Of a stretch of 64,000 nt of DNA, positions 1 to 64,000 are shown in pieces. Under the pieces are notes generated by a model that was given only the letters and a program-made list of their open reading frames with translations, ran no database searches and was not told the origin of the DNA. The translations under genes were made by a program, and so were the position numbers. The first letter of the stretch is position 1; the number at the start of each line of letters is the position of its first letter. The DNA is from Bacteroidetes bacterium HGW-Bacteroidetes-4 (GTDB lineage Bacteria; Bacteroidota; Bacteroidia; Bacteroidales; SZUA-534), in contig PHDD01000008.1 in assembly GCA_002840905.1 (NCBI GenBank), positions 1-64,000 on the forward strand, in the 5' to 3' direction.

Positions 1-18
1 ATTTTTTCTTTTTTTCAT
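1..18 (-). CDS. Possible first codons of a small gene running off the left edge
   Basis: An ATG on the minus strand at 16-18 opens a frame reading Met-Lys-Lys-Arg-Lys-Asn before the window ends. It lies 56 nt downstream of the truncated regulator copy, much as the Cys-peptide gene (also beginning Met-Lys-Lys) lies 28 nt downstream of the intact regulator. By analogy it could be another small secreted peptide, but only six codons are visible. Confidence 0.25.
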
Positions 19-19
19 A

Positions 20-57
20 ACAACAAGTTTAATAAATTTTCAAATTATACTTGTTGT
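20..57. repeat. Inverted repeat, 9-bp arms
   Basis: ACAACAAGT (20-28) is the exact reverse complement of ACTTGTTGT (49-57). Four more pairs form inside after one mismatch. It lies between the truncated regulator copy and the ATG at the left edge, so it could be an operator or an mRNA hairpin. Function unknown. Confidence 0.4.
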
Positions 58-74
58 CTAAATTTTGGGGCTAA

Positions 75-182
75 TTATATAATTCCTAATTGCTGCGCCA
101 GTTCTTCGCGGGTTCCGGTATTGTCCAATTGCAACAACTGACAAAATTTATGAGCTATGTCTAATTGTTTTAGTTCAGTCAT
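75..182 (-). pseudogene. Truncated copy of the HTH regulator at 4302-4649
   Basis: The frame gives 35 residues, beginning MTELKQLDIAHKFCQLLQL, and is nearly identical to residues 4-37 of the intact regulator on the same strand. It stops at TAA (75-77) just inside the first recognition helices, after LAQQLGI, and the sequence then diverges from the intact copy. The wing and C-terminal part are absent, so it cannot form a full winged-helix domain. Its upstream region, including the 30-bp motif, is preserved, so transcription toward the left edge may persist. It is either a duplication remnant or a short helix-only peptide. Confidence 0.75.
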
Positions 183-348
183 TGTTTTTGGTTGGTCTCT
201 TCTATTAATTCCAAAAACGCAAAAACATAATCGGTGATTTTTCCGGTTTTTCGTGCGCCAAAATCTTAAACACTTCTTTTACTTAGTATTACAAGGCTAA
301 AAAAAGTTAAAAATAATTTGGTAGGTTTTTATTTATGTTAAGCAGGTG
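81..348. repeat. Direct repeat copy 1 (partner 4539-4816)
   Basis: Bases 81-348 align colinearly with 4539-4816: same gene start, same 30-bp motif, the same block TTACAAGGCT and the same TTTTTATTTATGTTAAG end. One visible indel is a 9-nt in-frame insertion at the intact gene's start. The two copies bracket the outer-membrane protein, GLPGLI and peptide cassette, as expected if whole units were tandemly duplicated and this one decayed. From 349 to 458 I see no gene. Confidence 0.85.
203..232 (-). promoter_or_regulatory. 30-bp motif, copy D (upstream of the truncated regulator)
   Basis: On the minus strand this reads GATTATGTTTTT, then GCG, then TTTTTGGAATTAATA. It is identical over 30 nt to the copy at 4670-4699 and lies 20 nt before the ATG of the truncated regulator. 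See the copies at 4670, 5811 and 11768. Confidence 0.65.
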
Positions 349-458
349 CTATTATTGGAGGCTATTTTTACTTCTTAATTATGGATTTAATTTTGAATTA
401 TTGATAACAGAAAGAAGGAGCGTCTGAATCAAATCCATATTCTATAAACGCATAAGTA

Positions 459-3137
459 TTATAACCCATAGGACAGGGTGAACAAAAATTCTCTGGGACG
501 AATGGAAAAACAATTTCTGACAAGCGAAATATCGGAACTGTAATATTGTATAACAGTTGATCGCTCAAAAATATTCCGTAATTCCAACTTAAACTTAATT
601 TTTGCTTTATCGGGTTTATACCAATAACTTATATCAGTAAAGACATTTTGGTTTGCAGACTGATCTTCATGTTGGGTAACATAATATTCAAAATAAAGGC
701 CTAATAAGTTTTTCCTGTTCGGAAGTAGGGTTAAACTCCCTTTGTGTTTTTGTTGCATAATGTCGATGGCTGACTGAGTATTCTGCTGCTTAATCAATTG
801 GTAATTATAACTATACTCCAGGTTTACATATTTCCATTGAGCCACAGTAACGCCGGAATTTAGTAAGAATAACTGATTGGTCGACCAACCCAGGTTTTCG
901 TTCACCATATAGGCCCTCTTTAATCGCGAATAATTGCCTTGAATATTAAAAGTTGAATGGATACCTGATACATATTGACTGCACTTAAGTGTTACATTAT
1001 CCGATGACCATTTGTGGTCCTTCTCTAAAAAATCTTCATAAAATAATCCGTCGTTACTAATCCTTTGTATAAATAAAAGGTTATTTGAAAGCCTACTTTC
1101 CATCCAAGTTAGATTTGAGAAAAAACCTGAAATTGGGTTCTTATACATTAAAGAAACCCTATAACTCAACCCCTCTTTTTCAGTTAACTCACCCGAATTT
1201 CGCCGCATTTGATTGTATGACGATAGCATATATCCCTGAGTTATTTGGGTAATATCGCCCAATAATGAAGAATATTTTGCCGATGCAGCAATTTCAAGCC
1301 TTGAGTTTAAATGGTAGTTAATCAAAACACGAGGAGTAAACACAAATTTTTGAAGCTTTCTGGGAGAAGAAACAAAATTATCATCAATGTGATAAGAAAT
1401 ATTACTTATCGGTAATTCCAATCCGATGCTGTTATTCTTTTTTTTAAAAGTAATTCTTTCGTTTATATAGCTCCGGCTACGTGTCCAGTTTATTCCATTA
1501 TTCAGACTATCAGCAAACAATAAATTATTATCTGTTTCAATATACGAGTTAAGTTGTTGAAATTCGTACTCAACACCTGGCTCGGTTGAAAATACCCAGG
1601 ACTTACGAGCCACTATAAAACTCAAATAATGATGCGATAAAAGATTGCTGATTGAAAAATATTGATGTGTTTGTTCGTAAGAGTCTCCATTGTTTAAAAC
1701 ATCATGAAATACACCTGGAGTAATAGTCAAACTCTGCGGCGACTGATTATAATCAATAAAGGAATAAAAATTTACTAATTGATGCTTAACCGGAAGCATA
1801 ATATCCATTACATTTGCCAACGAAAGATGTGGCGTTTGAACTTTTTCACTTAAGGTTTGATCGGTCAGAATCAAGCGTTGCTCACTATCCCAAAACCGGT
1901 TAAAGCTTAGTTGATCCTTTAAATATCGGTTTGGTGCGTTGTGAATAAATGTAAGGTCGGTACTAAGACTGTTTTTGTTGTATCTATTTTCAATACCTTC
2001 ATTAATGGTAATGGTCTGAGCATTAAAAAAATAGGTGGACAATGTGCTTCCTTCCTCATTGATATGATCGTTATAATAGCTAATGTTTACTTTTAAATTG
2101 GTGGTTGGGTTTACCTTAACAAGATGATTGTAATTCAACAGATTGGCACTATTTTTTAAAAAACGACTTTCTTCCATCTCTGGATGATATATAGCTTTAA
2201 TACCCAACAATTCAATTTTTCTGTTTTTTAATCCCTCTAAATTTCCATTCTCGAATAGTAAGGGTTGGTGCTCAACGTTCAGATTCTTTCCAAAATTATT
2301 TGACTGCCAGGAACCTATAATTTGTTGTCTTTTACTAAATAACATGGGCGTCATATTAATATCACGCAATAGTGGAAAAGCTCCAATCCCTGCATATAAA
2401 GTTCCGGTAAGGACTACATCTTTTTTTAGCTTTATATTTATCGAAGTCTGGTCGGAGGGTATCATTTTTTCAAGCATCTTAACTGGTTGATGATTTTGCA
2501 TTACTTCAACCGAACTTATGGATTGGTATGGAAGGTTATTATTTGCCAATGGATACCGTTGTTCAAGCAAATCCATACCCTCAATATAATATTTTTGAAT
2601 GGGTTGGCCCTGGTAATATATCTGCCCTTTATCAGTAACTTCAAAACCTGGCATACGCTTCATAACATCAGCCAACGATTGATCCTTTTGTCGGGCAAAC
2701 GAATTAACCAGGTAGGTAAGCGTATCTCCATTTCCATAAATGGAGTAACCTCTAACATTTACCTCTTTTATTGAGTGCTGTTTTGTTGAAAGCTTCAATT
2801 TCAGATGCTGGCTTTTGTTTTGTAATTTAAATGTTGTATCTCTATAATTGATTGACTTAACAGAAATTACAATAGAATCGTCTATACTGGTAAAAGACAG
2901 ATCAAATAAACCTAACTCATTGGTAATACTATAAGTAAGAATACTTGAACTTACATTTTGGGAAAAAACCAGGATATTAATTCCAGACAAAGCCTCTCCA
3001 GCCTTTGAATTAATTTTTCCATCAATGAGGGTTTGTCCATTGAGCAATGAGGTATAAACCATTAAAACCAAACCCAAAATCAGTTTTGGAATTAACTTAT
3101 AAAAAAATAAACAGAAGTTTTCGGGCAAAAAAGTCAC
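459..3137 (-). CDS. TonB-receptor-like outer-membrane protein with carboxypeptidase-like regulatory domain
   Basis: This 892-residue protein starts with a hydrophobic export segment (about 15-35). A carboxypeptidase-regulatory-like beta domain follows (about 36-118), then a plug-like region (about 125-230, with LADVMKRMPGFEV and YYIEGMDLLEQRYP). The rest is a long beta-barrel-like tail ending PREFLFTLSYGL, the kind of last strand seen in Bacteroidota barrels. No TonB box is obvious. It is the last gene of the regulator-peptide-GLPGLI cassette, 42 nt after GLPGLI. Proteins of this layout often sit beside GLPGLI genes; substrate and role are unknown. It may import, export or anchor the small peptide, which is inference. 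The first ATG was taken; a later start could also give a signal peptide. Confidence 0.8.
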   Translation of the reverse strand: MTFLPENFCLFFYKLIPKLILGLVLMVYTSLLNGQTLIDGKINSKAGEALSGINILVFSQNVSSSILTYSITNELGLFDLSFTSIDDSIVISVKSINYRDTTFKLQNKSQHLKLKLSTKQHSIKEVNVRGYSIYGNGDTLTYLVNSFARQKDQSLADVMKRMPGFEVTDKGQIYYQGQPIQKYYIEGMDLLEQRYPLANNNLPYQSISSVEVMQNHQPVKMLEKMIPSDQTSINIKLKKDVVLTGTLYAGIGAFPLLRDINMTPMLFSKRQQIIGSWQSNNFGKNLNVEHQPLLFENGNLEGLKNRKIELLGIKAIYHPEMEESRFLKNSANLLNYNHLVKVNPTTNLKVNISYYNDHINEEGSTLSTYFFNAQTITINEGIENRYNKNSLSTDLTFIHNAPNRYLKDQLSFNRFWDSEQRLILTDQTLSEKVQTPHLSLANVMDIMLPVKHQLVNFYSFIDYNQSPQSLTITPGVFHDVLNNGDSYEQTHQYFSISNLLSHHYLSFIVARKSWVFSTEPGVEYEFQQLNSYIETDNNLLFADSLNNGINWTRSRSYINERITFKKKNNSIGLELPISNISYHIDDNFVSSPRKLQKFVFTPRVLINYHLNSRLEIAASAKYSSLLGDITQITQGYMLSSYNQMRRNSGELTEKEGLSYRVSLMYKNPISGFFSNLTWMESRLSNNLLFIQRISNDGLFYEDFLEKDHKWSSDNVTLKCSQYVSGIHSTFNIQGNYSRLKRAYMVNENLGWSTNQLFLLNSGVTVAQWKYVNLEYSYNYQLIKQQNTQSAIDIMQQKHKGSLTLLPNRKNLLGLYFEYYVTQHEDQSANQNVFTDISYWYKPDKAKIKFKLELRNIFERSTVIQYYSSDISLVRNCFSIRPREFLFTLSYGL

Positions 3138-3179
3138 ATAGAATTATTTATCGATAAATCTTACTTGTTTGTAGATCAT

Positions 3180-4007
3180 TTAATACCTTTCAATAAAATT
3201 ATTTCTTGATTTTACACGAACTGAAGCTTTTATTCGTGTTTCATCATCAGCAAATGTTATCCCATCCTCCCGTTCAATTTTATTATACATTTGAGCAAGC
3301 CAAACATTAAATGCCTTTACATAATCTTTAGCTGATATTTCAACAAAAGCATTTTCAATAAACAAGATAGGTTGTTTCCAGCTTATTTTTTTTAACGATA
3401 TTAACTCAAAATCATGTTGATGTCGGGTATCGTATATTTTAATAATCAAGCCTGGTAATCCACTAAATTTATAGGGTCCATCGCTAATTGGAATTTCTAA
3501 GGTAAACCAGGCTACGTATTTACGTCCGGCAAACCAAGTAGTAGCCATGTGGCAGGTATAGCCCAATAAGGTAGTATCTTTTTCAGGAATTATCTGCCAT
3601 TGGAGTGAAGCTTCTTCTGTAATCTTATAAAAATTTGGGCTCAAATACCCGGTTGAAGTAATCGTTTTTCCATCAGGATAATTCTTAAAAATCACTAATT
3701 TACAGAATGGGGCAATTGTGTTGCCCTGAATCTGTGGCCAAATTTGCGCAAAAGCAGCCTCAGGTGAAACATTTTTAAATACTTCTGATAATGAATCAAC
3801 AAAAAATTGGTGCGTATGAATAAACTTTGAGGTACGATCTCCTATTTGCAAAATCATCTCTTGTGATTTAATTGAATACTTATCTGCTGAATCTTGCTGA
3901 AAAGCATATGAATATGTGCAATTGTAATTCGAATGATCAATGTTAATATACTCCTGTGCATTGATCAGTTTTGCACACAACACAAATAAAATTACTATTC
4001 TTTTCAT
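3180..4007 (-). CDS. GLPGLI family protein (TIGR01200), secreted
   Basis: The 275-residue product has an N-terminal signal peptide (about 1-17, ending INAQ) and the family hallmark Gly-Leu-Pro-Gly-Leu-Ile at residues 183-188, preceded by the typical aromatic, Pro-rich strand (WFTLEIPISDGPYKF). The family is widespread and paralogous in Bacteroidota, and no biochemical function is established. It is probably periplasmic or outer-membrane associated. Its start lies just after a strong terminator hairpin that separates it from the peptide gene, so its level likely depends on readthrough. It shares the operon with the downstream barrel protein, suggesting they work together. Confidence 0.88.
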   Translation of the reverse strand: MKRIVILFVLCAKLINAQEYINIDHSNYNCTYSYAFQQDSADKYSIKSQEMILQIGDRTSKFIHTHQFFVDSLSEVFKNVSPEAAFAQIWPQIQGNTIAPFCKLVIFKNYPDGKTITSTGYLSPNFYKITEEASLQWQIIPEKDTTLLGYTCHMATTWFAGRKYVAWFTLEIPISDGPYKFSGLPGLIIKIYDTRHQHDFELISLKKISWKQPILFIENAFVEISAKDYVKAFNVWLAQMYNKIEREDGITFADDETRIKASVRVKSRNNFIERY

Positions 4008-4022
4008 TTAATTATTTTTTAC

Positions 4023-4068
4023 AAAAAAAAAGATGAGGGTGTCCCTTTACTTTATGGACAGCCTCATC
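4023..4068 (-). terminator. Intrinsic terminator or attenuator between peptide and GLPGLI genes
   Basis: Read on the minus strand, 13-nt arms (4056-4068 and 4032-4044, one mismatch) enclose an 11-nt loop and are followed by nine T residues. It lies 10 nt after the peptide stop codon and 15 nt before the GLPGLI start. This layout would give abundant short regulator-peptide mRNA and less full-length mRNA. Confidence 0.85.
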
Positions 4069-4078
4069 GTACAAGGTT

Positions 4079-4273
4079 TTATTCACAGACGGCATCGGCT
4101 ATTTCCAGCGCCTCAGCCACTATTTGTGCAGTAGTCTCACCACAAACAATAGCAATAGTTCCAGTTCCATCGCCACAATTAATTACTGCACGAAGACAAG
4201 TTGGTGCTGCCATAGCAACAGAACTAATTGTTAAAACAGTCGCTACTAAAAATACTTTTAATGCTTTTTTCAT
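4079..4273 (-). CDS. Small secreted four-cysteine peptide
   Basis: The 64-residue product has a clear signal peptide (MKKALKVFLVATVLTISSVAMA). The mature part of about 42 residues starts APTCLRAVINCGDGTG and contains four cysteines (in TCL, INCGDG, IVCGE and DAVCE). The even number and spacing suit two disulfides after export. I do not recognise the family. It lies 28 nt downstream of the HTH regulator and is followed by a strong terminator. It could be a signal, a structural peptide or a small toxin; the sequence alone does not decide. Its layout resembles other short exported peptides next to GLPGLI genes in Bacteroidota. Confidence 0.75.
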   Translation of the reverse strand: MKKALKVFLVATVLTISSVAMAAPTCLRAVINCGDGTGTIAIVCGETTAQIVAEALEIADAVCE

Positions 4274-4301
4274 TATCTAAAATTTTAAATTAAACAATAA
4301 T

Positions 4302-4649
4302 TCAAAAACCTACCTTGGCCCTTTTTGGTTTTTCTAACACAAAGTTAAGCCCGTTCGGGATACCCACACTTCCCTTTACTTTTTGCCTGCAATTTATAAT
4401 CACTCTAAATAGTGGGGGGGGTAGCTTTGCCCGGTCGGTTTCTGAAAGATAAAAGTTTCGGCTTTTTCGGTGATAATGAATCTCAACCCTGTAAATTTTT
4501 TCAATTTTCCGTTTGTAAACTGTAACCCAGCGCGGAGTAATTCCCAATTGCTGCGCCAGTTCTTTACGACTTCCCGTGTTTTCTAATTGCAACAACTGGC
4601 AAAATTTATGAGCTATGTCCAATTGTTTTAGTTCAGTCATTTTTTTCAT
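4302..4649 (-). CDS. Small winged helix-turn-helix regulator
   Basis: The 115-residue protein carries a helix-turn-helix at about residues 22-48 (GSRKELAQQLGITPRWVTVY) and a short basic wing (VEIHYHRKSRNFYLSE), as in HTH_11-type domains. It is first in the cassette. Two in-frame ATGs are possible (4649 and 4640); the duplicated copy keeps only the second, so 4640 may be the ancestral start. A run of eight G on the plus strand (4414-4421) encodes the Leu-Pro-Pro-Pro stretch at about 76-79. One base more or less would end the protein a few residues later, so the last 35 or so residues depend on that run. The likely targets are its own promoter and the 30-bp motif. Confidence 0.75.
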   Translation of the reverse strand: MKKMTELKQLDIAHKFCQLLQLENTGSRKELAQQLGITPRWVTVYKRKIEKIYRVEIHYHRKSRNFYLSETDRAKLPPPLFRVIINCRQKVKGSVGIPNGLNFVLEKPKRAKVGF

Positions 4650-4816
4650 TGTTTTTGGTTGGTCTCTACTATTAATTCCAAAAACGCAAAAACATAATCG
4701 GTAATTTTTATGGATTATTACTTTCTCAAATTTTAAATACCTCTTTTACTTATAATTACAAGGCTGAAAAAAGTTAAAAAAATTTTGGTGAGTTTTTATT
4801 TATGTTAAGTAGATGA
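4539..4816. repeat. Direct repeat copy 2 (partner 81-348)
   Basis: This is the intact partner of the left-edge repeat. It covers the first third of the regulator gene and about 165 nt upstream. Conservation of the upstream part, including 4670-4699 and the TTACAAGGCT block at 4756-4765, suggests the promoter is the retained element. Confidence 0.85.
4670..4699 (-). promoter_or_regulatory. 30-bp motif, copy C (upstream of the HTH-peptide-GLPGLI operon)
   Basis: The minus strand reads GATTATGTTTTT, GCG, TTTTTGGAATTAATA, 20 nt before the regulator ATG at 4649. It matches the motif before the sigma gene (5811) in 25 of 30 positions and that before the Gly-Gly peptide (11768) in about 28 of 30. 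It contains two adjacent GTTTTTG half-sites 8 nt apart. It does not fit the TAnnTTTG house promoter. Confidence 0.7.
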
Positions 4817-4932
4817 GTGTTTTGAATTTGGATCTACAGTAAATTCAATTGATCCGATTCAGAATATTCAGCACAAAACGGTGAGGGTTCACTGGCAAAA
4901 AAGTATCTTCGCAAAAAACAAATCGTTATTTT

Positions 4933-5595
4933 ATGGAAGTACGGATTTCGCCAACCTGGAAAGAGCAGTTGCAGCAGGAATTTGATAAGCCTTATTTTCA
5001 GCAGCTGATTGCTTTTGTGAAATCGGAGTATCAAAAACACATTGTATTTCCTCCGGGCAAACTAATTTTTAATGCTTTTGATTTATGTCCCTTTCCCGAA
5101 GTTAAAGTGGTGATAATTGGACAAGACCCCTACCACGGGCCCGGGCAGGCGCACGGTTTATGTTTTTCGGTTCCCGATGGTATTCCTGTTCCTCCCTCCT
5201 TGCGAAATATTTACAAAGAAATTGAAAACGATTTGGGAATAGCTGCGCCTGCATCGGGTAATCTGGTTCGCTGGGCCAAACAAGGTGTATTTTTATTAAA
5301 CGCTACCTTAACTGTTCGGGCGCATCAGGCAGGTTCGCATCAGAAAAAAGGATGGGAAATTTTTACCGATGCCGTTATTCAGCGCATTTCCGACCAAAAA
5401 GAGCATGTTGTTTTTTTGCTGTGGGGCGCCTACGCGCATAACAAAACAGCTCTGATTGACCAAAGCAAACACTTAATTCTTAAAAGTGTCCATCCCTCAC
5501 CGCTGTCGGCATCGCGTGGCTTTTTTGAGAACCACCAGTTCAGTCTGGCAAACAGCTATTTAAAAAAGCACGGATTAGAACCCATCCAATGGTAA
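4933..5595 (+). CDS. ung: Uracil-DNA glycosylase, family 1
   Basis: The 220-residue enzyme removes uracil from DNA to start base-excision repair. It has the water-activating loop GQDPYHGPGQAHG with catalytic Asp (about 60-72), the Ser-rich loop VPPSLRNIYKE, and the C-terminal minor-groove loop HPSPLSASRGFF with catalytic His (about 188-199). Length matches the family. TATCTTCG at 4904-4911 is one base off the TAnnTTTG -7 element, giving a plausible own promoter. It looks like a core gene that separates the peptide cassette from the sigma factor cassette. Confidence 0.97.
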   Translation: MEVRISPTWKEQLQQEFDKPYFQQLIAFVKSEYQKHIVFPPGKLIFNAFDLCPFPEVKVVIIGQDPYHGPGQAHGLCFSVPDGIPVPPSLRNIYKEIENDLGIAAPASGNLVRWAKQGVFLLNATLTVRAHQAGSHQKKGWEIFTDAVIQRISDQKEHVVFLLWGAYAHNKTALIDQSKHLILKSVHPSPLSASRGFFENHQFSLANSYLKKHGLEPIQW

Positions 5596-5737
5596 AATGT
5601 CATCTTAATTTTATTAAAAAATACTTCCAATTATAAAAGTTCTTATCTTGTTAAGGAACTGAATAAAAGTGCTGAATTTTGGTTTCTATTTAACATATAT
5701 TTTTTCGAGTCAAATTATTTTTATTTTTTTTTGTCGC

Positions 5738-5774
5738 TTGTAAACTACTGTTTTTTTGCAGTTTACAATTTTTT
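5738..5774 (+). terminator. Hairpin followed by T6
   Basis: TTGTAAACT (5738-5746) pairs perfectly with AGTTTACAA (5760-5768), followed directly by TTTTTT. It could end ung transcription, or act in the leader of the sigma gene, as it lies only 37 nt before the 30-bp motif. Confidence 0.55.
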
Positions 5775-5810
5775 ATTTATCAATAATGTTGCGCAAATGA
5801 AATTTTAGGT

Positions 5811-5840
5811 GATTATGTTTTTCAAATTTTGGAATAAATA
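5811..5840 (+). promoter_or_regulatory. 30-bp motif, copy A (upstream of the sigma factor)
   Basis: It reads GATTATGTTTTT, then CAAA, then TTTTGGAATAAATA. It matches the copy at 11768-11797 in 27 of 30 positions. It ends only 6 nt before the sigma ATG at 5847, so if it is a promoter the mRNA is almost leaderless; otherwise it is an operator or a translation element. Confidence 0.65.
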
Positions 5841-5846
5841 AGTGAG

Positions 5847-6494
5847 ATGAGTAATACCCCGGGAGAGAAAAAAGTAATTGAGGAGATACTCAATGGCAAT
5901 CAAAAAGTTTTAACCACAGTTTATAAAAACGTTTATAAACATATGGAACGATTTAGTGTGAGCATGAACTCGTCGGTGCTTAATGCTAAAGAAGCAGTGC
6001 AGGATGCGTTTGAAATTTTTTATCGACAAATTTTAGACGGAAATTTAGAACTAAGCTGCTCGGTTGAAACATACATTATATCCATTGCCAAGCGGGTATT
6101 TCTAAAACATGAGATTAACTGGAATTACCAGTTTCAGGAACAGGAAAGCGAATTGGATTCGCTGGTTCCGGAAGACGAACAAGAACAATTATTAATTGAG
6201 AAAACGATTGAAGAAAAAAAAGATGAATTATTTCAAAAAACATACCGGCTACTTCCCCCGGAGTGTCAACAACTGTTATCATTAACCATTGAAGGGTACA
6301 CTGCAGCCGAAATTGCCCGGATGCTGAACCACTCCAGCGTGGAACACACCCGAAACAAGAGGATGAAATGCAAAAAGTACCTGATTGAAAAAATTAAAGA
6401 AAACCCAGATTATGAAAAACTTAGAAATGCAAACCCAAAAGATTTTGAGCTACCTTTACGGCGAAATGAACGCCCAGGAGAAAACAAGTTTTGA
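5847..6494 (+). CDS. Sigma-70 family RNA polymerase sigma factor (ECF-like)
   Basis: The 215-residue protein has a region-2-like segment (about 20-95; NAKEAVQDAFEIFYRQI and VETYIISIAKRVFLKH) and a region-4 helix-turn-helix (about 130-185; LPPECQQLLSLTIEGYTAAE then IARMLNHSSVEHTRNKRMK). It lacks regions 1 and 3, so it is an ECF-type factor. The tail after residue 190 overlaps the next gene in another frame by 83 nt. It probably autoregulates and drives the other copies of the 30-bp motif; that is inference from shared upstream sequence. The next gene is a membrane protein with an anti-sigma-like N-terminus. Confidence 0.87.
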   Translation: MSNTPGEKKVIEEILNGNQKVLTTVYKNVYKHMERFSVSMNSSVLNAKEAVQDAFEIFYRQILDGNLELSCSVETYIISIAKRVFLKHEINWNYQFQEQESELDSLVPEDEQEQLLIEKTIEEKKDELFQKTYRLLPPECQQLLSLTIEGYTAAEIARMLNHSSVEHTRNKRMKCKKYLIEKIKENPDYEKLRNANPKDFELPLRRNERPGENKF

Positions 6495-7161
6495 AAAAGA
6501 ATTAGAAACAGACCAAAGCTTAATCAACGAATTATTGCTTCATCACGAGGTAGATAAAGCCATTGCCAAAGAAACAAAAATAAAAAACTTCAGGCAGTCG
6601 CTCGAGGCCATTCACCAGGATATTGCCGAACCCCGCAAAAACAAAATTGTTAACCTGCAAAACAAATGGTATTGGGCAGCAGCATCCATTACTGTGTTTT
6701 CAGGAACCGCCATCTACACCTTTTCAAAAAATGCCCAAACATCGCAAAAACTTTATAAAAACTATTACGAGGTTTGGCAGCCTGGTTTTGTTACCCGCGG
6801 AATAGAAACTGAAACAGTTAACGAAGCAATTTTTGCCTTATTTGATGATCAAAACTATGCAGCATGCATTGAAAAAATTAAACAATTGGATAGTGAAGCA
6901 GCAATAAGTCCAAAAATACAACTCATTCACGGTTGCTCCTTAATGGAACTGGGTAAGTTTAACGAAGCCATTAAGGTGTTTAATTATTTTGAATCGCAGG
7001 ATTATACCATTTATACCGAAACCGCTTTATGGTATAAAGCGTTGAGCTACCTCCGCAACGACGACAGGGCAATGGCTAAATCTTATTTGCAGAAAATTAG
7101 CGACAACGAAAATACCTATGCTACAGAGGCTAGTGAATTGTTAAAAAAGTTAAAAGAATAG
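6412..7161 (+). CDS. Membrane TPR protein, likely anti-sigma factor
   Basis: From the ATG at 6412 the product has 249 residues. A short cytoplasmic helix pair (ILSYLYGEMNAQEKTSFEKE) resembles the N-terminus of Bacteroidota anti-sigma factors. One membrane segment follows (WYWAAASITVFSGTAIYTF, about 77-95), then a periplasmic region with TPR-like helices (about 120-249; AIKVFNYFESQ, ALWYKALSYLRNDDRAMAKS). Overlap with the sigma gene implies translational coupling. An upstream in-frame ATG at 6385 adds nine residues and is less likely. No Zn-finger Cys/His motif is present. Role as the sigma partner is inferred from position and topology. Confidence 0.7.
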   Translation: MKNLEMQTQKILSYLYGEMNAQEKTSFEKELETDQSLINELLLHHEVDKAIAKETKIKNFRQSLEAIHQDIAEPRKNKIVNLQNKWYWAAASITVFSGTAIYTFSKNAQTSQKLYKNYYEVWQPGFVTRGIETETVNEAIFALFDDQNYAACIEKIKQLDSEAAISPKIQLIHGCSLMELGKFNEAIKVFNYFESQDYTIYTETALWYKALSYLRNDDRAMAKSYLQKISDNENTYATEASELLKKLKE

Positions 7162-7208
7162 CATAATAGTTAGGAATCAAGACAAATTTTACCTAAATCT
7201 CATGCACC

Positions 7209-8410
7209 ATGAAAAATGAAAAGATGTAACTTCCAGTTTATTTGAAATTATTTTCACTGCTTTTGATTATTCAGTTTTTATCTTGTGAAAAAGAAATACC
7301 TGGTGATATTGCGAATGATCAAAATTATTCAGTTACTCAAGAGCACTTAATTACATTACAAGATGATATTGTTTTTCCAAATGAAAACATAGAGGGATTA
7401 AAGTCTTCTGATAGTGGTGATAAAAAAATTAAAAACATTCAAATCATTACAAATGATAATAATGATAACTTAATGTATGTATTAAATTTTAAAAATGGTG
7501 GCTTTATTGTTTATTCATCTGATAAAAGGGCTAGACCAATCAGAGCATTTTCACTACAAGGTGAATTTAATATTGACACCTCGGATTTTAATAGCGGTTT
7601 GAAAGATTGGTATAAATTTAATATCGGTGTCATTGAGAAGTTAAAAAAATCAAACATAGAGCAATCTGATGAAATGAAAATTGCTTGGAAAAAGCAATCT
7701 ATACAAAACCTTCTTAATTCTTCAGCTAAATTATCTCAAACAGCTCCTGATCCAGATGATACTCCGTTAGACCCTGAAGATGATTCATACTGTACTGATT
7801 ATTATAAATCAGTTGGCCCTTTAATTGGCACATCTTGGTATCAAAGTGGTCCGTTTAATAATGCATTGAGTTCTTCTTACAATTGTAGTACAAATGATCC
7901 CGAACCTCCTGTAGGATGTGTATCTATTGCAATAGGTCAGATAATGTATTACCATAAACATCCAAGTAGTTATAATTGGAGTTCTATGTCAAAAACTACT
8001 GCTAATTCTGAAACTCAAAAATTATTGAAAGATATTGGAGATGCTGTTAATATGCATTATGATTGCGATGGTTCGTGGGCGTATACTTGGAAGATAGATA
8101 ATGCTTTTACTGATCACTTTTCATATAGTACTGCAATTAAACAAGATTATACTTGGTCAGCTGTGGTTGAGGAACTGAATTGGGGACTTCCTGTTCTTTT
8201 AAGCGGTTCAACAGATTTACTTGGATTAAATGTCATGCATGGGTTTGTGAGGGCTATATTAGGTCGTCTACATGTATTGAGCGATATTCTGGAGCGTGGC
8301 TATACATGAACTGGGGCTGGGGTAGCAGTAGAAATGGTTACTATACTTTCGATGCTCCAAATGGAAGTAATTATCAATACAATCAAAATATGTTTAAAAT
8401 TAGAGAATAA
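7209..8410 (+). pseudogene. C10 (streptopain-like) cysteine peptidase, lipoprotein type, disrupted
   Basis: Three C10 landmarks are present: the catalytic Cys block (PPVGCVSIAIGQIMYYHKHP, near 7905-7965), the catalytic His (MHGFV, 8235-8249) and the C-terminal NWGWG block (8309-8323). The His is in frame with the Cys, but VCEGY and NWGWG are in another frame. The family expects HxFVC-(E/D)GY; restoring one TTTG at 8243-8248 (TTTGTTTG to TTTG) repairs the frame exactly. An in-frame TAA (7227-7229) also splits the ATG at 7209 from the lipoprotein signal (LLLIIQFLSC), leaving only a TTG restart at 7242. Two lesions suggest a decaying gene, though a 4-bp repeat can also slip reversibly. A pro-domain lies between signal and Cys. 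Confidence 0.85.
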
Positions 8411-8411
8411 T

Positions 8412-8897
8412 ATGAAAACACTTTTAATAATATCAATAATCATTATCACCATAAGCTGTGAAAAAAAAGCTGAAACAGATATTGGCGATACACATTTTAG
8501 AATAAGTGTCCTTGATTCGACAGGTGCTGATTTATTAGACACCTTAAATCCAAATAGTTACCCATGGGATAGTATACGAATTTATAATGTAATAAATGGA
8601 ATTCCTGTTATGTATTATTATTCCAATAGAGGACTTCAATATGGTTATTTAATTACTAATGAACTAACGCAGTACTATCACTTATTAACTGATCCTGATA
8701 GATTTGCTTATCCTGATGAAGAGGAGAATTATTTGATGTACATTGCATGGACAAAGGAAGATTTAGATACAATTTTGTGTGAAACCAATGAACCGTATGA
8801 AGGTAGAAAATTCATTGAAAAGATATATTACAATGGAAAATTGTCATGGAATTGTGAAACAGATACAACCGATAAGCATTTTATAATTGTCAAATAG
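8412..8897 (+). CDS. Small lipoprotein next to the C10 peptidase
   Basis: The 161-residue product begins with a lipoprotein signal (MKTLLIISIIIITISC, Cys16 as lipid site). The acidic, aromatic beta-type body contains ISVLDSTGADLLDTLNP and ends in KHFIIVK. It starts 1 nt after the end of the C10 peptidase remnant, so the two were likely one operon. In Bacteroidota and streptococci C10 peptidases are often next to their protein inhibitors, so an inhibitor role is possible, but I see no specific inhibitor motif. The frame is intact. Confidence 0.6.
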   Translation: MKTLLIISIIIITISCEKKAETDIGDTHFRISVLDSTGADLLDTLNPNSYPWDSIRIYNVINGIPVMYYYSNRGLQYGYLITNELTQYYHLLTDPDRFAYPDEEENYLMYIAWTKEDLDTILCETNEPYEGRKFIEKIYYNGKLSWNCETDTTDKHFIIVK

Positions 8898-9098
8898 AAA
8901 GTTATAATATATTAATAATTCTTTTGATTCGTGGCGATTATACCTTTAAAGAAACTATGTCGGATGATTTATGGTAAAAAAATTACTAATCATATAAAAT
9001 AACACATATTTTTCGCAAAAAATTTGTTTTAATTAAAAAAAAATTCGCAACTTGCGTTACTGTTTTTACAAATGCGTAACTTTAATGTTACCGTTTGT

Positions 9099-11675
9099 TT
9101 AGTTTGACTGAAAGCCGGGATCATCTCCGGCTTTTTTACGTTTATACAACCAGAAACCACTTCCAGCCAATACCAAAAACATTAATGCTCCAAATACAAA
9201 AGAATAAGGAACTCTTTCTTTAGCCTGGGTTACTATGGGTTTATCGTCGCCAATGGATATGTAACCGGCCCAAAAAAACGGATGTGCCCACATTCCTTTG
9301 GCTTGTTTCACGTAATTTCTTTTCGATTCGGAAAGGCTGTACGATTTGGTTTGTTGCTTTTCCAATTCGGTATAAAAACCATCGATAATTCGTAAACTGG
9401 TTTCATCGGAAACCGACCAAAGCGTGGCCAGTAAACTTTTACAACCGGCCTGAAAAAAACCACGGGTTAAGCCAATAATTCCTTCGCCACGGTTTAGCTT
9501 TCCAAAACCGGTGTTGCAAGCGCTTAGTACGACCAAATCGGCCCCCAAATCGAGATTGGCCAATTCGTAAGTGTTTAATAAACCGTCTTCGCTGGTATCG
9601 GCATCGGGCGTAAAAACCAATTTGGAATAAAGCGGATCTTCGTTATTTACCAGCGTGTGCATGGCCAAATGTAAAATACCATAATTTCCGGCCTGACTTT
9701 TAAATAATTTTTCCGATGCTTCCTGATCAAAGACAATTTTACCCTGCAAGCGCTTGCCTACCATCTTAACTTCTTTCTGAGCACCTTTCAGCATGCCCAA
9801 ATTATCGCGGGCATCGCGCAAAGCAATGTACTGTTTGCCTGTATGACCCGCTAATTTTTTATAAGCGGGAGCCATGGCAAATACCTGATGCGCATGATCA
9901 TTCACCTTTTCCGATGTCTGTTTCTGCATTAAATTCAACGAGTAAGCGTACGAGATATCGTTGTGGTAAAGCAGGTAATCCAATTCAGCGTAATTAATTT
10001 TACTAATCTTAGCCGGCTTTGTTTTTAATAAAATCTCGAAAGGAATCAGCGATAATTGCTCATCGGGTACAATTAACAATGGTTTATTTGCAATAAGTTC
10101 CTCAAATGGACTAAGCAATACCTGATACAAATAGTTCGACAAATCGGCCATGGTTTGCAGTTCGTCCAGCGAAAAAGCAATATTCTTAATATTCGAAATC
10201 ATCTGTTGCAGTTTTTCAATGGAAGCAATGAAATCCTTATCGAAGTATTCGTGCTTAAAATGAATTTTTCCATCGACTACCACAAAAGTGTACAGTTTTT
10301 CCGACGAAAGCACATATTCAACCACTGCCTTATGTTTCGACAATTCCATAACATAATCGAGGTTGGGGGGCTGAACATCGTATTTTATTTGGCTGTACAC
10401 TGCATTTTGCTGCTCCAGTTGCTTCTCCTGCTCTCTGATTTCTGAAACCAGGTGGTATAATTGCATATTCAGGTTAAAAAGTGCGGTATCGTTAATACGG
10501 ATGTTGGCCTGTTCCTGAAATCGCAGGGCTTCCACCTCATCCAACTGCCGATTCAGTTTTACCATTTGATGCACTTTTTCAGTCGGGATACCCGACTGGT
10601 ATAGTGCTTTACTTCTTTGTACAGAATACACCAGTGCCGAAACCTTTTCCATTTCGGAATAACGCAGCGCTTTGTATAGCAATGCATCATTGTCGGTAAC
10701 TTCGTAAATGCGGCTCAGTGCTTCAATGGTTTTGGAGTAAAAATATTTGTACTTATTATTAGTATAAATTACATCGCTTTCAAAAACCAATTGGCGTTTG
10801 TGTTTCTCAAAAGCCAGAATCGAATTCTCGGCATCCTGTAACGAAAGGTTAAGGTAATGCAATGAATCGGATTTGCCTCTTGCCATTTCACGATAAGCAA
10901 AAGCCCTTGATTGAAGCATCGACGCATATTTTTCCCATGAAATTAAAGAAGTATTATTCTTAATTGAACTGAATTCGAGCTCCTTATTTCCATTTAAAAC
11001 AATTTGTATTGCCTCATTAATATATTGCAATGCTTCATCATGCCTCTTTTGCAAAGTTAAAGTGGAGGAAATTCTGCGATGGGATTCAATTTGAATATAG
11101 CTATTAGAAACACACAGATCAATAGCTTTTCTAAAAAAAGGTAAAGCATTTTCACGCTGTCCCAGATAAGACCAAAACAGCCCCTGATAAAAATGAATGG
11201 TTCCAAAATCATCGCGTGTGCAATAGGTTGATTGCTGCATGTCTGCTAAAGCTAAATCCAGGTGCTTCAGGCCCAGCGAATCTTTATTGTCAAAATAATG
11301 ACACAAAGCCAGCCAATAATTCTCTTTCCACGAATTGGCAGGAACCTTAAAAAAACCCTTTTTGTATATGGAGTCATAAAAAGCATAACCCTCAGCTACC
11401 AAACCGGAATTCAACAGGTTCTTAAAATGTTGCAAAAGCAAATCCTGGGAAAGTGAATTGTTGTAATCCACCTCATCCAACACCGATTTGGTAACAAAGG
11501 CATGGAGTTCCTTTTGCTGGTTACTGTATTTAAAAAGATTTATTTTATGGAATAGCTTATTTATTACTGAGTCTGCTGTATTAAAATTACCTTTACTGTA
11601 AGGTATCTCAAATGCCATTAAAAATGGCATTTTCAGCATCAGGAAAAACAGCAAAAAACAGGCTCTAATTAACAT
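9099..11675 (-). CDS. Exported TPR-CHAT domain protease with C-terminal membrane anchor
   Basis: This 858-residue protein has a signal peptide (about 1-21), TPR-like helices (about 30-340; FYQGLFWSYLGQRENALPFF, RHDEALQYINEAIQIV), a coiled-coil linker rich in Glu/Gln (about 370-430) and a CHAT caspase-like domain (about 470-810). The likely catalytic dyad is His673 (LHLAMHT) and Cys720 (LVVLSACNTGFG); the family-conserved WAHPFFWAGYISIG follows. A membrane segment (826-844) and a basic tail end it, so TPR and CHAT parts probably face the periplasm. It is divergent from the Gly-Gly peptide gene, a natural candidate substrate. No copy of the 30-bp motif points at it. CHAT proteases usually cut partners on activation of the TPR sensor; the target is unknown. 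Confidence 0.9.
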   Translation of the reverse strand: MLIRACFLLFFLMLKMPFLMAFEIPYSKGNFNTADSVINKLFHKINLFKYSNQQKELHAFVTKSVLDEVDYNNSLSQDLLLQHFKNLLNSGLVAEGYAFYDSIYKKGFFKVPANSWKENYWLALCHYFDNKDSLGLKHLDLALADMQQSTYCTRDDFGTIHFYQGLFWSYLGQRENALPFFRKAIDLCVSNSYIQIESHRRISSTLTLQKRHDEALQYINEAIQIVLNGNKELEFSSIKNNTSLISWEKYASMLQSRAFAYREMARGKSDSLHYLNLSLQDAENSILAFEKHKRQLVFESDVIYTNNKYKYFYSKTIEALSRIYEVTDNDALLYKALRYSEMEKVSALVYSVQRSKALYQSGIPTEKVHQMVKLNRQLDEVEALRFQEQANIRINDTALFNLNMQLYHLVSEIREQEKQLEQQNAVYSQIKYDVQPPNLDYVMELSKHKAVVEYVLSSEKLYTFVVVDGKIHFKHEYFDKDFIASIEKLQQMISNIKNIAFSLDELQTMADLSNYLYQVLLSPFEELIANKPLLIVPDEQLSLIPFEILLKTKPAKISKINYAELDYLLYHNDISYAYSLNLMQKQTSEKVNDHAHQVFAMAPAYKKLAGHTGKQYIALRDARDNLGMLKGAQKEVKMVGKRLQGKIVFDQEASEKLFKSQAGNYGILHLAMHTLVNNEDPLYSKLVFTPDADTSEDGLLNTYELANLDLGADLVVLSACNTGFGKLNRGEGIIGLTRGFFQAGCKSLLATLWSVSDETSLRIIDGFYTELEKQQTKSYSLSESKRNYVKQAKGMWAHPFFWAGYISIGDDKPIVTQAKERVPYSFVFGALMFLVLAGSGFWLYKRKKAGDDPGFQSN

Positions 11676-11767
11676 AATTATTTTTTGGTGATTTTTTTTT
11701 TATTTTTTTTTCTCGCTGCCTTTCAATACCTTACAGCGTTTTTTTGGCCTATTTGCAAAAAAGCAGC

Positions 11768-11797
11768 GATTATGTTTTTCCGTTTTTGGAATAAATA
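11768..11797 (+). promoter_or_regulatory. 30-bp motif, copy B (upstream of the Gly-Gly peptide)
   Basis: It reads GATTATGTTTTT, then CCG, then TTTTTGGAATAAATA, and lies 30 nt before the ATG at 11828. Both this region (about 11700-11722) and that upstream of the sigma gene (about 5720-5738) also carry a T-rich run ending in TCGCT. Confidence 0.65.
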
Positions 11798-11827
11798 TAT
11801 AGAAACGAATTTTAAAACACATGCTTT

Positions 11828-11971
11828 ATGAAACTCAAAAGTAAAAAAAACAGTCCGGTAAAAGTAAACTTTCAACAGTTTTTTGCATTAAGTACAATAC
11901 AACTGCAAACTCTAAAAGGGGGAAACGATGAAGTCCCCCCGGAAGAAGAAGAAGGAAAAGCAACTGACTAA
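11828..11971 (+). CDS. 47-residue peptide with Gly-Gly leader-like motif
   Basis: The frame starts MKLKSKKNSPVKVNF, continues FFALSTIQLQTLKGG and ends in an acidic tail with Pro-Pro and four Glu. A basic start, a hydrophobic helix and Leu-x-x-Leu-Lys-Gly-Gly resemble leaders of double-glycine peptides (natural product precursors in Bacteroidota), cut after GG by C39-type peptidases. No Cys or Ser/Thr-rich core follows, so a modified bacteriocin is doubtful. It lies 35 nt before the nucleotidyltransferase-like gene and directly after the 30-bp motif, which supports it as a real gene. No ABC exporter or C39 peptidase is in the window; the divergent CHAT protease is a possible processing enzyme. 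Confidence 0.55.
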   Translation: MKLKSKKNSPVKVNFQQFFALSTIQLQTLKGGNDEVPPEEEEGKATD

Positions 11972-12006
11972 TATATTTAACAATAGAAAACTTAAAACCA
12001 AACAAG

Positions 12007-12987
12007 ATGTCCCCTATACAAATCGTACCAAAACAAGACCGTCCTGCGGCAGCAAACAACAGCAAATGGCTGCAGTTTGCTATGCAGTCGATGAATGCGG
12101 TTGACAAGGAGCAAAGCCGCGATCTTATAAAAAAGGCCGGGCTTTTGGAAGGTATGCTTAAATCGGGATATGAGAAAAGGCAAATTTTAGCCGATTTTGT
12201 GCTGATGGGGGGACTGGCAAGCAATACCCATATTGCCTTGTCAACAACCATCGATTTACTCATTGTGTACAAAGGAAACAATAACGAACTTTTTTCAGAG
12301 GATTATCAAAACCTTGAAGCAATCATTCATTTCAAGGAAAAGACCAAACAATATTTAAACGAATTATTTCCGGAGGCCCAGGTTGACGATTCCCTACCCT
12401 TTGCTTTAAAGATGTTCATTCCATCCTGGTCCTGTACCTTCTGTTTACATTTTGGCTTCTGGCACATTAACAGGATCCAGGCCTCCGGAATTTCTCCTAT
12501 TGACGGTCGGATAAAACTCTTCAATAAAACTGAAATCGATTTTGCCGACGTTGATCCTTTGCAGGCCATGTTTCTGTTGAACGATAAAAATGTTAAAACA
12601 AACGAAAACGCCAAACCATTAATCCGCATCTTAAAAACGCTTAAAGCCCAATCGAAAAACAAGGAACATCTTTCAGGATACGAGATTGCCAGCATTGTGT
12701 ATTCCATGGATGATTACACTTTAAAAAAACAACAGGGACTTTTGCTGTTTCTTTTACTGGAATGCAGCCTGTTCCTTAAACGCTTAGAAGACTCTGTATT
12801 TTTGCAACGCTCCATCAAAAGTCCTGACCTGATGGAATTGGTTAACTTACCAAACGAGGCTTATTTTAAAAAGGGAATAAAAAACCTGAAAGCAGAACTG
12901 GATATGCTTATAAAGCATCTGGTTTTGGAAATTGATTTATACACGAACATTTACAACCTACCCTCTGATATGAAAGTATGCTTGTAA
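12007..12987 (+). CDS. Nucleotidyltransferase-fold-like protein with degenerate active site
   Basis: The 326-residue protein contains FVLMGGLASNTHIALSTTID (about 64-83) followed by LLIVYKG. This resembles the nucleotidyltransferase signature (hydrophobic, G-G/S, x, T, then D-x-D and a strand), but the first Asp of the pair is Thr and only Asp83 remains. Later helices (AKPLIRILKTLKAQ, then HLSGYEIASIVYSM, about 203-237) resemble the helical half of OAS/CD-NTase-like proteins. I therefore read it as a catalytically weak or dead relative; this is inference. It is cytoplasmic, with no signal or membrane segment. It forms an operon with the Gly-Gly peptide and ends in a bidirectional terminator. 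Confidence 0.45.
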   Translation: MSPIQIVPKQDRPAAANNSKWLQFAMQSMNAVDKEQSRDLIKKAGLLEGMLKSGYEKRQILADFVLMGGLASNTHIALSTTIDLLIVYKGNNNELFSEDYQNLEAIIHFKEKTKQYLNELFPEAQVDDSLPFALKMFIPSWSCTFCLHFGFWHINRIQASGISPIDGRIKLFNKTEIDFADVDPLQAMFLLNDKNVKTNENAKPLIRILKTLKAQSKNKEHLSGYEIASIVYSMDDYTLKKQQGLLLFLLLECSLFLKRLEDSVFLQRSIKSPDLMELVNLPNEAYFKKGIKNLKAELDMLIKHLVLEIDLYTNIYNLPSDMKVCL

Positions 12988-13040
12988 AAACCGATGGAAT
13001 TTTCTGTCCAATTTGAATACTGCTTTGTACCATCGGCATA

Positions 13041-13073
13041 AAAAAAAAGTGACCCGCCCGGGTCACTTTTTTC
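13041..13073. terminator. Bidirectional intrinsic terminator
   Basis: GTGACCC (13049-13055) pairs with GGGTCAC (13060-13066) around a 4-nt loop. Eight A precede and seven-odd T follow, so it can stop transcription from both the upstream plus-strand operon and the minus-strand dehydrogenase operon. Confidence 0.92.
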
Positions 13074-13093
13074 TATTTTAGCAGGTAGGTGTT

Positions 13094-14809
13094 CTATTTC
13101 TTAAACATACCCAACTCTTTCAATTCAAAATTTTGGATATAATGCATGCGTTGCTGATTCTCTGATTTTCCATATTTAATAAACAAAATGGCTTGTTTTT
13201 CGAACGAATCATTGCGCATGGTATCGTTAAGTAATAAATAACCCATAATAATATGCCCGGCCATTTCAACCAGTCGGCGAGCATGAAAATCGAGGTAATC
13301 GTTCGATTCTTCCTGGGCATTAATTTCGGTTACCCGTTCAACTGTTTTTTCGTATTGATGGGTCATTTCAATCAAATCGCGTCGCAAATAATCCAATTCC
13401 GGATGCAAGTTCATTAACTCATATTCACGAATTTGCTTTAAATAAGCTCCGGTTGTTACTCCCCTTATGGCTGCCACAACCTGTAACTGTGAAGTTCCTT
13501 CGTAAATATTGGTGATACGGGCATCGCGGTACAAACGCTCGATGGGATAATCTTTCATATATCCTGAACCACCGTGAATCTGAAGCGAATCGTAAGCCAC
13601 CTGATTGCAGTATTCACTCGAAAAGAGTTTAAGAAGCGGGGTAAACACATCGGCCAGCCGTTGATAGTTTTTCAGTTCATTGCGTTCGTCCTTATCCAGG
13701 GTGCGCTCATTCGACAAATGGGTATACGATTTATACACATCGACAAAACGTGTTGTTTCGTAAAGTAACGATCGGCTGGCTTTCACCTTCATTTCCATTT
13801 GGGTCAACAATTCGTAGACCGCCGGAAAATGAATGATGGCTTTTCCAAACTGCTCGCGTTCTTTGGCATAATTTAAACCTTCGCGGTAAGCAGCCTCGGC
13901 AATTCCTACCGATTGAGCTCCCACTCCCAAACGGGCTCCGTTCATTAATGACATTACGTACTTAATAAGTCCCAATTTACGGTCGCCTACCAACTGAGCC
14001 GGTGCATTGTTAAATACCAATTCGCAGGTTGGTGAACCTTTTATCCCCAATTTATTTTCGATGCGTCGAACAGTCATTCCCCCATGCGCCTTATCGTACA
14101 CAAAAAGTGATAAACCCCGACCGTCGGAAGTTCCTTCTTCGGAGCGGGCCAGCACCAGCGAAACTTCAGCATCGCCATTGGTAATAAACCGTTTTACGCC
14201 ATTCAAAAGCCAGGTGCTCTTTTTCTCGTCCCAACTGGCTTTCAGCATTACTGCCTGCAGATCGGAACCGGCATCGGGCTCAGTTAAATCCATGGCGGCT
14301 GTGGCGCCTTTGTTAAAACGGGGTAAAAAATCATTTTTTTGCTCGTCGGATGCAAATTCATGTAAGGTTTCAGCACAATCCTGCAAACCCCAGATGTTGG
14401 CGAATCCGGCATCGGCACGCGATACCAGTTCGGCAGCCATAACATAAGGTACCATTGAGAAATTTAGACCTCCGTACTTTCGCGGAAGCGACATGCCAAT
14501 CAACCCGGCATTCGACAGTGCCTGATGGTTTTCGTGCGTTCCCCGGGCATATTTAACACGCCCGTCGATAACCTGAGGGCCTTCGTGATCGACCGATTCG
14601 GCATTGGGTGCTATAATTTCTCCGCAAATATCGCCTACAATTTCCAATACCTGATTGTAGCTGTCGAGTGCGTCTTCAAAATCAACCGGAGCGTAATCGT
14701 AGGTATCTTTGTCCACGTAGTTGTTTTCCTTTAAAGCGATAATCTTTTTCATTAAAGGATGTTCCAGGTGGAATTTTAAATCGTTATTATCAGTATAAAA
14801 ATTAGCCAT
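13094..14809 (-). CDS. Acyl-CoA dehydrogenase
   Basis: The 571-residue flavoenzyme oxidises acyl-CoA to enoyl-CoA and passes electrons to ETF. It shows the FAD/substrate region (AAMDLTEPDAGSDLQAV, about 165-185), the middle strand (GVKRFITNG), the R-x-x-F-G-K segment (EREQFGKAI) and the late catalytic-Glu region (IYEGTSQLQVVAAIRG, about 440-455). The extra C-terminal helical domain of about 100 residues is usual for the larger Bacteroidota enzymes. It is third in the operon etfB-etfA-dehydrogenase, so its electron acceptor is co-expressed. Acyl chain specificity cannot be read. Confidence 0.93.
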   Translation of the reverse strand: MANFYTDNNDLKFHLEHPLMKKIIALKENNYVDKDTYDYAPVDFEDALDSYNQVLEIVGDICGEIIAPNAESVDHEGPQVIDGRVKYARGTHENHQALSNAGLIGMSLPRKYGGLNFSMVPYVMAAELVSRADAGFANIWGLQDCAETLHEFASDEQKNDFLPRFNKGATAAMDLTEPDAGSDLQAVMLKASWDEKKSTWLLNGVKRFITNGDAEVSLVLARSEEGTSDGRGLSLFVYDKAHGGMTVRRIENKLGIKGSPTCELVFNNAPAQLVGDRKLGLIKYVMSLMNGARLGVGAQSVGIAEAAYREGLNYAKEREQFGKAIIHFPAVYELLTQMEMKVKASRSLLYETTRFVDVYKSYTHLSNERTLDKDERNELKNYQRLADVFTPLLKLFSSEYCNQVAYDSLQIHGGSGYMKDYPIERLYRDARITNIYEGTSQLQVVAAIRGVTTGAYLKQIREYELMNLHPELDYLRRDLIEMTHQYEKTVERVTEINAQEESNDYLDFHARRLVEMAGHIIMGYLLLNDTMRNDSFEKQAILFIKYGKSENQQRMHYIQNFELKELGMFKK

Positions 14810-14876
14810 TGTATTAAATTTTAGATTGGGTACTGAGTACTTTCAACCCGAAGTGGGTCGATTTCCCTGTTTAAAA

Positions 14877-15896
14877 TTATTTGGAATGTTTTTTATAGGC
14901 TGCAATTAAACGGGGAATTACTTCGCCCACATCGCCCACTATGGCATAATCGGCAATTTTATTAATTGGAGCACTGGCATCGGTATTAATTGATATAATC
15001 ATAGCCGATTCTTCCATCCCAGCGGTATGCTGTACCTGACCTGATATGCCACAGGCAATATATAATTTTGGACGAACGGTAACACCGGTTTGGCCCACCT
15101 GGCGGGCATGATCAACAAAACCGGCATCGACTGCTGCGCGTGATGCACCCACTTCGCCTCCCAACACTTCGGCCAAATCAAACAGTTTATCAAAATTTTC
15201 TTTGGAACCCACTCCGTAGCCGCCTGAAACAATTACCTGCGATTTTTTAATGTCTACTTTTCGGGCTTCCATGTGACGTTCAATAATCTCAACTACGAAA
15301 TCGGCATCGCTTACAATTTTTGAAACATCGATAGTAACTACCTTGCTTTTATGATTCTTATTGAAAAATTCCTTTTTCATCACACCTTCGCGAACGGTAG
15401 CCATTTGTGGTCGGCAATCGGGATTGATGATGGTGGCAATAATGTTACCTCCAAAAGCCGGACGAATCTGATAAAGGAGGTTTTCGTAGTTCTTTCCTTC
15501 TTTCTTATCTTCGTGAGCACCAATAACCAAGCTGGTACAATCGGCAGTGAGCCCTGATTTTAAAGCAGAGGAAACCCTTGGCGCCAAATCGCGGCCAATG
15601 GAACTGGCTCCAAATAAAGCTATTTGGGGTTGCTCTTTTTTAAATAAATCGACAATAATTGTAGTGAAAGGCAGTGTTAAATAATGCTCCAGCCGTTTAT
15701 CGTCGGCAATATATATGGTATCGGTTCCATAAGGAGCAATTTGGGCTTCAATTCCGGACAATTTACTGCCAATAATCACAGTTTCGAGTTCGCATTTTAA
15801 TTCATTGGCCAAACTGCGCCCTTTGGTAAGCAATTCGAGGCTGACATCGGCCACTTTTCCTTCGTCTAATTCACAAAAAACAAATATATTGTTCAT
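14877..15896 (-). CDS. etfA: Electron transfer flavoprotein, alpha subunit
   Basis: The 339-residue subunit carries the C-terminal FAD-binding region (GQTGVTVRPKLYIACGISGQ, about 258-277, then HTAGMEESAMIISIN) and an N-terminal Rossmann-like half. With EtfB it accepts electrons from the neighbouring dehydrogenase and delivers them to the quinone pool. It starts 31 nt after the etfB stop and lies 67 nt before the dehydrogenase. Length is normal. Confidence 0.96.
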   Translation of the reverse strand: MNNIFVFCELDEGKVADVSLELLTKGRSLANELKCELETVIIGSKLSGIEAQIAPYGTDTIYIADDKRLEHYLTLPFTTIIVDLFKKEQPQIALFGASSIGRDLAPRVSSALKSGLTADCTSLVIGAHEDKKEGKNYENLLYQIRPAFGGNIIATIINPDCRPQMATVREGVMKKEFFNKNHKSKVVTIDVSKIVSDADFVVEIIERHMEARKVDIKKSQVIVSGGYGVGSKENFDKLFDLAEVLGGEVGASRAAVDAGFVDHARQVGQTGVTVRPKLYIACGISGQVQHTAGMEESAMIISINTDASAPINKIADYAIVGDVGEVIPRLIAAYKKHSK

Positions 15897-15927
15897 AATT
15901 ATACCTTTTAAAAATTAAGACCTCCGG

Positions 15928-16803
15928 CTAAGCTCCCAGGGTGTGGTTAGCCATTAATTCTCCCATCAGCCAGTCCATATCTTTTTGATCGGACGTTAAT
16001 TGTTTGGCGTCTTTTGCAGCAAAAACCACATTTTGAATGCTTTTTACCTTGGTGGGTGAGCCGGAAAGCCCCAACCAATTCACATCGGCCTGCACATCAG
16101 CTACACTCATCTCAGCAATCCGTAAATAGGGACGCATTTGATGTATCTTAAGGTAATCTTCGGTTTCGCTTTGCAGTTCGGTTACTGTTTTAGCATGTTT
16201 GAACTTCATCAGGTATTTGGCATTTCGAGGGCGGCATTCGGGAGCTGAAGCATTTACAGTTATTACACAGGGAATGGGCGATGAGACTGTTTCGACACCC
16301 CGCTCCAACCTACGCTTAATAATGATTCGGTTTTTTACCACTTTTTCTATCGATTCAGCATAAGTAATCTGAGGTAAACCCAGTTTTTCGGCAACCTGAG
16401 GCCCCACCTGTGCTGTATCGCCATCAATAGCCTGACGACCAGCAATAATAATATCATAGTCCAGTTTTTTAATGGCACACGAAATTGCGTAGGAAGTTGC
16501 CAGGGTATCGGAACCCGCAAAAGCCCTATCGGTAAGTAAATAGCCATTATCGGCACCACGGTAAAGTCCTTCGCGTACCACTTCGGCCGCACGCCCCGGT
16601 CCCATAGTTAAAATTGTAACGGTAGAGCCCGGATAAGTATCTTTAATGCGTAAGGCTTGTTCCAGCGCATTTAAATCTTCCGGGTTAAATATTGCAGGAA
16701 GAGCCGCCCGGTTAACGGTCCCATCTGCTTTCATAGCATCCTTGCCAACATTCCGGGTATCGGGTACCTGTTTGGCAAGAACAATGATTTTTAATCCTTT
16801 CAT
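15928..16803 (-). CDS. etfB: Electron transfer flavoprotein, beta subunit
   Basis: From the ATG at 16801-16803 the product is about 291 residues and begins MKGLKIIVLAKQVPDTRNVG, the usual start. Longer in-frame ORF upstream would place the -7 promoter element inside the gene, so it is rejected. GPQVAEKLGLPQITYAESI and RRLERGVETVSSPIPCVITV are family-typical. It heads the etfB-etfA-dehydrogenase operon. Confidence 0.95.
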   Translation of the reverse strand: MKGLKIIVLAKQVPDTRNVGKDAMKADGTVNRAALPAIFNPEDLNALEQALRIKDTYPGSTVTILTMGPGRAAEVVREGLYRGADNGYLLTDRAFAGSDTLATSYAISCAIKKLDYDIIIAGRQAIDGDTAQVGPQVAEKLGLPQITYAESIEKVVKNRIIIKRRLERGVETVSSPIPCVITVNASAPECRPRNAKYLMKFKHAKTVTELQSETEDYLKIHQMRPYLRIAEMSVADVQADVNWLGLSGSPTKVKSIQNVVFAAKDAKQLTSDQKDMDWLMGELMANHTLGA

Positions 16804-17116
16804 AGATAACATTTTTTGAATTGAAACGGAGCAAAGATAAAACTTTTGATGAAAGATATCCGGTGCCTTAAAGCAAAACTGCATAGATGGATTAAAAGTG
16901 TGCAAACAAACAAATAAGCCTGAGTATATAACTATAAATAGCTTATTTAATGCCACTTATAAAAATACACTAAAATAAAAAACACTTTAAAATGGATAAA
17001 ACAAATCGATTTTTACCGGATAAGGGCACTTAAAGGAACAATAACTTATAACAAATCTAAATATGAATCGATTGATAACATGCGTTTTACATCATATTTA
17101 GAACCAATATAAATTG
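16804..17116. other. Intergenic region, 313 nt, no gene seen
   Basis: This holds the etfB promoter at its left end. An 8-bp inverted repeat, AAATAAGC (16912-16919) with GCTTATTT (16941-16948), lies in the middle. Otherwise it is AT-rich without a convincing frame. Confidence 0.6.
16832..16839 (-). promoter_or_regulatory. -7 element TATCTTTG of the etfB operon
   Basis: Minus-strand TATCTTTG fits the Bacteroidota -7 consensus TAnnTTTG and lies 28 nt upstream of the etfB ATG. No good TTG sits at the expected -33 spacing. Confidence 0.55.
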
Positions 17117-18337
17117 CTATTCCCTGCTCTTTTTCTGTATCCGTTTAATTGAACCCAGGTCGGTATAAAACTCTATTTCATAGTTGCCCTGATTCAAATA
17201 ATCGGCTGGCAATGAAGCAACCGTGCCTCGTTGAGCAATTAACATTTTCTGATTTACCAGCACTTTATCGGTGTAGCTAAATGACAAATTAACCCAGGCG
17301 GGGATTCTGTAATAAAGTCCATGTCTGATAGCAACCGGCGATTTGCCCGAAGTGTTCATTTGTTGAATGGTTACTAAGGGTAGGCTACCCATTCGGGTGG
17401 CATGAATGATTAATGGTTTATAATCCGTTTTACGCAAATCGGGTTTTACAGCACTAAACCCATTGTTTAGCGAAAACCACCCTACAATTTGCTGTTCAGC
17501 CTGCACATCGGCCTCGGGCTCAAAATTGAATTTATAAGTTAAGGTTTGTTGTACTGTTTTCCCAACAAATAATTCGAGGTATTTCCTTTCCAGGTTTTCG
17601 AGTTCAGCAACCATCACTTTCAGGGCTTCACCCTCAACCGGAAAGGTTTCATCTTTTAAACCAATAAGCAGTTTTAATCGGCGTTTACGTAGTTTACGGA
17701 TAAAATCGGCGGCTTCCTTGGCATTGTGCTCTTCGCTTGTAGGCACTACTTTGGTATTATCGTAGGGAACGCGCCGGGGTGTTGAATCGGTTGAAACTAT
17801 CTTAAACAGGGTTTCTGATTTTTCTTCGACAAAAGGAATCACCCCCAAATCGGTAAAGGAAGTTGCTTCGGGCTCGTTAACAAGCAGTATTTGGTAAGCT
17901 TCATCTATTTGTTCCCATACTATATCGTGCAACACATTACATGCTTTTATTAAACCATCGGCCGTGAGTTGTAAAGCCGGAAAAGATCCAAAGCCCTCGT
18001 ACGATAATACATATTGCTTCGAAGAATCGGGACGGCACAAACGCCTGAAGTTTGCTTCCTGAATCTCGTAATAAACCGCATCGGTTCGGATTACCCCTTC
18101 GGTAATGTTTAAAAACTTTTCGGCATATTTGGCATAAGGCCCGGAAATTTGTACAAAGTGATTTACATTCAACGACACCTCGATGTAATTTTTTGGCAGG
18201 CTATAAATCAATTGATAACCATCGACCATTACATTTGAAGTAATTGGGCGAACGTTGCACGATAGATTGGTTTCTTTCTGAGCCTGTAACATAGTCCAAT
18301 AAAACAAGAAACATATAGTTAGCATTAAATACTTCAT
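17117..18337 (-). CDS. DUF4831 family protein, exported
   Basis: Starting at the ATG at 18337, the 406-residue product has a signal peptide (MKYLMLTICFLFYWTMLQAQ). Its body contains YSLPKNYIEVSLNVN and GPYAKYAEKFLNITEGVI, typical of DUF4831 proteins of Bacteroidota. Function is unknown. It is 90 nt downstream of nnr on the same strand and may be read through from it. Confidence 0.75.
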   Translation of the reverse strand: MKYLMLTICFLFYWTMLQAQKETNLSCNVRPITSNVMVDGYQLIYSLPKNYIEVSLNVNHFVQISGPYAKYAEKFLNITEGVIRTDAVYYEIQEANFRRLCRPDSSKQYVLSYEGFGSFPALQLTADGLIKACNVLHDIVWEQIDEAYQILLVNEPEATSFTDLGVIPFVEEKSETLFKIVSTDSTPRRVPYDNTKVVPTSEEHNAKEAADFIRKLRKRRLKLLIGLKDETFPVEGEALKVMVAELENLERKYLELFVGKTVQQTLTYKFNFEPEADVQAEQQIVGWFSLNNGFSAVKPDLRKTDYKPLIIHATRMGSLPLVTIQQMNTSGKSPVAIRHGLYYRIPAWVNLSFSYTDKVLVNQKMLIAQRGTVASLPADYLNQGNYEIEFYTDLGSIKRIQKKSRE

Positions 18338-18427
18338 GATAATCGTTGTTTTGTAATAACTATTTGCTTGTAAGCATTGCAAATTAAAGGGTATTCCGGA
18401 TAAATAACAAGATTAAGCCGGGTAAAA

Positions 18428-19939
18428 TTACTTACTAAGGCTTAGAAATGCTGCTCCTAAGTTAGCAATTATATCAGAGGCAATTAAAGCTTCATAACCC
18501 CGTTCGCTTGCAGCTAAATCGCCTGCCAGGCCATGTAGGTATACGCCAAGCAAAGCAGCCTCCATGGGTTCATAACTCTGGGCTAATAAGCCCAGTAAAA
18601 TTCCAGTGAGTACATCACCGCTTCCTGCGGTTGCCATTCCCGGATTTCCCGTACTATTAAAATAAACCTGGCCTTCGGGCGAAGCAATTCGGGTATAGGC
18701 TCCTTTTAAAATTACAATAAGTTGATGCTTTCTGGCAAAATCGATCTGACTAAGCAACCGTTCGTATTCCGAATGGTGTTTGTGTGTGAGCCGGTCGAAT
18801 TCGCCCGGATGCGGTGTCAATAAGGAATTTTTAGGCAGATGCGAAAGCCATTCGGGATGCTCAGCCAGAATATTCAAGGCATCGGCATCGGCAACAAGAG
18901 GAGAAACTGCATTTTTTATCAACTTTTCAAAAGCAACCTGCATCGAAGATTTTTTTCCAATTCCGGGACCAATACCCAATACATTGTAATTTTTAAGGGT
19001 AGCCGATTCGCAATAATTCATTTCTGTTTCGTCGATGCAAAGCATGGCTTCGGGAACGGCTGTTTGCATAATAGAATAGGCCGCTTGGGGTACATGCACT
19101 GTTAAAAGGCCAACTCCGGAACGTAAGCAGGCTTTGGCTGCCAAAACAGCCGCCCCGGTCTTCTGATAACTACCGGCAACTAAAAAGGCATGTCCAAAAG
19201 TTCCTTTGTGTGAAAAGCGTTTTCGCTTTTTTAAAATGCTTTGCACCATATTGGCTTCCAGAAAGCGATACGGAGTTTCTACCTGCTCAATAAACCCCTG
19301 ATGCAAACCAATATCCAAAACTTGCCAACGACCAACAAACCTTTCGTTTTCGGCAAACATAAACGACAGCTTTGGAAATTGCAGGGTAAGGGTAACATCG
19401 GCATTAACAACAGCTCCCGATTCAGCTTGTTCCCCATCGGCAAAAAGCCCCGAAGGAATATCAACAGCTATTATCCTGCTAGCCGATTGATTAAGGTGTT
19501 CAACCAACGAAGCCCAATAAGCTGTGATTCCACGCGACAAACCGGAACCAAACATACCGTCAATTACCACTGTACCATCGGCAATTTCAGGTAGTGGATC
19601 GCCTGAAGCAATTTCGGTAATGGGAACTTTATTCTGTTCAATCAGGTACATCCTGTTCATGGCACAATCGGCCGATGCTGCAGGAGAAATTTTTAAATAC
19701 CAAACCTGCAGGTTCAAGAAACCTGCTTTGTGAAGCTGTCGGGCCATAGCAAATGCATCGCCTCCGTTGTTGCCGGGCCCGGCAACTAAAAGTAAGGGTT
19801 CTTCCAAACGGTGATTTAATAAAATCCAGTCTGACATCCGCTGGGCTGCACGCTCCATCAGGTGGATGGAGGCAATGGGTTCATTTTGTATGGTAAAGTT
19901 ATCGGCTGCCCGAATTTGTTCAACACGCAGTATCTTCAT
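18428..19939 (-). CDS. nnr: Bifunctional NAD(P)HX epimerase / ADP-dependent dehydratase
   Basis: The 503-residue fusion repairs hydrated NAD(P)H. The N-terminal YjeF_N epimerase part (about 1-215) has VAGPGNNGGDAFAMARQL and VVIDGMFGSGLSR. The C-terminal kinase-fold dehydratase (about 225-500) has GTFGHAFLVAGSYQKTGAAV, LTPHPGEFDRL and GNPGMATAGSGDVLTGIL. Both halves look complete. The ATG at 19939 gives the normal start, MKILRVEQIRAAD. Confidence 0.96.
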   Translation of the reverse strand: MKILRVEQIRAADNFTIQNEPIASIHLMERAAQRMSDWILLNHRLEEPLLLVAGPGNNGGDAFAMARQLHKAGFLNLQVWYLKISPAASADCAMNRMYLIEQNKVPITEIASGDPLPEIADGTVVIDGMFGSGLSRGITAYWASLVEHLNQSASRIIAVDIPSGLFADGEQAESGAVVNADVTLTLQFPKLSFMFAENERFVGRWQVLDIGLHQGFIEQVETPYRFLEANMVQSILKKRKRFSHKGTFGHAFLVAGSYQKTGAAVLAAKACLRSGVGLLTVHVPQAAYSIMQTAVPEAMLCIDETEMNYCESATLKNYNVLGIGPGIGKKSSMQVAFEKLIKNAVSPLVADADALNILAEHPEWLSHLPKNSLLTPHPGEFDRLTHKHHSEYERLLSQIDFARKHQLIVILKGAYTRIASPEGQVYFNSTGNPGMATAGSGDVLTGILLGLLAQSYEPMEAALLGVYLHGLAGDLAASERGYEALIASDIIANLGAAFLSLSK

Positions 19940-20050
19940 AAATGCAACTCGTTTTTAATAAACTAATTCGTAAAACCCTATAAATTTACAACTATTCCAG
20001 CGATTATTAAAGACCGGCATTTTAAAATGTTTTGCAATAGCAATTAATTA

Positions 20051-20081
20051 GTTGACCAGCCAAAAAAGATTTTTATATTTG
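20051..20081 (+). promoter_or_regulatory. House promoter of the peptide transporter
   Basis: GTTG (20051-20054) is followed by exactly 19 nt and then TATATTTG (20074-20081), matching the Bacteroidota -33/-7 promoter. The leader before the ATG is about 40 nt. Confidence 0.85.
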
Positions 20082-20126
20082 CCCATCACGAAATTAATGT
20101 TAAAATACTAACTTAAAATTATAACT

Positions 20127-21653
20127 ATGTTTAAAGGACATCCCAAAGGACTAATTCCAGCTGCTCTCGCCAATATGGGTGAACGGTTCGGGTTCTATAC
20201 CATGATGGCAATTCTGGTGTTGTTTTTGCAAGCCAAGTTTGGGCTTAGCGGAACACATGCGGGTATTATTTATGGAACATTTTATTTTTCAATTTATATT
20301 CTGGCTCTTGCAGGTGGAATTATAGCCGACCGGTTAAAAAACTATAAAGGAACTATTTTAGCTGGATTAATTTTAATGGCGTCCGGCTATTTAATCCTGG
20401 CTATTCCAACTCCAACTCCCGTATCAAGCGTTCCGGTTTTCCTTACCATAACCATAATTGGTCTTTTTGTAATTGCCTTTGGTAATGGTTTGTTCAAAGG
20501 TAACCTACAAGCTTTGGTCGGCCAAATGTACGACAACGAGCAATATGGTAAACTTAGGGACTCCGGTTTTTCATTGTTCTACGCCTTTATTAACGTAGGT
20601 GCAATTTTTGCACCTTTTACTGCAGTTGGAATCAGAAGCTGGTGGTTACAAAAGAATCATTTTGTTTATGACGCTTCGCTTCCCGAGCAATGCCACACTT
20701 TTTTAAATGGCTCCATGTCGCCCAATTTGGTGACTAATTTCCAGGCTTATGCCGATAAAGCTGCCGGAATGCCGGTAAGCGACCTGAGTGTTTTTGCAAA
20801 AGAGTACCTGAATGTATTTAACACCGGGTTTCATTATGCCTTTGGAATTGCCATAATTGCCATGGCCATATCGTTTGTGATTTATGTAATGAACAAAAAA
20901 AACTTCCCCAATCCCAAGGGAGTTAAAAAAAGTGGTTCAACAGGAACTACCGAAGAAATCAGAATGGAAGCTGCTGAAGTTAAACAGCGCCTGTATGCAC
21001 TTTTTGCTGTATTTGCAGTAGTTATCTTCTTTTGGTTCTCATTCCATCAAAACGGTTTAACCCTTACTTTCTTTGCCAGAGATTACACCGTACTTAAAAT
21101 AGGTTCATGGAGTTTCTCCGCTGAGATTTTCCAATCGATGAACCCATTCTTTGTGGTTTTTCTTACTCCTGTAATTGTTGGTCTTTTTGGTTGGCTGCGT
21201 AGCAAAAACATGGAACCATCGACCCCTAAAAAAATTGCCATTGGTATGGGAATTACGGCTTTAGGTTTTATTGTGATGGTATTTGGTTCGTTTGGCTTAC
21301 CTTTATTCGAAAGCATCAGTTCAGCATCCGGAGGTGCTCCATTGGAAGACGCACAACGGGTTACCCCCTTTCTATTACTCGGAACTTACTTTATACTTAC
21401 CGTGGCTGAATTATTTATAAGCCCTATGGGTATATCTTTTGTCTCTAAAGTAGCTCCTCCTCATCTTCAGGGTTTAATGCAGGGTGGCTGGCTGGGAGCA
21501 ACCGCTTTAGGAAACGGTCTTTTGTTTATTGGAGCGGTTTTGTACGAAAACATTCCCATTTGGATGACTTGGTCTATCTTTGTGGTAGCAACTATCATTT
21601 CCATGTCGACCATATTATTTATGATGAAATGGCTCGAGCGTGTAGCGAAATAA
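20127..21653 (+). CDS. POT family proton-dependent peptide transporter
   Basis: The 508-residue membrane protein has about 12-14 hydrophobic segments and begins with the POT signature region (ANMGERFGFYTMMAILVLFL). GLSGTHAGIIYGTFYFSIYI and GNGLFKGNLQALVGQMY follow, and the C-terminal FISPMGISFVSKVAPPHLQG is typical of TM10-11. It imports di- and tripeptides with protons. It is monocistronic, with its own promoter and terminator. Confidence 0.94.
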   Translation: MFKGHPKGLIPAALANMGERFGFYTMMAILVLFLQAKFGLSGTHAGIIYGTFYFSIYILALAGGIIADRLKNYKGTILAGLILMASGYLILAIPTPTPVSSVPVFLTITIIGLFVIAFGNGLFKGNLQALVGQMYDNEQYGKLRDSGFSLFYAFINVGAIFAPFTAVGIRSWWLQKNHFVYDASLPEQCHTFLNGSMSPNLVTNFQAYADKAAGMPVSDLSVFAKEYLNVFNTGFHYAFGIAIIAMAISFVIYVMNKKNFPNPKGVKKSGSTGTTEEIRMEAAEVKQRLYALFAVFAVVIFFWFSFHQNGLTLTFFARDYTVLKIGSWSFSAEIFQSMNPFFVVFLTPVIVGLFGWLRSKNMEPSTPKKIAIGMGITALGFIVMVFGSFGLPLFESISSASGGAPLEDAQRVTPFLLLGTYFILTVAELFISPMGISFVSKVAPPHLQGLMQGGWLGATALGNGLLFIGAVLYENIPIWMTWSIFVVATIISMSTILFMMKWLERVAK

Positions 21654-21675
21654 TTTTTGAGAAAAAACATATAAT

Positions 21676-21709
21676 AAAAGGCTGTCCGCAATGTGGGGCA
21701 GCCTTTTTT
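21676..21709 (+). terminator. Intrinsic terminator of the POT gene
   Basis: GGCTGTCC (21680-21687) pairs with GGGCAGCC (21696-21703), one G-U pair, loop of 8, followed by six T. It lies about 25 nt after the stop codon. Confidence 0.9.
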
Positions 21710-21784
21710 CTTTTATACCCGCTGCATAAAAAGTACAAACCTTTTCTTTGAAAGGAATTTAGACGATAGTATTGATAATTTTAA

Positions 21785-21792
21785 TATTTTTG
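21785..21792 (+). promoter_or_regulatory. -7-like element TATTTTTG upstream of ychF
   Basis: It matches TAnnTTTG but has no TTG at the right distance upstream, and the leader to ychF would be about 135 nt. Confidence 0.4.
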
Positions 21793-21823
21793 CGCCACAA
21801 TTACAGGTTCAAATTCCAAAGTA

Positions 21824-21893
21824 TCCCGATAATTATCGGGATTGGAAACTATTTTTCAGTAGACCTGCCCGAACGTCAGGCGGAGCTGCAGGT
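21824..21893. repeat. REP-like palindromes upstream of ychF
   Basis: TCCCGATAATTATCGGGA (21824-21841) is a perfect 18-bp palindrome. A second inverted repeat, ACCTGC (21863-21868) with GCAGGT (21888-21893), encloses a GC-rich stretch. Similar TCCCGAT...ATCGGGA elements recur between genes in Bacteroidota genomes as far as I know; only one copy is in this window. Confidence 0.5.
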
Positions 21894-21930
21894 ACTAGAA
21901 TACAAAATCTGATATTTAAAAAATTAAGAA

Positions 21931-23034
21931 ATGGCATTACAATGTGGAATCGTGGGGCTGCCAAATGTAGGGAAGTCAACTTTGTTTAACTGTTTGTCGA
22001 ATGCTAAAGCACAATCGGCTAATTTTCCGTTCTGTACCATCGAGCCCAATGTGGGCGTGATTACCGTACCCGACGAACGACTCAACAATCTGGCTGAGAT
22101 TGATAAACCCAAACGGGTGATTCCCACTACCGTTGAGATTGTTGATATTGCCGGTCTGGTTAAAGGAGCCAGCAAAGGCGAAGGACTGGGAAACAAATTC
22201 CTGGCCAATATTCGTGAAACCGATGCCATTATTCACGTATTGCGTTGTTTCGACGATGACAACATTACCCATGTTGACGGCTCGGTTGACCCCGTGCGCG
22301 ACAAGGAAATTATTGATACCGAACTGCAACTGAAAGATTTGGAAACAGTGGAAAGCCGGATAGCCAAAGTTGAAAAAATGGCTAAAACCGGGAACGATAA
22401 AAAAGCAGCCAAAACCTTTGAACTGCTGCAAAAATACCGCGAGGCCCTGATGCAGGGACAATCGGCACGTGTGGTCAACATGGAACCCCTGGCCAAAAAA
22501 GAATACCTGTCCGATTTGTTTTTACTTACCTACAAACCCATAATGTATGTTTGCAATGTGGACGAGGCTTCGGTAAAAACCGGAAATAAATATACCCAGG
22601 CTTTGCACGATGCAGTAAAAACCGAAAATGCCGAAGTGCTGATAATTGGAGCCGGTATTGAGTCGGATATTGCCGAACTGGAAAGCTACGATGAACGACA
22701 GATGTTTTTAGAAGATTTGGGACTCGAAGAAGCCGGTGTGGCCAAACTCATAAAATCGGCCTACCGGCTGTTAAACCTGAAAACCTACTTTACTACAGGT
22801 CCCGACGAAACCCGCGCCTGGACTTTCCGCGAAGGCATGAAAGCTCCACAGTGTGCCGGTATTATTCATACCGATTTCGAAAAAGGTTTTATTCGTGCCG
22901 AAGTAATAAAATATACCGACTACACCACATTAGGCTCTGAATCGGCTTGCCGCGATGCCGGAAAAATTGCCATCGAGGGAAAAGAATATGTGGTACAGGA
23001 CGGCGATATTATGCACTTCAGGTTTAACGTTTAA
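21931..23034 (+). CDS. ychF: Redox-regulated ribosome-binding ATPase YchF (OLA1)
   Basis: The 367-residue P-loop protein has G1 ([12 protein letters not shown], residues 8-19), G3 region ([20 protein letters not shown]) and the altered G4 (NVDE) that gives the family its preference for ATP. A coiled-coil insert (about 130-165) and a C-terminal TGS-like domain ([20 protein letters not shown] to the end) complete it. It associates with ribosomes. Length and domain order are standard. Confidence 0.97.
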
Positions 23035-23077
23035 AAACTTCAAAGCCAAAGGTTTTTTCTTAATTGGTGTCAATTTA

Positions 23078-23165
23078 AAAAAAGCTGCGCAGGTTTCAGT
23101 AAAAAGCTACGCAGGTTTTGACCTAAACCTAACGTGGTTTTACCCAAAAGTTGCGCAGCTTTTTT
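23078..23165. repeat. Three-copy GCTGCGCAG repeat forming a large inverted repeat
   Basis: AAAAAAGCTGCGCA (23078-23091) pairs with TGCGCAGCTTTTTT (23152-23165). Between them a second copy reads AAAAGCTACGCAGGTTTT (23102-23119). The last arm ends in six T, so the structure could terminate ychF transcription. Confidence 0.6.
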
Positions 23166-23293
23166 AAAAACGTCAGTTTTTGTTAAATACATTGTTTTTT
23201 AGAGAAAAACCAAAACAGCTATTTATTAGAGTTTTTTGCACTAAAATTCTAACTAAAACCGGTTTTCAAAAACCTATTCTCGGGCCAATCGTT

Positions 23294-23301
23294 TATCTTT
23301 G
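23294..23301 (+). promoter_or_regulatory. -7 element TATCTTTG of the M14 peptidase gene
   Basis: It matches TAnnTTTG and lies 19 nt before the ATG at 23321; the -33 element is not clear. Confidence 0.5.
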
Positions 23302-23320
23302 AAACATTCAAAATTAGCTT

Positions 23321-25006
23321 ATGCGTCGAGTTGTTAGTATTTACTATTTGATTTTTAGTTTAGCTTTGGTGGCTAAAGCCCAGCAAGCGCCATTATTAGA
23401 ATTGCAAAAACGGGGCGAACTGGTTCTTAGTATCGATGAAACATACCTTCACCAAATCCCAAATGTGGGTTCCTGGTCGGTCGACAGAATAAAAAACGGA
23501 AAAGCCGACGTTTATGTGAACCGTGCCCAATACCAAACCCTGCTCGAACTAAATATTCCTTTTATCCCCCTAAAAGCTCCTTCGCTGTTGCTTGAACATA
23601 CCATGGCTGCCAGCATTGGCGAAATGGCTTTATGGGATGCTTACCCAACTTATCAGACGTATCTTGATTTGATGCAAAAATTTGCTGTCGATTATCCCGA
23701 TTTGTGTACACCCGATACCATTGGATACTCGGTGAATGGCCGGCTGTTGCTGGCACTTAAAATTTCGGACAATCCAGCTATCGACGAAACGGAACCCAAA
23801 GTTTTTTATACCTCGTCGATTCATGGTGACGAATTAACCGGCTACGTGCTGATGCTGCGCTTAGCCGATTATTTGCTGAAAAATTATTCCGATACCCGGA
23901 TAAAAAACCTTGTCGACCAACTCGAAATCTACATCAATCCTTTGGCCAATCCCGATGGCGCCTATAAAACCGGAAACCACACGGTGGATGGGGCAACCCG
24001 CACCAACGCCAATGGAGTGGACTTAAACCGAAACTTTCCCGACCCCGCAGCAGGACTTCAACAGGACTTGTATTCAGGACGACAAGTTGAAACACAACTT
24101 ATGATGGACTACATGCAAAAGCGGAATTTTTCATTATCGATGAACCACCATGGGGGTGCCGAGGTCTTAAACTACCCATGGGATGATTCCGTGATAAATT
24201 CAGAAACATGGCAAAGACATCCAGACAATGATTGGTTTAATCTTATTTGCCGGGAATTTGTAGATACAGTGCATGTCTTTGATCCAAGTTACATGAATGA
24301 TTTTAACAATGGAGTTACCGTTGGCTGGGAATGGTACCGTATTACCGGGGGCCGCCAGGATTATGTGACTTATTTTTTGCATGGGCGTGAAATTACTTCG
24401 GAACTAAGTGCTGTCAAACTCCCCGATGCTTCGGCTTTGTCTGCGTACTGGGAAAAAACCTACCGCTCGTTCCTCAATTATTTAAACCAGGCGATTTACG
24501 GCATTCAGGGAATGGTAAGCGATACCGCGGGTAATCCGTTGCAAGCCAATATAACTATTGCAGGGCACGATGCCGACAATTCAGAGGTGTATTCACAAAT
24601 CAACGGCGCTTTTTACCGCTACCTGAAAGCCGGAAACTACCTTTTGCAGGTTTCGGTCGAAGGGTATCAAACCCACGAAATCGCAGTTGAAATAAACGAT
24701 TTTGAAGCCTTGCCTTTAAACGTGGTGCTTGAACCACTAACCGGAATTGAGCAGAAGCAAGCAGCTGCATTTAAACTATTCCCAAACCCGGCCACCAACT
24801 ACCTGACAATAAACTACACACTGGCAACGAACAATCCGGTTGCAAACTTAAAAATATACAACCTCCTGGGTTCTTTGTTGCACAGCCAATCGGTTGAAAG
24901 CCCTGAAACAAGCATCGATGTTTCGGATTATCCATCGGGCATTTACTTTATTAGTTTGTCGCAGCCCGGAATAAAACGTGAAATACAGAAATTTATAGTG
25001 GAATAA
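23321..25006 (+). CDS. M14 zinc carboxypeptidase with T9SS type A sorting domain
   Basis: The 561-residue exported peptidase has a signal peptide (about 1-21). The M14 catalytic domain (about 105-390) has the zinc motif H-G-D-E (SSIHGDELTG), NGVDLNRNFPDP, and NHHGGAEVLNYPWD for the third ligand; the late Glu lies in HGREITSELS. A carboxypeptidase-regulatory-like domain (about 395-470) and a C-terminal sorting domain (KLFPNPATNYLTINY to KREIQKFIVE, about 485-561) follow. The sorting domain directs export through the type IX system and cell-surface attachment, which implies T9SS elsewhere in the genome. Confidence 0.95.
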   Translation: MRRVVSIYYLIFSLALVAKAQQAPLLELQKRGELVLSIDETYLHQIPNVGSWSVDRIKNGKADVYVNRAQYQTLLELNIPFIPLKAPSLLLEHTMAASIGEMALWDAYPTYQTYLDLMQKFAVDYPDLCTPDTIGYSVNGRLLLALKISDNPAIDETEPKVFYTSSIHGDELTGYVLMLRLADYLLKNYSDTRIKNLVDQLEIYINPLANPDGAYKTGNHTVDGATRTNANGVDLNRNFPDPAAGLQQDLYSGRQVETQLMMDYMQKRNFSLSMNHHGGAEVLNYPWDDSVINSETWQRHPDNDWFNLICREFVDTVHVFDPSYMNDFNNGVTVGWEWYRITGGRQDYVTYFLHGREITSELSAVKLPDASALSAYWEKTYRSFLNYLNQAIYGIQGMVSDTAGNPLQANITIAGHDADNSEVYSQINGAFYRYLKAGNYLLQVSVEGYQTHEIAVEINDFEALPLNVVLEPLTGIEQKQAAAFKLFPNPATNYLTINYTLATNNPVANLKIYNLLGSLLHSQSVESPETSIDVSDYPSGIYFISLSQPGIKREIQKFIVE

Positions 25007-25102
25007 AGCCGGGAACCTGGCAACCCGGAAACAATTACTTATTGAAATATTGAATTTCATAATTCTTATACAAAAAAATCAGTACATCTTTGGTGAATTG
25101 TA

Positions 25103-25132
25103 TTAATAAGTACATATATTTGTACTTATTAA
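25103..25132. promoter_or_regulatory. 30-bp palindromic operator over the yefM-yoeB promoter
   Basis: TTAATAAGTACA (25103-25114) and TGTACTTATTAA (25121-25132) are perfect 12-bp arms around a 6-nt spacer. The -7 element TATATTTG (25115-25122) lies in the spacer and right arm, so a bound repressor would block the promoter. This fits autoregulation by the YefM-YoeB complex. Confidence 0.85.
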
Positions 25133-25151
25133 AGAACTTAAATATTACGGT

Positions 25152-25403
25152 ATGATAGCTACAAATTTTTCGGAGTTTCGAACAGGCTTGAAAAAATACC
25201 TGGACAGTGTGGAAGATGACAACGAAACATTGATAATTAAAAGAAAAAGCGGGAAAGGTGCTGTATTGATTTCATTGGATGAATACAATTCAATTATGGA
25301 AACTATGCATTTATTAAGTACTAAAAAGAATGCCGATCATCTCTATGAGTCAATTCAACAAATGAAATCAGGGAAAACGGTTCAACAAACCCTCGAAGAG
25401 TAA
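25152..25403 (+). CDS. yefM: YefM/Phd-family antitoxin
   Basis: The 83-residue protein has the YefM N-terminal fold (ATNFSEFRTGLKKYLDSVED, then LIIKRKSGKGAVLISLDEYN). The acidic flexible C-terminus (MKSGKTVQQTLEE) would bind and block the toxin. The stop codon is 1 nt before the toxin ATG, so the two are coupled. It likely represses its promoter at the adjacent palindrome. Confidence 0.93.
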   Translation: MIATNFSEFRTGLKKYLDSVEDDNETLIIKRKSGKGAVLISLDEYNSIMETMHLLSTKKNADHLYESIQQMKSGKTVQQTLEE

Positions 25404-25404
25404 A

Positions 25405-25662
25405 ATGATTATAACATTTACAGAAAATGCATGGGACGACTATCTTTATTGGCAAAAAACAGATAAAAAGGCAGTTAAAAAAATAAATTCCTTACTGAAA
25501 GAAATACGAAGAACTCCTTTTGAGGGAACGGGTAAACCGGAAGCACTTAAATACGACTTGTCAGGATATTGGTCAAGAAGACTTGAAAACGAACATAGGC
25601 TTGTTTATCAAGTGAGCGAAAATGAAATAATAATTTATGCCTGCCGATTTCATTACGACTAA
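25405..25662 (+). CDS. yoeB: YoeB-family mRNA interferase toxin
   Basis: The 85-residue toxin keeps the catalytic residues of E. coli YoeB at the same numbers: Glu46, Arg65 and His83, with Tyr84 next. NEHRLVYQ and CRFHYD are the family hallmarks. YoeB cuts mRNA in the ribosomal A site. No lesion is visible, so it is probably active when freed from YefM. Confidence 0.95.
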   Translation: MIITFTENAWDDYLYWQKTDKKAVKKINSLLKEIRRTPFEGTGKPEALKYDLSGYWSRRLENEHRLVYQVSENEIIIYACRFHYD

Positions 25663-25736
25663 AAAAAGGACTTTCAAATACAAAAATGCCTTCAATTTCC
25701 TTTAATCAATCTTTTTTTTAATTGTTTAATAATCCG

Positions 25737-26261
25737 CTATAATTTCAAACGAAAACCAAAAACAGGCAGTTGTCCCTGCATAAAATCCAAATCGAGAGAA
25801 CGATCAAATCCCATTTTTACGTACATGTTCCACGCGGTTTGCATGGCTTTGGTGGTATGAATCACCACCTGTTGATTTTTATGAACCCGGGCCTTTTCGA
25901 TGCACTCCCTGGTTAGTTGATAACCAATACCCAGTCCCCTGAAAGCCGGATCGACCGCCAACAAACGAAAACCGGAAGCGTTTTTTTCCTGCGTTGCTGT
26001 TCCACCCGAACCATAATACTGCATGTTGCTAAAATAAACCACCCCGCCGGCAATAATACCCTGCTCAGTAACTGCTACCAAAAGCTCGGCACCCGGCTTT
26101 TGGGTTTGTTGCCCAATGGTTGCCAGCATTTCGTAATAGGCTGGTTGTTCATCGGGTTTGGGAAAACCCTCGAGCTGTGAATATACCTTAACCATCAATT
26201 GACCTAAGCTTTCAAATTCATCGGGCCGGGCATTACGAATCTCAATTTTTTCAATTTTCAT
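25737..26261 (-). CDS. GNAT family N-acetyltransferase
   Basis: The 174-residue protein has the acetyl-CoA binding motif (LLAVDPAFRGLGIGYQLTRE, with R-G-L-G-I-G, about 99-118) and the typical following strand-helix (VVIHTTKAMQTAWNMYVKMG). Substrate is unknown. It is convergent with yoeB. Confidence 0.9.
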   Translation of the reverse strand: MKIEKIEIRNARPDEFESLGQLMVKVYSQLEGFPKPDEQPAYYEMLATIGQQTQKPGAELLVAVTEQGIIAGGVVYFSNMQYYGSGGTATQEKNASGFRLLAVDPAFRGLGIGYQLTRECIEKARVHKNQQVVIHTTKAMQTAWNMYVKMGFDRSLDLDFMQGQLPVFGFRLKL

Positions 26262-26347
26262 ACATTGTTACCATTAAAAAGTCTAATAAATAATTAATTC
26301 ACTTTATTACAATTAAAACCAAGTCAGACAAAGCAACAAAACAAACC

Positions 26348-28504
26348 CTACAAAACCAGCAAGCCCGATTTACGGAGCTGATTAAACCAGGGTTCCGCCT
26401 CCAAATCGATTTGAAACGTTTGATGAAAAGCTTCCGACCAATCGTTAAACGACTCCATTTTAACATCATTTAAACTACATTTTGTCAGGAAATTCACAAT
26501 CCATGCTACTGTTTCTTTATCGGTTTCAATAGTTGCCGACTGTGCCGGGTTATTAATAAACAAGCGCGATTGTTTTCCATTTTCATTCAGTGAAACTTGT
26601 CCGCCAATCCACACCAATTGCCGGTTTGCCGGCTGAATGGGAAACTGACTCTTTAAAAAGTTTTTCACAAAACGTGGAGGAATATTTGCTGGCTTAATTT
26701 TAAAATCGAACCAACGGTGAACCGGCTGGTCGAAACCCATGCCATGCATAAAGTTATAGGTTGCTTTTGCCAGTCCCGGCCCAAAGTCGGGATGCTGCTC
26801 CTGAACGGGATCAAAAAAGGCTATTTCGTTATTGGCAAAGGGGTGTTTTTCTGTATCAAGAATGGTAATTCCGTAGCGCTCGGGCAATTGAGCCACCGGA
26901 CTGTGAATGGTAAGCGCAAAGCGATGCCAATAAGCCGATTGGAATAAGCCCGCCTCGAAGAATTGTTTTACAATTTCGAGCGAATCAATGGTTTCCTGAA
27001 CCGTTTCACCAGGAAAACCAAACATCAGGTAAGCATGTACCATGATGCCTGCTTTGGTAAAATTCCGGGTAACCTGAGCCGCTTTTTCAAGACTAACTCC
27101 TTTGTTCATCAAGCGTAACAAGCGATCCGATGCCGTTTCAATTCCTCCGGTAACCGCAATACAACCCGAAGCAGCCAGCAATTGACACAAATCGGCCGTA
27201 AACGCTTTTTCGAAACGGATGTTTCCCCACCAGGTAATTTGCAGCTTATGGCGAATAATTTCGATGGCCATACTTTTTAGTAAACCGGGAGGAGCGGCTT
27301 CGTCGGTAAAATGAAAACCGGTACTTCCCGTTTGCTTCATAATGGCTTTTAGCTTTTCAACAATAGCCTCAGCAGTGCCCGATTCGTAACGTTTAATGTA
27401 ATCGAGCGTGGTGTCGCAAAACGCACAATGTGCCCAATAACAGCCATGAGCCAGGGTCACCTTATTCCAGTAACCGTCGGTCCACAGCTTGTGCATAGGA
27501 TTCACGGTTTCAATCAACGAAAGGTATTTATCGAAAGTTAAACCGGTAAAGTCGGGAGTGCCCGTTTTTACAAAAGGAAGTGGCGGAATGTCTGTATTGT
27601 TGAAATGAATTAGCTGTTTATTTCTTAAACAGGTTGTACGTATTAATGCATCTTCCGATGTTTTACCATCAAAATAGTTCAGCAATTGAAGAAAAGGCTG
27701 CTCACCATCATCAAAAATCAGGTAATCGATAAACTCAAAAAAACGGGGCTCCTGAATGTCGCGTAATTCGGTATTCACATAACCTCCGCCCATAATAATT
27801 TTAACCTCAGGTTGATGCTTTTTCAAAAACTGAGCACATTTGAGTGCGCCATACAAATTGCCCGGAAAGGGAACGGTAAACCCAACCACAGCAGGATGAT
27901 ACTTATCAAGGTAAGTAGCAAACACTTCCAACAACATGGCATCTATCCGGTTAATTTCTTCTGCAAGTAAAGCTTTGTGTATGGGAGCAAAATGGTGTGC
28001 CGACTCGGACAAATGCTGTTTGTAACGAACCAGTTCGAAACCCTCGTCAAGATAATTCCGAATTAAATCGGCCAAATCTTCAATGTAAAGTGTTGCCAGA
28101 TACTTGGCCTGATCGATGGTTCCCATGGTTCCAAACACCCACTCCAAATCGACCAGATTCTTAAACCGGGGACCTTCGGGCAAATACCTGCGCCCTACAA
28201 TTTTAATGGCCAGATGCTGATTTTTGCCTTGCAAAAAAGCCATTACCGGTTCAATGGTTTCCAGGTAAAAGGTTTTCATCGAAAGTACTTTTTTATGAAT
28301 ACCGGCTACATTTTTGGTTTCAATTTCAGCAAAAACCTGTTCCAGTTCTTTGGCGGTAAACAAGGCGTTAATCAGTTCAATGCCCAAATCGGCCTGATGC
28401 ACCACCTTACCCTGTTCCTGCAGGAACCCTTTCAGCACGGCTGTTGCCGGATAAGGCGTGTTTAATTGCGTTAAAGGAGGAGTTATCAATAAAATGGAAT
28501 TCAT
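26348..28504 (-). CDS. B12-binding-domain radical SAM protein
   Basis: The 718-residue protein has an N-terminal cobalamin-binding-like region (about 190-290; AVVGFTVPFPGNLYGALKCA, then IIMGGGYVN) and a radical SAM core (about 345-560) with the cluster motif GCYWAHCAFCD. Spacing here is Cys-x4-Cys-x2-Cys rather than the usual x3, a variant seen in a subset of this class. GNIRFEKAFTADLCQLLAAS and GGIETASDRLLRLMNKGVSL mark the SAM barrel. It is single, without pathway neighbours, so the reaction cannot be named. Confidence 0.85.
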   Translation of the reverse strand: MNSILLITPPLTQLNTPYPATAVLKGFLQEQGKVVHQADLGIELINALFTAKELEQVFAEIETKNVAGIHKKVLSMKTFYLETIEPVMAFLQGKNQHLAIKIVGRRYLPEGPRFKNLVDLEWVFGTMGTIDQAKYLATLYIEDLADLIRNYLDEGFELVRYKQHLSESAHHFAPIHKALLAEEINRIDAMLLEVFATYLDKYHPAVVGFTVPFPGNLYGALKCAQFLKKHQPEVKIIMGGGYVNTELRDIQEPRFFEFIDYLIFDDGEQPFLQLLNYFDGKTSEDALIRTTCLRNKQLIHFNNTDIPPLPFVKTGTPDFTGLTFDKYLSLIETVNPMHKLWTDGYWNKVTLAHGCYWAHCAFCDTTLDYIKRYESGTAEAIVEKLKAIMKQTGSTGFHFTDEAAPPGLLKSMAIEIIRHKLQITWWGNIRFEKAFTADLCQLLAASGCIAVTGGIETASDRLLRLMNKGVSLEKAAQVTRNFTKAGIMVHAYLMFGFPGETVQETIDSLEIVKQFFEAGLFQSAYWHRFALTIHSPVAQLPERYGITILDTEKHPFANNEIAFFDPVQEQHPDFGPGLAKATYNFMHGMGFDQPVHRWFDFKIKPANIPPRFVKNFLKSQFPIQPANRQLVWIGGQVSLNENGKQSRLFINNPAQSATIETDKETVAWIVNFLTKCSLNDVKMESFNDWSEAFHQTFQIDLEAEPWFNQLRKSGLLVL

Positions 28505-28645
28505 AGCATCTTAATTTTTGTAAAAATAGAAAAAGCCCATCATTATTTTAGGTAACACATATAGAAAGCTTCTGATAAGTGAAAAATCCGTTGTTACTTA
28601 GCAGGCTTTTTGTACAAAGGGTTCCGGAATTTTACCATAAATAAT

Positions 28646-28653
28646 TACATTTG
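28646..28653 (+). promoter_or_regulatory. -7-like element TACATTTG of the phosphatase gene
   Basis: It matches TAnnTTTG, 22 nt before the chosen ATG at 28676, and argues against the longer frame that begins upstream of it. Confidence 0.5.
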
Positions 28654-28675
28654 TCTGCTTAAAAAACGAACAATT

Positions 28676-30316
28676 ATGACTTCACGCCTTACTTTATTAT
28701 TTTCATTACTACTGCTTTGCACATTATTTACCCATGCACAAAAGCGGAAGGAAATTCCACCTGAAAACCCAAAACTTATTGTAGGTATTGTAATTGAAGA
28801 CATGCGTTACGATTACCTTTACCGCTTTTGGGATAATTTTGGAGAAGAAGGCTTTAAAAAACTGATAGGCGAAGGAACCCTGTGTAAAAATGCCAAATAC
28901 AACTATTTATTGACCCAGACAGCCCCCGGATTTGCCACCATTGCTACCGGATGTGAACCGGCAGTTCACGGAATTGTGGCCGATCGATGGTACCAGCGTT
29001 TGCAAAACAACCGTACCTATGCAGTTTTCGATGAAAAACAACACTCCATTGGTTCAAAATACGATGTTTATCCCAACTCCCCCGTTAACCTGTTAACCAC
29101 CACCTTTACCGACGAGCTGAAGCTTTTTAACAACGGTCGCTCTAAAGTGATTGGAGTATCGTTTAAACCCGAAGCCGCTATACTATCAACCGGTCATTTG
29201 GCCAATGCAGCGTATTGGTTCGACGATGCATCGGGCAATTGGGTAAGCAGTTCATACTATATGGATTCGCTCCCCGGATGGGTGAATGAATTCAACACAA
29301 AAAAATTCCCCGACATTTACCTCGAGCACGAATGGAGCCCTTTGCTTGCTTTAGAAAACTACAGCAATGGAGCAAAACTGGGTCTATCGAAAGAGATTGG
29401 TTTTTCGGAGAATAATAAATTTGCCAAACGAATTTCCTCCCTTGTAAAAAAAGATCTTCCCTACAGCGTATTAAAAGCCACACCTTTTGGACTAACCTTA
29501 ACCAAAGACTTTGCTGTGTCGGCAATAATACATGAAGCTTTAGGAACCGATGAGTATACCGACTTTTTAAGCATTGGATTTGCTTCCACATCACGCGTTA
29601 GTGAATCGTGCGGACCCAATTCGGTTGAACTCGAAGATTTATACCTGCGGCTCGATGCCGAACTCGCCCACTTTTTACAATTCCTCGACGAACAGTTTGG
29701 AAAACACAATATACTGGTTTACCTCACATCGGATCACGGAACGTCGTACATTCCGCAAGATTTGCAGGCCCTTAACATTCCTTCGGGTGAGTTCAACGCC
29801 GAGCGGGCAGTTATGTTACTGGGAACCTATTTAAATGCTCTTTACGACAAAGGAAAATGGATTGCAGAATACCACAACAAACAAATTTATTTAAACCATC
29901 GCTTAATTGAAGATGCCAAACTAAATATTTCCGATGTTCAGCAAGTGGTTTCGCAATTTATGATTCAGTTTTCAGGGGTAGCCAATGCCATAACCGCAAC
30001 TACACTGGAACAAACCAATTTCTCGAACGGTGCTTTTGCTGCCATGCAAAATTCGTTCAACCAAAAACGCTCAGGCGATGTGGTAATTAACCTGGAACCC
30101 GGATGGATTGAAAAAGGTTCGTATGTTTCGAGTGCCAATTCGGCCAATAATTACGATACCCATGTACCTTTAATCTGGTATGGCTGGAAAATAAAACGCG
30201 ATCGTGTTTCCCGGAGCGTCAACATGCAGGATATTGCACCCACACTGTCAAATTTTTTGAATATTCCCTTCCCCAATGGAGCTACAGGTTCGGTAATTGA
30301 AGAATTGGAAGAATAA
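28676..30316 (+). CDS. Secreted alkaline phosphatase-superfamily enzyme (PafA-like)
   Basis: The 546-residue product has a signal peptide (about 1-21, ending THAQ). The metal-binding phosphatase core starts LIVGIVIEDMRYDYLYRFWD with the first Asp ligand. The nucleophile is probably Thr in LLTQTAPGFATIATG, as in PafA. Later metal ligands lie in YLTSDHGTSYIP (Asp-His) and DTHVPLIWYG (His). This matches calcium-activated periplasmic phosphatases of Bacteroidota. Its stop is only 15 nt from the convergent GGGP synthase stop. Confidence 0.9.
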   Translation: MTSRLTLLFSLLLLCTLFTHAQKRKEIPPENPKLIVGIVIEDMRYDYLYRFWDNFGEEGFKKLIGEGTLCKNAKYNYLLTQTAPGFATIATGCEPAVHGIVADRWYQRLQNNRTYAVFDEKQHSIGSKYDVYPNSPVNLLTTTFTDELKLFNNGRSKVIGVSFKPEAAILSTGHLANAAYWFDDASGNWVSSSYYMDSLPGWVNEFNTKKFPDIYLEHEWSPLLALENYSNGAKLGLSKEIGFSENNKFAKRISSLVKKDLPYSVLKATPFGLTLTKDFAVSAIIHEALGTDEYTDFLSIGFASTSRVSESCGPNSVELEDLYLRLDAELAHFLQFLDEQFGKHNILVYLTSDHGTSYIPQDLQALNIPSGEFNAERAVMLLGTYLNALYDKGKWIAEYHNKQIYLNHRLIEDAKLNISDVQQVVSQFMIQFSGVANAITATTLEQTNFSNGAFAAMQNSFNQKRSGDVVINLEPGWIEKGSYVSSANSANNYDTHVPLIWYGWKIKRDRVSRSVNMQDIAPTLSNFLNIPFPNGATGSVIEELEE

Positions 30317-30331
30317 AATTTTACAAAGGGA

Positions 30332-31075
30332 TTAGTTTTGGTTACGCTGGGAAACGTAAGCTGCAAACTCAGAAACCACATCAGAATTTATTTCGGCAGC
30401 GGTTCCCACCACCACCATATCGGCGCCAGCATCAAAAACTTTGGAAAGCTGTTCTGTTGTTTTTATTCCTCCACCCACTACCAGGGGAATACGGATATTA
30501 TTCTTAACAGCAGTTATCATACGTTCTGAAACTGGTATTTGAGCGCCACTTCCGGCTTCGAGATATATAAGCTGCATGCCCAGCATTTCGCCGGCCATAG
30601 CCGTAGCCACAGCAATATCGTTTTTATCGTAAGGAATTGGAGCGGTATTACTCATATACGAAACCGAAGTACTAACTCCAGAATTTATCAGCAAATAGCC
30701 CGTAGGTATAACTTCCAAACCGGCTTTTCGAATCATGGGAGCTGCCTGTACATGATTTCCGATTAAAAACTCCGGATTACGGCCCGAAATAAGCGAGAGC
30801 AGCAAAATTCCATCAGCATTTTCAGATACATGCTGTACATTGCCTGGAAACAGGAACACCGGTGTTTGAGTATTCCGTTTAATAGCTGCAATAATTTGGG
30901 AAACACCATTAAACAAAAGGCTTCCACCAACAAGAATAAGATCAGGACCCGGGTTGTTGATTAAATTAACCAACAGCTTTTTTATGGATTCCGGTGTGTG
31001 TTTGTCGGGATCGATGAGTAAGGCAAATAATTTTTTGCCCTCTGAAAACTGTTTGTTAAAGTATTGAATCAACAT
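30332..31075 (-). CDS. Geranylgeranylglyceryl phosphate synthase (GGGPS/PcrB family)
   Basis: The 247-residue TIM-barrel prenyltransferase joins an isoprenoid diphosphate to glycerol-1-phosphate, the archaeal type of ether bond. LFALLIDPDKHTPESIKKLL, ILVGGSLLFNG, LEAGSGAQIPVSERMI and VVGGGIKTTEQL are the family blocks, including phosphate-binding loops. Group II enzymes of this family are known in Bacteroidota. It is the last gene of the mutY-ssb-gldE-gldD-PPTase operon. Confidence 0.92.
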   Translation of the reverse strand: MLIQYFNKQFSEGKKLFALLIDPDKHTPESIKKLLVNLINNPGPDLILVGGSLLFNGVSQIIAAIKRNTQTPVFLFPGNVQHVSENADGILLLSLISGRNPEFLIGNHVQAAPMIRKAGLEVIPTGYLLINSGVSTSVSYMSNTAPIPYDKNDIAVATAMAGEMLGMQLIYLEAGSGAQIPVSERMITAVKNNIRIPLVVGGGIKTTEQLSKVFDAGADMVVVGTAAEINSDVVSEFAAYVSQRNQN

Positions 31076-31095
31076 GAAGCCAAGATAGGAAATCT

Positions 31096-31740
31096 TTACG
31101 ATATTAATGAATCATCGGGACGTTTCAAGGTATAAGTCAGTATATCGTTTTCAAAAAAGCGGTATTTTATTTTAAAACGTGCCGGCGGATTCATTTTAGT
31201 AATTGACGATTCAAACTGCCCTTTATCCGGTTCCAATTGAAAAGGTTCTACAACCATGTCGTGAAAATCGAGTTCGCGCTCAAATATTTTAAACACGGCT
31301 TCTTTTGCGCTCCAACAGGCTGTCATTAAGGGTAAGCTGGTACACCATTCCCGTTCGGTATTGTTTAAAAATTTATGATTTATATTGGCCACACGCTCCG
31401 AAACTTGTTCGATATCGACGCCCGGATAATACTGGCTGCTGATAATAATGGCCACAAAATTCCGGGAATGCGAAATACTAATATTCAGTTTGCTCTCTTT
31501 TATAAAAGGTTTGCCGTGCGTTGAATAGGAAATAATTTTCCTCTTTTCAAGCATCTCGGTTAAAAGCACCCTTGTTGTGAGCCATTCTTTTTGTCGCGTG
31601 AGGTTCGATATTTTTTTAAAATCAGCTATTTCATCACTGCGCAAAGGGAATATTGTATGCAATAATTCCAGTTCTTCTTCTTTTTTCCATACACCCAAAA
31701 GCGTCCCCATAGCAATATGTTCCTTAACAACAAGTGCCAT
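31096..31740 (-). CDS. 4'-phosphopantetheinyl transferase superfamily protein
   Basis: From the ATG at 31740 (1 nt after the gldD stop) the product has 214 residues. GVDIEQVSERV supplies the first metal ligands and WSAKEAVFKIFERE the Glu-Lys pair of Sfp/AcpT-type enzymes. It moves phosphopantetheine to a carrier protein; which one is not shown here. The longer frame from 31764 overlaps gldD and is less likely. Confidence 0.88.
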   Translation of the reverse strand: MALVVKEHIAMGTLLGVWKKEEELELLHTIFPLRSDEIADFKKISNLTRQKEWLTTRVLLTEMLEKRKIISYSTHGKPFIKESKLNISISHSRNFVAIIISSQYYPGVDIEQVSERVANINHKFLNNTEREWCTSLPLMTACWSAKEAVFKIFERELDFHDMVVEPFQLEPDKGQFESSITKMNPPARFKIKYRFFENDILTYTLKRPDDSLIS

Positions 31741-31741
31741 G

Positions 31742-32311
31742 TTAATTCCATTCAAAAGTTTCAATCAGATGCACCAGGTCTTTATTAATAAAATCAAGCA
31801 CCGGTGCCAGGGAATCTTTATTGGGATACACTTCAAAATACAAAGCCCCTCGAATAAAATTATGTGTGCTGTCGGTTAAAAAAAACTGGGTGTTCGATGC
31901 CGCATCGCCTTTTATATCGTATAGAATTCCATATACTTTTTTTTCGGCATTCAAATACGGCGTTTCACTAATTGCATCAGCTTTAACCGTATGCTTGTAA
32001 ACAAAATTACGCGAATCGTTCAGGTATTCCTCCAGATTATTGTCGATGGTTTTGTAGCTTAAGTGCAAGGTGGCATTGAATTTAGGGAACACCAAATTTA
32101 TCCAGTACAGTTCCGGTTGAGTCTGTCGGTAATTAACCAAAACACTGTATACCGGATATTCAAAAGCATAAGGAAGTTTCTCCGGAGTTTGTTTGTACTC
32201 CCTTTCGGGCAAATCGATTCGGAAATAGCCTCGCGGTTTGGGTGTGTAGTCGCTATTGCATGATACACTTAACAGAAAAAGTGAGATAAGAAGTATAAAA
32301 TAATTATGCAT
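31742..32311 (-). CDS. gldD: Gliding motility lipoprotein GldD
   Basis: The 189-residue lipoprotein has a signal with lipobox Cys18 (SLFLLSVSC) and the family start YTPKPRGYFRIDLPEREY. GldD is needed for gliding and T9SS function in Flavobacterium. It follows gldE by 67 nt, the conserved order. Confidence 0.93.
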   Translation of the reverse strand: MHNYFILLISLFLLSVSCNSDYTPKPRGYFRIDLPEREYKQTPEKLPYAFEYPVYSVLVNYRQTQPELYWINLVFPKFNATLHLSYKTIDNNLEEYLNDSRNFVYKHTVKADAISETPYLNAEKKVYGILYDIKGDAASNTQFFLTDSTHNFIRGALYFEVYPNKDSLAPVLDFINKDLVHLIETFEWN

Positions 32312-32378
32312 GAATCTGAGTTTTCAATTCGCCAAAAATAGCATATAACTTTTACATGCCTTGCTTACAACAATTGAT

Positions 32379-33698
32379 TTATCTTTTAATGGAAGTTTTT
32401 ATTTTTCGGATGCGTCGTTTATCCACTTCCTCGATGGTAAACGTGAGGTGCTGAAATTTTATTTTGTCGTATTTTTCAGGAAATTCCCCTTTTAATTCCA
32501 GAATAAAACCTGCCAGTGTTTCGGCGTCACCCTTTACAGCATCAAAAATGGTATTTTCGACTTCTACAATTTTGCAAAAATCGTTTAGCAAAGTTTTACC
32601 ATCGAACAGAAAGTTATTATCGTTTATTTTTGAAAAATAGGTTTCGTCCTCGTCAAATTCATCGGTAATATCGCCTACTATTTCTTCAATAATATCTTCC
32701 ATGGTAATAATTCCTGAAGTTCCGCCGTACTCGTCGACCACAACTGCCATATGGATTTTATCGGTTTGCAATTCGTTAAGTAATTCGTTAATTTTTTTTC
32801 CTTCGGGTACAAAATAAGGCTCACGAAGCAGCGACTGCCAGTTAAATTCGTCGGTTTCATTAATGTGCGCGAGCAAATCTTTTATGTATAAAATGCCTTT
32901 TACATCGTCGAAGGTTTTTTCATAAATGGGAATCCGGGAATAACCGGCATCAACCACTTCCCTAATAATTTTTGTAAAAGGTGTATCAATTTCCAGTGCA
33001 AGCACATCGACACGCGGACACATGATTTCAGAAGCTTCAATATTCCCATATTCAATAATTCCTTTCAAAATCTCTTTGTCTTCTTCAACTACATCGGTGG
33101 TATATTCAAGTACATTCGACAAATCGTTAAATAAAAAAGGAGGTCTTTTATGGTAGCGATTCTCAAAATATTTGTCCAAACCGGCTACTATTGTGATTAA
33201 TGGTTTTAAAAAACGCTGAATTAAAAGCAGGGGAAAAGCCATGAGCAGCGCCCATTTATAGGTAAACTGACTGGCATAAATTCGGGGAATAAGTACGCCA
33301 AACAAAAAAACGAAAAATACAATTACCGACCCTTCTAATAAAAATTTATGCGTGAGGGAGCCTTCAAAATTTATCCAGTTTCTAAAAAGAAATACCATGC
33401 CCAGTATTAAAATCAGAATAATAATACTTTTCGAAACCAAAATAGTAGCCCAAAGTTCGTGAGGTTTTTGAATTAGCTTTTTAGCGGTTTGCACTTTCGG
33501 CTTACCTCCTTTTTGAATGGTATTAATTTCGTTGGCCTTAAGTGAAAAAAAAGCAAGTTCACTCCCTGAAAGAAAAGCAGAGCCTGCAAGTAAGACTATG
33601 GTAAGAACAATTCCCAGTGTAATTTGAAGGGTAAATGGATGAAAGGTAATATTAAGTACACTTAATATTACCCAACCAGAATAAGGATCACTTTCCAA
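32379..33698 (-). CDS. gldE: Gliding motility-associated protein GldE (CNNM/CorC type)
   Basis: The 439-residue membrane protein has three to four hydrophobic segments (about 20-170; DUF21-type) and a CBS pair (about 200-335; IMCPRVDVLALEIDTPFTKI, YSRIPIYEKTFDDVKGILYI). A C-terminal CorC_HlyC domain (about 350-430) ends it. Position next to gldD supports GldE over a general CorC-like ion transporter. Confidence 0.9.
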   Translation of the reverse strand: MESDPYSGWVILSVLNITFHPFTLQITLGIVLTIVLLAGSAFLSGSELAFFSLKANEINTIQKGGKPKVQTAKKLIQKPHELWATILVSKSIIILILILGMVFLFRNWINFEGSLTHKFLLEGSVIVFFVFLFGVLIPRIYASQFTYKWALLMAFPLLLIQRFLKPLITIVAGLDKYFENRYHKRPPFLFNDLSNVLEYTTDVVEEDKEILKGIIEYGNIEASEIMCPRVDVLALEIDTPFTKIIREVVDAGYSRIPIYEKTFDDVKGILYIKDLLAHINETDEFNWQSLLREPYFVPEGKKINELLNELQTDKIHMAVVVDEYGGTSGIITMEDIIEEIVGDITDEFDEDETYFSKINDNNFLFDGKTLLNDFCKIVEVENTIFDAVKGDAETLAGFILELKGEFPEKYDKIKFQHLTFTIEEVDKRRIRKIKTSIKR

Positions 33699-33722
33699 TT
33701 TTTCTTAAAGTTTTAGCAGTTA

Positions 33723-34148
33723 TTAAAACGGAAGATCATCGGTTTCCAACGGTTCGTTAACCGAATTGCTATTGGGAGCTTCGCTGCTTGGCGGCGGCGT
33801 ATTTCCTCCCCCGTCACCCGACGATTTACGACCCAACATTTGCATGTTGTCAACTACTATCTCCGTTACATAGCGCTTAACACCGTCTTTATCGTCGTAA
33901 GAGCGACTGCGAATTTTACCTTCGATATAAAGCGGATCGCCTTTTTTCACATATTTTTCAACCACATCGGCTAATCCCCGCCAAAAGACCAAATTATGCC
34001 ATTCGGTTTGTGTTGTTTTATTACCCGATTTGTCTTTATACGTTTCGCTGGTTGCAAGCGGGAGTTGTGCAACGGCTACACCGCTTTCAAGATGCCTTAC
34101 TTCGGGGTCTTTGCCCACATTTCCTACTAGTATTACTTTATTAATCAT
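33723..34148 (-). CDS. ssb: Single-stranded DNA-binding protein
   Basis: The 141-residue OB-fold protein starts MINKVILVGNVGKDPEVRHL, has a Gly/Pro/Ser linker (about 108-128) and ends Asp-Asp-Leu-Pro-Phe, the conserved partner-binding tip. It protects single strands in replication and repair. Confidence 0.97.
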   Translation of the reverse strand: MINKVILVGNVGKDPEVRHLESGVAVAQLPLATSETYKDKSGNKTTQTEWHNLVFWRGLADVVEKYVKKGDPLYIEGKIRSRSYDDKDGVKRYVTEIVVDNMQMLGRKSSGDGGGNTPPPSSEAPNSNSVNEPLETDDLPF

Positions 34149-34186
34149 ATCAGAATTTTTTTAAAGGGTTAAAATTAGGATTAAAA

Positions 34187-35275
34187 TTACAAACTTTTAA
34201 TGGAACCCCAAATTTTAGTTTTCATTATTTTTTTAATTCTTCCATTTAAATAGCGTTCAATAAGTTTTGGAAAAGCATAATCATCAAAATTACTGATTAA
34301 TATTGACTTATATCCATTTATTTTAGGCAGGCTGGCCGAACCAAACAACAAGAATTTAGCGTGAATGGTTTGATGACTCAGTTTGTGCGATGCGGGTTCA
34401 AAATCATCGAGTAAAACCATTGGCTTTGGGGGCAGGCCCGCTTTTACTTCAGGCAAGTTTAAAAACGCATCCACTTCCATACTTTTTTCTAACTCAAAAA
34501 GAGGTAATTCGTACAAGCCTTTCCAAATATCGTTATTATCTCTTTTCTGAATTAAAATGTTTTTGCCATCGGTTACCAATAAATACATAAAATAACGCTG
34601 CCTGACTTTAGTTATTTTCGATTTTATGGGACGCTCTTCAACTGTTCCTTTAAGTTTTGCCTGACATTGTGAGGCAAGCGGACATATATTACACGAAGCT
34701 TGTCGGGGTGTACACACCATGGCTCCAAAATCCATAAGTGCCTGATTAAAATCGCCACAGTTCTGTACAGGCAAAAGCTGCGATACCAAATCATAGATTA
34801 GGGTTTTCCCTTTGGCTTTATCAACAGGTTCCCGAACATCGTAGATTCGGGAAATAATCCGGTAAACATTTCCATCAATAGCCGGAACTTTTTCGTTGAA
34901 ACAAAACGAGGAAATGGCTGCGGCGGTATATTCGCCAATTCCTTTTAATTTTTGCAATTGTTTGGCCGTTTTTGGAAACATTCCCTTATAATCGGCAACT
35001 ATTGTTTGAGCTGTCTGATGCATATTCCTGGCACGCGAATAATATCCAAGCCCCTGCCATACAAGCAAAACATCGTCGATAGATGCATTGGCCAAATGCT
35101 CCACAGTAGGGAATTTATCAATAAAACGATTAAAGTAAGGCAAGCCTTGTGCAATTCGGGTTTGTTGCATTATTATTTCAGAAACCCATATAACATACGG
35201 ATTTTTTACTTGCCTCCAGGGCAGGTCCCGCATATTTTTTTTATACCACAAAGTCAAGAGAGTGCTAGTATTCAC
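34187..35275 (-). CDS. mutY: A/G-specific adenine glycosylase MutY
   Basis: The 362-residue repair enzyme removes adenine opposite 8-oxoguanine. It has the HhH-GPD core (LPWRQVKNPYVIWVSEIIMQ to VWQGLGYYSRARN), catalytic Asp in VPAIDGNVYRI, the four-Cys iron-sulfur loop (CTPRQASCNICPLASQC) and a NUDIX-like C-terminal domain. It leads the minus-strand operon and is divergent from the HU gene. Confidence 0.96.
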   Translation of the reverse strand: MNTSTLLTLWYKKNMRDLPWRQVKNPYVIWVSEIIMQQTRIAQGLPYFNRFIDKFPTVEHLANASIDDVLLVWQGLGYYSRARNMHQTAQTIVADYKGMFPKTAKQLQKLKGIGEYTAAAISSFCFNEKVPAIDGNVYRIISRIYDVREPVDKAKGKTLIYDLVSQLLPVQNCGDFNQALMDFGAMVCTPRQASCNICPLASQCQAKLKGTVEERPIKSKITKVRQRYFMYLLVTDGKNILIQKRDNNDIWKGLYELPLFELEKSMEVDAFLNLPEVKAGLPPKPMVLLDDFEPASHKLSHQTIHAKFLLFGSASLPKINGYKSILISNFDDYAFPKLIERYLNGRIKKIMKTKIWGSIKSL

Positions 35276-35352
35276 TGAAAAACAAGCTTATAAGTACAAT
35301 TATTTTTTAGACAAAATTAATGGAATTGTTTTCATATTCAGAATTAAACATT

Positions 35353-35360
35353 TATATTTG
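35353..35360 (+). promoter_or_regulatory. -7 element TATATTTG of the HU gene
   Basis: It is a perfect TAnnTTTG, 49 nt before the HU ATG. The nearest upstream ATTG gives a spacer of 24 nt, longer than usual. Confidence 0.65.
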
Positions 35361-35409
35361 CCAACACTTTTGAAAAAAATTAAATAATTGATATAAAAGG
35401 TTTTTAGAA

Positions 35410-35697
35410 ATGACAAAAGCAGATATTGTTAACGAAATCTCAAAGAACACAGGAATTGAGAAAGTAACAGTTCAGAAAACTGTTGAGGCTTTTATGGAAA
35501 GCATTAAAACTTCGTTGGAAACCGGTAACAACGTTTACCTAAGAGGTTTTGGTAGTTTTGTAGTTAAGAAAAGAGCTGAAAAAACCGCCAGGAATATATC
35601 GAAAAACACCACCATTATTATTCCTGAGCATTTTATCCCATCTTTTAAACCTGCAAAAACATTTGTTAGCAAGGTTAAAAGCAGTGTAAAAAAATAA
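35410..35697 (+). CDS. HU/IHF family DNA-binding protein
   Basis: The 95-residue histone-like protein has the dimer helices (KADIVNEISKNTGIEKVTVQ) and the family signature GFGSFVVKKRAEKTARN leading into the DNA-binding arm; the arm is IPEHFIPSFKPAKTF. It bends and compacts DNA. Together with the small bS22 gene and rng it forms the conserved Bacteroidota block divergent from mutY. Confidence 0.95.
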   Translation: MTKADIVNEISKNTGIEKVTVQKTVEAFMESIKTSLETGNNVYLRGFGSFVVKKRAEKTARNISKNTTIIIPEHFIPSFKPAKTFVSKVKSSVKK

Positions 35698-35719
35698 TTA
35701 ACATCTAAAATTACGAATT

Positions 35720-35812
35720 ATGCCAAGCGGAAAGAAAAGGAAAAGACATAAGATGGCCACGCATAAGCGTAAGAAAAGGCTACGCAAAAACAGGCATAAA
35801 AAGAAGAAATAA
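35720..35812 (+). CDS. bS22-like small ribosomal protein (AURKAIP1/COX24 domain)
   Basis: This 30-residue frame encodes MPSGKKRKRHKMATHKRKKR followed by LRKNRHKKKK. It is almost entirely Lys, Arg and His, matching the tiny bS22/COX24-type protein found in this place in Bacteroidota. It lies 22 nt after HU and is followed by a terminator hairpin. It probably belongs to the small ribosomal subunit. Confidence 0.88.
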   Translation: MPSGKKRKRHKMATHKRKKRLRKNRHKKKK

Positions 35813-35838
35813 CAAACTCTTTTTTTTATAAGTTAAAT

Positions 35839-35876
35839 TAATAAACCTATAGAGCATTGCCTCTTTAGGTTTATTA
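35839..35876 (+). terminator. Terminator-like hairpin after the bS22 gene
   Basis: A 15-nt arm with AATAAACCTA (from 35840) pairs with TAGGTTTATT (to 35875), with one internal mismatch and a 6-nt loop, followed by ATTTTT. It separates HU-bS22 from rng. Confidence 0.7.
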
Positions 35877-35938
35877 TTTTTATAGGTTGTTTTTAAGCTG
35901 CGCTATACTAATATCTTCATTGTTAAAGTGATGGAATT

Positions 35939-37486
35939 GTGAGTAAGGAACTTGTGATAAACTCATCTTCTTCGGAAGTTGTAATTGCACTTTTAGAAGA
36001 TAAGAACTTAGTTGAATTAAATAAAGAAAAAAATAATACCAACTTTGCAGTTGGTGATATTTATTTAGGAAAAGTTAAAAAGATAATGCCCGGTTTAAAT
36101 GCGGCATTTATCGATGTTGGTTTTGAGAAAGACGCTTTTTTACACTATTTAGATTTAGGCCACCAATTTCGGTCGCTCGACAAATACGTAAAACTGGCTA
36201 TCGAAAGCAAAAATAAAACCTTTCCTGTATCAAAGTTCCATTTGGAGCCTGATATCGACAAAAACGGTAAAATACAACAAGTTCTTTCTGAAGGTCAAAC
36301 AATAATGGTCCAGGTGGCAAAAGAACCCATTTCGACCAAAGGCCCACGGCTAGCCTCTGAAATCTCCATAGCCGGTCGGAATCTGGTATTGATTCCTTTT
36401 TCGGATAAAATATCCATATCCCAAAAAATTAGTGATTTTGAAGAGCGTGATCGCCTGCGCAAACTGGTACAAAGCATTAAACCCAAAAATTTCGGTGTTA
36501 TTGTCAGAACAGTTGCCGAAAACAAACGGGTAGCTGATTTGGATGCTGAATTACGCGGACTGGTCGAAAAATGGGAAGGAGCTTTTCAAAACCTGAAAAA
36601 CAAACCCCCAAAACTGGTTTTGGGTGAACTAAATCGTACAACAGCCATTCTGCGCGATATGCTGAACGCTGATTTCAACAACGTCTACTTAAACGACAAA
36701 GTACTCTTTGCTGAAACCCGCGATTACATTAAGTCGGTTGCTCCCGACCGCGAAAAGATAATCAAACTGTACGATCGCAGTCAACCCATTTTTGAACATT
36801 TTGGTCTCGAAAAGCAAATAAAAGCCCTGTTCGGTAAAACAGTTGCCATCCAAAAAGGCGCTTACCTGGTTATTGAACACACCGAGGCACTTCACGTGAT
36901 TGACGTGAACTCCGGAAACCGTTCCCAGTCGGGAAGCAATCAGGAAGAAAATGCCATTGATGTAAACCTGGTTGCGGCCAAAGAAATTGCACGCCAGTTA
37001 AGGTTACGCGATATGGGTGGAATTATTGTCATTGATTTTATCGACATGCACGACCCCGAGAATAAGCAAAAACTCTATGAAAAAATGAAAGAGTTTATGG
37101 CTTCAGATAGGGCAAAGCACCATATTTTACCCTTAAGCAAATTTGGACTGATGCAAATTACCCGTCAAAGGGTACGGCCTGAAATGTCGGTACAAACCGT
37201 TGAGCGCTGTCCGTCATGCAATGGATCTGGCGAAGTTACACCCAGCATTTTATTTGTCGACGAACTTGAAAATCACGTACGTTGGAGTTTACGAAAATAC
37301 CGCTATAAAAAAGTGGTACTCACCCTTCACCCCTACGTGGCTGCTTACCTGAATAAAGGGTTCTTCTCTATTCATTTTAAATGGCGTTTAAAGTATTTGT
37401 TCCGCCTATCAATAAAAGCATCAAATGCAACCGCATTTCTCGACTATCATTTTTATGACCAGAAAGGCGACAAAATATTTTTTTAA
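35939..37486 (+). CDS. rng: Ribonuclease E/G family protein (RNase G)
   Basis: The 515-residue endoribonuclease starts at a GTG (35939); the ATG at 35931 is in another frame and stops at once. The S1 domain (about 38-130; GDIYLGKVKKIMPGLNAAFI) precedes the catalytic part with Asp residues in HVIDVNSGNRS and IIVIDFIDMHD, and the zinc-link pair CPSCNGSG. It lacks the long RNase E tail, so it is the G-type form that processes rRNA and mRNA. Confidence 0.95.
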   Translation: MSKELVINSSSSEVVIALLEDKNLVELNKEKNNTNFAVGDIYLGKVKKIMPGLNAAFIDVGFEKDAFLHYLDLGHQFRSLDKYVKLAIESKNKTFPVSKFHLEPDIDKNGKIQQVLSEGQTIMVQVAKEPISTKGPRLASEISIAGRNLVLIPFSDKISISQKISDFEERDRLRKLVQSIKPKNFGVIVRTVAENKRVADLDAELRGLVEKWEGAFQNLKNKPPKLVLGELNRTTAILRDMLNADFNNVYLNDKVLFAETRDYIKSVAPDREKIIKLYDRSQPIFEHFGLEKQIKALFGKTVAIQKGAYLVIEHTEALHVIDVNSGNRSQSGSNQEENAIDVNLVAAKEIARQLRLRDMGGIIVIDFIDMHDPENKQKLYEKMKEFMASDRAKHHILPLSKFGLMQITRQRVRPEMSVQTVERCPSCNGSGEVTPSILFVDELENHVRWSLRKYRYKKVVLTLHPYVAAYLNKGFFSIHFKWRLKYLFRLSIKASNATAFLDYHFYDQKGDKIFF

Positions 37487-37606
37487 TTTGGTATAATCTT
37501 TGATAAAAAGATGCCGTTTTTATATATCTATATATTTCAATATTTAACAAATCGTTAATAAAGAAACCCCGGATTTTTAAAAACGGTTTTTATTAAACAC
37601 TAAATT

Positions 37607-39658
37607 ATGGGTATTATGAGGAAACTGATGAGGATTTTTTGGATACTGACAGTGATTGTAACAATGTTTCAAGCAGCACAATCACAAGTATTGCAACCCG
37701 TTAAATGGAAGTTCGAAACCAAACAAATTTCAGACACTGAATACGAACTCCTTTTTAAAGCCTCAATCGAAAAAAACTGGCACCTTTATGCACAGTGGCT
37801 TCCCGAAGGAAATTTTTCACTCCCAACACAATTTATTTTTGAAACCACAGCCGATGTGGAATTAATTGACACAGTAACTTCACTTTCAACTGTTCACGAA
37901 GCCTACGAAGAACTAGCCGGAGCAATGAGCCGCTACTATGACACTGAAGCTGTTTTTTCGCAAAAAATAAAAATAACCGGTGCCAATCCTCAGGTAAAAG
38001 GAATCATCGATTATATGACCTGCGACGATGAACAATGCATAAAACTGGACGAAGAATTTGAATTCCATTTAAACAGTTCAGCTACAATTCGAGCCGAGAT
38101 TGAAGAATCCACCACCAAACCCGAAACCGGAGGTTCGCTGTGGGCTGTAATTATTGAAGCTATTTTATGGGGTTTTGCCGCTTTGCTTACCCCCTGCGTA
38201 TTCCCGATGGTTCCCATGACCGTTTCGTTTTTCATGAAAGGTAGTCAAAACAAAGCCAAAGGAAGGTTAATGGCATCGACCTACGGTTTTTCCATCGTAT
38301 TTTTATATACGTTCCCAATTGCGGTAATGATTGGTATTACTTATTTTATTGGGGGAGAATCAATAGCTATTGATGTTTTTAACTGGTTAAGTACCCACTG
38401 GATTCCCAATCTGCTTTTCTTTTTAATATTTATGCTTTTTGCGGCTTCGTTTTTTGGGGCTTTTGAAATTGTTTTGCCCAGTTCATGGGTAAATAAAGCC
38501 GATTCAAAAGTGGACAAAGGAGGCTTAATTGGAGCCTTTTTTATGGCAGTTACGTTGGTTCTGGTATCATTCTCATGCACCGGGCCCATTGTTAGTTCTG
38601 TAATTGTAAAATCGACCCAGGGAGCCATTTGGGAACCCATTATTACTATGTTTGCGTTCTCGGCTGCTTTTGCTCTGCCTTTTACCTTATTTGCATTCTT
38701 CCCCTCATGGCTCAACAAATTGCCAAAATCGGGCGGATGGTTAAATTCGGTGAAAGTAGTTTTAGGATTTATTGAAGTTGCCTTGGGATTCAAATTCCTG
38801 AGTGTAGCCGACCAAACTTACCATTGGGGAATTCTCGACAGGGAAATTTACCTGGCCATCTGGATTGTTACCTTTACACTTTTAGGTTTGTACCTGCTTG
38901 GGAAAATAAAATTTGCTCACGACAGCGATGTTAAATACCTTTCAGTTCCCCGTTTGGCTATGGCCATGTCGGTTTTTGTGTTTGTGGTTTACTTAATTCC
39001 AGGCATGTTTGGTGCACCTTTAAAAGCGCTCTCAGGATATTTGCCACCTCAGGCTACCATGGATTTTGACATGGAACGCATTGTCAGGGATAATGCAACA
39101 ACCCCGAATTACACTGCCGGTAATCTGGAAAAAAACGAATTATGCGAAAAACCAAAATATGGAGATTTTCTGCATCTCCCACACGGAATTAAAGGGTATT
39201 TTGATTACGAACAAGGACTGGCTTGTGCAAAAGCACAAAACAAACCCGTTTTTATTGATTTTACCGGACACGGTTGTGTAAACTGCCGCGAAATGGAAGC
39301 CCGCGTATGGTCAGATCCTGAAGTGTTGAAACGCCTGAATAACGATTATGTGGTTATTGCTCTGTATGTTGACGACAAAACAAAATTGCCCGAAGACGAA
39401 TGGGTTACATCGAGTTACGATGGCAAGTTGAAAAAATCGATTGGGAAAAAGTATGCCGATTTTCAGATTACCAAATTCAACATCAATGCCCAGCCTTATT
39501 ATTGCCTGCTCGATCACGATGGCGAATTGTTAACAAAACCCAAGGCTTACGACTTAAATATTGATGCCTTTGTTGAATTCCTTGATAAAGGGGTTGAAGA
39601 ATTCAAAAAACGAAATCAAAAAGAAACCAAGTACAACGTTTTGATATTCAATAATTAA
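37607..39658 (+). CDS. dsbD: DsbD-type thiol:disulfide interchange protein
   Basis: The 683-residue protein has a signal peptide, an N-terminal DsbD-alpha-like beta domain (about 28-155), eight or so membrane segments (about 175-480) and a C-terminal thioredoxin domain (about 545-670). Key cysteines are in LLTPCVFPMVPM and SFSCTGP in the membrane core and in GHGCVNCREM (Cys-x2-Cys) of the thioredoxin. It carries electrons from cytoplasmic thioredoxin to periplasmic proteins. A strong terminator follows. Confidence 0.93.
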   Translation: MGIMRKLMRIFWILTVIVTMFQAAQSQVLQPVKWKFETKQISDTEYELLFKASIEKNWHLYAQWLPEGNFSLPTQFIFETTADVELIDTVTSLSTVHEAYEELAGAMSRYYDTEAVFSQKIKITGANPQVKGIIDYMTCDDEQCIKLDEEFEFHLNSSATIRAEIEESTTKPETGGSLWAVIIEAILWGFAALLTPCVFPMVPMTVSFFMKGSQNKAKGRLMASTYGFSIVFLYTFPIAVMIGITYFIGGESIAIDVFNWLSTHWIPNLLFFLIFMLFAASFFGAFEIVLPSSWVNKADSKVDKGGLIGAFFMAVTLVLVSFSCTGPIVSSVIVKSTQGAIWEPIITMFAFSAAFALPFTLFAFFPSWLNKLPKSGGWLNSVKVVLGFIEVALGFKFLSVADQTYHWGILDREIYLAIWIVTFTLLGLYLLGKIKFAHDSDVKYLSVPRLAMAMSVFVFVVYLIPGMFGAPLKALSGYLPPQATMDFDMERIVRDNATTPNYTAGNLEKNELCEKPKYGDFLHLPHGIKGYFDYEQGLACAKAQNKPVFIDFTGHGCVNCREMEARVWSDPEVLKRLNNDYVVIALYVDDKTKLPEDEWVTSSYDGKLKKSIGKKYADFQITKFNINAQPYYCLLDHDGELLTKPKAYDLNIDAFVEFLDKGVEEFKKRNQKETKYNVLIFNN

Positions 39659-39676
39659 ACCATATAAATACTCTTT

Positions 39677-39724
39677 AAAAGTGAGATGCCACTGTTAAAA
39701 AAACTAAGTCATCTCACTTTTTTT
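39677..39724 (+). terminator. Intrinsic terminator after dsbD
   Basis: AAAAGTGAGATG (39677-39688) and CATCTCACTTTT (39710-39721) form a perfect 12-bp stem ending in a T run. Confidence 0.9.
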
Positions 39725-39809
39725 ATTAGCTTATTTGGCCGATACTTGAGTAATATCACGAAAATTGTTCCTATTTTTAATGTAAAATACATTGAGTAAT
39801 TTAGCATTA

Positions 39810-42398
39810 ATGAGAAAGCTACTATTTATTTTCTTATTGTCAATTAGCACACTGCAAATAAATGCCCAAGGCATTGTTGTAGTTAATGAAAACACTTCTG
39901 ATAAGCAGACAATAAACCTCTCAGGTAATTTATTTTATTTAATCGATTCGCTCGACGCCTTTTCATTTAATCAAATACTGCTACCTGACTTTGAAAACCG
40001 CTTCACTCAATCGGCATACAGCACCTTTCTTTATAAGAAAAACAATTACAGCCAATGGTATAAGCTAAGTGTACTTAACAACTCAGCATTAGAGCAACAT
40101 CTGGTACTAAGCATAAACAATCCGCTGATTAACAATATAACTTTTTTTTCGCAAAACGATTCTTCATACTATCACACCGGTTTAAATCACAATTACCACC
40201 AACGACCGGTAAATTTTAAAAACTATTTATTTAACATTACCCTTGCTCCCGGTGAGCAGGCGCTTTATAGTTTTAAAATATCAGGACAACTTTTTCCAAC
40301 CTATATTCCCATCACACTTAGTACAAAAGCCTTTGTTGAAAAACAATTAACACGCTATGCCTTTTTGCAGGGAGCTTTTTACTGTATGGTAATTTTGCTG
40401 GTAATTCTTTTGTTACTTCTTTGGATGACAGAAAAAAACAAATCGTACCTGTTTTTTTTATTTATTCTTGTTTACCTGACTTTATTTATTCTTTGGCGGA
40501 ATGGATTGCTTTTCCAATATGTTTTCCCAAACGCACCTCAATACTATCCTTTTATCAGAAAAACTCTTTTTACTTTAGGCCTTTTTCTTATAGCTGTTTT
40601 TCAATGGTATTATTTCAACATTGCAAAAAGCAAGCCCTTACTTGGCAAGGCTTTCCGCATTTATTTTATTGTTGCTATAGCGTATGGACTTTTTCAATAC
40701 ATAATCCCAAATTATGAATTCTATCAATATGGTATTTATGTGGTAACCATTTCGCTGGTACTAATATCGCTACTAAACATTCATCTGTCATTAAAAAATA
40801 AAAAACCGCTGACAAAACCCATTATTCTGATGGTGCTGGTTTTGTTGGCCGATGCCGTTTTACAACTTTTCTTTAAATTCAGCATTAAGGGATTTACCTT
40901 TATCGATATTCAGCTTACTTCGTTCACTGCAGTGTATATATTCGGTACCATTTTCTGGATTTTTATTTTAAAATTCCGTAGTTTCAGAACCGAACTGGTT
41001 GAGATGAAAAAAAATCTGGAACACCTGGTCGAAAAAAGAACCTTTCAGATTAATTCTCAAAAAGATGAATTAAAATCGCAACACGAAGAATTACTGCTTC
41101 AGAAAGAAACCCTGCAATCGCAACGCGAAGAACTTCGCGCACAAAAAGAATTGCTTGAAATTAAAAATCTTGAACTGGCAAAACTTTCGCTGGTGGCCAG
41201 CAAAACCGACAACCTGATTTACATTTTTAGCCCCGATGGGGAACTCGACTGGTTTAACAGCTCGTACAGCCATACCCTTGGGATAACTTACGACGATTAC
41301 AAACAACGCGACGAGCGATTGAATATTCTTGAAATAAGTACCAACAACAATATACGCCACGTATTAAATACCTGCCTGCGTCAGAAAATTGTAGTGTCAT
41401 ACGAAACCAAAATGGTTGATGAAAACAACAACGAAAAATGGTATCAAACTACCCTTACACCTATTCTCGACCAGCGCGAAAATGTAAAACATTTAATTGC
41501 TATTGATACTGACATTACCAAACTTAAGCAGTACGAAGATGAGCTTGAACAACAGCAAAAAGACGCTGAGCATCAGAAAAATCTGGCTGTTAATCGTAAA
41601 GAGGAATTGGAAGAACGCCAAATTGAAATTTACGACAGTATTCGTTACGCCAAACGAATACAAACGGCTATTATGCCAAAAGTAAAACAAATTCAACGCG
41701 ATTTTTACGACAGTTTTGTACTGTTTTTACCCAAAGATATTGTTAGCGGTGATTTTTACTGGTACCATCGCATCAACAATAAATATTTTATTGCAGCTGT
41801 TGATTGTACTGGTCATGGGGTTCCCGGAGCATTTATGTCAATTATTGGAACCTACCTGCTGAATTCAATCATCATTCACAATGGCATTACCGACCCGGCT
41901 GAAATTTTAAGGCAACTAAACCGGAAAATTAAAATTGCACTAAAAACAGATAACCATTCGCAAACCAGCGACGGAATGGATTTGGCCCTGGTGGTAATTG
42001 ACAAAACAGAAAAAACACTGGAATTCTCAAGTGCCCTAAGACCAATGTATCTTTTTAACGGAGGTAATTTTATTGAAGTAAAAGGTGACAAAACGCCAAT
42101 TACAAGCAGCATTTCAGGAACTTCAATAGCCTCGTTCACCAACCACCGGTATTCGTTTAACGAAGGTGATTTGTTCTACATTTTTTCAGATGGAATTATC
42201 GATCAGTTTGGAGGAAAAGTAGGTAAAAAATTCCTGACCAAACGCTTTAAACAATTGCTGTTCGAGATTAATCCTCTTTCGATGAAAGAACAAAAAGACA
42301 TTATTAAACGTGCTTTCGACGAGTGGAAAGGAGAATACGAACAAGTTGACGATTTACTGGTTATAGGGATCCGCTTTAACGAACCAATGAATTTCTAG
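39810..42398 (+). CDS. 7TM-DISM receptor with PAS and SpoIIE-type phosphatase domains
   Basis: The 862-residue membrane protein has a signal peptide, a 7TMR-DISM extracellular beta domain (about 35-175), seven membrane segments (about 180-395), a Glu/Gln-rich coiled coil (about 405-460), a PAS domain (about 465-580) and a PP2C/SpoIIE phosphatase (about 620-862). Phosphatase motifs are IVSGDFYWYHRI (first Asp), AAVDCTGHGVPGAFMS (second) and DGMDLALVVID. It should sense a ligand and dephosphorylate a Ser/Thr protein, perhaps a STAS protein such as the one at 51190. A TTG start 18 nt upstream is less likely. Confidence 0.88.
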   Translation: MRKLLFIFLLSISTLQINAQGIVVVNENTSDKQTINLSGNLFYLIDSLDAFSFNQILLPDFENRFTQSAYSTFLYKKNNYSQWYKLSVLNNSALEQHLVLSINNPLINNITFFSQNDSSYYHTGLNHNYHQRPVNFKNYLFNITLAPGEQALYSFKISGQLFPTYIPITLSTKAFVEKQLTRYAFLQGAFYCMVILLVILLLLLWMTEKNKSYLFFLFILVYLTLFILWRNGLLFQYVFPNAPQYYPFIRKTLFTLGLFLIAVFQWYYFNIAKSKPLLGKAFRIYFIVAIAYGLFQYIIPNYEFYQYGIYVVTISLVLISLLNIHLSLKNKKPLTKPIILMVLVLLADAVLQLFFKFSIKGFTFIDIQLTSFTAVYIFGTIFWIFILKFRSFRTELVEMKKNLEHLVEKRTFQINSQKDELKSQHEELLLQKETLQSQREELRAQKELLEIKNLELAKLSLVASKTDNLIYIFSPDGELDWFNSSYSHTLGITYDDYKQRDERLNILEISTNNNIRHVLNTCLRQKIVVSYETKMVDENNNEKWYQTTLTPILDQRENVKHLIAIDTDITKLKQYEDELEQQQKDAEHQKNLAVNRKEELEERQIEIYDSIRYAKRIQTAIMPKVKQIQRDFYDSFVLFLPKDIVSGDFYWYHRINNKYFIAAVDCTGHGVPGAFMSIIGTYLLNSIIIHNGITDPAEILRQLNRKIKIALKTDNHSQTSDGMDLALVVIDKTEKTLEFSSALRPMYLFNGGNFIEVKGDKTPITSSISGTSIASFTNHRYSFNEGDLFYIFSDGIIDQFGGKVGKKFLTKRFKQLLFEINPLSMKEQKDIIKRAFDEWKGEYEQVDDLLVIGIRFNEPMNF

Positions 42399-42425
42399 TC
42401 AGTTACCGGTTCAAACAAATGAAAC

Positions 42426-42968
42426 TTACTCAATTTTCAGGAATCCTTCCTCGTACTTCTTAAATTTATCGGAAAGTTTTGCTAATAAAGCCGATAACTG
42501 GCTAATGGATTCTGTTGTTTCCGGAGTAACCTCCTGCCCTTTCAACCTCAATAAAAAATAGGCATAAATGCTGTCAATAACCGATTGAATTTCATTTTCA
42601 GTATTTTGCTGCTTTGCCATTATTTCATTTAAAACCGGAAGGATTTTTTGATACAGGGCAACATAATCCATATGTTCTTTATCCTGCAAAAGATAGCGAT
42701 GAAAATCGTAAAGTTCGTTTATTTTATTGGTAATAAAACTTAAGTGTCCTTTTTTGTGTAGTTGCTCATCGTGCATCAGTTCGGCCAAACCAAAGTACCA
42801 GTTTTTAATTTCATTTTGCGCTTCTCCTTCTACCCGATATCGTGATATCAACTGCGTTTCAAGTAATTCCTTATCAAGATTACAGGCCCGGATTAAATCT
42901 TCGACCTGATACATGTAAATCAGATATTCCCCAATATTACTGGTTCGCTTTTCTTTTGCTATAAACAT
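42426..42968 (-). CDS. DUF4924 family protein
   Basis: The 180-residue, mainly helical protein begins MFIAKEKRTSNIGEYLIYMY and continues QVEDLIRACNLD, typical of DUF4924. No signal, membrane segment or catalytic motif is visible. It is 37 nt downstream of the TPM gene on the same strand, so it may be the end of the lemA operon. Function unknown. Confidence 0.8.
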   Translation of the reverse strand: MFIAKEKRTSNIGEYLIYMYQVEDLIRACNLDKELLETQLISRYRVEGEAQNEIKNWYFGLAELMHDEQLHKKGHLSFITNKINELYDFHRYLLQDKEHMDYVALYQKILPVLNEIMAKQQNTENEIQSVIDSIYAYFLLRLKGQEVTPETTESISQLSALLAKLSDKFKKYEEGFLKIE

Positions 42969-43005
42969 TCTTCTTTTAAAATTGAATCAGAAATAAAATT
43001 AAAAT

Positions 43006-43815
43006 TTACCAGCTACCACTGGCACCACCACCGCCAAAACTTCCGCCGCCAAAACCGCCAAAGCTGCTTCCGCCACCGCCAAAACTTCCCGAACCTCCCG
43101 AGAAATTACTCCAGCCCGAACTTCTTCCGGAACTGCCTCCTAAAAGAAATAAAGCAGCCCATAAGGGCAAATTGCTTTTTGAACCAGCAGTATAATGTTT
43201 GTTCTTTTTAGCCCGGCCAAAAGCACTTATAAAAGTGAATAAGAAAATGATTAACACAATAATAAAACCGGCAATACTATCGCCCGATGCAGTTTGCTCT
43301 TTGTAGCCATCAGCGGTAAACTCACCTTTGGTTAATGCAATACAAACATCCACAGCTTTGTCGATGCCCTGGTAAATGTTTCCTTTTTTAAATTCAGGAA
43401 TCATTTCGTTATCAATAATACGATTGGCTGTAATATCGGGAATTACAGGTTCAATTCCATAGCCGGTTTGCAAAGTAATTCTACCGGGGGTTTCGTCTTT
43501 GGGTTTAAAAACGATAACAATTCCGTTGTCGAAACCCTTTTGTCCAACTCCCCATCCCTCGCCCAAACGCTGGGCAAAATCGGCCACATCATAGCCCAAC
43601 AAATCGTTGGTTGTATAAATTAAAACCTGGGTCGATGTTTCGTTGCTGAACTGATGTAGTTTTTGTTTTAAGGCCTCTACCTCCGACTGAGAAAAGACTT
43701 TTGCATTGTCAATAACCAGTTGTTTTTCTTGTGGTTTCAAAAATATATCGTTAGCCTGTGTTGCATTTAAAAAAGCAAATAATACAACTAAGCCTGTAAA
43801 AATGTATTTTTTCAT
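43006..43815 (-). CDS. TPM domain protein with membrane segment and Gly-rich tail
   Basis: The 269-residue protein has a signal peptide (about 1-21), a TPM (TLP18.3/Psb32/MOLO-1) domain (about 30-160; VIDNAKVFSQSEVEALKQKL, QRLGEGWGVGQKGFDNGIVI), one membrane segment (about 183-200) and a Gly/Ser/Phe-rich tail (about 225-269). The family is tied to membrane protein quality control, but its activity is not settled. It pairs with the next TPM protein and LemA. Confidence 0.88.
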   Translation of the reverse strand: MKKYIFTGLVVLFAFLNATQANDIFLKPQEKQLVIDNAKVFSQSEVEALKQKLHQFSNETSTQVLIYTTNDLLGYDVADFAQRLGEGWGVGQKGFDNGIVIVFKPKDETPGRITLQTGYGIEPVIPDITANRIIDNEMIPEFKKGNIYQGIDKAVDVCIALTKGEFTADGYKEQTASGDSIAGFIIVLIIFLFTFISAFGRAKKNKHYTAGSKSNLPLWAALFLLGGSSGRSSGWSNFSGGSGSFGGGGSSFGGFGGGSFGGGGASGSW

Positions 43816-43827
43816 GTGTTGAAAATT

Positions 43828-44262
43828 TTATCCGAATGAAATATCGTCCGACAGTTCGTTTTTATCGTCGCTTTGATAGTTAAAATGTTTATTCAGTTGC
43901 TCACCCGCCAAAAGTATTCCTTGCTCGAGCCCGCCGGCAAAATCGCCGGTTTTAAAATGAGACAGCATGGTTTCTTTAATCTGCTCCCAAAAGTTTTCGG
44001 GTACTTTTTGATTGATTCCCACATCGCCCAAAATGGCAAACTGCTTGTTTTCAATAGCCAGATAAAAAAGCACGCCATTGCGAAGGGCTGTTTTTTGCAT
44101 CTGCAAGGCATCAAATACCTGAGCAGCCCTTTCCAATACATCAATCTTGCAGGATGTTTCAAAATGTACCCTTATTTCGCCCGATGTGTTTAACTCGGCC
44201 TGCTTAATGGCTTCAGTAATTTGTTTTTTCTGTTCGGTGTTAAAAAAATCTGCTGCTTTCAT
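43828..44262 (-). CDS. TPM domain protein, short form
   Basis: The 144-residue protein consists of one TPM domain (TEAIKQAELNTSGEIRVHFE, then MQKTALRNGVLFYLAIENKQ) without signal peptide or membrane segment. It lies between lemA and the membrane TPM protein, 12 nt from the latter, a common trio in Bacteroidota. Confidence 0.87.
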   Translation of the reverse strand: MKAADFFNTEQKKQITEAIKQAELNTSGEIRVHFETSCKIDVLERAAQVFDALQMQKTALRNGVLFYLAIENKQFAILGDVGINQKVPENFWEQIKETMLSHFKTGDFAGGLEQGILLAGEQLNKHFNYQSDDKNELSDDISFG

Positions 44263-44358
44263 TTTTTTGGTGTTAATACATAGTTAACGAATAAGGAAAA
44301 ATAACATACCTAATTCCATGGTATTGTTACTGGGGAATGTACTTCCCCAGACATTTTA

Positions 44359-44958
44359 TTAAAAGTTAACTTCAGGTGCTTTTTGAGCTTCGGCAGCAGC
44401 CTGAAAATAGGCTTTCTTCTCGAACCCTGCCATGTTGGCTAAAATATTCTTCGGAAATAAGCGAATAAAAGCATTGTAGGCCTGCACGGTTTCATTGAAC
44501 TTACGACGTTCCACTGTTATTCGGTTTTCAGTTCCTTCTAATTGTGCCTGTAAATCTAAAAAGTTTTGGTTGGCTTTTAAATCAGGATAACGCTCAACTA
44601 CAACCATAAGGCGCGATAAAGCAGAACTCAAACCATCCTGTGCTGCCTGAAACTGCTGCATACTGTTTGCATCCAGATTGGTTGGATCGATGGTTACACT
44701 GGTTGCTTTTGAACGGGCTTCAATCACTCCTTCTAAAGTTTCCTGTTCGTGCGAAGCATAACCTTTTACCGTATTTACCAGATTAGGAATTAAATCGGCC
44801 CGACGCTGGTACACGTTCTCCACCTGGCTCCAGGTTGCTGTTGTTGCTTCTTCCATAGTAACCATGGTATTATAGGTGTTTTTAAACCACGAAAAAGAAA
44901 GAAATACAAAAAGAACAATTACTCCAATAATTATCCACTTGCTGTTTTTTGAGTTCAT
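44359..44958 (-). CDS. lemA: LemA family protein
   Basis: The 199-residue protein has one N-terminal membrane anchor (IIIGVIVLFVFLSFSWF) and the LemA helical domain (YQRRADLIPNLVNTVKGYAS, EGVIEARSKATSV). It ends near the typical FPKNILANMAGF. It leads the lemA-TPM-TPM operon. Function in bacteria is poorly known. Confidence 0.94.
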   Translation of the reverse strand: MNSKNSKWIIIGVIVLFVFLSFSWFKNTYNTMVTMEEATTATWSQVENVYQRRADLIPNLVNTVKGYASHEQETLEGVIEARSKATSVTIDPTNLDANSMQQFQAAQDGLSSALSRLMVVVERYPDLKANQNFLDLQAQLEGTENRITVERRKFNETVQAYNAFIRLFPKNILANMAGFEKKAYFQAAAEAQKAPEVNF

Positions 44959-45080
44959 TTTATTTTAGTTTTAAGTTTTTACTCGGAATATAGACGGATG
45001 TTCTATCAAATTACATACAAATTGAACGAAGAACGTGTTTTTTATAAAAATGGCCGCCAAGTTGGCAGCCATATCCTATT

Positions 45081-45542
45081 TTAATTTAAGGTCTCTTCGT
45101 CCCAAAGCGGCCCCCATTGAATTTCGGTAAGCTCATCGTCTTCAAACCAAAGGTTCATTGCCGATTCCCAAAGCGAAACCAACGTACTTTTCACACCGTC
45201 TTCTTCGGGTTGTTCTTCGATTTCCATTTCACCCAAATCGAATTCTTTAACAAATTCCGTAATTTCATTGATTGTTAATCCCATCAACTTTTTACCTGCC
45301 AACATAACGTCTTCATTACTTATAGCAATGGCCAGCAACATGTCATCGTCACCAAAGGAGAGCGACATTTCAACTTCATCAAAATGCCAAACAATGGTAT
45401 TGTCTAATTCAGGATCTTCTTCTTCAAAAACTTCAATTTCATCGGGCTCACCCAAAATTGCTTTAACCTCGTCGCGTTTCATTCCAAACCGGATGGAACC
45501 TATTCCGATACCGATTTCAATATTTTTTAATTGCTTGTCCAT
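45081..45542 (-). CDS. Acidic protein of unknown function, BamE-like segment
   Basis: The 153-residue soluble protein is very acidic. Its start, IGIGSIRFGMKRDEVKAILG followed by EPDEIE, resembles the G-x-S...V...LG-x-P motif of BamE/SmpA-like folds, but there is no signal peptide. Unusually for this genome, a good Shine-Dalgarno (AGGAGA on the minus strand, 45551-45556) sits 8 nt before the ATG. I do not recognise the family. Confidence 0.7.
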   Translation of the reverse strand: MDKQLKNIEIGIGIGSIRFGMKRDEVKAILGEPDEIEVFEEEDPELDNTIVWHFDEVEMSLSFGDDDMLLAIAISNEDVMLAGKKLMGLTINEITEFVKEFDLGEMEIEEQPEEDGVKSTLVSLWESAMNLWFEDDELTEIQWGPLWDEETLN

Positions 45543-45729
45543 TGTTATAATCTCCTGAAATAAATTTTAATATGGCTGCAAGTTACGTCAATTTATGCAT
45601 AAATAGGAATTTCCTTAATTTTTTTATTTCGCCAAAGAAAATTTTCAAACGTTAATAAAAAATTCCATCAACTTATTTTCATTCTAAAACAATTTGTCCA
45701 AATGCGTGTTTGGAACAACAAATAGCAGC

Positions 45730-46029
45730 ATGAGAATTATGACAATTAAAGCCATCTGGAACGGTGAAATAGTAGCAGAAAGTAATGACACCATAATTGT
45801 GGAAGGCAATCACTATTTTCCACCGGAATCAATTAAAAAGGAATATTTTAATCCCAGCGACACTTTTACCTCATGCTATGTTAAAGGAAAAGCCCGCTAT
45901 TTTAATCTCACCGTAAATGGTCAAATAAATTTTGATGCTGCCTGGCATTATCCAAAACCTTTTGAAAAAGCAGCTCATATAAAGAACTATATCGCTTTCT
46001 GGAAAGGTGTTCAAATTGAAATTTTATAA
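45730..46029 (+). CDS. DUF427 domain protein
   Basis: From the ATG at 45730 the protein has 99 residues and is one DUF427 domain: KAIWNGEIVAESNDTIIVEG, NHYFPPESIKKEYF and DAAWHYPKPFEKA. The family is small and of unknown enzymatic role. A second in-frame ATG (45739) is also possible. It is 40 nt upstream of a response regulator gene. Confidence 0.88.
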   Translation: MRIMTIKAIWNGEIVAESNDTIIVEGNHYFPPESIKKEYFNPSDTFTSCYVKGKARYFNLTVNGQINFDAAWHYPKPFEKAAHIKNYIAFWKGVQIEIL

Positions 46030-46069
46030 AGCTGAGCTATTTTTATTAATTTTACCACAAAATTGTACC

Positions 46070-46441
46070 ATGTCAAATCATAAATTATTATATGTCGATG
46101 ACGAATGGGTTAACCTGCAACTATTTAAATTCAGTTTTCAGGACGATTTTACCGTTTTTTTAGCCAGTTCGGGCCAGGAGGCTCTTGAATTGATAAATAA
46201 AGAGCAAATTCAAGTTGTAATTTCTGATTTAAGAATGCCCGAGATGAATGGCATTGAGCTGATTAAACAAATTAAAAACAATAATCAAGCAGCTGTTTGC
46301 ATGTTACTTTCTGCATATCGCATTTCAGAAGCCATTGAGATGGGACTCGACGAAGCGCTAATAGAGCGCTATATTGCAAAACCCTGGAGTAAAGCTGATT
46401 TATTAGAATATTTGAACAACATTTTTGCTAAACTTGACTAA
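46070..46441 (+). CDS. Single-domain response regulator
   Basis: From ATG 46070 the 123-residue protein is a lone receiver domain. Acidic pair VDDE, phospho-acceptor Asp in VVISDLRMPEMNG, Ser in LLSAYR and Lys-Pro in IAKPWS are all present. There is no output domain. The longer frame from 46007 overlaps DUF427 and is unlikely. No cognate kinase is adjacent. Confidence 0.9.
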   Translation: MSNHKLLYVDDEWVNLQLFKFSFQDDFTVFLASSGQEALELINKEQIQVVISDLRMPEMNGIELIKQIKNNNQAAVCMLLSAYRISEAIEMGLDEALIERYIAKPWSKADLLEYLNNIFAKLD

Positions 46442-46760
46442 TTTTTTTCGATGTTGTATCGAAAGAGAATTTCACTTTCGCTATTTTTAAGTCAATACAC
46501 GCTTTTTACTCCTTCCATTACCTACCAAGCCCTTTAATTTCAACTTACAAATGGTAATATTCTTAATATTATAATTACGCCAACCGAACTGTCCATAGAA
46601 TTATCCTGACAAATCGATTTAAAATATGGTTCTTTAATAAATAAAAGATAATTTTGTACGGCTTTGAACTTAAAAAACATTAGGTAACCTTTGCCACAAC
46701 AACTTGTTAATACTACCAAACACATACAAATAGTAATTTTTTGATAAAATCTTAAAAACG
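46442..46760. other. Intergenic region, 319 nt, no gene seen
   Basis: It holds a small CGAT...ATCG hairpin (46449-46461) just after the response regulator and, near its right end, the transketolase promoter. No reading frame with recognisable content is seen. Confidence 0.6.
46649..46656 (+). promoter_or_regulatory. -7 element TAATTTTG upstream of transketolase
   Basis: It fits TAnnTTTG; the -33 position holds ATGG instead of TTTG. The leader would be about 100 nt. Confidence 0.45.
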
Positions 46761-48797
46761 ATGACTAACACTGCAACAAACAAAGCCGCCGACAACATCA
46801 GAATTTTATCGGCTGCCATGGTAGAAAAAGCCAAATCGGGACATCCGGGCGGAGCCATGGGCGGAGCCGATTTTATAAATATTTTGTATAGCGAATTTCT
46901 TAGGTATAATCCCGGCAACAGAGCCTGGCCATTTCGCGACCGTTTTTTTCTCGATCCGGGTCACATGTCGCCCATGTTATACGCCCAATTAACTTTAACC
47001 GGAGCTTTTGATACTGCCGATCTAGAGCAGTTTCGTCAATGGGGAAGCGTAACTCCGGGTCACCCCGAACGCGATATTCAAAGAGGTATTGAAAACACCT
47101 CAGGCCCTTTAGGCCAAGGACATACCATGGCTGTTGGAGCTGCAATAGCAGAACGTTTTCTGGTAGCCCGCTTTGGCGAATGGATGGCCCATAAAACCTA
47201 TACCTTTATTTCGGATGGTGGAATTCAGGAAGAAATTTCACAGGGTGCCGGACGTATTGCCGGTCATCTGGGGCTTTCGAACCTGATAATGTTTTACGAC
47301 TCGAACGACATTCAGCTTTCAACAAAAACATCGGTTGTTACCTCTGAAGACACCGAAGCAAAATACAAAGCCTGGGGATGGAATGTGATAACCATTAACG
47401 GTAACAATGCCGATGAAATTCGAACTGCACTCAAAAAAGCCCATGAGGAAAAAGAAAAACCAAGCCTGATAATTGGCAAAACCATTATGGGTAAAGGTTG
47501 TATTACCGAAGCGGGAGATAATTTTGAAAGACAAACCAAAACGCATGGTCAACCCATCTCAGCAGCGGGTGCCTCGTTTGCCAAAACCATAGCGAACCTG
47601 GGAGGAAATCCTGAAAATCCGTTTATAATTTTTGACGAGGTAAAAGAATTGTACAAAAAAGTGCACGCTGAAAAAGAGGCACAGGTTAAAGCACATCAAC
47701 AAACAGAAGCTCAATGGCGCAAAGCAAATCCCGAACTGGCTGCCAAACTCGATCAGTTTTTAAGTGGATCGGCACCAGCCATTAATTACGCTGAGATTAT
47801 TCAAAAAGAAAATCAGGCCACGCGCGCGGCTTCGGCAAATGTATTGGCTGTACTGGCCGACAAGGTAGATAATTTAATTGTAGCCTCAGCCGATTTGGCC
47901 GATTCAGACAAAACCGAAGCATACCTAAAAAAAACCAAAGCTTTTAGCAAAGGCGATTTTACCGGGAAGTTCCTGCAAGCTGGTGTAGCTGAACTTACAC
48001 TGGCCGCTATTTCGAATGGAATTGCTGCACATGGTGGTTTGTTTGTTGCCTGCGGAACCTTTTTCGTTTTTTCAGATTACATGAAACCTGCCGTGCGTAT
48101 GGCCGCACTAATGGAATTACCGGTAAAATATATATGGACACACGACGCATTCCGTGTAGGTGAAGATGGCCCAACACATCAGCCGGTTGAGCAGGAAGCA
48201 CAAATACGTTTAATGGAACAGTTGCATAACCATTCGGGCAATCCAAGTTTATTGGCTCTGCGTCCGGCCGATGTGAATGAAACCACCGTTGCCTGGAAAC
48301 TTGCCATGGAAAACACAAAAACGCCAACAGCACTTATTCTTTCGCGTCAAAACATTACCAACCTGCCTGTTGCAGCCGATAAGGCCTTTGAATCAGCTTT
48401 AAAAGCAGGTAAAGGTGCTTATATTGTTCAGGATTGTGAGAATCCGGATATTATATTTGTTGGCAACGGATCGGAAGTTGCTACTTTGGTTGCCGGAGCA
48501 GAACTATTGCGCCAGGAGAATAATTTAAAAGTAAAAGTGGTTTCGGCTATCTCAGAAGGTTTATTCCGCCAACAATCGGCTGAATACCAACACTCGGTTC
48601 TTCCGGCTAAAACACCTACTCTGGGCTTAACCGCCGGATTACCCTCAACCTTGCAAGGTTTGGTTGGAGCCTTTGGAACCGTTGTTGGACTAAATCATTT
48701 TGGTCACTCAGCCCCTTATACCGTGCTTGATGTAAAACTTGGATTTACAGCCGAGAACGTTAAAACTAAAGCGTTAGATTATTTGAATCAATTATAA
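46761..48797 (+). CDS. tkt: Transketolase
   Basis: The 678-residue single-chain enzyme moves two-carbon units in the pentose phosphate pathway with thiamine diphosphate. Family blocks: SGHPGGAMGGADFINILY (about 28-45), the cofactor motif SDGGIQEEISQGAGR ending in SND (about 151-178), and HDAFRVGEDGPTHQPVEQEA (about 455-475). Length and order are normal. A terminator follows. Confidence 0.97.
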   Translation: MTNTATNKAADNIRILSAAMVEKAKSGHPGGAMGGADFINILYSEFLRYNPGNRAWPFRDRFFLDPGHMSPMLYAQLTLTGAFDTADLEQFRQWGSVTPGHPERDIQRGIENTSGPLGQGHTMAVGAAIAERFLVARFGEWMAHKTYTFISDGGIQEEISQGAGRIAGHLGLSNLIMFYDSNDIQLSTKTSVVTSEDTEAKYKAWGWNVITINGNNADEIRTALKKAHEEKEKPSLIIGKTIMGKGCITEAGDNFERQTKTHGQPISAAGASFAKTIANLGGNPENPFIIFDEVKELYKKVHAEKEAQVKAHQQTEAQWRKANPELAAKLDQFLSGSAPAINYAEIIQKENQATRAASANVLAVLADKVDNLIVASADLADSDKTEAYLKKTKAFSKGDFTGKFLQAGVAELTLAAISNGIAAHGGLFVACGTFFVFSDYMKPAVRMAALMELPVKYIWTHDAFRVGEDGPTHQPVEQEAQIRLMEQLHNHSGNPSLLALRPADVNETTVAWKLAMENTKTPTALILSRQNITNLPVAADKAFESALKAGKGAYIVQDCENPDIIFVGNGSEVATLVAGAELLRQENNLKVKVVSAISEGLFRQQSAEYQHSVLPAKTPTLGLTAGLPSTLQGLVGAFGTVVGLNHFGHSAPYTVLDVKLGFTAENVKTKALDYLNQL

Positions 48798-48810
48798 ATA
48801 AAAGACAAGA

Positions 48811-48841
48811 TAAACCGGTACTAATTGCCGGTTTATTTTTT
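48811..48841 (+). terminator. Terminator after transketolase, overlapping a convergent stop codon
   Basis: TAAACCGG (48811-48818) and CCGGTTTA (48828-48835) form a perfect 8-bp stem followed by six T. The stop codon of the minus-strand response regulator lies inside the right arm. Confidence 0.88.
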
Positions 48842-49213
48842 CATACAAAACTTTTCAACAACCGACTGAATCTTGGATATTAAATAAGGTTTGGTAAGCA
48901 GTTCGTCGAATCCTGCCGAGTTAAATTCATCGAAAAAATCGTTGGGATTGTGTGCTGTGAGTGCTACAATAGGAATAGCAGCTATAGTTTTATCAGAAAG
49001 ATTACGGATATATCTGGTGGTTTCCAAACCATTCATTACCGGCATTTCAATATCCATTAATACCATATCAAAATGAGTTTGCTCCAGCAAACCAATAGCC
49101 TCTTTACCATTACCGGCCATTTTAAATTCGCAACCAATTTCACGGGCTATTTCGCCCAATAACACACGATTAATAAAAATATCGTCGACAATTAACAAAA
49201 CAGGTTTTGCCAT
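48833..49213 (-). CDS. Single-domain response regulator
   Basis: The 126-residue receiver domain has acidic pair VDD, phospho-acceptor Asp in MVLMDIEMPVMNGLETTRYI, Thr in VALTAHN and Lys in LLTKPYLIS. This type is common as the receiver of hybrid systems. It is divergent from the chemotaxis operon (132 nt apart), so a link with CheA is possible. Confidence 0.9.
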   Translation of the reverse strand: MAKPVLLIVDDIFINRVLLGEIAREIGCEFKMAGNGKEAIGLLEQTHFDMVLMDIEMPVMNGLETTRYIRNLSDKTIAAIPIVALTAHNPNDFFDEFNSAGFDELLTKPYLISKIQSVVEKFCMKK

Positions 49214-49344
49214 TTTATGAAGTTTAATTATATTGGTTTGCTTGATTTAACCTACTATTTATAAAAGGATGATTATGTAATAAAATAATTATTGTACATT
49301 AAACATTTATATCGTTTTTAAGTTTATAGTATAAAATAAACACC

Positions 49345-51147
49345 ATGAGCCAGCCCGAAAGTAATAATTTAAGTGAATTTCTAAAAAACTTTCCACGTCA
49401 GGAAATAATTGAAACACTCAACACCATCGACCAAAAAATAGGGTCGTTACATACCATAAGTTCCAAAGATTTTTTGTTCTTTAATAAACTGCTTAAAGAT
49501 TATTACAAGCATATAAAAGAAATTGCAGATAACAATACTACGCTAAGCACTTTTTTTAAAAAAGAACTGAATAAGTTTGCAGAGCAACTGAATATAAAGA
49601 ATCAGAATCAACAAAAAAACATTGCGCAAATAAAAGAAACCGGTAAACAGATTGAAGATATACTTACGCTTACCTTTTCGCAAATCGATCTAATTATTGT
49701 CCCCTTTAACAATTACAAACAAAACCTGATAACATTAAAATACCTACTGGCCAATTTAAAACTACATTTTACTTACATTAACCTGCCTAATAAAACAGAA
49801 TTACAAAGCAGTGTAAACACACTAAGTCAAAGCATCGATACCATTCAGCAAAAATTTGAAGTGGCAGGTTCCGGATCCGATTCACTGAACAATCAGATTA
49901 TCGAATTAAAAGACAATTTATGCATAACCAAAACCCTGGGTATAAAAGAAACAAGTGAGCAACTCCGAAAACTATCCATTCAAATAAAAAAAATACTTTT
50001 CGACGAATATTGGTCCGACGATTTTATTAGTGAGCTAAATCGCAGAACCCAAAACTGCTTTGCCAACATGGGCGAAATAATTACAAACATTCAGTACCAT
50101 GACATCATCAGGCAAAAAATGGAACACATCCAAACCTCGCAAAAGGAACTGATTAAAGGTCTTAGCGATTTAAAAGCATCAGAAACACCCGATAAAAGTC
50201 TGGAAAACCAGCTGGGTTTTATTGCAAAAATTCCTGAAATTACCGACATTCAGGTAGCCCAGTTGCTTTACACCAATAAAGATTATCAAACTTCAATCGA
50301 AAAAATCACCAGCAAACTGGTTGAAGTAGGGCGCGAGATGAAGGAGCTGAACAACCTGTATAAAGTTATTATTTCAAACAGCAATCAGTTTGAAGATGTG
50401 TTTATTAGCGACGCAAAGGAAGCTCAACAACATTATTTTAATTTTATGAACCAGTCGGAAGAAGACTGGATTCAATCGCTCAACAAAATAAACGGGCTTT
50501 TTGATGTTTATTATTCCCTTAAAAAGGAATTCGGCGAAATTTTCATCAGTGAAAAAACCCTGCGCGGAGAAATAAAAAACTTTGAGGGTTTAATAAAAGC
50601 CAACGGAAAAAATTTTGGCCACGAACTCATGCGCCGCTTGTTATTGTTGTTATCGGAACTACAAATGAACTCCAACTCGCTAAAAACCAACCTAAACCAA
50701 ATTACACAGCATTTTGCCAGTTTGCAGGATTTACTCAACCCTTTCAACACGAATCAAAAAAATGACACTAATATTCACGACAACCTGTTGACGTTATCGA
50801 GCAGTTTTAATCACATAAAACAGGTAGGTCAGCAATACGGTAGTTTGAGCTTAAAAATATCTTCTGAAATTACGTCAAGCTTTAAAAGCATCGAGTATTA
50901 CAATTACTTTAAAAATACTGTCGAAGAAATTGTAACCTTTTTGAACGAAATCAATAAAAAAGTAAATTACGACAACCTTAAATCATTTATTGGCGACAAT
51001 AAAGATATACTTAAACAAATTGAAAAACTCTATACCATGCAGAGTGAACGCGATATTCATCAGCAAATGGTTGAAACGGGAGGAATTTCAGCAATCAACA
51101 GCCAACAAAACAATGATGATTTAAACGATGATATTGAATTATTTTAA
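49345..51147 (+). CDS. 600-residue helical cytoplasmic protein with CheZ-like motif
   Basis: The protein is almost all helix, without signal or membrane segments. At 244-262 it has EIITNIQYHDIIRQKMEHI. Here Asp253 and Gln257 have the D-x3-Q spacing of the CheZ catalytic helix (Asp143/Gln147 in E. coli). A second, degenerate version (FKSIEYYNYFKNTVEEIVTF) lies near 515-535, suggesting internal duplication. It is first in the chemotaxis operon. It may be a CheY-phosphate phosphatase or a receptor-like scaffold; no MCP tip sequence is present. This is inference; the family is not recognised. Confidence 0.6.
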   Translation: MSQPESNNLSEFLKNFPRQEIIETLNTIDQKIGSLHTISSKDFLFFNKLLKDYYKHIKEIADNNTTLSTFFKKELNKFAEQLNIKNQNQQKNIAQIKETGKQIEDILTLTFSQIDLIIVPFNNYKQNLITLKYLLANLKLHFTYINLPNKTELQSSVNTLSQSIDTIQQKFEVAGSGSDSLNNQIIELKDNLCITKTLGIKETSEQLRKLSIQIKKILFDEYWSDDFISELNRRTQNCFANMGEIITNIQYHDIIRQKMEHIQTSQKELIKGLSDLKASETPDKSLENQLGFIAKIPEITDIQVAQLLYTNKDYQTSIEKITSKLVEVGREMKELNNLYKVIISNSNQFEDVFISDAKEAQQHYFNFMNQSEEDWIQSLNKINGLFDVYYSLKKEFGEIFISEKTLRGEIKNFEGLIKANGKNFGHELMRRLLLLLSELQMNSNSLKTNLNQITQHFASLQDLLNPFNTNQKNDTNIHDNLLTLSSSFNHIKQVGQQYGSLSLKISSEITSSFKSIEYYNYFKNTVEEIVTFLNEINKKVNYDNLKSFIGDNKDILKQIEKLYTMQSERDIHQQMVETGGISAINSQQNNDDLNDDIELF

Positions 51148-51189
51148 ATAAATTTAAACGATTAAGTTTCAAAATTTAAGCTTCGACCT

Positions 51190-51498
51190 ATGAAAGAGTT
51201 TACACTTACTGCCACCAAGGACAAAAGTGCAGGCACAACCAACCTGACCCTGCAAGGGAAACTAAATGTTTCCCACATGACTGAATTGCATAAAGAGCTT
51301 CAAAAAGCTACCAAAGGCAGTAAAAAAATAAAAATTACCCTGTCAAAAGTTGAAGATGCCGATGTGTCGACCATCCAACTACTCAAAGCTTTTGAAAATA
51401 CCTGCATAGCAAATAAAATTGAAACCGAGTTTCAGTTAAACCTGCCTGAAGATATTGAAAACCTGTTTACAAAAGCAGGACTATCAAACCTATTATAA
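51190..51498 (+). CDS. STAS domain protein
   Basis: The 102-residue protein is a lone STAS domain: TNLTLQGKLNVSHMTELHKE and VEDADVSTIQLLKAFENTC, with the conserved Ser in Asp-Val-Ser where related antagonists are phosphorylated. STAS proteins in chemotaxis loci are known but their job varies. A partner anti-sigma kinase is not in the window; the SpoIIE phosphatase at 39810 could act on it, which is speculation. Confidence 0.85.
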   Translation: MKEFTLTATKDKSAGTTNLTLQGKLNVSHMTELHKELQKATKGSKKIKITLSKVEDADVSTIQLLKAFENTCIANKIETEFQLNLPEDIENLFTKAGLSNLL

Positions 51499-51524
51499 TT
51501 AACAAACCTAAAATCCATTTTAAA

Positions 51525-51890
51525 ATGGGAAAACGAATTCTGATTGTTGACGATTCCGAAAGTATACGCGAGGTGGTTAGCTTCACCCTCGAAAACGCCG
51601 GACATGACGTATTAAAAGGAGTCGACGGGCAAGATGCCCTGAAATTTTTAGATGGTAGTAATCTCGACCTGATTATTACTGACTTGCACATGCCAAATAT
51701 GGATGGTATTGAATTCATTAAAAACGTGCGTTCAAAACCCGATTACCAATTTGTTCCCATCCTGTTTTTAACCACAGAATCGCAAACGGCAAAAAAGATG
51801 GAAGCCAAAGAAGCAGGCGCAACCGGTTGGATAATAAAACCTTTTGTTCCTGAAAAATTATTAGCCGCCATACAAAAAGTTGTAAGATAA
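51525..51890 (+). CDS. cheY: Chemotaxis response regulator CheY
   Basis: The 121-residue receiver has DDSESIREVV (acidic pair), LIITDLHMPNMDGIEF (phospho-acceptor Asp), FLTTESQ (Thr) and WIIKPFVPEK (Lys). Its stop overlaps the cheA start by one base, so the two are coupled and it is the expected CheA target. Confidence 0.93.
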   Translation: MGKRILIVDDSESIREVVSFTLENAGHDVLKGVDGQDALKFLDGSNLDLIITDLHMPNMDGIEFIKNVRSKPDYQFVPILFLTTESQTAKKMEAKEAGATGWIIKPFVPEKLLAAIQKVVR

Positions 51891-53938
51891 TGGAAAAATT
51901 CAGAGAAAAATTCGTTGAAGAGGCAAACGACCTAATTAACGAACTGGAAAAAGTACTTCTTGAGCTTGAAAGTCAACCCAACAATGCAGAATTAATTCAG
52001 CAGATTTTCAGGGTAATGCATTCACTCAAAGGAGGAAGTGCTATGTTTGGGTTCAATAAAATGGACAAGTTTACGCATCACCTCGAAAACATCTACGACC
52101 TAATCAGAACAAACAAACTGGCCATAAACAATGATATACTGAACATCACTCTGGCGTCAGTCGATCATTTGCGTAGCTTGATTCAGGAAAAAGATGATTC
52201 TGAAAATACCAACCGGGTTCAGCACGATCTGTTGCTTAGCAAAATACTTGAAATTATAAACGAAAACGTGATGGGCGAAGAAAACGCAAAAACCATGCAG
52301 CCCATGACACCCCGCAACAAAAAAGAACACGCAACATATTACATCAGCTTTAAACCCCACCCCAACATTTTTAACTTTGGAACCAATCCGCTTTACCTAA
52401 TTGACGAACTGGTTGATTTAGGACAAGCCATGGTATTTCCCCGATTCGACAAACTTCCGGGAATTGACATTTTGGAACCTGCTAACTGTTATTTATACTG
52501 GGACATATTTTTAGCAACCAATCAAGGGATTAATGCCATTAGCGAAGTATTTATTTTTGCCGACGAGCAATGCGATTTAACCGTAAAAAAAATCTCAGAA
52601 CTTAACCTTATTGAGGAAAATTCATTCATTGGAATCATTGAAAAAGCGGTCCAAAACAAACAGGAGATAAATATTGACGAGTTGGTAAGCCTTACCAACG
52701 ACCTGGAAAAAATTTATGAAAAAGAGAAAGAAACCCAATTGCAGGCTAAAATTACAACGACAGCCGACACAAATATTAGCAGTATCAGGGTTTCGTCAGA
52801 AAAACTCGACAACCTGATAAACTGGGTGAGCGAATTGGTTACCATACAGGCTCGGTTAAGCCTGTTTGCCCAGGAAACCGAAACCAATGGTTTATTGGCC
52901 ATATCAGAAGAAGTTGAGAAAATATCGCGCCGTTTACGCGACGATGTATTTAGCATTCGCCTGATTCCCATCGAAAATATGCTAACCCGCTTTCATCGTT
53001 TGGTGCGCGAACTATCGCAAAACCTCGACAAAGATGTGGTTTTCAAAACTGAAGGAACCGATACAGAACTCGACAAAAATATCATCGAAATGTTATCAGA
53101 CCCCTTGATGCATATTGTTCGCAACAGCATGGATCATGGAATTGAATCGAAAGCTGACCGTAAAAAAATGGGGAAACCAGCAAAAGCTACCATCCTGCTA
53201 AAAGCTTTTTATTCGGGAACCAACGTAATTATTCAAATATCGGACGATGGAAAAGGTATTGACCCCGAACAAATAAAAAAACATGCGCTAAGCAAAGGGC
53301 TTATTGCCGCCGATGTTGAAATATCGAAAAAAGAGACCCTGGAATTGGTATTTCTCCCGGGTTTTAGCACAGCAAAACAAGTAACCAAAGTTTCTGGCCG
53401 CGGAGTTGGAATGGATGTGGTAAAACGTAAAATTGCCGAGATTCGTGGTGAAGTTGACCTCGATTCTGAAATAAACAAAGGAACTACCATTACCATCCGA
53501 TTGCCGTTAACCCTTTCCATCATCGATGGTTTACTGGTTCAGATTGGTGAAACCAAATTTGTTATTCCCCTGTCTTCAGTCGACAAAGTATATGAATTCA
53601 AGCATGAAGCTTTGCTCAATGCAGTTAACCATCTTATTCGTACCGACAATAACGAAGTGGCTTATCTGAACCTGAGGAAATTATTTGAAATCGATGGTAC
53701 ACCTCCTGAAACTGAACATGTTATTGTGGTTCAATACAGCGATGTTCGCATTGGTTTATCGGTCGATAACATTATTGGTCAATACCAGGCAGTACTTAAA
53801 CCTTTGGGCAAAATGTACAAGAATCAGCAATCCATTTCAGGCGCCACTATTCTTGGCGACGGAACCGTTGCACTGGTACTGGATACCAACAAACTAATTA
53901 CACAATTTGCAAACAGCGAAATAAAAGTTGGAGGTTAA
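51890..53938 (+). CDS. cheA: Chemotaxis histidine kinase CheA
   Basis: The 682-residue kinase has an HPt domain with phospho-acceptor His44 (VMHSLKGGSAMFGF), a P2-like region (about 145-255), dimer helices (about 295-350), an HATPase domain (LMHIVRNSMDHGIE, QISDDGKGID, GRGVGMDVVKRKI) and a C-terminal CheW-like domain (about 545-682). All domains look intact. It lies between cheY and cheW. Confidence 0.96.
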   Translation: MEKFREKFVEEANDLINELEKVLLELESQPNNAELIQQIFRVMHSLKGGSAMFGFNKMDKFTHHLENIYDLIRTNKLAINNDILNITLASVDHLRSLIQEKDDSENTNRVQHDLLLSKILEIINENVMGEENAKTMQPMTPRNKKEHATYYISFKPHPNIFNFGTNPLYLIDELVDLGQAMVFPRFDKLPGIDILEPANCYLYWDIFLATNQGINAISEVFIFADEQCDLTVKKISELNLIEENSFIGIIEKAVQNKQEINIDELVSLTNDLEKIYEKEKETQLQAKITTTADTNISSIRVSSEKLDNLINWVSELVTIQARLSLFAQETETNGLLAISEEVEKISRRLRDDVFSIRLIPIENMLTRFHRLVRELSQNLDKDVVFKTEGTDTELDKNIIEMLSDPLMHIVRNSMDHGIESKADRKKMGKPAKATILLKAFYSGTNVIIQISDDGKGIDPEQIKKHALSKGLIAADVEISKKETLELVFLPGFSTAKQVTKVSGRGVGMDVVKRKIAEIRGEVDLDSEINKGTTITIRLPLTLSIIDGLLVQIGETKFVIPLSSVDKVYEFKHEALLNAVNHLIRTDNNEVAYLNLRKLFEIDGTPPETEHVIVVQYSDVRIGLSVDNIIGQYQAVLKPLGKMYKNQQSISGATILGDGTVALVLDTNKLITQFANSEIKVGG

Positions 53939-53939
53939 T

Positions 53940-54473
53940 ATGGAAGAAAACGAAATAAAAACAAACGAAAACATTACTACATTCTTATCGTTTCAATTGG
54001 GAAAAGAATTTTTTGCCGTTAACGTGGCCAAAGTTCTCACCATTCTCGAGTTAAAACCCATTACCAAGGTTCCCAATGCTCCCGAATTTATGCGGGGTGT
54101 AATTAACCTGAGAGGAAATGTGTTGCCGGTAATCGATATGCGCATTAAATTTGGTATGCCTCCCACCGAATTTACCACCAATACCTGCATTATTGTTTTA
54201 AACGTTATCATCGATGAAGAAAACGTGCAACTCGGAATTCTGGTAGATGCTGTGGATGAAGTACTCGAAATTAAAGACCATGAAATTGAGGCATCGCCAA
54301 CCATTGGTACAAAATATAAGGTAGAATTCATACAGGGAATGTACAAACTTGAATTAGGATTCATTATGCTATTGAATATCGATTTAATTTTTAACACCCA
54401 GGAACTGCTCATTGCAAAAGAAGTTGAAAACAAAACCGAATTGGTCGAAGAAACAAAAAAAACTAAAAAATAA
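53940..54473 (+). CDS. cheW: Chemotaxis coupling protein CheW
   Basis: From the ATG at 53940 (1 nt after the cheA stop, with GGAGG at 53930-53934) the 177-residue protein is a CheW domain: FLSFQLGKEFFAVNVAKVLT, MRGVINLRGNVLPVIDMRIK. It links CheA to receptors, although none is seen nearby. The upstream in-frame ATG overlaps cheA. Confidence 0.94.
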   Translation: MEENEIKTNENITTFLSFQLGKEFFAVNVAKVLTILELKPITKVPNAPEFMRGVINLRGNVLPVIDMRIKFGMPPTEFTTNTCIIVLNVIIDEENVQLGILVDAVDEVLEIKDHEIEASPTIGTKYKVEFIQGMYKLELGFIMLLNIDLIFNTQELLIAKEVENKTELVEETKKTKK

Positions 54474-54487
54474 TCGAAGTACCGGAT

Positions 54488-55339
54488 ATGGATCGCGACA
54501 TGTTCCAAAATATTTATCGCTCTACGCTTTCAGATAAAGAGTTCACCCAATTAAGCAATTTTATACAAACAAATTATGGCATTAAAATGCCACCGGCTAA
54601 AAAAATTGTTTTGCAGGGACGCCTCCAAAAAAGACTTAGAGAACTTCAGATTCCCGACTTTAAAAGCTATGTAGAATATGTTTTTAGCAAAGGGGGGGAA
54701 AATGAAATCATTCACATGATGGATGTGGTTTCGACCAATAAAACCGACTTTTACAGAGAACCCGTTCATTTTGAATTTCTTGAAAAGGAGTTATTACCAA
54801 TGCTGGCTCAAAACAAAACGCGAGGAGTTATCAAAGTATGGAGTGCCGGCTGCTCGTCGGGTGAAGAACCTTATACACTGGCTATTGTTTTGCAGGAATT
54901 TAAAGAAAAAAATCCGGGATTCGATTACCACATTCTGGCTACCGACATTTCAACTCAGGTGCTCCAGCAAGGAGCCAATGCAGTTTATAAAGAGGACAAA
55001 ATAGCCATAATACCCAACCACTTAAAAAAGAAATACTTTTTACGGTCAAAAAACAGAGAGTTGTCTCAGGTTCGGGTAGTTAAAAATTTAAGAGACAAGC
55101 TGTCGTTTCAGCGTCTGAATTTTATGGATACAACTTACCACATTAATGATTCGTTTGATATTATTTTTTGCCGGAATGCACTTATTTATTTTGAACGGCC
55201 TAACCAGGAGATCGTTATAAATAAACTGGTTAACAAACTCAAACCCGACGGTTATTTCTTTTTAGGCCATTCTGAATCAATTACCAATATGCATGTTCCA
55301 TTAAAAAGTGTAAAGCCAACCATATTTAAAAAAACTTAA
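54488..55339 (+). CDS. cheR: Chemoreceptor methyltransferase CheR
   Basis: The 283-residue enzyme has the N-terminal helical domain and a SAM-dependent methyltransferase fold with VWSAGCSSGEEPYTLAI (cofactor loop) and IIFCRNALIYFERP. It methylates glutamates in receptors. Presence of CheR and CheB implies a methylatable receptor elsewhere in the genome. Confidence 0.95.
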   Translation: MDRDMFQNIYRSTLSDKEFTQLSNFIQTNYGIKMPPAKKIVLQGRLQKRLRELQIPDFKSYVEYVFSKGGENEIIHMMDVVSTNKTDFYREPVHFEFLEKELLPMLAQNKTRGVIKVWSAGCSSGEEPYTLAIVLQEFKEKNPGFDYHILATDISTQVLQQGANAVYKEDKIAIIPNHLKKKYFLRSKNRELSQVRVVKNLRDKLSFQRLNFMDTTYHINDSFDIIFCRNALIYFERPNQEIVINKLVNKLKPDGYFFLGHSESITNMHVPLKSVKPTIFKKT

Positions 55340-55350
55340 TTCGCAAACCC

Positions 55351-56250
55351 ATGCTTTCAGATAAAGAATTAATTGAGGTATTAAAAAAGAGACTTGAACA
55401 AGCGCAAAAAAATCAGGAACTGGTTGAAGAACAACGCACAGAACTGCAACTGGTAAATGGCAAATTAGCGGAATCAGAAGCATTAAAAAGCCACTTTATA
55501 TCGAATATCACCAACGAGATAGTAAATCCTTTTGCTTCAATTTTAGGCTTGTCGAAAAATATTATTGCCTCAAAAGACTCCGATATAGCCAAAATTAAAA
55601 GCATGGCCGAATTAATTCATTCTGAAGCCTTTGAACTTGATTTTCAATTGAAGAATATTTTTACCGCAGCCCGTATCGAAGCGGGGGAATCATCGCCCGA
55701 ATACATAAAAACCGACATAAACCTGCTAATAACAAGCATTATAAGTGCTTATAAATACAAGGCAGAACAAAAACAGTTAAAAATAAATTTTTCTTTTGAA
55801 CTTGGTAAAGAATTTGAAACCGCGCATTATTTCAGAACTGATCCGGAAAAACTCAAACTGATTCTCTCTAATTTACTGAGTAATGGAATCAAATACAGCA
55901 ATGCGGCAAATAAAATTGAAGTGAAAGCCTGGGTCGAAAACCGCACCTTAAAAGTTATGGTTAAAGATTATGGCATTGGTATCGATAAAAAGAATCTGGA
56001 ACTAATTTTCGACCGGTTCAAACGTGTCGACAGCTCAATTAATTCATTAAATCCAGGACACGGACTTGGCTTGTCGGTTACCAAAGCGCTTATCGACCTA
56101 ATGAATGGCGACATTGAAATAGCCAGCAAACGGCACATTGGTTCCATATTCACCATATCCATTCCCGAAAGTGATTCAACCGAAAACGACGGGTACGCTT
56201 TAGATGGAAACGAATTTATTTTTGGCGATAGTGATGATGAAGTCTTCTGA
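55351..56250 (+). CDS. Histidine-kinase-like protein lacking the phospho-acceptor His
   Basis: The 299-residue soluble protein has an N-terminal coiled coil (about 5-45), a DHp-like helix pair and an HATPase domain (about 140-280). The DHp motif reads SHFISNITNEIVNP. In active kinases it is x-S-H-E-I-R-T-P; here Asn55 replaces His. ATP-binding boxes are kept (LLSNGIKYSNAANK, VKDYGIGIDKKN, GHGLGLSVTKAL). It may be a phosphatase, an ATP-dependent scaffold or a pseudo-kinase in the chemotaxis operon. No receptor domain is present. Stop overlaps cheD start. Confidence 0.8.
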   Translation: MLSDKELIEVLKKRLEQAQKNQELVEEQRTELQLVNGKLAESEALKSHFISNITNEIVNPFASILGLSKNIIASKDSDIAKIKSMAELIHSEAFELDFQLKNIFTAARIEAGESSPEYIKTDINLLITSIISAYKYKAEQKQLKINFSFELGKEFETAHYFRTDPEKLKLILSNLLSNGIKYSNAANKIEVKAWVENRTLKVMVKDYGIGIDKKNLELIFDRFKRVDSSINSLNPGHGLGLSVTKALIDLMNGDIEIASKRHIGSIFTISIPESDSTENDGYALDGNEFIFGDSDDEVF

Positions 56251-56725
56251 AAAAAACAACCTACTTAAATCACATTACCTGTATCCTGCAGCGCTTTTTG
56301 CCGAGCCTGAACCTCATATGGTTGATACCATTTTAGGATCGTGCGTGGCTGTTTGTTTGTACGATCCGGTTAAAAAAATTGGCGGCATCAATCATTTTAT
56401 GCTTCCTTTTTGGAATGGAACCGGCCTGGCATCGCCAAAATACGGAAACATTGCCATACAAAAATTGTTAGACAAGATGCTGGCTTTGGGTTCCGAAAAA
56501 AAAAACATACAGGCCAAGGTATTTGGAGGTGGCGAAGTAGTTGAAACCAAATCAAACTTGTTCCGGATTGGCGAACGCAACATTGAAATTGCGCTAAAAA
56601 TGTTACAAGAACAAAAAATACATATTACGGCAAAAAGTGTAGGCGGCACCCTTGGACGAAAAATACGCTTCAATACTGAAACCGGGGTAGTCTTAATGAA
56701 GTTAATTCAAAAACAACACTCCTGA
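56234..56725 (+). CDS. cheD: Chemoreceptor glutamine deamidase CheD
   Basis: The product of about 163 residues has the CheD signature: [20 protein letters not shown] with the catalytic Cys in [15 protein letters not shown] with the catalytic His, and VFGGGEVVE. It overlaps the kinase-like gene by 17 nt. CheD deamidates receptors and often aids CheC/CheX-type phosphatases. Confidence 0.93.
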
Positions 56726-56729
56726 AATT

Positions 56730-57812
56730 ATGTCAGAAAAAATAAAGGTCCTAATAGTTGACGACTCCGCTGTTGTCCGGCAAACTTTAGCAGAAATCTT
56801 AAATACCGATCCTACCATTGAAGTGATGGGCGTTGCAGCTGACCCTTATTTTGCTGCATCACGTATTGCGCGCGAAGTTCCCGATGTAATTACTCTCGAC
56901 ATTGAAATGCCGAGAATGGACGGACTTACTTTTTTGCGTAAAATAATGACCCAACACCCTATTCCTGTGGTTATTATTTCGAGTTTGACCGAAACCGGAA
57001 CCGAGACTGCCATTAAAGCGCTGGAATATGGAGCAGTTGAAATAATTACCAAACCCAAAATGGGCACTAAAGAATTTATCGAAGAATCGAAAATTCGCTT
57101 GCGCGATGCGGTAAAAGCAGCTGCTGCAGCCAAACTTTCGCGTAAAAAAGTAATTGTTCAACCCAAATCAATCGAAGTTAAACCAAAACTATCGGCCGAT
57201 GCCATAATGCCCAAAAGCCATTCCGGTGACGCAATGATAAAGACCACAGAAAAAGTTATTGTGATTGGAGCCTCAACCGGCGGAACCGAAGCGCTTCGCG
57301 TGTTCCTCGAAGCACTCCCAGCCGACTGCCCAGGTATTGTAATTGTGCAACACATGCCCGAACATTTTACCCGCTCGTTTGCCGAACGACTCGATCAATT
57401 ATGTAAAATATCAGTTAAAGAAGCTACCAATAACGACACCGTAATTCGAGGAAGGGCTTTGATTGCTCCCGGAAACCATCACCTGATTTTAAAACGAAGC
57501 GGCGCCCGCTATTATGTTGAAATTAACGACGGCCCGTTGGTAAACCGCCACCGGCCTTCGGTTGATGTGTTGTTCCGTTCTACCGCAAAATATGCCGGAA
57601 ATAATGCCGTAGGGGTTATTATGACTGGCATGGGCGACGATGGCGCGCGGGGATTATTAGAATTACGCGAGGCGGGAGCGCACACCATTGCCCAGGATGA
57701 AAAAACCTGCATAGTTTTTGGTATGCCCAAAGAAGCCATCAAATTAAATGCAGCCGAAACCATACTCCCTCTGGATAAAATAGCTGAAAAAGTACTCAAA
57801 CTGCAATATTAA
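56730..57812 (+). CDS. cheB: Chemotaxis methylesterase/response regulator CheB
   Basis: The 360-residue enzyme has an N-terminal receiver ([29 protein letters not shown]) and a C-terminal methylesterase with Ser in [12 protein letters not shown], His in [12 protein letters not shown] and Asp in [12 protein letters not shown]. It removes receptor methyl groups and deamidates. It ends the chemotaxis operon. Confidence 0.95.
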
Positions 57813-57854
57813 CCAGCCTGATTAAATAACTTTTCGTTGTCTTTTTAACGAATC

Positions 57855-57876
57855 AATAAACCCAATAAGGTTTATT
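57855..57876 (+). terminator. AT-rich hairpin after the chemotaxis operon
   Basis: AATAAACC (57855-57862) and GGTTTATT (57869-57876) form a perfect 8-bp stem. No T run follows, so termination is likely weak. Confidence 0.45.
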
Positions 57877-57989
57877 CTCAGGTTGCTAAAACACTTGATG
57901 AATGGCTCAAACAATGCATTTCATGAAAATAGTATTTTCCCATGTTTTCTAAAATATTTTAGTAATTTTAGGGTTTCAAGCCAATTGGT

Positions 57990-58020
57990 ATTGTTAAATA
58001 CATCAAAAGCATTATATTTC
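57990..58020 (+). promoter_or_regulatory. House-type promoter of the GAF/PAS protein
   Basis: ATTG (57990-57993), 19 nt, then TATATTTC (58013-58020): one base from TAnnTTTG. It lies 23 nt before the ATG at 58044, so the gene has its own promoter. Confidence 0.6.
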
Positions 58021-58043
58021 GTTTCTCAATTATCGCAATAAGG

Positions 58044-60329
58044 ATGGAAAAACAGAATGTACCTAATTATAGTTTCTACTATGCAGCCTTGGGATTTATC
58101 CTGGGACTCGTTATCAGCTCCGTATTATATGGTTTTGCTTTGTCGTCGAATGAGATGCTGTTTACTTTTAAAAATATTCTGAAGTTACATAGCACCGGAC
58201 TCCATTTTATTGTAAACGATTTAATCCCCCTATTTTTAGCAATAGTTGGCTATTTTGCCGGTTTACACCTAATAAAAGTTGCGAAAGAACTTGATGCCTT
58301 AAAAACAGCCAAAGACAACAAATCGGCCAACATGCTTGAATTTGCTGAAAACCTGGCTAAAGGAAACCTTGAAGTTGATTACGACCCCAGCAACGACAAC
58401 TCGCTGGGTAAAATTATGGTTAACCTGCGCGACAGTTTGCTAAAAAGCAAAAAAGAAGATCAACAACGAAAAAAAGAGGATGAACAGCGTAACTGGGTAG
58501 CTGAAGGTTTAGCCAAATTCGGCGACATACTCCGTCAAAATAACGACAATATTGAAAAACTTTCGTTCGATTTAATCAGCAACCTTTGCCGCTACATTAA
58601 TGCTGTGCAGGGAGGTTTCTTTGTATTAAACGACGACCTGGAAGAAGATGCTTACTTTGAATTAACAGCCCATTTTGCCTACAATCGAAAAAAATACAAT
58701 AAAAAACGCATCGAAATGAGCGAAGGTTTGGTTGGCCGCGCAGCGTTTGAAAAAAGTACCATCTATATCGACGAAGTTCCCGATGATTATGTTGACATAA
58801 CCTCGGGCCTTGGAGAAGCCAACCCAAAAGTACTTTTAATTGTTCCGCTTCAGGTAAACGAAAAAGTTTACGGTGTTCTTGAAATATCAGCTTTTAATTA
58901 CTTTGAACCCTATGTAATTGAATTTGTTGAAAAAGTTGCCGAAAGCATTGCCACAACCTATTCTACCGTTAAAACAAACTTAAAAACGGCTGAACTATTA
59001 AATGAATCGCGTGCAGCGGCTGAACGCCTTACGCAACAAGAAGAAGAAATGCGGCAAAACATGGAAGAACTCCAGGCTACTCAGGAAGAAGCAGCTAAAC
59101 AAGCCGAAGAATTTATTAGCTTTACCAACTCGGTAAACCACACCCTGATAAGGGCAGAGTACGATGTAAACGGTGTTTTACTGTATGCCAATACCAAATT
59201 CCTTAAAAAATTAGGCTATTCCAGCAACAGCGAAGTTGAAGGTCATCACATTTCAATTTTTATAAGTGATAAAGATAAAGCCTGGTTTAACGAGTTGTGG
59301 GATGGGCTGGCAAAAGGAGGACGCCACTTTGAAGGTTACATGAAACACATTACCAAATCGGGCAAAGATTTGTGGACCATGGCTACTTATACCTGTGTGC
59401 GTAACAACATGCAAACCGTTGAAAAAATATTATTTCTGGCTATCGATACCACCGAACACAAAGAACAAAGTCTCGATTTTGAAGGACAGATTGAAGCCAT
59501 CAATCAATCGAGCATTAAAGTGGAATATGCTCCAAGTGGCCGCATGCTCGAGTGCAACCAACGCTTTATTCAAACCCTGGGCTACTCCACCGAAGATTTA
59601 AAAGACTACAGTGTCTTTAACTTTATGGGCGAAGACGAACAGAGCGATTTTGAAGAAATCTGGAACCGGGTTATCAATGGTGAACCTTATCAGGGACAGT
59701 CAAAACTGATTTCCCAAACCGGACAATCAAAATGGTTCGATGTTAATTATACTGCTGTATATAATATGTATGGCGAAGTATCAAAAATTATCTCCATTGC
59801 ACATGATATTACCGACCAGAAAGAAATGGAGCTGATTACCAAACAACAAAACGAATTGCTTAAGAAACAGGAAGAAGAACTTAAAGCCAGCGAACTGGAA
59901 CTACAAAAACGATTAGATGAAGCTAAAAAAGAAGTGAAGTCGCAGTTCCAGGAAATTGAAAAGGTTAAAATCAGAAACGAAAAAACGCTCGAAGGAGCCC
60001 ACGATGCCATTTTTACTATTAATCAGGATGGAATTGTTGAATTCTTTAACCGCGCAGCTGAAAACCTATGGCAATATTCACGCAAAGAAGTTATAGGAAA
60101 AAATATAAAAATGTTATTCCGTGAGGTTTCTGAAGAGAAAGAAGACGAAATGATATTTACGCTTACCCATCCTGAAAAACGCAAACTGGTTGGAGCCCGA
60201 AGAGAAACCACAATAAAAAATAAAAATGGCGAAGAAACTCCGGTAATTATGATATTGGCTGGTGCTAAAGTTCAGAACGAATACACCTACACTGCATTCA
60301 TCCAGAATATTGAAGTTGAATTGTTCTAA
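58044..60329 (+). CDS. Two-TM HAMP-GAF-PAS-PAS-PAS sensor without output domain
   Basis: The 761-residue protein has two membrane segments (about 7-28 and 54-73), a HAMP-like linker (about 80-140), a GAF domain (about 160-310), Gln/Glu-rich coiled coils (about 320-360 and 590-640) and three PAS domains (about 360-480, 480-595, 650-755). It ends in the last PAS; no kinase, cyclase, MCP or phosphatase domain follows. It lies 231 nt after cheB. The layout resembles Bacteroidota sensor proteins with FGDILRQNN-type GAF. It may act as a receptor for the chemotaxis-type pathway, which is inference. Confidence 0.82.
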   Translation: MEKQNVPNYSFYYAALGFILGLVISSVLYGFALSSNEMLFTFKNILKLHSTGLHFIVNDLIPLFLAIVGYFAGLHLIKVAKELDALKTAKDNKSANMLEFAENLAKGNLEVDYDPSNDNSLGKIMVNLRDSLLKSKKEDQQRKKEDEQRNWVAEGLAKFGDILRQNNDNIEKLSFDLISNLCRYINAVQGGFFVLNDDLEEDAYFELTAHFAYNRKKYNKKRIEMSEGLVGRAAFEKSTIYIDEVPDDYVDITSGLGEANPKVLLIVPLQVNEKVYGVLEISAFNYFEPYVIEFVEKVAESIATTYSTVKTNLKTAELLNESRAAAERLTQQEEEMRQNMEELQATQEEAAKQAEEFISFTNSVNHTLIRAEYDVNGVLLYANTKFLKKLGYSSNSEVEGHHISIFISDKDKAWFNELWDGLAKGGRHFEGYMKHITKSGKDLWTMATYTCVRNNMQTVEKILFLAIDTTEHKEQSLDFEGQIEAINQSSIKVEYAPSGRMLECNQRFIQTLGYSTEDLKDYSVFNFMGEDEQSDFEEIWNRVINGEPYQGQSKLISQTGQSKWFDVNYTAVYNMYGEVSKIISIAHDITDQKEMELITKQQNELLKKQEEELKASELELQKRLDEAKKEVKSQFQEIEKVKIRNEKTLEGAHDAIFTINQDGIVEFFNRAAENLWQYSRKEVIGKNIKMLFREVSEEKEDEMIFTLTHPEKRKLVGARRETTIKNKNGEETPVIMILAGAKVQNEYTYTAFIQNIEVELF

Positions 60330-60348
60330 AACAATATAAGAGAGTTTT

Positions 60349-60385
60349 AACGAAGCGGTTGCAATTTATTGTCAATCGCTTCGTT
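60349..60385. terminator. Long hairpin after the GAF/PAS gene
   Basis: AACGAAGCGGTTG (60349-60361) pairs with CAATCGCTTCGTT (60373-60385), 13 bp with one G-U, 11-nt loop. No T run follows on either strand, so it is a likely rather than certain terminator. Confidence 0.55.
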
Positions 60386-60406
60386 CGTATAAAAAACACA
60401 TAAAAC

Positions 60407-61852
60407 ATGTTAAAATATCTGTTAACCCTACTTATAGCTTTCTCCCTTTTGTTTGGATGCACCGACCAATTCAACTTTACCGATAATCCAAACGCAAAAC
60501 TTTCTTTTTCGACCGATACCGTTCATTTCGACACAGTTTTTACCACCATTGGATCAACCACCCTGCAATTTCGATTTTATAACAACAATAACAATGCAGT
60601 AAAAACCACCATCCAGCTTGCCGGTGGAAATCAATCCAACTTCAGGCTGAACATCGACGGATTGGCAGCAAATTCCCTTACCGATTACGAAATCAGGGCA
60701 AACGACAGCGCCTTTATTTTTGTTGAAGTAAATATTGATCCACAAAACAGCAATTCACCCATGGTTATAGAAGATTCGGTATTGTTTTTCACCAACGGAA
60801 ATCAGCAAAATATTAAACTAGTAGCCTATGGTCAGGATATACATCTTTATAACGACTCTGTATTAGATACACGCACCTGGATTAACGATAAACCTTACCT
60901 TATTTATAATTCAATTTTAATTGATAAAAATCAAACACTCAACATTGAAGCAGGAACCCGGATTCATTTTCACAACGAATCAGCTTTATGGGTTCTGGGT
61001 ACGCTAAAAGTAAACGGTACAGTTGAAGAACCCGTAATTTTCACTGGTTCTCGTCTCGACGAATGGTACCGCGATAATCCCGGACAATGGTATGGCGTTT
61101 ACCGAACCGACAGCTTTGAATACCTTACCGGAGGTATCCATTTTTGGCAGGGAAGCACAAATAATGTTATCGACCACGCCATCATAAAAAATGGAGTCAA
61201 AGGAATTCAGGTCGATTTAAGTGAGGAAAGCACGGAACCAACCTTGACATTAAGCAATTCTACCGTAATGAATATGTCTGGTATTGGTTTGTTGGCACAA
61301 AATTCAAGGATGCTGGTTTATAATTCTGCCATTGTAAACTGCGGAATTTATGCCGTAGCCCTTAGCTATGGCGGTAAATACGAGTTTTATCACACCACCA
61401 TCGGTAACTACTATGTAAAAAATGCAAAACGGGAACAACCCTCTTTAGCTTTAAATAATTACTACATTGTTGACAACGAGGCTACCGTTTTTGATATGGA
61501 TGCAAACTTTGGCAATTGCATTATTTATGGAAAACTCGATAATGAATTACTTATTGACCAGTTCAATACCGATTTGGTAAACTTCAATTACTTATTCGAC
61601 CATTGCCTTATAAAATTAAAACCGGATTACGATCTTAGCAACCCACTTCATTTTAAGTCCATAATCAGTCATCGCGATTCATTACCGAAGTTTATTAATC
61701 CCGATGCCGGCGATTTCAGACTCGACACCCTATCGTCTGCAAAAGACAAAGGCACGTTGGAATACCTCGACTTTATCACTGTCGATATGCTTGGAAATAG
61801 TAGAACTAAAGATTTAGCCCCCGATTTGGGAGCTTTTGAACGAATAGAATAA
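60407..61852 (+). CDS. Lipoprotein with right-handed beta-helix region
   Basis: The 481-residue protein has a lipoprotein signal with Cys18 (AFSLLFGCTD). An N-terminal beta domain (about 30-145) precedes repeats typical of parallel beta-helix proteins (about 160-340; NIEAGTRIHFHNESALWVLG, NGVKGIQVDLSEE). It ends with a LGAFE motif seen in such Bacteroidota lipoproteins. It overlaps the next gene by one base. Function unknown; probably surface or periplasmic. Confidence 0.75.
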   Translation: MLKYLLTLLIAFSLLFGCTDQFNFTDNPNAKLSFSTDTVHFDTVFTTIGSTTLQFRFYNNNNNAVKTTIQLAGGNQSNFRLNIDGLAANSLTDYEIRANDSAFIFVEVNIDPQNSNSPMVIEDSVLFFTNGNQQNIKLVAYGQDIHLYNDSVLDTRTWINDKPYLIYNSILIDKNQTLNIEAGTRIHFHNESALWVLGTLKVNGTVEEPVIFTGSRLDEWYRDNPGQWYGVYRTDSFEYLTGGIHFWQGSTNNVIDHAIIKNGVKGIQVDLSEESTEPTLTLSNSTVMNMSGIGLLAQNSRMLVYNSAIVNCGIYAVALSYGGKYEFYHTTIGNYYVKNAKREQPSLALNNYYIVDNEATVFDMDANFGNCIIYGKLDNELLIDQFNTDLVNFNYLFDHCLIKLKPDYDLSNPLHFKSIISHRDSLPKFINPDAGDFRLDTLSSAKDKGTLEYLDFITVDMLGNSRTKDLAPDLGAFERIE

Positions 61853-62931
61853 TGTATGCCTGTCGATTAAATCTTACCATTTTCTTTATAAGCTTTAGCT
61901 TAATATCAGGAAAAAATTTTGCTCAAACCGAAGGCTTACCTCAGCAACTTAAAAATAAAATAGAACAAGAGCGCCTGGTTCGCATTATGTTTTATAATGT
62001 TGAGAATTTATTTGACACCGAAGATGACTCCCTTAAAATGGACGAGGAGTTTTTGCCCGATGAAATAAGGAACTGGAGCAAATACCGCTATTATCAAAAG
62101 CAAAATCAGCTTAGCAAGGTTATAACAGCAGTGGGTGGCTGGAGTCCTCCCGAATTGGTAGGCTTGTGCGAAATAGAAAATCGCAATGTGCTTAATTATT
62201 TAACACGTCAATCGTCTTTGTACGTCTTTGGGTATCAAATAATTCATCAGGAATCGCCCGATGCAAGAGGTATTGATGTGGCCTTGTTATATCAACCCAA
62301 AAGTTTTCGGCCTGTTTCCACTGAATTTTTAGCCATTGATTATCCCCTAAACAAGCGAAAAACCCGCGATATTCTCTATGCCCAAGGTATTTTACCCAAT
62401 CACGACACTTTACATGTGTTTGTAAATCACTGGCCTTCGCGCTATGGTGGGCAACTGGAGAGTGAAGAAAATCGCATTTATGTTGCCGGACGGCTTAAAC
62501 AAAAAACGGATTCTGTTCTACAAAATAATCCACAAGCGTTAATTGTAATTATGGGCGATTTTAACGACGAACCCAACAACACCAGTCTTTTAAAAACCTT
62601 AAAAGCCTTACCTGCCTACGATTCTTTGCAAACCAAACAACTCATAAACCTGTCGTATGAACTACGGTACACTAAAAATCAGGGTTCGCACAAATACCAG
62701 GGTCAATGGACTTTACTCGATCAGGTAATTGTATCCGGAGGGTTGCTAAGTAAAAGCAAAAAAACATATACAACTTCCGATAAACTCACCATTTTCAGAG
62801 CTCCTTTTCTGTTGGAACCCGACGAAGCCTATTTGGGCGATAAGCCCTTCCGGACTTATGTGGGGCTTAAATACAATGGCGGTTTTTCCGATCACTTGCC
62901 GGTTTTTATCGACTTGCTTACTAAAGAATAA
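61852..62931 (+). CDS. Endonuclease/exonuclease/phosphatase family protein, exported
   Basis: The 359-residue protein has a signal peptide (about 1-24). The fold carries FYNVENLFDTEDD (Asn), VGLCEIENRNVL (metal Glu), VNHWPSRYGG (His), VIMGDFNDEPNN (Asp-Phe-Asn) and SDHLPVFIDL (Asp-His). All catalytic positions of the family are present. Substrate could be nucleic acid, phosphodiester or phospholipid. Co-transcribed with the beta-helix lipoprotein. Confidence 0.88.
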   Translation: MYACRLNLTIFFISFSLISGKNFAQTEGLPQQLKNKIEQERLVRIMFYNVENLFDTEDDSLKMDEEFLPDEIRNWSKYRYYQKQNQLSKVITAVGGWSPPELVGLCEIENRNVLNYLTRQSSLYVFGYQIIHQESPDARGIDVALLYQPKSFRPVSTEFLAIDYPLNKRKTRDILYAQGILPNHDTLHVFVNHWPSRYGGQLESEENRIYVAGRLKQKTDSVLQNNPQALIVIMGDFNDEPNNTSLLKTLKALPAYDSLQTKQLINLSYELRYTKNQGSHKYQGQWTLLDQVIVSGGLLSKSKKTYTTSDKLTIFRAPFLLEPDEAYLGDKPFRTYVGLKYNGGFSDHLPVFIDLLTKE

Positions 62932-62942
62932 CAGCTGTTATT
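62927..62942. terminator. Palindrome spanning two convergent stop codons
   Basis: AATAACAGCTGTTATT is a perfect 16-bp palindrome. It contains the TAA of the plus-strand gene (62929-62931) and the minus-strand stop (62938-62940), followed on the plus strand by T residues. It may be a weak shared terminator. Confidence 0.5.
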
Positions 62943-64000
62943 TTTCGGGATGATGTCCTAAACGGGCTCCTTCGTTCAACATTAATTGGTAAGCCGCTTC
63001 GTATGAATTTTCAATTTTCCCATCCAAAATAGCATCTTTAATGGCCGTTTTTATGGTTCCAATATCTCTGCACGGTTTTAAACCAAAAACTTCCATAATT
63101 TCTTCACCCGAAATAGGTGGTTGCCAGTTTCGGATGCGATCTTTAGCTTCTACTTCTTTAAGTTTTTCTCTTACCAATTGGTAATTGTCGAGGTAGCGGG
63201 CCACTTTGTCCGGATTCTTCGACGTAATGTCAGCATCGCAAAGCAACATTAAATCATCAATATCGTCACCCGCATCAAAAAGCAGTCGTCGTATGGCACT
63301 ATCGGTAATCTCTTCCTGTGCCAAAACTACCGGTCGCATATGCAAGCCTACCATTTTTTGCACATACTTCATTTTCTCATTCAAAGGTAACTTCAGTTTT
63401 TTAAAAATGACAGGTATCATTTTTGTTCCAATAAACTCATGCCCATGAAAAGTCCAGCCCTGGCCTTCAACAAATTTCTTGGTTCGTGGCTTGGCAATAT
63501 CATGAAGCAAGGCCGACCAGCGCAACCAAAGATCGTCGGTGGACATACTAATATTGTCGAGTACCTGCAAGGTGTGGTAAAAATTTTCTTTATGTTTTTT
63601 TCCATTTATTTCTTCCACTCCCTTCAACGCATCTAATTCGGGTAAAATAAGCTCAAGCAATCCGGTTTTTTGGAGCAATTTGAACCCAATACTGGGTTTA
63701 GTACACAGCATTATCTTATTCAGTTCCACATGAATACGCTCATACGAAATTATTTCGATTCGATCTTTATTGCGTTTAATGGCTTCGAGCGATTCCTGTT
63801 CAATGGTAAAATTCAGTTGATTAGCAAATCGAATGGCTCGTAACATACGCAAGGGATCATCGGAATAAGTAGTGTCAGGATTCAGCGGAGTACGAATAAT
63901 TCCATCATTCAAATCCTGAATTCCATTAAAAGGATCGGTTAGCTTACCAAACGAATCGGGATGTAAACCCAATGCCATTGCATTGATGGTAAAATCGCGC
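62938..64000 (-). CDS. cca: CCA tRNA nucleotidyltransferase with HD domain, 5' end cut by window
   Basis: At least 353 residues are visible; the frame continues past 64000 ([20 protein letters not shown] is the first part seen, the end of the nucleotidyltransferase head). [18 protein letters not shown] is the RNA-binding/neck motif. The HD domain has [23 protein letters not shown] and GHEFIG. The enzyme adds CCA to tRNA 3' ends. The catalytic head lies outside the window. Confidence 0.93.

Follow-up and report, generated by a model that had tools for sequence, protein, structure and literature searches.

A 600-residue protein encoded at the head of a chemosensory (che) gene cluster is, with a probability that we put at roughly 80%, a soluble, all-helical phosphatase of phosphorylated CheY (CheY~P), which would act like CheZ and be built on hairpins derived from chemoreceptors (MCPs). 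Its gene lies in the window, i.e. the whole stretch of 64,000 nucleotides that was analysed, from the contig PHDD01000008.1 of Bacteroidetes bacterium HGW-Bacteroidetes-4. The CheZ-like reading is favoured because the catalytic motif is conserved, because profiles link the family to stand-alone CheZ proteins, because cheY and cheA adjoin the gene, and because no other CheY phosphatase was detected. An earlier reading made from the letters alone (the sequence-only reading) had proposed a CheY-phosphate phosphatase with two CheZ-like helices. The CheZ-like part of that proposal is supported, but only the first of the two helices can be catalytic. The MCP-type hairpin scaffold and a C-terminal tail resembling those of CheZ and FliM had been overlooked.

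The features of the gene, its protein and its neighbourhood are collected in Table 1. Neither Pfam nor NCBIfam gave a noteworthy family match for the protein, and the CheC/CheX/FliY domains (PF04509, PF13690) were absent from it in the Pfam scan. An AlphaFold2 model, for which four sequences served as input, is all helical (pLDDT 79, pTM 0.58), with helices at residues 18-144, 150-218, 225-274, 283-419, 424-464, 470-513 and 518-540 and short ones up to residue 577. Confidence is low from residue 563 onward, and the C-terminal tail is disordered.

Table 1. Coordinates of the candidate phosphatase gene, of the parts of its protein and of the neighbouring genes in the window.
Feature	Position	Strand	Basis or remark
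Candidate gene for a CheZ-type CheY~P phosphatase (600-residue all-helical protein)	49345..51147	+	ORF, homologues
First long hairpin, degenerate MCP-type, residues 18-218 (helices 18-144, 150-218)	49396..49998	+	model; hhalign against the genome's own MCPs
Helix with CheZ-like active site, residues 225-274	50017..50166	+	model; core against Bacteroidota CheZ profile
Most conserved window, residues 249-262, IQYHDIIRQKMEHI	50089..50130	+	D253 = 50101-50103, Q257 = 50113-50115
Second long hairpin, degenerate MCP-type, residues 283-513 (helices 283-419, 424-464, 470-513)	50191..50883	+	model; hhalign
Inactive duplicate of the CheZ-like helix, residues 516-529	50890..50931	+	half-against-half hhalign; N520/N524 replace D/Q
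YTMxSERxIH motif, residues 563-572	51031..51060	+	homologue alignment
Acidic C-terminal tail ending DDIELF, residues 592-600	51118..51144	+	ELF conservation; putative CheY~P binding
STAS-domain protein	51190..51498	+	PF01740, E 4.7e-6
CheY, proposed substrate (D53, T83, E85, K105)	51525..51890	+	PF00072; alignment with E. coli CheY
CheA	51890..53938	+	Pfam
CheW	53934..54473	+	PF01584
CheR	54488..55339	+	PF01739
Histidine kinase	55351..56250	+	PF02518
CheD (start uncertain; overlaps kinase gene)	56204..56725	+	PF03975
CheB	56730..57812	+	PF01339 + PF00072
GAF/PAS sensor	58044-60329		231 bases after CheB

A single-sequence search of 295 genomes of the class returned only the window itself and L002 (E 5e-4, 91 residues), which was dropped on its ORFs. 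Three homologues from Bacteroidota MAGs (L003, L004 and L005), with 60, 50 and 37% identity to the 600-residue protein, were retrieved by peptide patterns. Profile searches across the phylum (395 genomes) yielded five more full-length proteins, all from beyond the class of the window (L027, L028 and L038-L040), and three shorter, receptor-type relatives in two genomes (L035-L037). The first matches on alphaproteobacterial plasmids were weak (Shinella, E 5e-4 in one search and 0.2 in another). With the Shinella protein as query, members were found in Rhizobium, Agrobacterium, Novosphingobium, Sphingomonas, Azospirillum and Methylosinus. Seven alphaproteobacterial long proteins aligned with the nine of the Bacteroidota at an hhalign E of 4.4e-29 over 547 columns, with the motif in register, against 0.4 for the reversed control and 0.48 for the best of 30 shuffles. 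Receptor-type proteins of Methylobacterium and Methylosinus reached E-values of 0.2 and 1, and their assignment rests on motif, tail and MCP-like sequence. In the short MCP-like proteins (L035-L037, L046:3987-5270 and L047:4296-5327), a CheZ-like QFQDxxRQ helix follows the receptor tip and the C-terminus is IELF, extended by one residue in L035 and L036. Existing annotation calls members of the family a hypothetical protein, a chemotaxis protein or a type VII secretion target; the last name, given to the Shinella member (L045:7329-9053), looks wrong.

The sequence-only reading had singled out a D-x3-Q motif (Asp253, Gln257), which sits within NIQYHDIIRQKMEHIQ. The open reading frame is present, the pair lies on helix 225-274 of the model, and it is the only conserved acid-x3-amide pair. 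The protein contains 13 [DE]xxx[QN] pairs, so that the bare pattern says little. However, the D253/Q257 pair was kept in nine of nine aligned long proteins, this protein included, while the other 12 pairs were kept in at most three of the nine. Residues 249-262 form the 14-residue window of highest conservation (2.59 bits, against a mean of 1.12 and a standard deviation of 0.39). Conservation of the motif in homologues, on which the earlier reading had made its claim depend, extended to 16 of 16 long proteins from two phyla (Bacteroidota and Alphaproteobacteria), a count that carries selection beyond L005 because later members were found by profiles or queries containing the motif. The agreement of L003-L005 is unselected, since the patterns that retrieved them lay outside the motif. 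Across 16 cores of both architectures, long and receptor-type, Q250, D253, R256 and Q257 were invariant; Azospirillum L083, which belongs to the set of 16 long proteins only, has C in place of R256. In CheZ, as described in PMC7750401, AxxFQ stands just ahead of DxxxQ. This element is absent from the 600-residue protein, which has NIQYH there, and the receptor-type L037 has AVQFQ.

The link to CheZ runs through stand-alone CheZ proteins of the Bacteroidota. Profile A5 of the family core was built without any CheZ sequence; when it was searched in 395 genomes, 63 matched at E<=0.01. Ten matches at E<=1.5e-16, in eight genomes, are this family (nine by their sequences or their place in the alignment, G394:C2 by its score), and the remaining matches were weaker, from 8.6e-8 upward. 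An ORF with an LQ-x-QD type motif was found in 21 of the 22 weaker loci examined (L072 gave none), a count that is partly by construction since the stand-alone ORFs were picked by a motif regular expression. Because of this selection, the independent test is the Pfam scan of ten of the 21 ORFs: CheZ (PF04344) was the best Pfam hit in all ten (E 2.2e-11 to 3e-6), in seven of them above the curated cut-off. The NCBIfam CheZ models listed nine of the ten, none above cut-off. An alignment of 18 of the 21 ORFs (A6; L060, L065 and L069 omitted) matched the family core at an hhalign E of 1.2e-6 and E. coli-type CheZ at 1.2e-8, both in register, and the alphaproteobacterial set at 7.2e-5. In the PDB, A6 retrieved E. 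coli CheZ (1kmi_Z) first (E 1e-6), with D and Q in register; the next hits were an MCP (0.0014) and, from 0.0074 on, designed coiled coils. The best shuffle controls were 0.1 for core against A6 and 0.037 for A6 against CheZ, and the reversed controls 0.14 and 0.06. The coiled-coil background, measured against the genome's own MCPs, was 0.13 for the core and 0.0048 for A6. Masking the 14-residue motif dropped the match of core and A6 to E 0.02, and hence the similarity is concentrated in the active-site helix.

Alignment with CheZ had been suggested earlier as a check, and its outcome was divided: the two-step route via the Bacteroidota CheZ proteins was significant, whereas direct comparison with five E. 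coli-type CheZ proteins was not. By hhalign this comparison was out of register; by HMM the 600-residue protein ranked 13th among 1056 listed, behind shuffled sequences, though L028 ranked first. The alphaproteobacterial set matched the five CheZ proteins at E 0.016 in the wrong region. The 600-residue protein alone gave no PF04344 or NCBIfam CheZ match at E<=10; the NCBIfam CheZ model matched four of 12 members at E<=10, at best 9.4e-4 (L037). The core profile gave chance hits only in the PDB sequence search and did not reach 1kmi. Structure prediction, a second suggested check, placed D253 and Q257 on a helix in a helical hairpin context. When the whole model or its residues 195-345 were used for fold searches, the results did not discriminate, as long helices match many unrelated chains. 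Foldseek with residues 195-345 put 1kmi_Z ninth (E 0.18, TM 0.51), where helical hairpins match widely, and CheZ was absent among the best 50 VIA-align matches listed for these residues. Whether a short helix has converged or is remotely homologous is not separable with certainty; the proposed mode of action is the same either way. That the DxxxQ arose by chance within a coiled coil unrelated to CheZ seems extremely improbable: the 13 acid-x3-amide pairs and the unspecific profile and fold matches of long helices are what this would predict, but D253/Q257 alone is conserved, shuffled and reversed controls were far weaker, and the association recurs in two phyla.

The first half of the protein aligned with the second in the nine-sequence alignment (hhalign E 1.1e-7, IQYHDIIRQKMEH over IEYYNYFKNTVEE), against 0.029 for the best of 60 shuffles and 0.051 for the reversed control. 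The second copy, I516-E-Y-Y-N520-Y-F-K-N524, falls exactly under IQYHDIIRQ, with N in place of both D and Q. Hence, the degenerate copy that the sequence-only reading had noticed near residue 520 is real, as a tandem duplicate, but a catalytic role falls away with the loss of both residues; none of the 16 aligned long proteins has a second copy with both. The receptor-type proteins, which have one MCP tip, one CheZ-like helix and IELF, aligned with the second half over nearly the full extent of that half (E 1.8e-11), and their active helix fell onto the dead copy. Since the halves match each other and the receptor-type proteins align along the second half, a unit of MCP hairpin and CheZ-like helix was most likely duplicated, after which the second helix lost both catalytic residues. 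The second half matched the Bacteroidota CheZ proteins at E 0.006, which is not significant alone against 0.012 for its reversed control.

As judged from sequence comparison, the scaffold is two tandem decayed MCP signalling hairpins, each followed by a CheZ-like helix. We read it as such because distant homologues match the MCP signalling domain (MCPsignal, PF00015; L027 at 2e-15, L028 at 4.7e-11); eight members of a 12-member set matched at E<=10. Against the genome's own MCPs, the second half aligned at an hhalign E of 7.6e-8, the first half at 3.2e-4 and the alphaproteobacterial set at 1.5e-8. All this would also suit a degenerate soluble chemoreceptor or array adaptor, whose hairpins join the CheA/CheW array and whose terminal peptide tethers CheR/CheB, with no phosphatase activity; MCPs are described as often carrying a CheR-binding pentapeptide at the C-terminus (PMC2577667). 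We consider this unlikely. In the four Bacteroidales proteins (the 600-residue protein and L003-L005) MCPsignal was undetected at E<=1, i.e. the receptor tip has decayed while D and Q are invariant, and the Pfam scan of the 600-residue protein gave no transmembrane or HAMP match. Moreover, the C-terminal residues of the MCPs in L027, L038 and L040 are EFEKF or DFEKF, with an aromatic residue where the DDIELF tail has I; in Geobacter, EFEKF is described as tethering CheR (PMC2577667). Compared with an MCP, the phosphatase candidate shares the hairpin scaffold and differs in having the CheZ-like helix in addition.

The C-terminal ELF was invariant in all 12 proteins compared, and the nine Bacteroidota long proteins kept both ELF and a YTMxxERxxH motif (FTM in L040). 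Alphaproteobacterial long members end in DEDLFEDALF, DEDLFADALF, DDDLFADALF, DDDDDGLF or DFDDGLF, whereas the ends of L083 and L084 are less similar; E. coli CheZ ends in DDLLDSLGF. In 18 of the 21 stand-alone CheZ ORFs, SQx[DE][IV][DN]x[LM]F occurs within the last 120 residues, which resembles the CheY-binding peptide of FliM and CheZ. We propose that the acidic DDIELF tail is a CheY~P-binding peptide. Such a tail, and the persistence of the second helix after its catalytic residues were gone, could also belong to a CheY~P sink or sensor, in which tail and helix bind without hydrolysis and, for example, keep CheY at the array; a mere binder would not require the invariance of D and Q in 16 of 16 proteins, and we regard this explanation as very unlikely. 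Two neighbouring gene products have short acidic or hydrophobic ends that recall the DDIELF tail, the kinase at 55351-56250 (...DSDDEVF) and the GAF/PAS sensor (...NIEVELF). In the stand-alone CheZ-type protein of L059 (ORF 1030-1998), the C-terminal end is formed by four QDEID-x-LF peptides in tandem, which may be several CheY-binding tails in series.

The placement of the gene at the head of the cluster, also part of the earlier reading, agrees with its surroundings: the upstream neighbour is on the opposite strand, and short gaps separate the forward-strand genes that come next, between 51190 and 57812. From this spacing, the run from the STAS gene to cheB would form one operon with the leading gene. 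D53, T83, E85 and K105 of the cluster's CheY align with D57, T87, E89 and K109 of E. coli CheY. A divergent gene for a CheY-like response regulator lies just upstream (48833-49213, reverse strand), as it does in L003, L004 and L005. Further upstream, about 7 kb from the che cluster, 39792-42398 encodes a membrane protein with a PAS-like part, whose C-terminal stretch we take to be a phosphatase of the PP2C/SpoIIE type.

Both cheY and cheA adjoin the gene in ten of ten loci (the window, L003, L004, L005, L027, L028, L038, L039, L040 and L045), with at most one small gene between it and cheY; in L045 the gene is divergent. Of the eight loci checked for STAS (the window, L005, L027, L028, L038, L039, L040 and L045), a match near the gene was found in the window, L005, L027, L038 and L045 (below the curated cut-off in L005, L027 and L038); the small ORF of L039 and that of L040 gave no STAS match, and L028 has none. 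Among six further alphaproteobacterial loci, cheY and cheA occurred within 6 kb in L080 only. The other five had no cheY within 6 kb, cheB and MCP genes were present, and in L082 and L084 the gene directly follows cheB. In three distant loci (L028:7429-8741, L039:1691-2904 and L040:5286-6508), the che cluster includes a short CheR-like gene and, directly after it, a small gene whose product has an HNHFDH motif, presumably of the metallo-beta-lactamase type.

The genome (G000; 4.32 Mb in 42 contigs, 100% complete) contains eight MCP genes by PF00015 (nine matches, two in one frame) and one GldN, and no match to FliM at E<=1. By this gene content, chemosensing in this bacterium is receptor-based, and no flagellar switch is detectable. 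The sequence-only reading had stated that no CheC, CheX or CheZ is otherwise present, and whole-genome profile searches indeed detected none. CheC and CheX gave nothing at E<=1, with control genomes positive. The Bacteroidota CheZ profile gave nothing either, and PF04344 reached only E 0.30 and 0.58, below cut-off; as PF04344 misses the 600-residue protein itself, another equally remote phosphatase could escape detection.

By analogy with CheZ, the C-terminal tail would capture CheY~P, after which helix 225-274 would dock. D253 would then contact K105 of CheY, and Q257 would enter the CheY pocket and position the hydrolytic water, so that the phospho-aspartate of CheY is hydrolysed. The receptor-derived hairpins may serve for dimerisation, for positioning the enzyme at the receptor array, or for both. 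The outcome would be an end to the chemosensory signal, in a bacterium where no flagellar switch protein is detectable. A further-reaching and doubtful extension is that the phosphatase is receptor-gated, i.e. that the hairpins are inserted in the array or read it and that the receptor state controls both CheA and the removal of CheY~P. Under this extension, a CheZ helix would have been fused to a chemoreceptor hairpin and the unit duplicated, one site having died and one remaining active, and the family with its receptor-type relatives (MCP tip, helix and IELF) would span Bacteroidota and Alphaproteobacteria. Array placement or gating of the 600-residue protein is speculation.

The candidate shares with CheZ (PF04344; PDB 1kmi; A6) a catalytic helix whose D and Q stand four residues apart and align in register, a helical hairpin context, and an acidic C-terminal tail after a linker. 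CheZ is described as a single four-helix bundle, a dimer of hairpins, of about 214-236 residues (PMC7750401). In contrast, the model and the half-against-half alignment give 600 residues, where CheZ has 214, and two tandem hairpin units, one of them dead, which are MCP-derived; the gene is linked to cheY and cheA in a system without detected FliM. Because the curated CheZ models fail and size and architecture differ, we do not file the protein as CheZ; in all likelihood it belongs to a remote CheZ-type family that works like CheZ. CheT of Sinorhizobium meliloti, compared here by its description, is likewise a DxxxQ protein in a che cluster, with a CheZ-like predicted structure, and is described as a phosphatase for one CheY; DxxxQ proteins without significant CheZ homology can thus be true CheY phosphatases (PMC12654446). 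Unlike in our candidate, the fold is described there as CheZ-like, and that description mentions no receptor hairpins. In Rhodobacter sphaeroides another che protein, CheA3, is described as having a CheY phosphatase activity of its own, which sits in the CheA linker (PMC2829493), unlike here. Titles and abstract openings that we found described no family combining MCP hairpin and CheZ helix, which is no proof of its absence in print.

Frequently, no CheY phosphatase is recognised in chemosensory operons. If our reading is true, the family fills this gap for one type of CheY-CheA system, here one without detectable FliM, and gives a function to proteins that carry the annotations named above. 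It would also provide a directly testable route by which a phosphatase reached a receptor scaffold.

BB0569 of Borrelia burgdorferi is described as an atypical MCP, with the gene order cheA1-cheB2-bb0569-cheY2 (PMC10703414). Known here by that description and by its family model NF052273, it resembles the 600-residue protein in the length of the model (590 positions) and in its che-gene neighbourhood. NF052273 gave no match to the 600-residue protein at E<=10. It matched the receptor-type proteins L037 (E 0.0021) and L036 (E 0.019) over stretches that include the CheZ-like helix, and BB0569 may be a cousin of these relatives.
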